Origin: a virus
Length of the DNA stretch: 26,960 bases
Strand: one strand, 5' to 3'
Virus record (IMG/VR): IMGVR_UViG_3300027870_000316
Span: 1-26,960 of that record
Of the stretch, positions 1 to 26,960 are shown in pieces. The notes under the pieces are model-generated. The model did not search any database, was not told the origin of the DNA, and saw nothing but the letters and a program-made list of their open reading frames with translations. The translations under genes and the position numbers were made by a program. How positions within the stretch are numbered: the first letter of the stretch is position 1; each line of letters starts with the position of its first letter.

Positions 1-648
1 GTCATTGAGGATGCGGCGGTCCTTGGAGATCGTCTTGTTCTTGGAGGTATTGGCGTAGTCGACGTTATAGGGCGGATCTGTCACCGCGAGGTCGGCGAGT
101 TGCCCGTCCATCAGGCACTCGACGTCGGTTACCACAGTGGCGTCACCACAGAGCAGCCGATGGGTCCCGAGGATCCAGAGGTCCCCCGGCCGGCTGACCG
201 GCTCGGCCGGCACCTCGGGTGCTTCGTCGGGATCCGTCAGGCCTTCGACCTGTTCGGCGCCGAGCAGCTTGTCCAGTTCCTCGGTGTCGAAGCCGGTGAG
301 GTCCAGGTCGAAGCCTTCGAGCTTCAGGTCCCCGAACTCCAGTCGCAGCATCTCGTCGTCCCACTGGGCATTCTCGTGCGAGCGATTGTCCATGAGGCGG
401 TAGGCCTTGGCCTGCGCAGATGTGAGCCCCTCGGCCACATGGACTGGAACAGTTTTCAAGCCCAACTGCTTGGCGGCCTCGAGTCTGGTGTGACCGACGA
501 TCACAACCATCTTCTCGTCGACCACGAGGGGCTGACGGAAGCCGAACTCGGCGATGGAGGCCTTAACCGCGTCGATGGCGGCGGTGTTGTTGCGGGGATT
601 TCGGGCATAGGGAACCAGCCTCTCCACCGGCATATCGGTGACGATCAT
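1..648 (-). CDS. ParB-domain DNA methyltransferase, cut by window edge
   Basis: The reading frame is open from the ATG at 648 to base 1, giving 216 residues with no stop, so the C-terminal part lies outside the window. Residues 1-95 form a ParB/sulfiredoxin-like domain (MPVERLVPYARNPRNN near the start, then a GHTRLEAAKQLG motif). A second domain begins at about residue 155, with WILGTHRLLCGDAT and then the amino-methyltransferase catalytic motif DPPYNV at 191-196. The fusion is a common phage and genomic-island DNA modification enzyme, methylating adenine N6 or cytosine N4 with S-adenosylmethionine. In phages it may protect the genome from host restriction. The start follows the upstream gene by 41 nt and the Shine-Dalgarno is weak. 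The target base and site cannot be read from this fragment. Confidence 0.93.
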   Translation of the reverse strand, partial: MIVTDMPVERLVPYARNPRNNTAAIDAVKASIAEFGFRQPLVVDEKMVVIVGHTRLEAAKQLGLKTVPVHVAEGLTSAQAKAYRLMDNRSHENAQWDDEMLRLEFGDLKLEGFDLDLTGFDTEELDKLLGAEQVEGLTDPDEAPEVPAEPVSRPGDLWILGTHRLLCGDATVVTDVECLMDGQLADLAVTDPPYNVDYANTSKNKTISKDRRILND

Positions 649-689
649 TGGCGACCCCGCGGATGTAATCGAAATTGTCAGTGCGCCAG

Positions 690-1118
690 TCAGCGCCCCT
701 GCCGGATCCCTAGCAGATCAAGAGTGGCAGGATCCCTCTGCCCGCCGCAGTAACGCTCCAGCGCCTGCTGGAACAACTTCTCGCCGCCACTCGCCAGCCC
801 AAACAGGGTCACGGAGGAGCAGAACTTGATGTCATCGGGCGAGCCGAAGATCTCATGGAGGCTCCGCCCGGAGACACCCAGCACAGCCTCGACGCACTGC
901 TTGAACCGCGGGCCCAGGATTGCATGGCCGAGGTAAGCCCTGGCCTCTTCCAGATTCTCGATCCCGTAGTGCTGTGCCATGGGCGAACGGCCGAGGCCGC
1001 GGAGCTGCGGGAAGACGAACCACATCCAGTGGGTCTGCTTCAGACCGGCCTGCAGTTCACGCAGTGCAGTGTCGAACACCGGATCCTGCGCCTTCACAAA
1101 ACGATCGAGATCAATCAC
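690..1118 (-). CDS. DUF1810 family protein
   Basis: 142 residues matching DUF1810 over the full length: an N-terminal DLDRFVKAQDPVF, the signature THWMWFVFPQLRGLG at about residues 29-43, and HEIFGSPDDIKFCSSVTLF in the C-terminal half. The family consists of small soluble proteins of uncharacterised function, sometimes labelled calpastatin-like for historical reasons; no enzymatic role is established. It has no signal peptide or membrane segment. It sits 41 nt before the ParB-methylase on the same strand and may be co-transcribed with it, but its presence inside a phage-like region is unusual because DUF1810 is normally chromosomal. Family assignment is confident; function is unknown. Confidence 0.9.
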   Translation of the reverse strand: MIDLDRFVKAQDPVFDTALRELQAGLKQTHWMWFVFPQLRGLGRSPMAQHYGIENLEEARAYLGHAILGPRFKQCVEAVLGVSGRSLHEIFGSPDDIKFCSSVTLFGLASGGEKLFQQALERYCGGQRDPATLDLLGIRQGR

Positions 1119-1317
1119 GGCACTGCCCCACTACGCCACGAAAGCCCGAAAACACGCCATTATAAGCTCAATTGGGGCCACCTGATCATCCAGATGTACA
1201 ACCCCCGGATTCAAACCAAAACGGAAAAACGAAAAGAAGAAAAACACCCGAATATTGGGCTGCGGCGGCCGCGCTTATCTCAGGTTGAAATTGGGGCTCC
1301 TACCCCGCCCCCACCCC

Positions 1318-1890
1318 TCAATGCGACTTCGCTCCCTGCCGGCGGCCACCCAGCTCGGCACCGCTCAGCATCAATGCGATCAAGCGCGACGACTCCGCGA
1401 GGATGCGCGGGTGCTGGTCCTGCCATGCCGCGTAAGCCTGGTCGCGCAGCATCTCCTTGGGCACCGACGGGCCCCACAGCTGCTCGATCGGGAAGCGCGC
1501 CTTACTGGTGCGCTTGAACACCCCGTTGCCGTAGCGCTTCACCACGAAGGCCGAGCGGAACGTCTGTGCCTTGCCCCAGATCTTTGCGCGCACCCCGTAA
1601 GCAAACTGCTTCGCACCGAAGAAGGACAGAGGGAGCGCCCGGCCCGAGCCCGCCGTCACCGTGGACAGCGTGGCGCGGCTCGCAGTGCGAAAGCTCATCG
1701 CTGCATTCACCGCACCGCGCGGGATGGATGTCTGCTGGGCAAGAACCCGGCGCATCTGCGCAAAGGACTTGCGGCCCTCCTTGTTGAGCGCCATCGAGAA
1801 CACCCGGCGGCTCTCGCCTTCCCCGAGATGCAGGCAGGCCGCTTCGAAGCGGATCCTGACATCGTCTGCCTCGAGGAAGCGAACCCGCAT
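1318..1890 (-). CDS. Phage minor tail protein Z (gpZ)-like
   Basis: 190 residues from the ATG at 1890, chosen over an in-frame upstream codon at 1926 because GGGAGG lies seven bases before it. The middle part (an SFRTASRATLSTVTAG stretch followed by a basic region) and the C-terminal part, FPIEQLWGPSVPKEML then a short helix, resemble lambda gpZ, whose C-terminus has a similar PIDVV..PMAVPL segment. gpZ-type proteins act late in tail assembly, at the point where tail and head join. The gene stands without other tail genes: the neighbours are DUF1810 and an FdsD-like protein. It may be a remnant or a moron-like insertion. The family call is by resemblance of the C-terminal half and is moderate in strength. 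Confidence 0.65.
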   Translation of the reverse strand: MRVRFLEADDVRIRFEAACLHLGEGESRRVFSMALNKEGRKSFAQMRRVLAQQTSIPRGAVNAAMSFRTASRATLSTVTAGSGRALPLSFFGAKQFAYGVRAKIWGKAQTFRSAFVVKRYGNGVFKRTSKARFPIEQLWGPSVPKEMLRDQAYAAWQDQHPRILAESSRLIALMLSGAELGGRRQGAKSH

Positions 1891-2072
1891 GACCAGCCTC
1901 CCAAATGGAAAGCGCCCGGAGAACACATCTCCAGGCGCATTTCTGATCTTTCAATATCGGAACTTTTAGCCGCATCGCTGGAAGGTGTCAAGAGGGCATT
2001 TCAAGTAAATACACATTTTATGCAGTAAGTTTGTTACCGGACCCTGCCGCTTGCCAAGCGATACAGAAAAAC

Positions 2073-2333
2073 TCATCCTCCTGTGCCGTCCTTCTCGCGG
2101 AACTGCGCCTTGATCGGATTGTACTTGTAGCAGTTGATCTTGAGCAGGCTCTTGGCAATCAGGTTGTTGAAGTCAGATGGGTGTGCCTGAAACTCTTCGA
2201 ACAGTTTCTGCCGCATGGAAGGGGCCCAGTTCTTGTTGATGTGCTCCGCCACCATCTGCATGGCCTCGTCTTCAGCGAACGACTGATGAAACCTGGCGAT
2301 GTCGTTCGCCATGTGCACGATGTGGGTGTCCAT
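2073..2333 (-). CDS. fdsD: Formate dehydrogenase delta subunit-like (FdsD)
   Basis: 86 residues from the ATG at 2333, which has GGGAGG seven bases upstream; the longer in-frame start lacks such a site. The sequence fits the FdsD family: HIVHMANDIARFHQ at the start, then MVAEHINKNWAPSMRQKL, the latter being the characteristic 'hl..nWdprMr' helix. FdsD is a small accessory subunit of NAD-dependent molybdenum formate dehydrogenases and normally follows fdsGBAC or fdhD. None of those genes is near here, so this copy is an orphan. The C-terminus (about 25 residues, basic and ending EKDGTGG) extends beyond the usual helical core. It may serve a chromosomal formate dehydrogenase in trans or have been repurposed. 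Confidence 0.75.
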   Translation of the reverse strand: MDTHIVHMANDIARFHQSFAEDEAMQMVAEHINKNWAPSMRQKLFEEFQAHPSDFNNLIAKSLLKINCYKYNPIKAQFREKDGTGG

Positions 2334-2416
2334 TGGCTGCCTCCCTGGATAGGCGCAACACTGAACAGCGAGCATGCCACAGCAAGCGAGAAGGTCCAGA
2401 CACCTTGGTGTGAGCG

Positions 2417-2671
2417 CTAAGCCGCCAGCATATCCATCACGCCGTCAGGAAGGTCGCCCTCCTTGCAGATGAGCACGGCCTCGCCGTACTCGCCGATGTT
2501 CGGGTCACCTGAGCGCCTGAAGGCGATGGCGCCCACCGCTCCCTTGGAAACAGCGCCCCGAGCCTGGGCGATCGCCGATCGCTCGGACGGGCACTGGATT
2601 CCCTGCTCGGCAACAAGCCCGCTTTCCGTTTCCTGGAAAGGGACCACCACGAAATATGTGATCTCGGCCAT
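2417..2671 (-). CDS. Small conserved hypothetical protein
   Basis: 84 residues from the ATG at 2671, preceded by GGGAG at a good distance; the codon ten residues upstream has no such site. The sequence begins MAEITYFVVVPF and has a central AIAFRRSGDPNIGEYGEA segment. Proteins of this size and pattern are frequent in rhizobial genomes, where they are annotated as hypothetical. No catalytic motif, signal peptide or membrane segment is visible. The N-terminal hydrophobic strand followed by an Ala-rich helix suggests a compact alpha/beta fold. It faces the next plus-strand gene across a 204-base divergent region in which I could not identify a convincing promoter. Function unknown. Confidence 0.8.
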   Translation of the reverse strand: MAEITYFVVVPFQETESGLVAEQGIQCPSERSAIAQARGAVSKGAVGAIAFRRSGDPNIGEYGEAVLICKEGDLPDGVMDMLAA

Positions 2672-2875
2672 GTCGGTACTCCCACCACGAAAATAGAACA
2701 TATCAGGAACGAACGGCCGAGTCCAGTCGCCGCTTCAAAGAACTGACCCAAACGCGGCATTGGGTTTTCCTCTTCCCGCTTGCAACTGAAATCCCGCCTT
2801 GTTTGTGAACAGGATCTGCGCTGCTATCTGCGCACACAGCGCGACCAGATAACAGGCGCTGAATGAGAGGGCCAA

Positions 2876-3169
2876 ATGCATATCGTCGTGAGGACTTACA
2901 CAGGAAAGGGAGCTGCTGAGACGATCGATCTGATCATCGCCAGCAAAAAGGACGTCAAGAAGTTGATGCGTTCGGTGAAAGGTTTCGTCGATTACTCTGT
3001 CGTCAAGACCGAGGACGGCGGTTTCACCGTGACAGTCTCCAAGACCGAGAAGGCAGCGACGGCCATCACTGAGGCCGCGCGAGACTGGGTCCTCAAGAAC
3101 GCGTCACACTTGAAAGCAGATCCGCCGAAGGTCACGGGTGGAAAAGTCACTCTGAGCGTATCACCCTGA
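2876..3169 (+). CDS. Small hypothetical protein, possible ferredoxin-like (ABM-type) fold
   Basis: 97 residues; GAGAGG eight bases before the ATG supports the start. The pattern MHIVVRTYTGKG, then a helix (KDVKKLMRSVKGF), then strands (VDYSVVKTEDGGFTVTVS) and a second helix resembles the antibiotic-biosynthesis-monooxygenase/dimeric alpha-beta barrel type of small protein that is common in rhizobia, usually of unknown role. This is inferred from the strand-helix-strand pattern and not from a catalytic motif. It is the only plus-strand gene in the first 16 kb and is transcribed convergently with the phage operon that ends at 3273, which suggests it is cargo and not part of the phage module. 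Confidence 0.8.
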   Translation: MHIVVRTYTGKGAAETIDLIIASKKDVKKLMRSVKGFVDYSVVKTEDGGFTVTVSKTEKAATAITEAARDWVLKNASHLKADPPKVTGGKVTLSVSP

Positions 3170-3194
3170 CGAACATGATCGAATGAATATCGGA

Positions 3195-3219
3195 TCGCAC
3201 CGCAACAAATGCGGTGCGA
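3195..3219. terminator. Hairpin between convergent genes
   Basis: A perfect 10-bp inverted repeat (TCGCACCGCA and TGCGGTGCGA) with a 5-nt loop lies between the stop codons of the convergent genes at 3169 and 3273. The position and stability suggest a bidirectional terminator. There is no T-run on either side, so it could act with Rho or only protect the mRNA 3' ends. Confidence 0.55.
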
Positions 3220-3272
3220 CCTAAGTCGATCGCGATAGCGGTGTTGGGCGCACCTTATGTGTTCCTTCGGCC

Positions 3273-3830
3273 TCACAGCCTGAACAACCTCACCAGTGCG
3301 TTCAGCGCGACCCGCAGGTTCCCGATATCCTCCTCCGGAAAATGCATCGCGTCGTGATCGGTGCAGATGACCCGGTAGATCAGCAGGGTCGGCCGCTTGC
3401 CCGCCGACAGCCGCTGCTCCCGGTCGCAAGCGTCGAGAGTGCCGGTGGCATCGGCAAACCGCCGCTTCAGTTTCTCGATGACCTCCATCACCGGCTCGCT
3501 GGGGCTGGCGCCAAAGATCCCCTCGTTGATGAGCAGCCCGGCGACGGACTTGGGGCTGGGTGACGGCAACCCCATGATGGCCTGGTGCTGCACGTAGAGT
3601 TCACCGAAGGCGACCCCCGCCTGGTACTGCTTTTCGCTGATCAACTCGCGGAAGGCGAGGCGGCCGAGGGCTGTACCCAGCCTTTCGTCCTTCGCCTGCT
3701 TCGCGGTCACACCGAAGTGCCTCCGCCGCGCCTCGATCACCGTGCTCATGGCGTCCCGCTCGATCTCCGCGCGCACGCGCTTGCCGCATGCGTAGCGCTT
3801 GCCGGGTTTTCTCTTGCGTCCTGGTGCCAT
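3273..3830 (-). CDS. Hypothetical phage protein, last gene of replication operon
   Basis: 185 residues. The N-terminus is strongly basic (MAPGRKRKPGKRYACGKRVRAE), which would suit nucleic-acid contact. The middle part is mostly helical with an AFRELISEKQYQAGVAFGEL stretch. The last 40 residues (YRVICTDHDAMHF then a leucine-rich helix) have no motif I recognise. Proteins of this type lie just after the DUF6378 gene in rhizobial prophages, close to the terminase genes, but I cannot assign a function. The start lies 3 nt after the stop of the upstream gene, so it is the end of the same transcript; the hairpin at 3195-3219 follows about 50 nt downstream. Confidence 0.8.
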   Translation of the reverse strand: MAPGRKRKPGKRYACGKRVRAEIERDAMSTVIEARRRHFGVTAKQAKDERLGTALGRLAFRELISEKQYQAGVAFGELYVQHQAIMGLPSPSPKSVAGLLINEGIFGASPSEPVMEVIEKLKRRFADATGTLDACDREQRLSAGKRPTLLIYRVICTDHDAMHFPEEDIGNLRVALNALVRLFRL

Positions 3831-3833
3831 GGC

Positions 3834-4118
3834 TCAGTGTCCTTCCTGTTCGGTTGTCCTGGTGATTTCGGCGAGGAGCGCTGCGTAGCCGCAGACATCG
3901 ACCACGGAGTCCTCATGGGCTGGGTCATGCGCGAGGCGCGCCAGCTTCAGGTCGAGGAGACAAATGACGACCTGCGCCGGGGAGATCTCCCGGCCAAGGG
4001 TGGCTGACCAGCGCCTGGCGATGGCCGGCATGTTGCTGCCGGCGTCACCGTACTGCACGCTGCGCTCGGCAATGACCTGTGCGACATGCCTGAGGAACAT
4101 TTCCGCGGGGCTGCTCAT
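3834..4118 (-). CDS. DUF6378 phage protein
   Basis: 94 residues that match the DUF6378 pattern: a first helix with VIAERSVQYGDAGSN, then IARRWSATLG, and the signature KLARLAHDPAHEDSVVDVCGYAAL near the C-terminus. The family is found in phage early regions. Its conserved H/D residues in the HEDSVVD segment hint at metal or nucleotide binding, but no activity is established. The ATG overlaps the stop of the RuvC-like gene (ATGA), so translation is probably coupled, and it is followed directly by the 185-residue hypothetical gene. Confidence 0.85.
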   Translation of the reverse strand: MSSPAEMFLRHVAQVIAERSVQYGDAGSNMPAIARRWSATLGREISPAQVVICLLDLKLARLAHDPAHEDSVVDVCGYAALLAEITRTTEQEGH

Positions 4119-4630
4119 GCGACACCTCCATTCGTGTCGAGAGCCCAGAGCAGGATCGCGATGGCGTCGGCTTCGTTGTCATCGACCGGGTCGAAGCCGC
4201 GCTGACGCACCGCAGCGATCATCGCCTGCTTGTCGGCGTTGCCCTTTCCCGCCGCGTAGCGCTTGATGGTTCCGACCGGCACTCCTTGGTACGGGATGCC
4301 GCGTGCCTCGCACCAGGCGGTCAGTGTGGCGAGCAGTCCGCCGTAGATATGGGCCGCGTCGGTGCCGATGTGGCGGCGCACTTCTTCCACGTAGACGGCA
4401 TCAACGCCGCCGGTGACCTCCAGCGTCTGGTCGAGCCACTTGCCGAAGCGCAGGTAGCGCATGCCGCCACCCTCGTAGCGGCTGGGCCGGAACTCCGCGG
4501 TGCCATGGAGGATGCGGCAGCGGTCATTCCTGACAGCCCAGCCTGTGGTGCTGCCGAGGTCGAGGGCGAGGATGGATGGGGTCGAGGGGCTGTGCCCTGC
4601 AACAGGCAGAGTCTGGGCATTCGAAGCCAT
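4115..4630 (-). CDS. RuvC-like Holliday junction resolvase
   Basis: 171 residues from the ATG at 4630, favoured because GGAG precedes it; an ATG five codons upstream (4645) is possible. The RNase H-like fold of RuvC is readable: LALDLGSTTGW with Asp24, YVEEVRRH with Glu82/Glu83, and DDNEADAIAILLW with Asp151/Asp155 as the metal-binding residues. The size equals that of bacterial RuvC. Such phage resolvases cut four-way junctions or branched replication intermediates before packaging. It overlaps the DUF6378 gene by 4 nt and follows the repeat cluster and small ORF downstream of the primase-helicase gene. Confidence in the fold is high; the exact substrate is inferred. Confidence 0.92.
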   Translation of the reverse strand: MASNAQTLPVAGHSPSTPSILALDLGSTTGWAVRNDRCRILHGTAEFRPSRYEGGGMRYLRFGKWLDQTLEVTGGVDAVYVEEVRRHIGTDAAHIYGGLLATLTAWCEARGIPYQGVPVGTIKRYAAGKGNADKQAMIAAVRQRGFDPVDDNEADAIAILLWALDTNGGVA

Positions 4631-4719
4631 GATGGTCTCCGTCATGAAGTGGATGGAGGAATGGTCGGTGGGGGTGCCGGCCGGCGGCAGGGTTCAGTCA
4701 GCCGGCGGGATGGACCTTG

Positions 4720-5034
4720 CTATCCATCGTCAAACCAGGCGGCCCCCCGAGAAGGTGTCACACCCCGCTTCAGCGGGTGACACCTTCCCTTTAGGGAGGA
4801 AAATCCGAAATCTGAAATCTGCTCAAACCTGCTGAATTCATTGATCGATTCCAGATTGCGGAGCAGATTTCGGAAAGTTGTTTCCGAAATCTGGAAGTTA
4901 CTTTCCAAGTCATTGAAACAACTCGGGAAAAGCCAGATTCCAGATTTCGGAATCTGGGCAGATTTCGCCAAATCTGGTGCAGATTCCGGAATTCTGGGGG
5001 CAGATTTCGGAACTTTCCGCAAGGTACGGATCAT
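4720..5034 (-). CDS. Possible small repetitive protein overlapping the repeat cluster
   Basis: 104 residues. The ATG at 5034 overlaps the stop of the primase-helicase gene as ATGA, and GAGGAGG lies eight bases upstream inside that gene, which is a textbook coupled start. The first 35 residues repeat a short theme (KSAPRIPESAPDLAKSAQ, then IPKSG), then come FQISETTFRNLLRNLES and FEQISDFGF. There is no recognised domain. The repeats in the protein come from the CAGATTTCGG DNA repeats, so the frame may be open merely because the DNA is repetitive. Either a real phage protein carries origin-like repeats in its gene, or this is non-coding DNA with a chance start. Codon use is far less GC-rich than in the neighbours. 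Confidence 0.4.
   Translation of the reverse strand: MIRTLRKVPKSAPRIPESAPDLAKSAQIPKSGIWLFPSCFNDLESNFQISETTFRNLLRNLESINEFSRFEQISDFGFSSLKGRCHPLKRGVTPSRGAAWFDDG
4751..4787. repeat. Long stem-loop beside the repeat cluster
   Basis: Arms GAAGGTGTCAC (4751-4761) and GTGACACCTTC (4777-4787) pair perfectly; after a 3-nt bulge the stem continues as CCGC/GCGG around a TTCA loop. There is no T-run, so it is a poor intrinsic terminator. It lies between the repeat cluster and the RuvC-like gene and may be an operator, part of an origin, or an mRNA structure. Confidence 0.7.
4805..5010. repeat. Iteron-like repeat cluster, candidate replication origin
   Basis: The 10-mer CAGATTTCGG occurs exactly at 4864-4873, 4941-4950 and 5001-5010, and its complement CCGAAATCTG at 4805-4814 and 4884-4893. 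Near matches lie at 4852-4861, 4934-4943, 4959-4968, 4968-4977 and 4980-4989. Two copies face each other as a perfect 13-bp inverted repeat (4864-4876 and 4881-4893) with a 4-nt loop. The stretch is more AT-rich than its surroundings and adjoins the primase-helicase gene, as iterons of phage and plasmid origins do. No DnaA box was seen inside it. The origin function is inferred. Confidence 0.7.
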
Positions 5035-7355
5035 GCCAAATCCTCCTCGCGGTAGACCCATACGGCGGGGTTTTCGACAGGCAGGACGGCACCCGTCTGA
5101 GGGCACTTGTAGTGGCTCGGCAGGACCGCGAGGCGCTCCGGGACCAGTTCACCGGTCGCTTCATCGACCCGGTCCTCACCGGTGCCCAGCTCCATTCCCT
5201 CGACACAGAGGTAGCCATACTTGCTGCGCTCGGCGGCAAGCCCGATCTCGGTCGCCGTGGTGCCGCGCACGAACTTCACGTAGCCCTTGGTGGTGAGCAC
5301 GCCGAGACGGTCGCGGATCACCGTCTGGCCGCCGAGCCCCGCCTTGTTCTCGAAGGCCTCGGCGAAGCTGGTCATGGTGTAGACCTTGCCCGCCAGGGCC
5401 TCGTCATAGATGAGACCGAGGATCACCTCGTTCTTGCGCATGCGCTCGGCATCATGCCGGGCACCCGTCTCCTTGCGCACCAGTCGCTCGTTCAGCGGAT
5501 TGAGCTCGACCCAGCGGCCGTTCTCCTTGTCGATGAGCTTGGTGGGCAGCGCCGGGCCGTGGCGGAGTTCGATCTCCAGCCGGCGGTGGGTGCTGTCCTC
5601 TTCCGGACGGTGCATCAGGAGGCCCGACGTGTAGAAGCCACGCAGCGCACTGGCGCCGGACAGCGCCTGGAACGGATCCTCGAGGACGGCCTTGCGGTTC
5701 ATCTTCCTGGTGTGGTGGGCAAGAATGACGCCACAGTCGGGTGCCACGGCCTCGCGCAGGCGTTCCACCCGCTCGGTCAGGAAGCACATCATGGCGGCGT
5801 TGTCGTTCTCGCCGCCGCCGTCCTCGCCGCCATCGAACAGATTACGGATGGGGTCGAGACAGATGATGTCGGGCGGGGCGTCGGGGAAACGGGCGCGCAC
5901 GGCCTCCACGGCCAACGCGAGGCCCTTGTCATCGAGGATTATGCGGAGCTTCGGCGTAGCGAACAGGTTGTCACGCGCGCCCGCAATTACCGCCTTGTCC
6001 AGCCTGATCTGCTGCATGCGCTCGCGGAGATAGTGGTACTGGATCTCCGCCTGCAGATAGAAGATGCGCAGCGCCTGCGGCGGCGTGAAGTCGAGAAACG
6101 GGACGCCAGCGGCCATGTGGGCCAACAGGCTGATCAGGAAGTCGCTCTTGCCCACCTTGGGCGCACCGCCGAGGACCAGTAGCCCGCCCGGCGTCAGGAC
6201 GCGCGGCGCGATGATGTCCGGCGGCATGGGCGAGCGATCATCGAGAAGCTGGCCGAAGGAGAACACCGGCAACGGCTGAACCTCAGCCTGAGGTTCAGCT
6301 TCGTTGCGCAGCAAGGCCGGACCATTCTTCCTCACATGCAGGGCCCACAGCCGGTCGGATTCCTGCGCCAGGCGCTCCTGTGACCAGGCGGGCCGCAACA
6401 TGGCGGCGTTGTACTGGCACATGGCCTCCCAGCCCTCGTCGGGGCTCATGCGGCCCTCGTGCACCTGACGCACGAAGTGGCCGATGGCGGCGCTGGCGCC
6501 CTCGAAGCGCGTCCATGCGTCAGTGCCGCCCTCGTGCACCGGGGTCGTGAGGATGGCGTCGATCGTCGGCCTGGCAGGCCCTTCCGCCGGGGGTTCGGCG
6601 CCCACGCCCGGGATGGGCGGCATGGCGGCAACACGCTCGGCAAACTCGGCCAGGTCGACTTCCACACCATTGTGCTCGCGGATCTGCACAAGTCGCTGGA
6701 ACCCACCCTTGTGATAGACGGAACCGGCAACGCGGATCGGCTGGTGGGCAGAGCGGAAGTGGGTGTCGCCGCCGACCTTCATGGCGATGTCGCCACGCAG
6801 CCGGCAGAGGGTATTGAGATCGATGCCCGCGGCGGCCTCGGTCAGCTTCCACCAGACATGTAGCTTCACGGCGCCCTCAGGGGTACGACCGCCGCTCTCT
6901 ACGATGAGCGTGGGCGTGCCCAGATAGCGAACCAGGTGCGCCAGCTTGGCCAGGATGTCGCCAGCGTCCAGATCGACCACGACGGCCTGCATCTGCACGA
7001 CTTCATGGGCGCGCGCCTGTCCCTGCGCCGCCACCGTGCCGGGGATGACATAGAGCGCGGCACCCTCGCGCCACGCCCAGGTAGCGAAGGTCTTCAGCTT
7101 GTCGAGGGCTGAGGCATCGGCGTCGATCCAGATGTTGTTGGGCTTGCCGTCCCTACCCTGCCCCTTGTCCACGAAGCCGCGGACGGGGATCAGGCCCTCG
7201 CAGTAGCCAAACACGACATCGAGAAAGACGCCAAGCTGCTCGGCATCCGGCTCGACACCGAACGGATCTACCTGCAGCGGAGCGTCGTTGAAGTCGCGCC
7301 ACGGGTTGAAGTGGATCACTTCGCCGGTCGGCTTGTCATCACTATCGTCTGTCAT
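5031..7355 (-). CDS. Primase-helicase (RepB-like primase domain fused to RepA-like RecA-fold ATPase)
   Basis: 774 residues from the ATG at 7355, which overlaps the stop of the nuclease gene (ATGA); the open frame continues upstream but only as an out-of-frame shadow of that gene. The N-terminal half resembles the archaeo-eukaryotic-type primase of RepB/phage proteins: VVVDLD at 125-130 supplies the metal-binding acidic pair, followed by IVESGG and the HVWWK strand at 166-170. The C-terminal half is a RepA/AAA_25 hexameric helicase type: Walker A GGAPKVGKS at 396-404, Walker B DIICLDP at 496-502 and the HHTRK sensor at 547-551. It would prime and unwind DNA at the element's own origin. The repeat cluster immediately after its stop is the likely site of action. 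The order of domains is clear; biochemical roles are inferred from the families. Confidence 0.9.
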   Translation of the reverse strand: MTDDSDDKPTGEVIHFNPWRDFNDAPLQVDPFGVEPDAEQLGVFLDVVFGYCEGLIPVRGFVDKGQGRDGKPNNIWIDADASALDKLKTFATWAWREGAALYVIPGTVAAQGQARAHEVVQMQAVVVDLDAGDILAKLAHLVRYLGTPTLIVESGGRTPEGAVKLHVWWKLTEAAAGIDLNTLCRLRGDIAMKVGGDTHFRSAHQPIRVAGSVYHKGGFQRLVQIREHNGVEVDLAEFAERVAAMPPIPGVGAEPPAEGPARPTIDAILTTPVHEGGTDAWTRFEGASAAIGHFVRQVHEGRMSPDEGWEAMCQYNAAMLRPAWSQERLAQESDRLWALHVRKNGPALLRNEAEPQAEVQPLPVFSFGQLLDDRSPMPPDIIAPRVLTPGGLLVLGGAPKVGKSDFLISLLAHMAAGVPFLDFTPPQALRIFYLQAEIQYHYLRERMQQIRLDKAVIAGARDNLFATPKLRIILDDKGLALAVEAVRARFPDAPPDIICLDPIRNLFDGGEDGGGENDNAAMMCFLTERVERLREAVAPDCGVILAHHTRKMNRKAVLEDPFQALSGASALRGFYTSGLLMHRPEEDSTHRRLEIELRHGPALPTKLIDKENGRWVELNPLNERLVRKETGARHDAERMRKNEVILGLIYDEALAGKVYTMTSFAEAFENKAGLGGQTVIRDRLGVLTTKGYVKFVRGTTATEIGLAAERSKYGYLCVEGMELGTGEDRVDEATGELVPERLAVLPSHYKCPQTGAVLPVENPAVWVYREEDLA

Positions 7356-8122
7356 TGTGCCAGGCTCCAGCAACGTTCGGCCCACCCGCACATGCGGCAC
7401 TCGAAGTGGTCGCGGTCGCGGGCCAGCCGCGGCAACAGTTCGCCAGCGTCCGTAGCGCGGAGGATGCGGACGGCCCGGTCGCTCATGCGCTGGGCCAGCT
7501 CGGCGTTGAACGGCACCAGCTCGTGATATAGTTCTGCAGTATCCTTGTTGATGGCCGTAAACAGCGCCGGGTTCGATGCCAACCCCGGCACGGCGGCATC
7601 CATGTAGGCCTGGTAGAGCGCGATCTGCGCGGCGTAGATCGGCTTGGCCACGGCGACACCGCTCTTCACTGTCTCGCGCCAGTTCTTCGCGTTCATGGTC
7701 TTGCATTCCCACAAGGCAGGAACGCCCAGCTTCAGTGCCCCCGGCGCGGCAGCGACGATACCGTCAACATGGCCGCGGATGCGGCCGCCCGCCACGGAGA
7801 AGCCGAACTGCTGGCCGTCGGGATCATTTCCCTTGCGGGTGTAGAGATCGATGCCGGCAGCACGGAGCCAGCGAATCGCAAGGTCCTCGAGCGCATGGCC
7901 GATGGCGAAGATGCGCAGCGTGCGACCGGGAAAGTCGGCGCCTTCATCCTTCGATGCACCGGCAAACTCGAACTGAAGGGCGCGCTCGCAAGCATGGCCG
8001 ACACGGGATCCCCCAAGGTACTCGCGGCGCGGCCGGCTGGCGTTCTCATCGACCAGTGCCGCATCGAGGATGCTGTTCAACACCTCGGCGAAGTTCGGAC
8101 GGTGATTGAAGTCCAAAGTCAA
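7352..8122 (-). CDS. Cas4-like Fe-S PD-(D/E)XK exonuclease
   Basis: 256 residues from a TTG at 8122. The TTG overlaps the upstream stop as TTGA and has GGAGG seven bases before it; no ATG is usable before residue 143. Nuclease motifs are GHALE at 75-79, GHVDG with Asp120, WECK with Glu139 and Lys141, and the YAAQIALYQ helix at 163-171. Cys45 together with Cys242, Cys245 and Cys251 (C-x2-C-x5-C) reproduces the four-cysteine iron-sulfur arrangement of Cas4 and AddB-type nucleases. There is no cas gene nearby, so it belongs to phage recombination, where it would resect DNA ends for the Sak4-like ATPase and the candidate ssDNA-binding protein encoded upstream. Fold call is strong; the Fe-S cluster is inferred from cysteine spacing. 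Confidence 0.9.
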   Translation of the reverse strand: MTLDFNHRPNFAEVLNSILDAALVDENASRPRREYLGGSRVGHACERALQFEFAGASKDEGADFPGRTLRIFAIGHALEDLAIRWLRAAGIDLYTRKGNDPDGQQFGFSVAGGRIRGHVDGIVAAAPGALKLGVPALWECKTMNAKNWRETVKSGVAVAKPIYAAQIALYQAYMDAAVPGLASNPALFTAINKDTAELYHELVPFNAELAQRMSDRAVRILRATDAGELLPRLARDRDHFECRMCGWAERCWSLAQ

Positions 8123-8535
8123 AACGGCACCTCCGGGGAATTGTCGTTGCTCTTGGCGATGTCGCGTATCGCCTCCTGGAAGCCGCCGACGGCGACTTCG
8201 ATGATCGTGAACACCTGCTGCTCCGAAAGACTGTCGAGCCGGACGTGCCAACCGATTTCTTCCATCGTCTCGGCCACGACTTTCATGGCCTTGCGGATGG
8301 CGGCCTTCTCCTCCTCGGTAAGGTCAACCATGGCGGATGACCTCCGCACCCGCTGCCAGAAGAAGGTCTGGCAGGTAGTGGAGCAGAACCACACAGAGGG
8401 TCGCGGCCTGCTCACCCGTTGCGGTTCCTGCCAGCCGAAGCCATGCGCCGGACCCCGGCACACGGCACAGAGCACGAAGCGGGGCTGCCAGCGGACGAAG
8501 CGCTCGCGTGCGGTGATTTGAACTGGGGCTGCCAT
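8119..8535 (-). CDS. DUF6511 zinc-binding phage protein
   Basis: 138 residues. The N-terminal half has a C-x2-C pair (LCAVCRGPAHGFGW) followed by a second C-x3-C pair (FCSTTC), a small treble-clef-like zinc site typical of DUF6511. The C-terminal half is a helical acidic segment (EEEKAAIRKAMKVVAETMEEIG, shortened here) ending in EVPF. Members sit in phage early operons next to nuclease and helicase genes; no activity is known. It starts 3 nt after the helicase stop and overlaps the nuclease start as TTGA, so it is translated as part of the same chain. Confidence 0.82.
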   Translation of the reverse strand: MAAPVQITARERFVRWQPRFVLCAVCRGPAHGFGWQEPQRVSRPRPSVWFCSTTCQTFFWQRVRRSSAMVDLTEEEKAAIRKAMKVVAETMEEIGWHVRLDSLSEQQVFTIIEVAVGGFQEAIRDIAKSNDNSPEVPF

Positions 8536-8538
8536 GCA

Positions 8539-10221
8539 TCACGCCGCCTCCGCGAGGCCGGAGCCCTTCGCTTCGGCGATGCGGGCGCGAATGGCGGGGA
8601 GATTGAACTTCAGGCTCAGCATGGCCGAGGCCTGGTAGCGGGTGAGGCTGAAGTCCATCCTGCAGGCGGGAGGCAGGAAGGCGAACTGCCTCTCCGTAGC
8701 CGGCTGGCGCAGCCACGCCTTGGTCTTGTGCGCCGACTCGTCCGTCTCGTTGTTGTTGAGCCAGTCATCGGCGGCAGCAAGGCAGACAAGATTCTCGCCC
8801 ACGCCCAGCAGGGCCGCGGGGCGGCCCTTGGCACCCCCCACTGCGTAGAAGCGCCCGTCCTCGTTGAAGACGCCCGCCCACGCCGTGAACCCGGCGGCCA
8901 TCATGGCCGCGCCGTTGCCGTGAACGTCGACCCACTGGAAGCTGGATCGCGCCAGAAGGTCGATCTCGGTCATGACGAAGTTGCCGAGCGCGTCGGGCCC
9001 GCCCGCTGCGCGCTCGCTCTCCCAGACATGACCGCACAACGGGCATTCCATGACAGCGGCCGGGACTTCCGCTTCACAAGACGGGCAGCACTTGGTGGGT
9101 GCCTCTCCCGTCGCCTGATGACCGTCGAGGTTGACGTCCTGTTCGAGCGAACCGTGGATCAGGCTTGAGGTACCGAAGTCGAGAATGACGCAGTCAGTCT
9201 TAATGACGCCGGGGTATTCCTCGGGATTCACGGTGCGCAGGCCCCTACCCACCATCTGGATCATGGTCGACTTGTAGGAAGAGGGACGGAGCAGCACGAC
9301 GCAGGAGGTGGGCGGGTGGTCCCAGCCTTCCGTCAGCACCGCCACATTGGCGATGACCTGGATCTCGCCCTTGTCATAGGCAGTGATCGTCGCCTTGCGC
9401 TCGGTGTCCCCCATGTCGCCGTGAACCAGCGCCGCCGGAACGCCAGCAACCCTGAAGGCGTCCGCCACATTGCGGGCGTGGTCGACGGTCGAACAGAAGA
9501 CCACCGTCTGGCGGTCGCCCGCTTTCTCCTTCCAGTTCTGGATCACCGCATCCGTCACCGGCGACTTGTTCATGATGGCATCGACCTCGCCCATGTCGAA
9601 GTCGGCGGCGACCCTGCGCACCTTGCGGAGGGCATCCTGCACCCCGACATCGATCACGAAGGTACGGGGCTTCACCAGATGACCCGAGGCGATCAGCTCG
9701 GCGATGCGAATCTGGTCGGCGACATTGTCGAAGACGTCCCGGAGGCCCCGCTTGTCGCCGCGGCTCGGCGTGGCCGTGACGCCGAAGATCCTGGCCGACG
9801 GGTTGAGCTGCAGCGTGCGGGCGATGATCCGGCGGTAGCTGTCGGCGACAGCATGGTGTGCCTCATCGATCACGAGCAAATCGAGAGCCGGCATGGCATC
9901 AAGATTGGCGGGACGCGACAAGGTGGGGACCATGGCGAAGGTCGCCTGCCCGTCCCAGGACTTTTCATTGGCATCCACCACGGAGGTGGTGACGCCGGGA
10001 TTGACGCGGGCGAACTTCGTCCGATTCTGATCGGTTAACTCATCACGGTGCGCAATCACGCAGGCCCTGGCGTCCGGATCCTTGAGGAGTTCACCGGCCA
10101 CGGCCGACAGCATGACAGTCTTTCCGGCTGCCGTCGGCGCGATACCGAGCGTGTTGTTGCGGGTGCCGAGCGCAGACAGGCTGCGCTCGACGAAGAGTTT
10201 CTGGCGGGGGCGGAGGATCAT
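8539..10221 (-). CDS. DEAD/DEAH-box superfamily 2 helicase with C-terminal zinc ribbon
   Basis: 560 residues from the ATG at 10221, supported by GTGAGG eight bases upstream. Helicase motifs in order: Walker A APTAAGKT at 28-35, DEAH at 119-122, TAT of motif III near 155, and the second RecA lobe ending with QMVGRGLR. A zinc ribbon (CCPSC then CPLC) follows the helicase core. The last 150 residues have no recognised domain and include a WLRQPATERQ segment. Superfamily 2 proteins of this kind in phages unwind forks or remodel recombination intermediates. The gene lies between the candidate ssDNA-binding gene and DUF6511 in the same operon. Confidence 0.92.
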   Translation of the reverse strand: MILRPRQKLFVERSLSALGTRNNTLGIAPTAAGKTVMLSAVAGELLKDPDARACVIAHRDELTDQNRTKFARVNPGVTTSVVDANEKSWDGQATFAMVPTLSRPANLDAMPALDLLVIDEAHHAVADSYRRIIARTLQLNPSARIFGVTATPSRGDKRGLRDVFDNVADQIRIAELIASGHLVKPRTFVIDVGVQDALRKVRRVAADFDMGEVDAIMNKSPVTDAVIQNWKEKAGDRQTVVFCSTVDHARNVADAFRVAGVPAALVHGDMGDTERKATITAYDKGEIQVIANVAVLTEGWDHPPTSCVVLLRPSSYKSTMIQMVGRGLRTVNPEEYPGVIKTDCVILDFGTSSLIHGSLEQDVNLDGHQATGEAPTKCCPSCEAEVPAAVMECPLCGHVWESERAAGGPDALGNFVMTEIDLLARSSFQWVDVHGNGAAMMAAGFTAWAGVFNEDGRFYAVGGAKGRPAALLGVGENLVCLAAADDWLNNNETDESAHKTKAWLRQPATERQFAFLPPACRMDFSLTRYQASAMLSLKFNLPAIRARIAEAKGSGLAEAA

Positions 10222-10231
10222 GGGTGTTACC

Positions 10232-10882
10232 TCACTTCGCCCAGGTGGGGCGCACGCCGGGGGACGGCGCGGCTGCGGCCGGCTGGGGTGCGTAAGACGG
10301 CGCTGCGGGCTGGGGTGCGGCATAGGCAGGTGCCGGGGCATAGCCTGCCGCCGGAGCCGCCCCGTAGGGCATGGGCATTGCCACACCACCCATCGCAGCT
10401 GCGTAGTCCCTGTGGTCGCGGGTCACCGGCTGGCGGATGTCGTTCCTGTCCTCGCCGTTGCTGTCCTTGCCGACATCGATGCGGGCCACGAACTCAAGGC
10501 CGTCGAGGTCTCCCAACCCCGAGATGCGGCGGGCATTCTGGGCGTCCGGCGTATTGTCCTTGTCGGAGAGCCCGCGGGCGGAGTTCAGCACGCCACGCAC
10601 AAAGCCGCGGCCCATGTTGCCCCAGTCCGGGCCTTTGGGGCTGTAGAGCCCGATCCTCGACCAGACCTTGCGCCGGGCGAAGGGGCCCTCGAGCACCGTG
10701 TACTCGACATCGAGGTAGACGGCACCCGTCGAGCCACGCTTGGCATAGCCGCCCGTCCAGCCCTGGGTCGGGTCATCGAAGCCGCCGGGGCGGATCGTCA
10801 GCCGCACCTTGGCGATGGTACCTTTCGGGATGAGGTTGGTGTTCTGCTTCGCGTCGTTGAAATCGTTCCATGCACCGGTCAT
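10232..10882 (-). CDS. Candidate phage ssDNA-binding protein
   Basis: 216 residues. The first 150 are rich in strands (KGTIAKVRLTIRPGG, AVYLDVEYTVLEG, FVARIDVGKD) in a pattern compatible with an OB-like fold. The last 60 are a low-complexity Pro/Ala/Tyr tail (repeats of AAPQPAAPSYAP type), as seen in the disordered tails of single-stranded DNA-binding proteins, although the usual acidic tip is missing: the protein ends RPTWAK. Position between a RecA-fold recombinase gene and a helicase gene supports a role in ssDNA handling. I do not recognise a named family, so the function is inferred from context and architecture. Confidence 0.78.
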   Translation of the reverse strand: MTGAWNDFNDAKQNTNLIPKGTIAKVRLTIRPGGFDDPTQGWTGGYAKRGSTGAVYLDVEYTVLEGPFARRKVWSRIGLYSPKGPDWGNMGRGFVRGVLNSARGLSDKDNTPDAQNARRISGLGDLDGLEFVARIDVGKDSNGEDRNDIRQPVTRDHRDYAAAMGGVAMPMPYGAAPAAGYAPAPAYAAPQPAAPSYAPQPAAAAPSPGVRPTWAK

Positions 10883-10897
10883 GGGTGTTCTCCTGGA

Positions 10898-11794
10898 TCA
10901 GTTGTTGGACTTGGGGTTGGAGGCGGCAGCGGCGGGAGCGACGGGCCCCGGACGGCTGAAGACGAGGCGTTCAAGGGGCGAGCGGCCGGGCTCGCCGATC
11001 CTGGCGATGAGCCGGCCGAGGTGGGCCTCCTCGATCACGTCGAGACGGCCCGAGCGGTCCTTGGCGGGAAGGTTCAGAGGGTTCAGAGTCTGGCAGACGA
11101 AGACGCGATGGAGGACCGTCTGGTCGCCCTTCGTCTCGGCGACCTCCGTCATCGTCAGCACCTCATCGACGATGCCGGGGAGTTCGAGGCCGGTCTTCGC
11201 GCCGTCGATCTGCGGCACATAGATCTTGCGATTGAAGTCATCGAGTTTCTCGTCGAGGATGCCGACGAAGAACACATTCTTCAGGCGCGTGTGCTGGATG
11301 TGAGTGATCCAGCCCAGCATCTCGCGGCCATGGAGGCCGTAGGCACCGCGAACATCCTGCTTTCCCGTCTTCTCCGAGAAGGCTTCCGGCTGCTCCTTCG
11401 CCCACTGGAAACAGAGGCGGCCGGCGACCGTGATCGAGTCGATGAACACCGTGTCGTAGCGGTCGAGCGCCCGGGGGTCGCCGAACTTCGCGCACGCCTC
11501 ATTGAAGTGGCGCTGGCTGTAGGGGCGGCCATCCGGAATGGCGGGGTTGGGCCCGCCTATGAACACCGCGAAGTCGCGGCATTCCTCCCAGGTGCGCGGG
11601 CGGATCGTGTCGCCGCTCCAGCCCTCGATGGCGAGGTCGCCCGCCTCGAGGTCGAAGAACAGCGTCGTGTCCGGCGGAAGCGTCCACAGCAGACTGGTCT
11701 TGCCGATGCCGCTTTTGCCGAAGATCACGGCCTTGATGCCACGGCGTTCGGACAGGCGCTGGTCGGCGAGGATGATGGGGAGCGCGCCGGTCAT
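10898..11794 (-). CDS. Sak4-like RecA-fold ATPase (phage recombinase)
   Basis: 298 residues from the ATG at 11794, which overlaps the preceding stop as ATGA. Walker A is GKSGIGKT at 26-33; a strand with acidic residues (LFFDLEAGD) follows; Walker B is TVFIDSIT at about 114-121; and the FVGILDEK strand fits sensor 1. The arrangement is that of AAA_24/Sak4-type single-strand annealing recombinases that phages encode with an SSB and an exonuclease, all of which are adjacent here. The C-terminal 30 residues are Pro/Ala-rich. It probably loads on resected DNA to promote annealing or strand exchange. The ATPase fold is certain and the Sak4 subclass is likely. Confidence 0.85.
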   Translation of the reverse strand: MTGALPIILADQRLSERRGIKAVIFGKSGIGKTSLLWTLPPDTTLFFDLEAGDLAIEGWSGDTIRPRTWEECRDFAVFIGGPNPAIPDGRPYSQRHFNEACAKFGDPRALDRYDTVFIDSITVAGRLCFQWAKEQPEAFSEKTGKQDVRGAYGLHGREMLGWITHIQHTRLKNVFFVGILDEKLDDFNRKIYVPQIDGAKTGLELPGIVDEVLTMTEVAETKGDQTVLHRVFVCQTLNPLNLPAKDRSGRLDVIEEAHLGRLIARIGEPGRSPLERLVFSRPGPVAPAAAASNPKSNN

Positions 11795-12270
11795 GCCAGC
11801 ACCTCGCCGGTCGGTCCGGCATCGGCCCCATTGCCGGTCACTGCCATATAAAGTGCATCGAGGCGATTGGCCTCGGCCAGGCATTCCAGTCCCTTGCGCC
11901 GCATGAAGCGGCGGGCGTCGTCGAGCAAATCGGGTTCCGCAATGAGATCAGGGACCGCGACGTATTCTTCAGCGCTTTCGACGAAGTAGGACTTCGAGCG
12001 CAGATCGCTGACGAGGGGCGCAAAGGCGTCGCAGCGGTCGGCAAAATCCGTCTGGCGCTCCAGGTCCCGGCGGTTGCGCAGGATCCGCTTCACCTCGGAA
12101 ATGATCCCGGTGCGCAGCATCCGCATTGCCCCTTCCGCGCGGGCCTGTGAACAGGTCAACGGGAAGGCGGCCTCCATGATGTCATCGGCGATCTTGGGGG
12201 CGTTGTTGCCAAGCTGGGACGCGACGTCCCAGACGCGCTCGGCAAATGCCGCTGACTGACTATCAAGCAT
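11791..12270 (-). CDS. Hypothetical helical phage protein
   Basis: 159 residues starting at the ATG at 12270, eight bases inside the end of the upstream gene; the longer open frame is a shadow of that gene and is rejected. The sequence is almost entirely helical, with several charged segments (SEVKRILRNRRDLERQTDFA) and many alternating acidic and basic residues. Two cysteines are present but no metal site is evident. It is translated just before the Sak4-like gene, with which it overlaps by 4 nt, so a role in recombination is possible. I recognise no domain. Confidence 0.8.
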   Translation of the reverse strand: MLDSQSAAFAERVWDVASQLGNNAPKIADDIMEAAFPLTCSQARAEGAMRMLRTGIISEVKRILRNRRDLERQTDFADRCDAFAPLVSDLRSKSYFVESAEEYVAVPDLIAEPDLLDDARRFMRRKGLECLAEANRLDALYMAVTGNGADAGPTGEVLA

Positions 12271-13036
12271 CGAACCACTCCTTGATTTTGGTGAAACATT
12301 CCGCCCCCTGGGCGATGGCCTTGACGTCGAGGCGGTGAAACGGGCCCGCCCTGGCCTCGCGCATGCCTTCGCGAGCGAGGGCAAGGTTGTCGTCCGTGGC
12401 CCATTCGGCGAAGGCGCGGAACGTGCCGGTGACATGCTGCCAGGCTGCCTGTTCCGGCGTTGGCGGGACGTAGAGCGGGTTCCGGCGGCTGGGCTTGCGC
12501 TGGGGACGCAGTCCCCGCATGGCCGCGTCGACGACCATCTTGCGCAGCGCCGCCCGCGTCGGCTCCTCGCCACGGGCCAGCTTCTCATCGAGCGTGCGCC
12601 GCACGATGCCCGGTTCCACTTTCTCGGCATCGCGAATTAGGCGCGCGTCGTGGATCTCCTTGTGTGTGAGACCCAGTTCGGCAGCTGTCGCAACCTTCTT
12701 CTCGTCGGGAAGAAGGTCAGTGCGCTGCCCCTGGGCCGAAGCAGTCCCGTCGATACGGGCCTGGTCATATTCATCGGCCAGACGCCGCTTCGCCTGTGAT
12801 TCAATTGCAAGGGAATCCGCCTGGGCCCGGTGCGCGGCGGCGATCAGCTCGTCATGGGCGTGCTTGGCATTGGCAAGGCGGGCTGCGCGCTTTGCTGCGT
12901 CATACGCGAACGATGCAACCTCCTTGGCTTCTAGCACCTCGGCGGCGGTGCGTGCATTTGCGAGCGCCGCGGCAGCATGGTCGACGAGCTGCGGAAGGCT
13001 GGACGCGCTCTGTTCGAGGGTGGCGGGGAAGCTCAT
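12263..13036 (-). CDS. Hypothetical coiled-coil phage protein
   Basis: 257 residues, start overlapping the previous stop as ATGA with AGGTG upstream. The first 110 residues are a long alanine-rich helix or coiled coil (repeated AKxAAxxA patterns). Next comes TAAELGLTHKEIHDARLIRDAE at about 117-138, which looks like a helix-turn-helix, then a basic RPQRKPSRRNPL linker, and a tail with WQHVTGTFRAFAEWA. Similar proteins occur in the early operons of rhizobial prophages without a known role. The HTH-like part and coiled coil suggest a DNA-binding dimer, possibly ParB/KorB-like in logic; this is inference. Confidence 0.83.
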   Translation of the reverse strand: MSFPATLEQSASSLPQLVDHAAAALANARTAAEVLEAKEVASFAYDAAKRAARLANAKHAHDELIAAAHRAQADSLAIESQAKRRLADEYDQARIDGTASAQGQRTDLLPDEKKVATAAELGLTHKEIHDARLIRDAEKVEPGIVRRTLDEKLARGEEPTRAALRKMVVDAAMRGLRPQRKPSRRNPLYVPPTPEQAAWQHVTGTFRAFAEWATDDNLALAREGMREARAGPFHRLDVKAIAQGAECFTKIKEWFDA

Positions 13037-13512
13037 GCGTCACCTGCGATGAGCTTGAACAACTCCTTGCCGGTGCGAACGGTGCGGGCCGGCTCGAACA
13101 CCTTCCGGATGTGCGGCGGCCAAGCCGCGTACTTGCGTTCGGAAACCTTAAGGCTAACCTCCACGTAATCGCGGGGATCCTCGCCTTCGGCCTTGATGCG
13201 CTCAACCAGCTGGCCGAGCTCGTGCTGGTCCCACTCGACCCTCTTCGGGAGTTCCGCGATGACGGCGACATCGCCGTCCCGGAAGCGGGCGACCCCGAAG
13301 TCCTTGTCGTCGTCTGCGCGCGCTGCGCGAGCGCGGTCGGCGTACTTCTTCGTCAGGGCGCCGTCGAGCCACGCTACCGTGAGCTTCGCTTTGCGCAGGC
13401 TGTCATCCGCCTCCTTCTGGAGACGGGCCAGTTCATCGGCAGGAAGGGCAGCAAGTTCGCTGGCGGGGAGACGCTGTAGCGCCTCGAGCGAGATGATGTT
13501 GGGAATGCTCAT
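13033..13512 (-). CDS. Conserved hypothetical phage protein
   Basis: 159 residues, with GAGG six bases before the ATG. The N-terminal half is helical and charged (LPADELARLQKEADDSLRKA); the C-terminal half has the sequence PKRVEWDQHELGQLVERI and then KVSERKYAAWPPHIRKVFEPAR, a pairing I associate with phage early proteins of unknown role. No enzymatic motif is visible. It starts 8 nt after the HTH gene and overlaps the coiled-coil gene by 4 nt, so it is the second gene of the replication operon. Confidence 0.85.
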   Translation of the reverse strand: MSIPNIISLEALQRLPASELAALPADELARLQKEADDSLRKAKLTVAWLDGALTKKYADRARAARADDDKDFGVARFRDGDVAVIAELPKRVEWDQHELGQLVERIKAEGEDPRDYVEVSLKVSERKYAAWPPHIRKVFEPARTVRTGKELFKLIAGDA

Positions 13513-13520
13513 CGCCGACC

Positions 13521-13730
13521 TCAGGCCGTGGCCGAGTTGCGCTGGGCGATGTCACCGCCTGCGATCTGTTCGGCCTCGTAAGCCTCGACATCCTCAAGGC
13601 GGTAGACGACGCGCCCGATGAGCCGGATGAACCGCGGGCCTTCGCCCGTGGTGCGCCAGCGCTCGAGCGTGCGGTGCGAGATATTCCAGCGAGCGGCGAG
13701 CTCAATCTGGGAAAGGTGTCTGGTTGCCAT
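13521..13730 (-). CDS. AlpA/excisionase-like helix-turn-helix protein
   Basis: 69 residues with AGGAGA six bases upstream of the ATG. The whole protein is a winged-helix/MerR-like HTH: LSQIELAARWNISHRTLERWR forms helices 1-3, and GPRFIRLIGRVVYRLEDVEAYE is the wing and last helix. This is the HTH_17 type found in AlpA regulators and excisionases. As the first gene of the replication operon it may control the operon or assist excision by the serine recombinase. A palindrome GTTCGCGAAC lies 18 bases upstream of the start and could be its site or that of the XRE repressor. Confidence 0.88.
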   Translation of the reverse strand: MATRHLSQIELAARWNISHRTLERWRTTGEGPRFIRLIGRVVYRLEDVEAYEAEQIAGGDIAQRNSATA

Positions 13731-13747
13731 CTGATTCTCCTGCGGGG

Positions 13748-13757
13748 GTTCGCGAAC
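13748..13757. promoter_or_regulatory. GTTCGCGAAC palindrome upstream of replication operon
   Basis: A perfect 10-bp palindrome 17 bases ahead of the HTH gene, made of the same GTTCG and CGAAC half-sites as the two operators near 16.1 kb but with no spacer. The position suits a repressor site in the leader or promoter of the operon. A chance match is possible. Confidence 0.35.
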
Positions 13758-13843
13758 GATTGCGGAGCCGAAGATGGCAAAGCCCGTGGGAGGTCCCGGG
13801 AAGATGGGTGGGAGATGAACTGGAAGATGGAGAAGAAATCGCC

Positions 13844-13875
13844 AAAGAAAAAAGGCCGCCCCGGGGGACGGCCTT
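13844..13875 (-). terminator. Rho-independent terminator of the unknown two-gene operon
   Basis: On the minus strand a GC-rich hairpin with arms AAGGCCG and CGGCCTT and an additional inner CCCC/GGGG pairing is followed by CCTTTTTTCTTT. It starts 24 bases after the stop at 13899. It separates the two-gene block from the replication operon, which therefore needs its own promoter between 13731 and 13843. Confidence 0.8.
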
Positions 13876-13898
13876 GGATGGATTCACTGGAAGCCGGA

Positions 13899-14840
13899 TT
13901 ATGGTTCGATCCAGCAGTCCCCGCCGGCATATTTGATGAACAGACGCCAGTCACCATCTTTACCGAATGCCTTGGCGAAGCTGTTCACCTTGCCGCCGTA
14001 CCCTGCCTCTTCAAGGACGATCGCCGTTCTCAGTCTCCGGCATCCATCCCAGTATGCCTCGAAGAGCTGCTTCAACGCCTGGCGTTGCCTGTCGCCGCCA
14101 AACGGGATCGGTTTGCCTCTCAGCCACACGGTACCGTAGTTGTCGGAGTGGTCGATCGGCTCTCGACGTTGCACCTGATCGGGGAACAAGCGGGCACCCA
14201 GTATCTGCGGTGAGATGACCAGGCTGCCAGGGCCGGCGAAGACGTCGGACACGGCCACAATCACATCCCGCTTGTTCGGCGAGACTGGAATGCGGTCCCC
14301 CGGCGTTGAGGTGAAGATGACCCTCGGCCCCGCTGAGGGCCGACGCTCCATGAGCGCGAACACTTTCTGCCAGATGTCGTTGCTGCCCAGACAGCGCGCG
14401 AACCAGACCGGTACGGGGCTTTCCGCTCCCGCCATCCTGATGACGCCGAGATCGATGAGATGCCCGTCGATCAGTTCCTGCGGCGGCGGCGAACCAGCAC
14501 GGTCGAACTGCACGAGCATCCCGGCAATAGCGCGCGGGAAGTCGACGCCATAGGCTGTGATTTCCGAGGGATCGACCCGGATCCAGCGTCCCGTACGGTC
14601 ACTGTAGCCATGGGCCTGATGCTCCGGCGACCACTCAGCCACGATGGGCTCGTCCTCATAATCATCCATGGCGGCAACGACCGGGATCTGCCCGCGACCG
14701 ACCAGAAGGCCGGCCGCAAGCAGAGAGTCCGTAGCCCTTGAGGCGACGAGCCTCAGAGCGCTGCCCTGGGCCCGGGCTTCGGGTGTTTCCATCACCCGAA
14801 GCAGGAGCTCAACCGATTGGCGATCAACCGCGGCCGACAT
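13899..14840 (-). CDS. Unknown protein with probable C-terminal winged helix
   Basis: 313 residues. The start at 14840 lies 17 bases inside the upstream gene and has AAGGA eight bases before it. The N-terminal 230 residues match nothing I recognise; they contain YSDRTGRWIRVDPSEITAYG and IFTSTPGDRIPV segments and look alpha/beta. The last 75 residues, from PIPFGGDRQRQALKQLFEAY through GKDGDWRLFIKY, have the spacing of a winged-helix domain of the type attached to many phage and plasmid proteins. No signal peptide or membrane segment. It is co-transcribed with the 408-residue gene and ends at a strong terminator, so the two genes form a separate unit opposite the XRE/ImmA pair. Confidence 0.82.
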   Translation of the reverse strand: MSAAVDRQSVELLLRVMETPEARAQGSALRLVASRATDSLLAAGLLVGRGQIPVVAAMDDYEDEPIVAEWSPEHQAHGYSDRTGRWIRVDPSEITAYGVDFPRAIAGMLVQFDRAGSPPPQELIDGHLIDLGVIRMAGAESPVPVWFARCLGSNDIWQKVFALMERRPSAGPRVIFTSTPGDRIPVSPNKRDVIVAVSDVFAGPGSLVISPQILGARLFPDQVQRREPIDHSDNYGTVWLRGKPIPFGGDRQRQALKQLFEAYWDGCRRLRTAIVLEEAGYGGKVNSFAKAFGKDGDWRLFIKYAGGDCWIEP

Positions 14841-16050
14841 TCAAATCGTCCTTCAGAATACCCCAGCGGCGAAGGTACTTTTCGCCGATGAGACGCTCGT
14901 GCGGCGTCATATCCTTGAGATTGCAGCCGTGCGGCATGGTGACGATGAGTGTCAGGGACTTGCCGCGCGCGCCCTCCCGGGCAGCTCGGAACCTGATGGT
15001 GAAGCGTGCACGCGTAACGATCCAGGACGGAACATCTGCAGCGCGCGCTTCCGGGAACACCCCCGGCATGCCGCTTCCGATCCCGAGGCCGATGCGACGC
15101 CGTGCCATGTCCCAGATCGTGCGCTCGCAGCCGGGCAGGACTTCCAGCGTGACCCGTTCCTTCGGATCGCCGAGATCCATCAGGCGCAGTTCCTTGACCG
15201 TGACGCTCTCGATTCCATCTTCCATGTCGGACGGGAAGTCGAACGGCTTCAACAGGATGCCGAGGTCGTACTCACGGAAGGGCACGTGCCTTTCCTCGAA
15301 ATCAATACCGAGCAGATGCTTCGCCATGTAGCGGGTAAGTTCGAGCCGGTCGTCACGGTTGCTGGCCACAACCTCGATGACGCCGGTTGCGGCCTCATAG
15401 GTCATCGCCGCCTCAAAGACCGGATAGACGACATTGCGCGTGATCTTAGTGTCTTCACCGAAGGTCAGCATGTCCTCGGCGCGGCCCTCGCGGTAGATCG
15501 CGATCTGCACAAGGTCACATTCCTGATTGTCGAGAATCACGCGGTGACGGTCGAAGACATCCACCTGCACATTGGCCGTGTCGAACCGGTCGCGGATGGC
15601 TGCCGTGAACGCCGAGACGGAAGCCGGATCCTTCCGGACAGTGCGATCCTTCTCGACTTCGAAGCCGCTCCACAAACGCCCGCGGCGGCGCTCGTCATTG
15701 TAACGGACCTCCTCCGCCATGCGGAAACGCTCAGGCTCATTGAGGAAGACCCACAGGGAGCGGTTGTTAGGCCCCTCCAGTTCGTCGAAGGCAGTACGAT
15801 TGCGAACGACATTCTGCAACGCGTTCTGCCCCGGTTCGTCGGCTAGGGCCGCCACGCGGCCGGCATCGAGGATGATGCGCTGGCGGTCTTCAGGGCTCAT
15901 GTCGTCCACGGCCTTGATAAGCGGCCCGATCACCTCGGGTTCGGGCTTCGTCCAGTCGATCGGAGGGAGCGAGGGGAGAGGGGTCCGGGTAAAGTAGTCC
16001 TGCAGGCGATTCAGCGGGGTCTTGCGGAAGAAGGCGGGAATCGAAGTCAT
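14824..16050 (-). CDS. Unknown 408-residue protein under XRE/ImmA control
   Basis: 408 residues with GAGG seven bases before the ATG. No domain is recognised. Residues 40-110 are helical and charged (PEDRQRIILDAGRVAALADE). The middle (from VFDRHRVILDN to VVASNRDDRLELTRYMAKH) alternates strands and helices. The region RYMAKHLLGIDFEERHVPF and the C-terminal MTPHERLIGEKYLRRWGIL complete it. Cysteines are few and no catalytic motif stands out. It is the first gene leftward from the divergent operator region, so its expression is probably repressed by the XRE protein and released when ImmA/IrrE cleaves it. That control would suit a lytic-switch, stress or defence gene. Function unknown. Confidence 0.83.
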   Translation of the reverse strand: MTSIPAFFRKTPLNRLQDYFTRTPLPSLPPIDWTKPEPEVIGPLIKAVDDMSPEDRQRIILDAGRVAALADEPGQNALQNVVRNRTAFDELEGPNNRSLWVFLNEPERFRMAEEVRYNDERRRGRLWSGFEVEKDRTVRKDPASVSAFTAAIRDRFDTANVQVDVFDRHRVILDNQECDLVQIAIYREGRAEDMLTFGEDTKITRNVVYPVFEAAMTYEAATGVIEVVASNRDDRLELTRYMAKHLLGIDFEERHVPFREYDLGILLKPFDFPSDMEDGIESVTVKELRLMDLGDPKERVTLEVLPGCERTIWDMARRRIGLGIGSGMPGVFPEARAADVPSWIVTRARFTIRFRAAREGARGKSLTLIVTMPHGCNLKDMTPHERLIGEKYLRRWGILKDDLNVGRG

Positions 16051-16112
16051 TGAATAACCTCATGATATGAACGGGGGGAAGCACGAGAATCGGATGCGCA
16101 GCGATACGCATG

Positions 16113-16132
16113 TGTTCGATGTACGCCGAACG
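16113..16132. promoter_or_regulatory. Operator 1 (TGTTCG-N8-CGAACG)
   Basis: Half-sites GTTCG and CGAAC separated by eight bases, in the divergent region between the 408-residue gene and the XRE gene. It lies closer to the leftward gene (start 16050). Its layout equals that of operator 2, 51 bp away, which supports a shared dimeric repressor. Confidence 0.7.
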
Positions 16133-16148
16133 CGACCTTCTGTCTACT

Positions 16149-16157
16149 TGTGGATAA
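16149..16157 (-). promoter_or_regulatory. Perfect DnaA box between the operators
   Basis: TGTGGATAA on the plus strand is the complement of the consensus DnaA box TTATCCACA. It lies between the two repressor sites. A single 9-mer can occur by chance, but the position could link the switch to DnaA level or replication stress. Confidence 0.4.
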
Positions 16158-16162
16158 CAATT

Positions 16163-16184
16163 ATGTTCGACATATACCGAACAT
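16163..16184. promoter_or_regulatory. Operator 2 (ATGTTCG-N8-CGAACAT)
   Basis: A 7+7 perfect dyad around an 8-bp AT-rich core, 42 bp upstream of the XRE gene. It has the same half-sites and spacing as operator 1. It is well placed to cover the rightward promoter for autoregulation by the XRE repressor. The two sites are 51 bp apart, about five DNA turns, so cooperative binding is possible. Confidence 0.75.
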
Positions 16185-16225
16185 TCCGATTGAAATGAAC
16201 AAAAGAGGAACAGGGAAATGATTCG

Positions 16226-16546
16226 ATGACCACCTCGCTTGGCGCCAAGCTCAAGCACCACCGCCAGGAGAAGGGTTATTCCCTCGACAAGCTCGCGGAG
16301 CTCACCGAATCCAGCAAAAGCTATCTCTGGGAACTGGAAAACCGCGACACACGGAAGCCCTCGGCGGAGAAGCTGACACGCGTCGCACAGGCCCTCGATG
16401 TCACGACAGACTATCTCCTCGACGACACGGCCGATCCCGACGACGCTATGCGCAAGGAAGCGTTCTTCCGGAAGTTCAGCAAGCTGACCGACGACGAGCA
16501 GGAGAAGATCAAGCAGATGATCGATCTCTGGGGCAAGAAAAGTTGA
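16226..16546 (+). CDS. XRE-family repressor
   Basis: 106 residues. Residues 5-63 form the classic five-helix HTH_3 domain: LGAKLKHHRQEKGYSLDKLAEL, then SSKSYLWELENRD as recognition region, and LTRVAQALDVTTDYLL. The short C-terminal part (EEKIKQMIDLW type helix) is likely for dimerisation. AGGGA precedes the ATG by about nine bases. It is translationally coupled (TTGA overlap) to the ImmA/IrrE protease gene, the standard repressor/antirepressor-protease pair of ICEs and phages such as ICEBs1. Two dyads with identical half-sites lie in front of it and are its likely operators. Confidence 0.93.
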   Translation: MTTSLGAKLKHHRQEKGYSLDKLAELTESSKSYLWELENRDTRKPSAEKLTRVAQALDVTTDYLLDDTADPDDAMRKEAFFRKFSKLTDDEQEKIKQMIDLWGKKS

Positions 16547-17475
16547 GCCTGCCGACTACTCCACAAGGCTGGGCGATCCGCCTGACCCAGATGCTGAACG
16601 TCTATCAGAGCGTCCACAGCCTGCCTCGCTTTCCAACAGACGTGGCAGCGATCGCCATGGAGTTCTCGCGCCAGTTCTTTCCAGATGCCCCGATCACGAT
16701 GGTGGAAGGCGTACCCCTTCCCGCTCGCGTGGAAGGAATGCTGGTGCCGAAACCGGATGGTTCGGGTGAATGGGGTATTCTCTATAACGAGGCCATCGCC
16801 TCGCGCGGGCGGCAGAACTTCACACTGGCCCACGAGTTCGGCCACTATCTTCTCCACCGCGCGGAACTCTCGGGCGGCCGCGAATGCAGCGGCCGGGACA
16901 TGGGCGAATGGAACAACGGCCGCCAGCGCACACGTGACGAGATCGTTGAGGCCGAGGCAAACACCTTCGCTTCCTATCTCCTCATGCCACTCGACGATTT
17001 CCGCGAGAGGCTCAAGGGACGACCTATCGACATCGACACAATGACGGGCATCGCGGACCGCTACGGTGTCTCGCTGACCGCGGCGATCCTCAAGTGGCTG
17101 ACGATCACCGACCGGCGCGCCATGGTCGTCGTTGGCAAGGACGGCTTCATTGACTGGTCCTGGTCAAGCACACCGCTCATCAAGACGGGGATCTACTATG
17201 CGGCCCGGCAGGAAACGTTCGAATTGCCTGCCACATCACTGGCGGCGCGAGGGGCGGATCCTGACAACGCCCGCAATGGCGCGACGCACGCCCCCGGGGT
17301 CTGGCGCGGAAACGAGGTCGTTCATGAGATGACGGTGTTCTCGCCTTCGAACGAGATGACCATCTCTCTTCTTATCTATCCAGACCGCGCGCCGACCGCC
17401 TACGAGATGGCGTCGCTCGAAGAGGAAGAGGTTCCCGATACCTTCGACAGGTTCACCGACGGTTCCACACGCTGA
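16543..17475 (+). CDS. ImmA/IrrE-type metalloprotease
   Basis: 310 residues beginning at a TTG that overlaps the repressor stop (TTGA); the first ATG would be 16 codons later. The zinc site is HEFGH at 97-101, with the third ligand in VEAEANTFASYLLMP around 136-140, as in all ImmA/IrrE proteins. The C-terminal 130 residues form an additional domain with no motif I recognise (GVSLTAAILKWL, then KDGFIDWSWSS), possibly a sensor. By family knowledge it would cleave the XRE repressor upon a DNA-damage or other signal and derepress the divergent genes. The trigger is unknown. Confidence 0.92.
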   Translation: MSLPTTPQGWAIRLTQMLNVYQSVHSLPRFPTDVAAIAMEFSRQFFPDAPITMVEGVPLPARVEGMLVPKPDGSGEWGILYNEAIASRGRQNFTLAHEFGHYLLHRAELSGGRECSGRDMGEWNNGRQRTRDEIVEAEANTFASYLLMPLDDFRERLKGRPIDIDTMTGIADRYGVSLTAAILKWLTITDRRAMVVVGKDGFIDWSWSSTPLIKTGIYYAARQETFELPATSLAARGADPDNARNGATHAPGVWRGNEVVHEMTVFSPSNEMTISLLIYPDRAPTAYEMASLEEEEVPDTFDRFTDGSTR

Positions 17476-17564
17476 TTCGCGCGCCTTGGAAGCTTCGGTG
17501 GCCCGCAAGGGAAGTTTGAGCACTACGCAAGCATACGCATGGTCGCGCCCAGTCCGATACTGTC

Positions 17565-17589
17565 ACGCAAGTAGCTGATATACTTGTGT
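17565..17589. promoter_or_regulatory. 25-bp dyad ahead of recombinase cassette
   Basis: ACGCAAGTA (17565-17573) and TACTTGTGT (17581-17589) are complementary at eight of nine positions around a 7-bp spacer. The half-site ACGCAAG recurs at 17525-17531. A TATGAT that could be a -10 element lies just downstream (17593-17598). This is a candidate operator/promoter for the cassette. Confidence 0.5.
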
Positions 17590-17596
17590 TTTTATG

Positions 17597-17636
17597 ATTT
17601 CGCGATACCTTGCGAGCATCATTCACATCGCGAAAT
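17597..17636. promoter_or_regulatory. 40-bp dyad, candidate recombinase att or operator site
   Basis: Perfect 10-bp arms ATTTCGCGAT (17597-17606) and ATCGCGAAAT (17627-17636) enclose 20 bases. The overall length and symmetry are those of a serine-recombinase attachment site, and it lies upstream of the recombinase cassette. A dimeric regulator site is the alternative. The stretch 17476-17642 holds no gene apart from these dyads. Confidence 0.45.
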
Positions 17637-17642
17637 GTCGCC

Positions 17643-17885
17643 ATGGCCAGCCCGTTGTCGGATCCGGTATCGGGTCCCAATTCAATTCACGCCGACAGAA
17701 TGACGCCGGAGGCCCGGCTCTCCGAGATTGGCCGCGTCCTCGCGACGGGCGCCATACGTAGCACTGCAACGAAGTCCAGCGCTTTATCTGCCGTGTGCGG
17801 AGACAGTTCAGTGGACTTGTCGCTGCCCAAGAGCGGTTGTCGTCACCGAAAGCGAACTCGCGTCGGAGGACCACATGAAGGCTGA
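17643..17885 (+). CDS. Small conserved ORF of the recombinase cassette
   Basis: 80 residues from the ATG at 17643, or about 61 if the ATG at 17701 is used; neither has a strong Shine-Dalgarno. The part MTPEARLSEIGRVLATGAIR followed by KSS and a DSSVDLSLPKSG stretch resembles small proteins that often precede DUF2924 in rhizobial recombinase cassettes. It ends 11 bases inside the DUF2924 gene, whose GGAGG site lies within this ORF, so translation may be coupled. The role is unknown; the N-terminal helix may mediate protein contact. Confidence 0.6.
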   Translation: MASPLSDPVSGPNSIHADRMTPEARLSEIGRVLATGAIRSTATKSSALSAVCGDSSVDLSLPKSGCRHRKRTRVGGPHEG

Positions 17886-18369
17886 AGCACGAAACATACA
17901 TCCGGCAAAGGCGGCCACGGCGGACAGAACGGTGCTCACCCGTCTATCCGCGCTCAAGCACATGTCGGTGAAGGCGCTGAAAGAAGAGTGGCAGACACTG
18001 TTCGGTGACGCTGCGCCGAACAACAGCCGGATCTTTCTCGAAATCCGCCTGGGCTATCGCATACAGGAACTGACCTACGGTGGCCCTGATCGAGAAACCC
18101 GCCGCATGCTTGACCTTCTGGCTGACGAGGTTGAGGGGCTTCCGCGGCGCAAGAACCAGATCGCCGACCCGCGCAATCCGGTTGTCGGTACGCGACTGGT
18201 CAGGGAATGGGATGGCATCGCCCACACCGTCACAGTCCTCAAGGACGGTTTCGACTGGCAAGGACGCAAGATGAAGTCACTGTCCGCCATTGCCCGGGAA
18301 ATCACAGGCACGCGCTGGAACGGCTACAGGTTCTTCGGGCTTCGCGAGATCAAGCGGGAGAAGCCCTGA
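17875..18369 (+). CDS. DUF2924 protein, recombinase partner
   Basis: 164 residues from the ATG at 17875, chosen because GGAGG lies six bases before it. The middle carries the DUF2924 pattern: LKEEWQTLFGDAAPNNSR, then FLEIRLGYRIQELTYGG, and near the end SLSAIAREITGTRWNGYRFF. That last stretch looks like a DNA-binding fold shared with site-specific recombinase accessory proteins. The stop overlaps the recombinase ATG by one base (TGATG). DUF2924 genes typically precede serine recombinases in Alphaproteobacteria and are thought to assist integration or be part of the target complex. No function has been demonstrated that I know of. Confidence 0.88.
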   Translation: MKAEARNIHPAKAATADRTVLTRLSALKHMSVKALKEEWQTLFGDAAPNNSRIFLEIRLGYRIQELTYGGPDRETRRMLDLLADEVEGLPRRKNQIADPRNPVVGTRLVREWDGIAHTVTVLKDGFDWQGRKMKSLSAIAREITGTRWNGYRFFGLREIKREKP

Positions 18370-19685
18370 TGCACAAGCCAGGTCAGTCAACGCGGCGGCT
18401 GCGCTGCGCCATCTATACCCGCAAGTCGTCCGAAGAAGGACTCGACATGGAGTTCAATTCCCTCGATGCCCAGCGGGCAGCGTGCGAGGCCTATATTGCC
18501 AGCCAGCGCTCGGAAGGCTGGGTCGCCCTTCGTGAACGCTATGACGACGGTGGTTTTTCCGGAGGTACGCTGGAGCGCCCTGCCCTGAGGCAGCTCCTCG
18601 GAGACATCGAGAACGGCCTGATCGACGTGATCGTTGTCTACAAGATCGATCGCCTCAGCCGCTCCCTGATGGATTTTGCCAAGCTGGTTGAGGTGTTCGA
18701 TCGGAACAACGTCACATTCGTCTCCGTCACCCAGTCATTCAACACCACAACCTCAATGGGACGGCTGACGCTCAACATCCTTCTTAGCTTCGCCCAGTTT
18801 GAACGCGAGGTGATCGGTGAACGCATTCGCGACAAGTTCGCGGCGTCCCGCAAGCGCGGCATGTGGATGGGCGGCTTTGTGCCGATGGGATATGACGCCA
18901 GGGAGCGCAAGCTGGTGATCAACCCGGATGAAGCTTCGACCGTTCGCCAGATCTTCGAACGGTTTTCTGAAGTCGGGTCCGCGACGGTACTCGCTCGGGA
19001 ACTGCGTCGCAATGCCACCCGCAACAAGCAAGGCACCGTCATCGACAAGGGATACCTTTACCGCCTTCTGAAGAACCGGGTGTACCTCGGCGAAGCGGTT
19101 CACAAGGGGAACATCTATGAGGGTGAGCACGACGCAATCATCGACCGGGCTCTCTGGGATCGCGTGCACTCCATCCTGGGCGAGAGCCCGCGCATGCGTG
19201 GGAACAACAGCCGCACGCAATCCCCTGCGCTCCTGAAGGGACTCATCTTCAACGAGAATGGGGCTGCAATGACACCAACCAGCACAAAGAAGGGTGCGAG
19301 GCGTTACAGCTACTACGTCTCGATGGACGTGTTGAAGAACCGCGAGACAGGCGACGAGACGGCACCGCGTCGTCTCGCAGCCGGCATGGTTGAAGGCGCC
19401 GTTGTCGGAGAAGTCCGCCGCATTCTGCAGACACCCGAGATCACCCGGCACGTGGCCACGGCCTTGAAGGATGACTCCTCGGAAATCGACGCTTCCGCAG
19501 CGCTGCGGGATTTTCAGACGCTCTGGAACAACCTCTTCCCCACGGAGCAGGCCCGGATCATCCAGTTGCTTGTTCGGCGCGTCACGGTCACGGCATCAGG
19601 GCTCGAAGTCGATCTGCGCAGGGACGGAATTGCCGGTGTCGTCCGGGAAATGATTTCACCGAAGAAACTAGAGGCGGCTGAGTAA
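18369..19685 (+). CDS. Large serine recombinase (site-specific integrase)
   Basis: 438 residues from the ATG at 18369; the longer open frame is a shadow of DUF2924. The N-terminal catalytic domain has AIYTRKSS with nucleophile Ser20, FNSLDAQRAACEAYI, and the arginine motif YKIDRLSRS around residue 95. The Recombinase domain follows (GFVPMGYDARERKL, then LYRLLKNRVYLGEAVH near 233). The region that usually has a zinc ribbon has no cysteine at all: the only Cys are residues 13 and 39. It would catalyse integration and excision of the element with the small genes around it. Its own attachment site has not been located with certainty; a 40-bp dyad upstream is one candidate. Confidence 0.95.
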   Translation: MHKPGQSTRRLRCAIYTRKSSEEGLDMEFNSLDAQRAACEAYIASQRSEGWVALRERYDDGGFSGGTLERPALRQLLGDIENGLIDVIVVYKIDRLSRSLMDFAKLVEVFDRNNVTFVSVTQSFNTTTSMGRLTLNILLSFAQFEREVIGERIRDKFAASRKRGMWMGGFVPMGYDARERKLVINPDEASTVRQIFERFSEVGSATVLARELRRNATRNKQGTVIDKGYLYRLLKNRVYLGEAVHKGNIYEGEHDAIIDRALWDRVHSILGESPRMRGNNSRTQSPALLKGLIFNENGAAMTPTSTKKGARRYSYYVSMDVLKNRETGDETAPRRLAAGMVEGAVVGEVRRILQTPEITRHVATALKDDSSEIDASAALRDFQTLWNNLFPTEQARIIQLLVRRVTVTASGLEVDLRRDGIAGVVREMISPKKLEAAE

Positions 19686-20068
19686 TGACGGAGAAGAACG
19701 ACACCATCCGGGTGGTCATTCCACTGAAGCTGCGGAAGAAGAATGGTCGACCGCAAATCCTGCCACCGGCTGACTACAAGCCAAGCGAAGACAGGACTCA
19801 AGACCCTCACATTCTACGCGCCATTGGCCGCGCCTGGGCCTGGCGCCGCCGTATGGAGGCGGGGGAGTTCAACACTGTCGATGAGTTGGCTGCCGCACTA
19901 AGATTAGGCGATAGGCATGTGAGCAGGCTAATGCGTCTAGCATACCTCTCCCCTGAAGTATTGAAGCGGCTAGTCTGCGGCCGCGAGACAACGGCCCTCA
20001 ATTTGCGGGACCTTTGTTTCTTGTCCACCGACGCATGGGATTTTCAGGTGGCAGCGGTATTCCAGTGA
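19685..20068 (+). CDS. HTH protein of the recombinase cassette
   Basis: 127 residues; its ATG overlaps the recombinase stop (TAATG). The first 40 residues are basic and proline-rich. Next come IGRAWAWRRRMEAGEFNTVDELAAALRL and GDRHVSRLMRLAYLSPEVLKRL, a ParB/KorB-like helix-turn-helix with recognition helix. The C-terminus (NLRDLCFLSTDAWDFQ) is the family's usual short tail. The same DUF2924-recombinase-HTH order recurs in rhizobial genomes, so it is probably an accessory factor such as a directionality factor or a site-binding protein. No terminator is evident between it and the convergent gene that ends at 20146. Confidence 0.87.
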   Translation: MTEKNDTIRVVIPLKLRKKNGRPQILPPADYKPSEDRTQDPHILRAIGRAWAWRRRMEAGEFNTVDELAAALRLGDRHVSRLMRLAYLSPEVLKRLVCGRETTALNLRDLCFLSTDAWDFQVAAVFQ

Positions 20069-20145
20069 TATAGTTTGCCTGCAGAACAGCACTTCCAATT
20101 GCCCAACAATGATGAACACCGGCACTCCGTAGTTGGCTGCGCTCC

Positions 20146-21072
20146 CTAAGCGGCTAACTCATAAGATAGTATTCGCTGACCAATCGCTGTGACACTTTCC
20201 AGTGCAAGTAGACGCAGTTCTTCCTGATCTGCTTGCGTTTCAAGAGCCTCAAGAGCCTCACTGATATTCGATTGCTGTTGCACCGTAACCTGAGGATCGT
20301 CTGACGACGGCCGCTGCAGGATCATTTCATGGTGGCGCACCAATACAGGACTTCTGTCTTTATCTCGCTCAACTTTTAGGTCCCAGAGCCGCCTCTTTAT
20401 GAGGTGGACAGATTTGGTCAAAGCGCCCGCCTGGAGAGTTCCGAAATTGGCAACTAGCCTAGGGCCGGCAAAATCGATGATCACATGATGGCTACCGCCC
20501 CTCTTTCTTCGCTCACCTCCGTCCTGCAAATCTTGACTGAAATATCGGGTATAATTCTCCCGATGTTGACGAATATAATCACAAACGAGAAATGGCAGGC
20601 GATCACGAGGTGCACTTGCCTTTTTGGCATCCACCGCCAACCGATCTTCGTCTAGTTCTTCGCCGCTAGGCACAGCCTCGTACAACGAGGAGAGAATAGC
20701 CATCCAGCTCGCTGCAATATGCTGAAGGCTGGTCCCTTCCGCCTCTCGACATTCTCCGACGTAGATTCCCGACACCGCAGATTCAGGCCTTCGGATTGCA
20801 TCAACAGAACGTTGAGCGAGGTCCCGGCGCAAACTTTCTCCCGCAATTCTGACGGCCATAACTGCAGCGCTCGCATCTTCACCGAATAGGCATTCAAGCC
20901 GATGCAAGGCGTTAGCTATTTCAACGTGAAAGCCGTTCGCGTTAACAACTGCCACCCCAGCAACCAGTCGCTCATACGAACCGGAAATCGGCTCAAGAAT
21001 AATCGGAGCCCAGAGTGCCTTGACACTCTGGTCCAAAGACGGGAATTCCCTTTGATCTATGAGAGTTATCAT
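20146..21072 (-). CDS. Unknown partner of HipA-like kinase (DUF3037-like context)
   Basis: 308 residues, ATG overlapping the kinase stop (ATGA). The N-terminal 65 residues, with LWAPIILEPISGSYERLVAGVAVV then a helix with LECLFGE, recall the DUF3037 layout (a 'not-much-data' strand giving a statement about versions of a gene product), which often accompanies HipA_2-type kinases; the match is by layout only. The rest is unrecognised: an AASWMAILSSLYEAVPSGEE helix, a basic GGERRKRGGSHHV patch, and a long acidic helix at the C-terminus. It could be a substrate, inhibitor or effector of the kinase. This and the kinase gene have about 45% GC in sampled 60-base lines, against about 68% in a sampled phage line. 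Confidence 0.8.
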   Translation of the reverse strand: MITLIDQREFPSLDQSVKALWAPIILEPISGSYERLVAGVAVVNANGFHVEIANALHRLECLFGEDASAAVMAVRIAGESLRRDLAQRSVDAIRRPESAVSGIYVGECREAEGTSLQHIAASWMAILSSLYEAVPSGEELDEDRLAVDAKKASAPRDRLPFLVCDYIRQHRENYTRYFSQDLQDGGERRKRGGSHHVIIDFAGPRLVANFGTLQAGALTKSVHLIKRRLWDLKVERDKDRSPVLVRHHEMILQRPSSDDPQVTVQQQSNISEALEALETQADQEELRLLALESVTAIGQRILSYELAA

Positions 21073-21863
21073 ATTATCACTGGCACTCCCAATGCCTTAC
21101 TAGCGTGCTGAATTATACTACCAGCTCGCTGCTCAATGAAGTCTTTCAGTACGTTGACGCTTTCTATAGGCAATAAGTGATCGATGTGGCTTTTTTCCGC
21201 TGTAGAGGCGGCATCAAAGTCACGAACCAATGCCTCAAATGCTGCTACCTGTTGAGTACGCTCTTTCCTTTGTGCGTCATCTAGCTCTGGCGTCATCCAT
21301 TCCGAGAGCCTGTTTGCATATTCATTGCCGGCATTCAATTCCTCCGGTTTCCAATTCGGCCCTCCAAAACAATGCCCATGGTCGATCAACCAAATACTTC
21401 CTGGGCTGCCAAACAAGAGATTTCCTGGGTGGCGATCTATATTTGCTATCCATGCGTCAAACGCAAAAAGACGTCCGAGATCCGCCCACATGGCAATTTC
21501 CCGGAGCAACACCTTTGCACCACTCGGATTATTGTTGAGGTGAAATGTTACATTGGGAACTTTCACATCGGCACTTACGAATACAAGCCTCCCTCCATCG
21601 GGAAGCATAGGCGCCGACTTCACGGGAAGAATGTCCGGACGCGCCAATCCGACGAAACTATCTGGCACAGGTAATCCGACGTGTCGCGCCAAACAGTGAA
21701 CCACCAACTCATTGCAAAGCTGGATTAGGTTCAGGTCTTTGATAATGGAACTCCGAACTGACTTATCCGAAAGCAACACTTGGCCGCGATATGTACCGTT
21801 CACATTTCCAACAGAAAACGCAGTCGCGCCGAGTAGCACGGTGGCGAGTTCAATTTGAGTCAT
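21069..21863 (-). CDS. HipA-like (HipA_2 type) kinase
   Basis: 264 residues. Kinase-fold residues can be read: Lys42 in SSIIKDLNL as the ATP-binding lysine, Glu52 in NELVVHCLARHVGLPVP, catalytic Asp143 and Asn148 in NIDRHPGNLLF, and the metal-binding Asp161 in WLIDHGHCF. This is the compact HipA_2 family, shorter than E. coli HipA (about 440 residues) and without its N-terminal subdomain. Such kinases phosphorylate proteins and may arrest growth; whether this one is a toxin is unknown. It overlaps the 308-residue partner by 4 nt and follows the dGTPase gene by 46 nt. It is likely one element of the defence operon. Confidence 0.85.
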   Translation of the reverse strand: MTQIELATVLLGATAFSVGNVNGTYRGQVLLSDKSVRSSIIKDLNLIQLCNELVVHCLARHVGLPVPDSFVGLARPDILPVKSAPMLPDGGRLVFVSADVKVPNVTFHLNNNPSGAKVLLREIAMWADLGRLFAFDAWIANIDRHPGNLLFGSPGSIWLIDHGHCFGGPNWKPEELNAGNEYANRLSEWMTPELDDAQRKERTQQVAAFEALVRDFDAASTAEKSHIDHLLPIESVNVLKDFIEQRAGSIIQHASKALGVPVII

Positions 21864-21909
21864 TTTACATTATCCGCCAGTTTGCAAAAAAAGCGACGCT
21901 ACACTTCCT

Positions 21910-23244
21910 TCAAATCTTGTCGAACACAGAACCCATGCGAGGGCTAAACAATCGTTCATATGTCTTCAAGAGGAAGGCATCGGTCATGCCAGCGACGTAA
22001 TCGCAGACGGCGCGAATACCGTCAGTATCATGGCTGGTCCGAGCATTCCTAGGGAGCAGAACTGCTGGTTCTGACGCGATCGCCTCAAAGACCGAGACAA
22101 CCATCTTCTGTCCCTTGAATTCGAGATGCTGCACTTCTGCACTCAGAATTACTGCCACCTTAATGAGCCGCTGAAGCGCATCCAACATTTCCCGCTGCTC
22201 AGGCGGAAGCTTCACATTGAAGCGAATTAGAGGTTCTGCGAATTCCGGATTCTCATCAACTCTTAGACTTGTAATGAAATGATGCACCAAGCGCCCGATG
22301 TAATGCTTGCGGTCTTTGCTATCTCCGAACAACGCCGACAAAACGGATCCATATAGGTTGTTGTGACTTCCATCCGGATCACGCCGCTTAAGCATCTCCA
22401 AGAACGAGGAGCACTTTTCTTCAGGAACATAGGCACGGAAATCGGATTCTTTTACGAGCCCCATTGCGATCGCGTCTTCCAAATCGTGAACGCCGTATGC
22501 AATGTCGTCAGCGACATCCATCATACTACAGTCCAGTGACTTGTATTTCGTCTTTGAATGCTTGTCGGGAACACCCATGATCGAAGTAAACAGTTTTCGA
22601 TCCTCGCTACTCAATGGGGCGAGTACCCAGTCAACAATATCCTGCTCACTATCTAGGTAGCACTTGGGAGGCTTCGACCGCTTTCGATCAATAATCCTAA
22701 TAGACTCAGGTTCAGATTCCATCACCGGACATATCTTTGGATTACAGACGGCTCGATAGCTGGCAGGATACTTGAGAACTCCGAGCAATGTTCGTCTAGT
22801 GAGGTCTGCACCGTGGTTTTTCGAGAAATTTTCGAGGCGCGACAGAATGCGTAAAGTCTGTCCATTTCCCTCGAAGCCACCATCATCACGCATACAAAAA
22901 TTCAACGCAACCTCTCCACCGTGACCGAAGGGAGGGTGTCCTAGGTCATGTGCAAATGCGATCGCCTGAATTAGACTCCCGGTGGGCAGAATATCGTGGA
23001 CAGGATGTCCGGCCAAATCACCTAGCTGACGAAGCATGCTATTGGCGATTTGCGCAACTTCGAGATAATGCGTCAACCGCGTGCGATAGTAATCGCTATC
23101 ACCGAGGTTTAGAACCTGCGTCTTTCCCTGCAGGCGACGGAACGAACCCGAATGCACCAGACGAGCATAGTCAACGTCAAAGGGTGTCCGTTTGTCATCA
23201 GCTTGCTGCTTCCAGTCTCCTCTGCGCTGCTCCCACTCACTCAT
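21910..23244 (-). CDS. dGTPase, HD-domain triphosphohydrolase
   Basis: 444 residues. N-terminal signature DYARLVHSGSFRRLQGKTQV; HD-site residues His59 (THYLEVAQIA), His99-Asp100 (FAHDLGHPPFGHGGE) and Asp246 (MDVADDIAYGVHDLEDA) match the bacterial dGTPase family, which cleaves dGTP to deoxyguanosine and tripolyphosphate. The length equals that of typical Dgt-like proteins. By established knowledge, dGTPases and related enzymes can act as anti-phage defences by draining dNTPs during infection. Here the gene sits 35 nt after a restriction endonuclease and 46 nt before the kinase pair, so a defence role is more probable than housekeeping. Whether nucleotide pools are regulated by the neighbouring kinase is open. 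Confidence 0.93.
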   Translation of the reverse strand: MSEWEQRRGDWKQQADDKRTPFDVDYARLVHSGSFRRLQGKTQVLNLGDSDYYRTRLTHYLEVAQIANSMLRQLGDLAGHPVHDILPTGSLIQAIAFAHDLGHPPFGHGGEVALNFCMRDDGGFEGNGQTLRILSRLENFSKNHGADLTRRTLLGVLKYPASYRAVCNPKICPVMESEPESIRIIDRKRSKPPKCYLDSEQDIVDWVLAPLSSEDRKLFTSIMGVPDKHSKTKYKSLDCSMMDVADDIAYGVHDLEDAIAMGLVKESDFRAYVPEEKCSSFLEMLKRRDPDGSHNNLYGSVLSALFGDSKDRKHYIGRLVHHFITSLRVDENPEFAEPLIRFNVKLPPEQREMLDALQRLIKVAVILSAEVQHLEFKGQKMVVSVFEAIASEPAVLLPRNARTSHDTDGIRAVCDYVAGMTDAFLLKTYERLFSPRMGSVFDKI

Positions 23245-23279
23245 GTCGCGCTCCGTGTGTTCTGACAGTGCCCGCAGTT

Positions 23280-24074
23280 CTATCGATACTCTCTAATTGC
23301 TTTCCTATCGATCTCGTCTGCGGGAACGAGCTTGTAGTGGCGTTCATCGACCACCTTAACCTGTCCGTCGTCTAAGGTGAGCTCAAAGAGGGCAATCACA
23401 CCCTCGCTCATGAACTGAGCAGCGACAGGCCGGCAGCGCATTTCGGGGAATTTTTCGTCCGCAAAGGCAAGGTCCTGGCCAGTTTGGACAACTCCGATTT
23501 GATCTTTTCCACCCTTTGCTTGCACAGGAATGACATAGTGGCAACCGTACTTGTCCAGGCCAATGTAGAGCTCATCGATTTCGATTTGCCCGATGCCTTT
23601 CACAGTCGTGCGCAAGTGGTTTTGCAAACTGTAGGTGGTCAGACCCAGAAAAGTATCGATCAAACGATTATAACGAACAATGGCTAGCAGCGCCTGCTCG
23701 TCGTCGAGTGCATAGGCGCGGATGAGTTCCGGAGTTGCATCCGGTATACCGATACTGATCAGGTTCTCGCTCGGCAGGATGCGAGTGATCTTTACAAGCC
23801 GAAACCTATAACGTGCTCGCCCGGCTCCCTCGATAATCCACTCGAGGCCATCCGGTTGGGTCGCGACAATTCCCTCCGGCAATGCAACACGAAATCGAAA
23901 GGAGTAGATGAGATCTCCGAGGTTTTTCGGCAGCTGGATTTTGAGCTTGGCCGCAAACGTTTCTATCTCTTCGCGAGCGAACTCAAAGTCAGTCACCCCC
24001 TTGGACCAATGACTGAAGAAGATCTTTTCGATCAGAATGCGATATCGGTTTGCCGCCGGGTCTTTCTTAGCCAT
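23280..24074 (-). CDS. PD-(D/E)XK-like restriction endonuclease
   Basis: 264 residues; its ATG lies 8 bases inside the methyltransferase gene. The catalytic region appears at 163-187: an IEIDELYIG strand with acidic residues, a YVIPV strand, then QAK at 185-187, fitting the PD-(D/E)XK pattern in a (E/Q)xK variant. An N-terminal part with KIFFSHWSKGVTDFEF and the central IIEGAGRARYRF strands are unrecognised. Direct adjacency to a C5 methyltransferase and Vsr makes it the probable cognate Type II restriction enzyme. Its recognition sequence cannot be inferred. The fold call depends on one motif and context, so it is less certain than the methyltransferase. Confidence 0.72.
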   Translation of the reverse strand: MAKKDPAANRYRILIEKIFFSHWSKGVTDFEFAREEIETFAAKLKIQLPKNLGDLIYSFRFRVALPEGIVATQPDGLEWIIEGAGRARYRFRLVKITRILPSENLISIGIPDATPELIRAYALDDEQALLAIVRYNRLIDTFLGLTTYSLQNHLRTTVKGIGQIEIDELYIGLDKYGCHYVIPVQAKGGKDQIGVVQTGQDLAFADEKFPEMRCRPVAAQFMSEGVIALFELTLDDGQVKVVDERHYKLVPADEIDRKAIREYR

Positions 24075-25431
24075 TGACCACTTTCAGCCTCTTGCGAGCT
24101 TCTTCGATCTCACTCTGCTTCCGCTTTTTGGCGCCACTCTTGCGATCCCGCTTAGATGACGGCTTTTTGACACCGAAGTGTTCGGCTGCTTCCGAAAGTT
24201 CCATATAGAGAAGCTTCTCATCACCGAGAGAAAGGGCGCCCGAAGGCCGCTTGAGCTTCACGCCCAACGCTTCAATGACTTGCCCTGCTATTGCGCGCGC
24301 TAACGGAGGCGGAACCGCGTTGCCGATTTGCCGTGCGCCATGCCATTTGGTCGAGTGGAACCTAAACCAATCAGGGAACCCGTGGAGTCGGGCCATCTCA
24401 CGAACGGTGATGCAGCGGTCATGCTCGTAGTGAATCGGGCGCGGACTCGTGAAGGCACCTCTCGCGCCATCGGTCCCAGCCCGTAACGTATTTGAGAGGC
24501 CGACCGGCGAAAGCTTGAAGAACCGGCTGATCGGCTCGACGTCGCCAGGTGCTGTCGAGTGAAAACGCCCACGCGAAATATCGGTATGAACGGTTCGCGC
24601 ACTCGACGTGAGGAATGCCGGATTCCACTCGCGAACATAACCGTAATGCCAAGCGTCGTTTGTCAGGCAACGCAACTCCGCCGCATAGGTGGACGGCTTC
24701 CTAAGTGAAGACGTCTTGACGATATCCGTCTCCATGAGCGTCTCGAAGCGCTCTGCATCTGGTAAATCGCCCAGCGCGTCTTTGCAATTCGGTCCCGCCG
24801 GCAGACCTTTCAAGAGACGCTTCCCATCGGCGGGATTGCTAATTGCCAAAGGGTATTCGGGAATTTCCGCACCCTTCTTGGCTCCGAAAAGAATCAATCG
24901 CTCTCGGTGTTGCGGAACGCCGTATGACGATGCGTTCAAAACGCGCCAGGGCAGACGCACAGAATAGCCCCGCTCTCCGAAGGCGGCGACGAGTTCCTCC
25001 AGGAATGCTCGATGCTTTCCGACTGTAAGACCTTTGACGTTCTCAAATACGAAGGTCTTCGCGTCGAGCTCGGCAACCAGTCGCACGAAGTCGAGAACGA
25101 GGCTGTTGCGCGGGTCATCGAGGACACGTTGACCGATCAGCGAAAATCCCTGGCAGGGCGGTCCGCCAAATACGCAATCGATCTTGCGATCACCCAAATC
25201 CGCAAGCCGGCGTATATCCTGACCTGTGAGGTCCGAAACGGAACGTGGAATGACGGGAGTGTTCGGGAAGTTGAACTTGTGCACGGCACAGTGGATCGGA
25301 TCGATTTCCACGGCGGCAGCCACTTCGAAACCGGCCTGCTCGAACCCTAGGCTCATGCCTCCCGCCCCCGCGAAGAGGTCGACAGCAAGTGGCCGTAAAA
25401 GCTTGGTTTTTGTGGGGGCGCTCCGATTCAT
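24067..25431 (-). CDS. DNA (cytosine-5)-methyltransferase
   Basis: 454 residues from the ATG at 25431, 22 bases after the Vsr stop; a GTG at 25485 would add 18 residues but would overlap vsr. Family motifs are all present: DLFAGAGG (I) at 18-25, PPCQGFS with catalytic Cys93 (IV), FENVKG at 129-134 (VI), QHRERL at 174-179 (VIII) and QIGNAVPPP at 368-376 (X). The target recognition domain lies between about 180 and 340. A lysine-rich tail (residues 425-454) is unusual and could bind DNA. It marks the host genome against the adjacent endonuclease. The methylated site is unknown, but a Vsr partner suggests deamination at its target is a problem. Confidence 0.97.
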   Translation of the reverse strand: MNRSAPTKTKLLRPLAVDLFAGAGGMSLGFEQAGFEVAAAVEIDPIHCAVHKFNFPNTPVIPRSVSDLTGQDIRRLADLGDRKIDCVFGGPPCQGFSLIGQRVLDDPRNSLVLDFVRLVAELDAKTFVFENVKGLTVGKHRAFLEELVAAFGERGYSVRLPWRVLNASSYGVPQHRERLILFGAKKGAEIPEYPLAISNPADGKRLLKGLPAGPNCKDALGDLPDAERFETLMETDIVKTSSLRKPSTYAAELRCLTNDAWHYGYVREWNPAFLTSSARTVHTDISRGRFHSTAPGDVEPISRFFKLSPVGLSNTLRAGTDGARGAFTSPRPIHYEHDRCITVREMARLHGFPDWFRFHSTKWHGARQIGNAVPPPLARAIAGQVIEALGVKLKRPSGALSLGDEKLLYMELSEAAEHFGVKKPSSKRDRKSGAKKRKQSEIEEARKRLKVVNG

Positions 25432-25453
25432 GTCATCGATGTTAGCCGTTTGT

Positions 25454-25885
25454 TCACGCCTTGTCGATCGGAAATTTCGGGGCACCCAAGAACGTCTGTA
25501 GTCGCATGTTCAACGCGTCTAGGTCTGAGAGCTCGCACTGCCAGAGGGTGAGAACATCCCAACCAAGCTTCGTGAGGGCGTTCCGGTTTCTAGAGTCGCG
25601 ATCCTTGTTCGCTTTGAGCTTCGGCCCCCAATAGTCGAGGCGAGATTTGGACGCCCGGCCCTTGGCGCAGCCATGCCCGTGCCAAAAGCACCCGTGAACG
25701 AAGATGACCTTCTTTCGTCCCGGCAACACGATATCGGAGGAGCCCGGCAGGTCCTTTCGATGAAGTCGAAAGCGATAGCCAGCCGCGAACAAGGCGCGGC
25801 GAACCGTGAGTTCGGGACCGGTGTTCTTCGTTTTGACGGATTGCATAATCCGCCGCCGCTGCTCTGGCGAACGGGTATCGACCAT
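25454..25885 (-). CDS. vsr: Very short patch repair endonuclease Vsr
   Basis: 143 residues from the ATG at 25885. The family's signature residues keep the E. coli numbering: Asp51 in GSSDIVLPG as catalytic metal ligand, then FVHGCFWHGHGC with His64 and His69 and zinc ligands Cys66 and Cys73, and a further Cys118 in LWQCEL. Vsr nicks 5' of T:G mismatches produced by deamination of 5-methylcytosine, protecting the sites of the methyltransferase downstream. It is the first gene of the minus-strand defence operon. The Shine-Dalgarno is weak (GAAGG adjacent to the start), and no clear promoter was found in the 181-base region up to the divergent gene. Confidence 0.95.
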   Translation of the reverse strand: MVDTRSPEQRRRIMQSVKTKNTGPELTVRRALFAAGYRFRLHRKDLPGSSDIVLPGRKKVIFVHGCFWHGHGCAKGRASKSRLDYWGPKLKANKDRDSRNRNALTKLGWDVLTLWQCELSDLDALNMRLQTFLGAPKFPIDKA

Positions 25886-26066
25886 GCCTTCAATATAGCC
25901 CGGTCGGCACAAGGCTACCACGGGATCGAAAGCGCTCGCTACCGGCTCCCCGGGTCCCTCGCCCCCACACTTGCGCTCAGTAGGCTTCGGTCCTATTCTC
26001 ACTATAGGTGATTTAACCGACTTGCGGCCTGCGCGTCCCGCGCGAACAGCTAAACAGGAGGCCCGC

Positions 26067-26960
26067 ATGGCCGACTTCCCCCTTACCTTGAGCTATAGCT
26101 ACTTCGGCGCACCCGGCTGCGGCGGATCCACTACGCTTTCGATTTCAGTCGACAACCGCGGCAACATGAGTGTCGTCGATGATTTACCTTCGGAATACTG
26201 CGATCCTGATGAAGCCCACGCTACTTCGGATCCCGACTTCCGACCGCGCGTGGGCGAGTTTCGTCGCAACGCAGTCCTCCCTGCTCCGCAAGGGTGGCGA
26301 GGCGTGATCGACTATCTCGCTGCCAACGAGATCGTCGCCTTCTTCACAGATGGCGACATTCGGGGCGAATATCCATGGCCGGACAGTATGGAGGTGGAAG
26401 GTACCGGTTCGGTAGCATCTGATCTAATTGCAGCAGCCTGGAGCGGTAGTCCCCTTTTAGATATCGCGCAGGCCTTAGCCCAATTGCCCGACACCGTCCT
26501 TGAGGCTCTCCGCGTGCGTTGTGGGTCGCTTTGCGGCAGTGCGGTACTGCAGCCGCTTCTGCGCATCTGGAACCATGCCCAAGAACTCGATGTCCCCTTC
26601 GAAATCATCGTCGGGCGCGCGCACCGCTTCGATTTCCATCTTCCCTCGATGCTCCGGGATGTCCGCGCACTCTCAGCCGTCCTCAATGCTGAAGCTTCAG
26701 CTAGTGCGAGGCGGCGAGCCTGGATGATCTCACCCTATGCTCCTGCCATCGATCTTATCGTCGGGCATTGGCGCAGGGCGCATCCCGCCACCTCGACGAA
26801 CACCCAGATCGGCCAGGGAATGCGCGCGGGTGCCCTGAAGCGGTTCCTTGAAGCTTATGCCATTGAGCACGGCCAGCTTCCGAACGGCGTACATAGAGTA
26901 GATGGCGGTCCAGCATCGGCGTTCGACGTGGACTTCAGCGCGCTGGCTGAAAAGGGCTGA
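26067..26960 (+). CDS. Unknown protein divergent from the defence operon
   Basis: 297 residues, start chosen at the ATG at 26067 because AGGAGG lies six bases upstream; the ORF ends with TGA at the last base of the window. N-terminal part: FPLTLSYSYFGAPGCGGS, a strand-rich region with two cysteines (SEYCDPDE being the second). The middle is helical (SPLLDIAQALAQLPDTVLEALRV) and there is a FEIIVGRAHRFDFHLPSMLR segment. No family recognised, no signal peptide, no membrane helix. Its position, back to back with vsr, allows a role in the same island or in an adjacent system outside the window. Confidence 0.82.
   Translation: MADFPLTLSYSYFGAPGCGGSTTLSISVDNRGNMSVVDDLPSEYCDPDEAHATSDPDFRPRVGEFRRNAVLPAPQGWRGVIDYLAANEIVAFFTDGDIRGEYPWPDSMEVEGTGSVASDLIAAAWSGSPLLDIAQALAQLPDTVLEALRVRCGSLCGSAVLQPLLRIWNHAQELDVPFEIIVGRAHRFDFHLPSMLRDVRALSAVLNAEASASARRRAWMISPYAPAIDLIVGHWRRAHPATSTNTQIGQGMRAGALKRFLEAYAIEHGQLPNGVHRVDGGPASAFDVDFSALAEKG

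What the first reader, a model, noticed from the sequence alone, without database searches (positions are those of the whole stretch)
4805..5010. Iteron-like cluster next to primase-helicase gene: candidate origin
Five exact and at least five near copies of CAGATTTCGG in both directions lie within 206 bases, including a perfect 13-bp inverted repeat (4864-4893). AT-rich repeats next to a Rep-type primase-helicase suggest the replication origin of the element.
Basis: partly seen in the sequence, partly recalled or inferred. Interest (0 to 1): 0.65.

Follow-up and report, generated by a model that had tools for sequence, protein, structure and literature searches.

The report
Prophage replication origin with swappable repeats
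The repeats are almost certainly the start site for copying this bacterial virus's DNA: in over a hundred related viruses the repeat "word" changes but its spacing largely does not, and it changes together with the tail end of the neighbouring primase-helicase protein that most likely reads it.

Summary
The cluster is real: five exact, nine (one mismatch or fewer) and 13 (two or fewer) copies of CAGATTTCGG in 206 bp, far above shuffles. It fills the 385-bp gap between a primase-helicase gene (true start about 7355) and a RuvC-like gene. About 140 relatives, mostly alphaproteobacterial prophages, have the same gene pair with a dense repeat array between; 114 of 115 distinct arrays exceed shuffles. 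The repeat word differs between relatives (CAGATTTCGG, AATCCGGATT, CAAAGCGCAA, CAAAACACGG, CACTCATATG, CCTAACTCCTC, CAGTTTCGG and others). In most TAAA-type arrays half-sites keep the same positions and orientations around IHF-like motifs, about 81 bp apart where both are recognisable. Array type tracks only the last ~150 residues of the helicase, a predicted winged-helix plus beta-rich domain, not the helicase body, RuvC or most other neighbours. On the helicase-body tree the array type changes 25 times; on the C-terminal tree 12, the minimum for 13 types. Best reading: an iteron-type origin recognised by its own primase-helicase, reader domain and array exchanged as one ~650-bp cassette. It works like phage P4 alpha and the PLE RepA/ori module but has a RecA-type (AAA_25) helicase. 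Binding and replication are untested.

The parts
5031..7355 (-). Primase-helicase gene (774 aa, MTDDSDD...; the ORF is open to a GTG at 7712 but conservation starts here): RepB-like primase region, AAA_25 RecA-type helicase, C-terminal DNA-binding region
   Evidence: AAA_25 E 4e-21, in 50 of 50 relatives; RepB_primase only sub-threshold, E 0.019-0.05; PHROG 239 DNA primase/helicase 1.6e-29
5031..5495 (-). C-terminal ~150 codons of the primase-helicase: predicted winged helix plus beta-rich distal part; inferred reader of the repeats
   Evidence: AlphaFold2 pLDDT 81.6 with helices H58-84, H91-97, H107-120 and a wing; winged-helix matches Z 6-7; the only part of the protein that tracks array type
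4804..5012 (.). Array of CAGATTTCGG half-sites in both orientations (iteron-like)
   Evidence: conserved positions across relatives
4906..4918 (-). First IHF-like motif TTTCAATGACTTG (consensus WATCAANNNNTTR, 1 mismatch)
   Evidence: exact motif 0.59 per region in relatives against 0.007 in shuffles, 149 of 157 near matches in the same orientation
4825..4837 (-). Position of the second IHF-like motif, +81 bp in relatives; degenerate in the window (ATTCAGCAGGTTT, 3 mismatches)
   Evidence: position by alignment to L005/L009; a pair is found in 74 of 143 loci, spacing 79-81 bp
4731..4800 (-). G+C-rich stem-loop region directly after the array (11-bp perfect arms 4751-4761 / 4777-4787), with an alternative small hairpin overlapping its 5' arm
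   Evidence: 13 consensus pairs, 3 with compensatory changes, in 21 sequences; no T-run terminator
4804..5495 (.). Inferred exchange cassette: reader domain plus array
   Evidence: nucleotide identity about 90% up to -450 from the stop, 34-60% over most of the array, back to 80-95% 200-300 bp after the stop in several close pairs
4115..4645 (-). RuvC-like Holliday junction resolvase gene, first gene after the array
   Evidence: PHROG 159 E 1.7e-34; follows the array in 72 of 74 genome loci

Best explanation
The array is the replication origin of a temperate alphaproteobacterial phage, and the adjacent primase-helicase is its own initiator. Shown by sequence: a dense array of half-sites, IHF-like motifs within it, a stem-loop next to it, and co-variation of the array with the helicase's C-terminal domain alone. 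Inferred: the C-terminal winged-helix and beta-rich region binds the half-sites. IHF-like bending brings the blocks together. The bound protein assembles as a hexamer through its RecA-type core, melts the DNA, and its N-terminal primase region primes there, perhaps using the exposed stem-loop. Reader domain and array are exchanged together between phages as a ~650-bp cassette, which changes origin specificity while the rest of the replication machinery stays the same.
For: 54 non-redundant viral loci: C-terminal identity (corrected for body identity) against array similarity rho 0.51, 0 of 2000 permutations reach it (maximum 0.15); 40-residue windows give about 0 up to residue ~694, 0.17 for 694-734, and 0.28-0.51 after 734. 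The genome set repeats this (0.47). Array type needs 25 changes on the body tree but 12, the minimum, on the C-terminal tree. Controls: RuvC 0.004, DUF6511 0.04, DEAD helicase -0.10, Sak4 0.03. In 7381 pairs, distal-domain identity of 0.9 or more goes with dissimilar arrays in 0.4%, and 0.4-0.6 identity in about 99%. Half-sites with unrelated words share positions and orientations. IHF-like motif enrichment is about 90-fold. Natural experiment L104/L058: distal domain nearly identical, recognition helix GQTVIRDRL becomes GRTIVHDRL, and most sites change from CAGATTTCGG to CAGAATTCGG or CAGAATCCGG. Precedent: in V. cholerae PLEs the RepA_N DNA-binding domain co-varies with ori, and only cognate pairs replicate (PMC8263062).
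Against: No binding or replication data. Array and C-terminal codons are physically adjacent, so some co-inheritance is expected from linkage; the hairpin on the other side is also partly linked (rho 0.44). Permutation tests do not correct for relatedness. No DnaA boxes, no clear AT-rich unwinding element, and weak uninformative GC skew. The second IHF-like site is degenerate in the window itself, the CAGTTTCGG arrays have no recognisable IHF pair, and several rhodobacterial arrays have weak repeats.
Confidence: 0.82

Rival explanations
1. An operator array: the primase-helicase (or another protein) binds it to control transcription of the ruvC operon, with no origin function.
For: The array sits in the 5' region of the ruvC operon; paired half-sites and IHF also occur in regulatory regions.
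Against: The domain that tracks the array is fused to a replicative primase-helicase, not a repressor. No sigma-70-like promoter on the operon strand was found, though alphaproteobacterial promoters may be missed. A role as operator in addition to origin is not excluded.
Confidence: 0.1
2. A structured leader RNA or attenuator: the inverted repeats pair in the transcript and regulate ruvC.
For: Several repeat pairs and the downstream stem-loop could form hairpins, and the stem-loop has some compensatory changes.
Against: Some array types are zero-spacer palindromes (ACTCATATGAGT, AATCCGGATT) that make poor RNA hairpins but good DNA sites. The copies in an array share one word and change together with a protein domain. 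No Rfam match, no terminator.
Confidence: 0.03
3. Linkage only: array and C-terminal codons travel together because they are adjacent, and a different protein reads the array.
For: Correlation is highest in the codons nearest the array, and the hairpin on the other side is partly linked.
Against: No pair in the viral set keeps the distal domain (0.88 or more) while the array changes, whereas 18 pairs keep the hairpin (over 0.8) with a changed array. RuvC, a few hundred bases away on the other side, shows nothing. The recognition helix and repeat core change together in L104/L058. No other neighbouring protein tracks the array convincingly.
Confidence: 0.05

Closest known systems
Satellite phage P4 alpha protein with ori/crr iterons (own knowledge; P4 is also compared in PMC4234260)
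   Same: One protein holds primase, helicase and a C-terminal winged helix; short repeats recognised at the origin
   Different: P4 alpha has a Toprim primase and an SF3 helicase; here the primase region is weakly RepB-like and the helicase is AAA_25/RecA-type. IHF-like motifs and fixed array geometry are features here. No sequence relationship was found.
V. cholerae PLE RepA_N/ori replication module (PMC8263062, PMC7145576)
   Same: DNA-binding domain of the initiator and the origin iterons co-vary and are exchanged together while the rest of the initiator is conserved
   Different: RepA_N initiator without primase or helicase; the reader domain is N-terminal; two specificity groups against about ten here
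Crenarchaeal plasmid pRN1 ORF904 origin (PMC4234260)
   Same: Primase-helicase with a C-terminal winged helix; the origin lies just downstream of its gene and is a structure-conserved stem-loop
   Different: SF3 helicase; no iterons reported; the stem-loop is the only downstream element needed there
RSF1010 RepA/RepB'/RepC oriV (summarised in PMC4234260)
   Same: Separate helicase and primase activities, iterons plus stem-loops for priming; RepB-like primase and RecA-type helicase (own knowledge)
   Different: Three separate proteins; iterons are read by RepC; here all functions appear to lie in one protein
Lambdoid phage O protein and its iterons (own knowledge)
   Same: Type-specific initiator/iteron pairs exchanged between related phages
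   Different: Iterons lie inside the O gene; O has no helicase or primase and loads host DnaB through P

Membership tests
Iteron-type replication origin | Multiple short repeats, more than chance, next to the initiator gene | tested here: met
Iteron-type replication origin | Repeats are specific to the cognate initiator | tested here: inconclusive
   Strongly supported by co-variation; not tested biochemically
Iteron-type replication origin | Initiator binds the repeats in vitro | not testable with these tools
   needs a binding assay
Iteron-type replication origin | Supports autonomous replication | not testable with these tools
   needs a plasmid test
Iteron-type replication origin | Nearby AT-rich unwinding element or DnaA boxes | tested here: inconclusive
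   AT content moderately raised around the IHF-like sites; no DnaA boxes, not needed if the helicase loads itself
P4 alpha-type initiator | Primase, helicase and C-terminal winged helix in one protein | tested here: inconclusive
   Helicase clear; winged helix by model only; primase sub-threshold
P4 alpha-type initiator | SF3 helicase and Toprim primase domains | tested here: not met
   AAA_25 and weak RepB_primase instead; no SF3 or Toprim match. So it is not filed as a P4 alpha member, only as working like one
pRN1-type origin | Stem-loop directly downstream of the replication gene, structure conserved | tested here: inconclusive
   Stem-loop present after the array in most relatives inspected; modest covariation
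PLE-like modular replicon | Initiator DNA-binding domain co-varies with origin, remainder conserved | tested here: met
   (origin function itself inferred)
PLE-like modular replicon | RepA_N family initiator | tested here: not met
   No RepA_N Pfam match

The most novel reading that the evidence does not exclude
A widespread alphaproteobacterial prophage family uses a self-recognising RecA-type primase-helicase whose last ~150 residues form an interchangeable specificity cassette with the origin. About ten repeat words sit on closely similar IHF-punctuated scaffolds, so the recognition code of this reader domain can be worked out from natural variation. The exchanges may be driven by escape from origin-targeting rivals or by incompatibility between co-resident prophages.
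Probability: 0.5. Interest if true: 0.75.

Novelty: new variant of a known kind. Interest (0 to 1): 0.62.

Why it matters
It gives a testable origin and initiator for a large group of alphaproteobacterial prophages; my paper searches found no description of it. It offers a natural data set in which one protein domain and its DNA target change together on a nearly constant scaffold, useful for learning DNA-recognition rules and for building sets of mutually compatible replicons. It also shows that exchange of reader domain and origin, known from PLE satellites and lambdoid phages, occurs in a self-contained primase-helicase.

Tried and rejected
Rfam scan: no match. Sigma-70 promoter and terminator scan: nothing on the operon strand. 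DnaA boxes: none. GC skew around the array: weak and confounded by gene strand. PDB sequence search with the family profile: nothing convincing. Foldseek for the C-terminal model: no E-value under 0.001; VIA-align gave only middling Z to many winged-helix proteins. A first attempt at extracting relatives' helicases used the wrong start (a frame error from the spurious N-terminal extension) and was redone. One search stopped on a missing locus name after printing its main results. The recognition helix alone as sole specificity determinant was rejected: L041 and L051 share it but have different repeats. Cultured phages: only Wolbachia phage WO carries a partial helicase relative, in a different arrangement; its region was not examined for arrays.

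Full report
What is there. The window is a whole IMG/VR virus record of 26,960 bp, probably a prophage fragment: a RuvC-like gene, a primase-helicase and a Sak4-like annealing protein on the minus strand, and an XRE repressor, an IrrE-type peptidase and a serine recombinase on the plus strand. The reported repeats are confirmed. They fill the 385-bp gap between the end of the primase-helicase gene and the start of ruvC. The helicase ORF is open to 7712, but conservation and an overlapping upstream frame put the real start at about 7355.

Relatives. A viral scan gave 80 loci with 64-87% helicase identity and a genome scan another 80, mostly Rhodobacterales and Hyphomicrobiales genomes. The helicase is followed by the RuvC-like gene in the great majority of viral loci with enough downstream sequence and in 72 of 74 genome loci, usually 300-500 bp away. 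Of 115 distinct intergenic regions, 114 have more repeated 7-mers than shuffles at p<0.05 and 107 at p<0.005. The repeat word varies widely.

Geometry. Relative to the first IHF-like motif, half-sites sit at about -92, -71, -58, -50, -32, -25, +25 (or +16 and +23), +45, +57, +97 and +104. A second IHF-like motif lies at +81, and orientations match between arrays with different words such as CAGATTTCGG, CAGAATCCGG, CAAAACACGG, CAGAACACGG and, in part, CAAAGCGCAA. The CACTCATAT and CCTAACTCCTC arrays share the pair of IHF-like sites but use a somewhat different layout. The CAGTTTCGG arrays have no recognisable IHF pair. The exact IHF consensus is about 90 times more frequent than in shuffles and 149 of 157 near matches have one orientation. 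IHF binding itself is inferred.

Who reads the repeats. Pairs of relatives whose helicase bodies are about 92-96% identical but whose arrays differ (L012/L013, L011/L016, L033/L044) drop to about 45-75% identity in the last ~150 residues. Pairs with the same array mostly stay at 82-100% there even where the body has diverged. Statistically the signal is confined to residues after about 734, is repeated in the genome set and is absent from RuvC, DUF6511, the DEAD helicase and Sak4. On trees, array type is perfectly congruent with the C-terminal domain (12 changes for 13 types) and not with the body (25 changes). At DNA level, identity falls about 450 bp before the stop codon and recovers where the stem-loop begins: a cassette of about 650 bp. 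Both the winged helix and the distal beta-rich part appear to matter. The distal part is the better predictor (partial correlation 0.39 against 0.09) and in the viral set never stays constant while the array changes. In L104/L058 the distal part is nearly constant, the recognition helix differs, and the core of most repeats differs by one or two bases.

Caution on linkage. The distal codons are also the nearest to the array, and the stem-loop on the other side is partly co-inherited (rho 0.44). But 18 pairs keep the stem-loop with a changed array, while none keeps the distal domain with a changed array. The few apparent exceptions in the larger set are arrays that remain 67-80% identical in sequence. 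The permutation test ignores relatedness; the tree count is the better guide, although it was made with FastTree.

Structure. AlphaFold2 on the C-terminal 204 residues gives a winged-helix core (pLDDT 81.6). VIA-align lists many winged-helix DNA-binding proteins at Z 6-7, which supports the fold class but no specific family. The helicase core is AAA_25 in all 50 relatives scanned. The primase assignment rests on sub-threshold RepB_primase matches and PHROG annotation.

Mechanism and comparison. The best explanation is a self-recognising primase-helicase and its iteron origin. This works like phage P4 alpha, but P4's SF3 and Toprim domains are absent, so membership is not claimed. The location of origin and stem-loop downstream of the gene recalls pRN1 (PMC4234260). 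The co-exchange of reader domain and origin recalls the PLE RepA/ori module, where cognate specificity was proven by experiment (PMC8263062). Domain exchange of a winged helix in a phage initiator has also been noted (PMC10684548). None of the papers found describes this system, but the library holds only open-licence papers.

Not done. Binding, replication and induction were not testable.

Noticed in passing
window 20146-26068 (-): A defence-like block: HipA-like kinase (21069-21863), dGTPase (21910-23244, PADLOC E 1e-143), type II restriction enzyme (23280-24074), cytosine methyltransferase (24067-25485) and Vsr endonuclease (25454-26068).
   Followed up: partly
window 4731-4800 (-) and the same place in relatives: Stem-loop after the array in two types (CCCCTAAAGGGG... 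and CCCATACTACGTATGGG...), each with an X-X'-X layout that allows two mutually exclusive hairpins. Its role (priming site, attenuator) is open.
   Followed up: partly
window 13033-13512 (-): This conserved phage protein of unknown function showed a weak association with array type (rho 0.34, n = 14); probably small-sample relatedness.
   Followed up: no
window 7352-8251 (-): Upstream gene overlaps the likely helicase start codon; weak PD-(D/E)XK nuclease match (E 0.0007, just below the Pfam cut-off).
   Followed up: no
L041 and L051: Helicase bodies 96% identical and recognition helices identical, yet repeats CAAAACACA versus CAGGAAATC: a natural pair for locating specificity in the distal beta-rich part.
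   Followed up: partly
L163: A relative in a MAG labelled Thermoanaerobaculia, unlike the other, alphaproteobacterial hosts; may be mis-binned.
   Followed up: no
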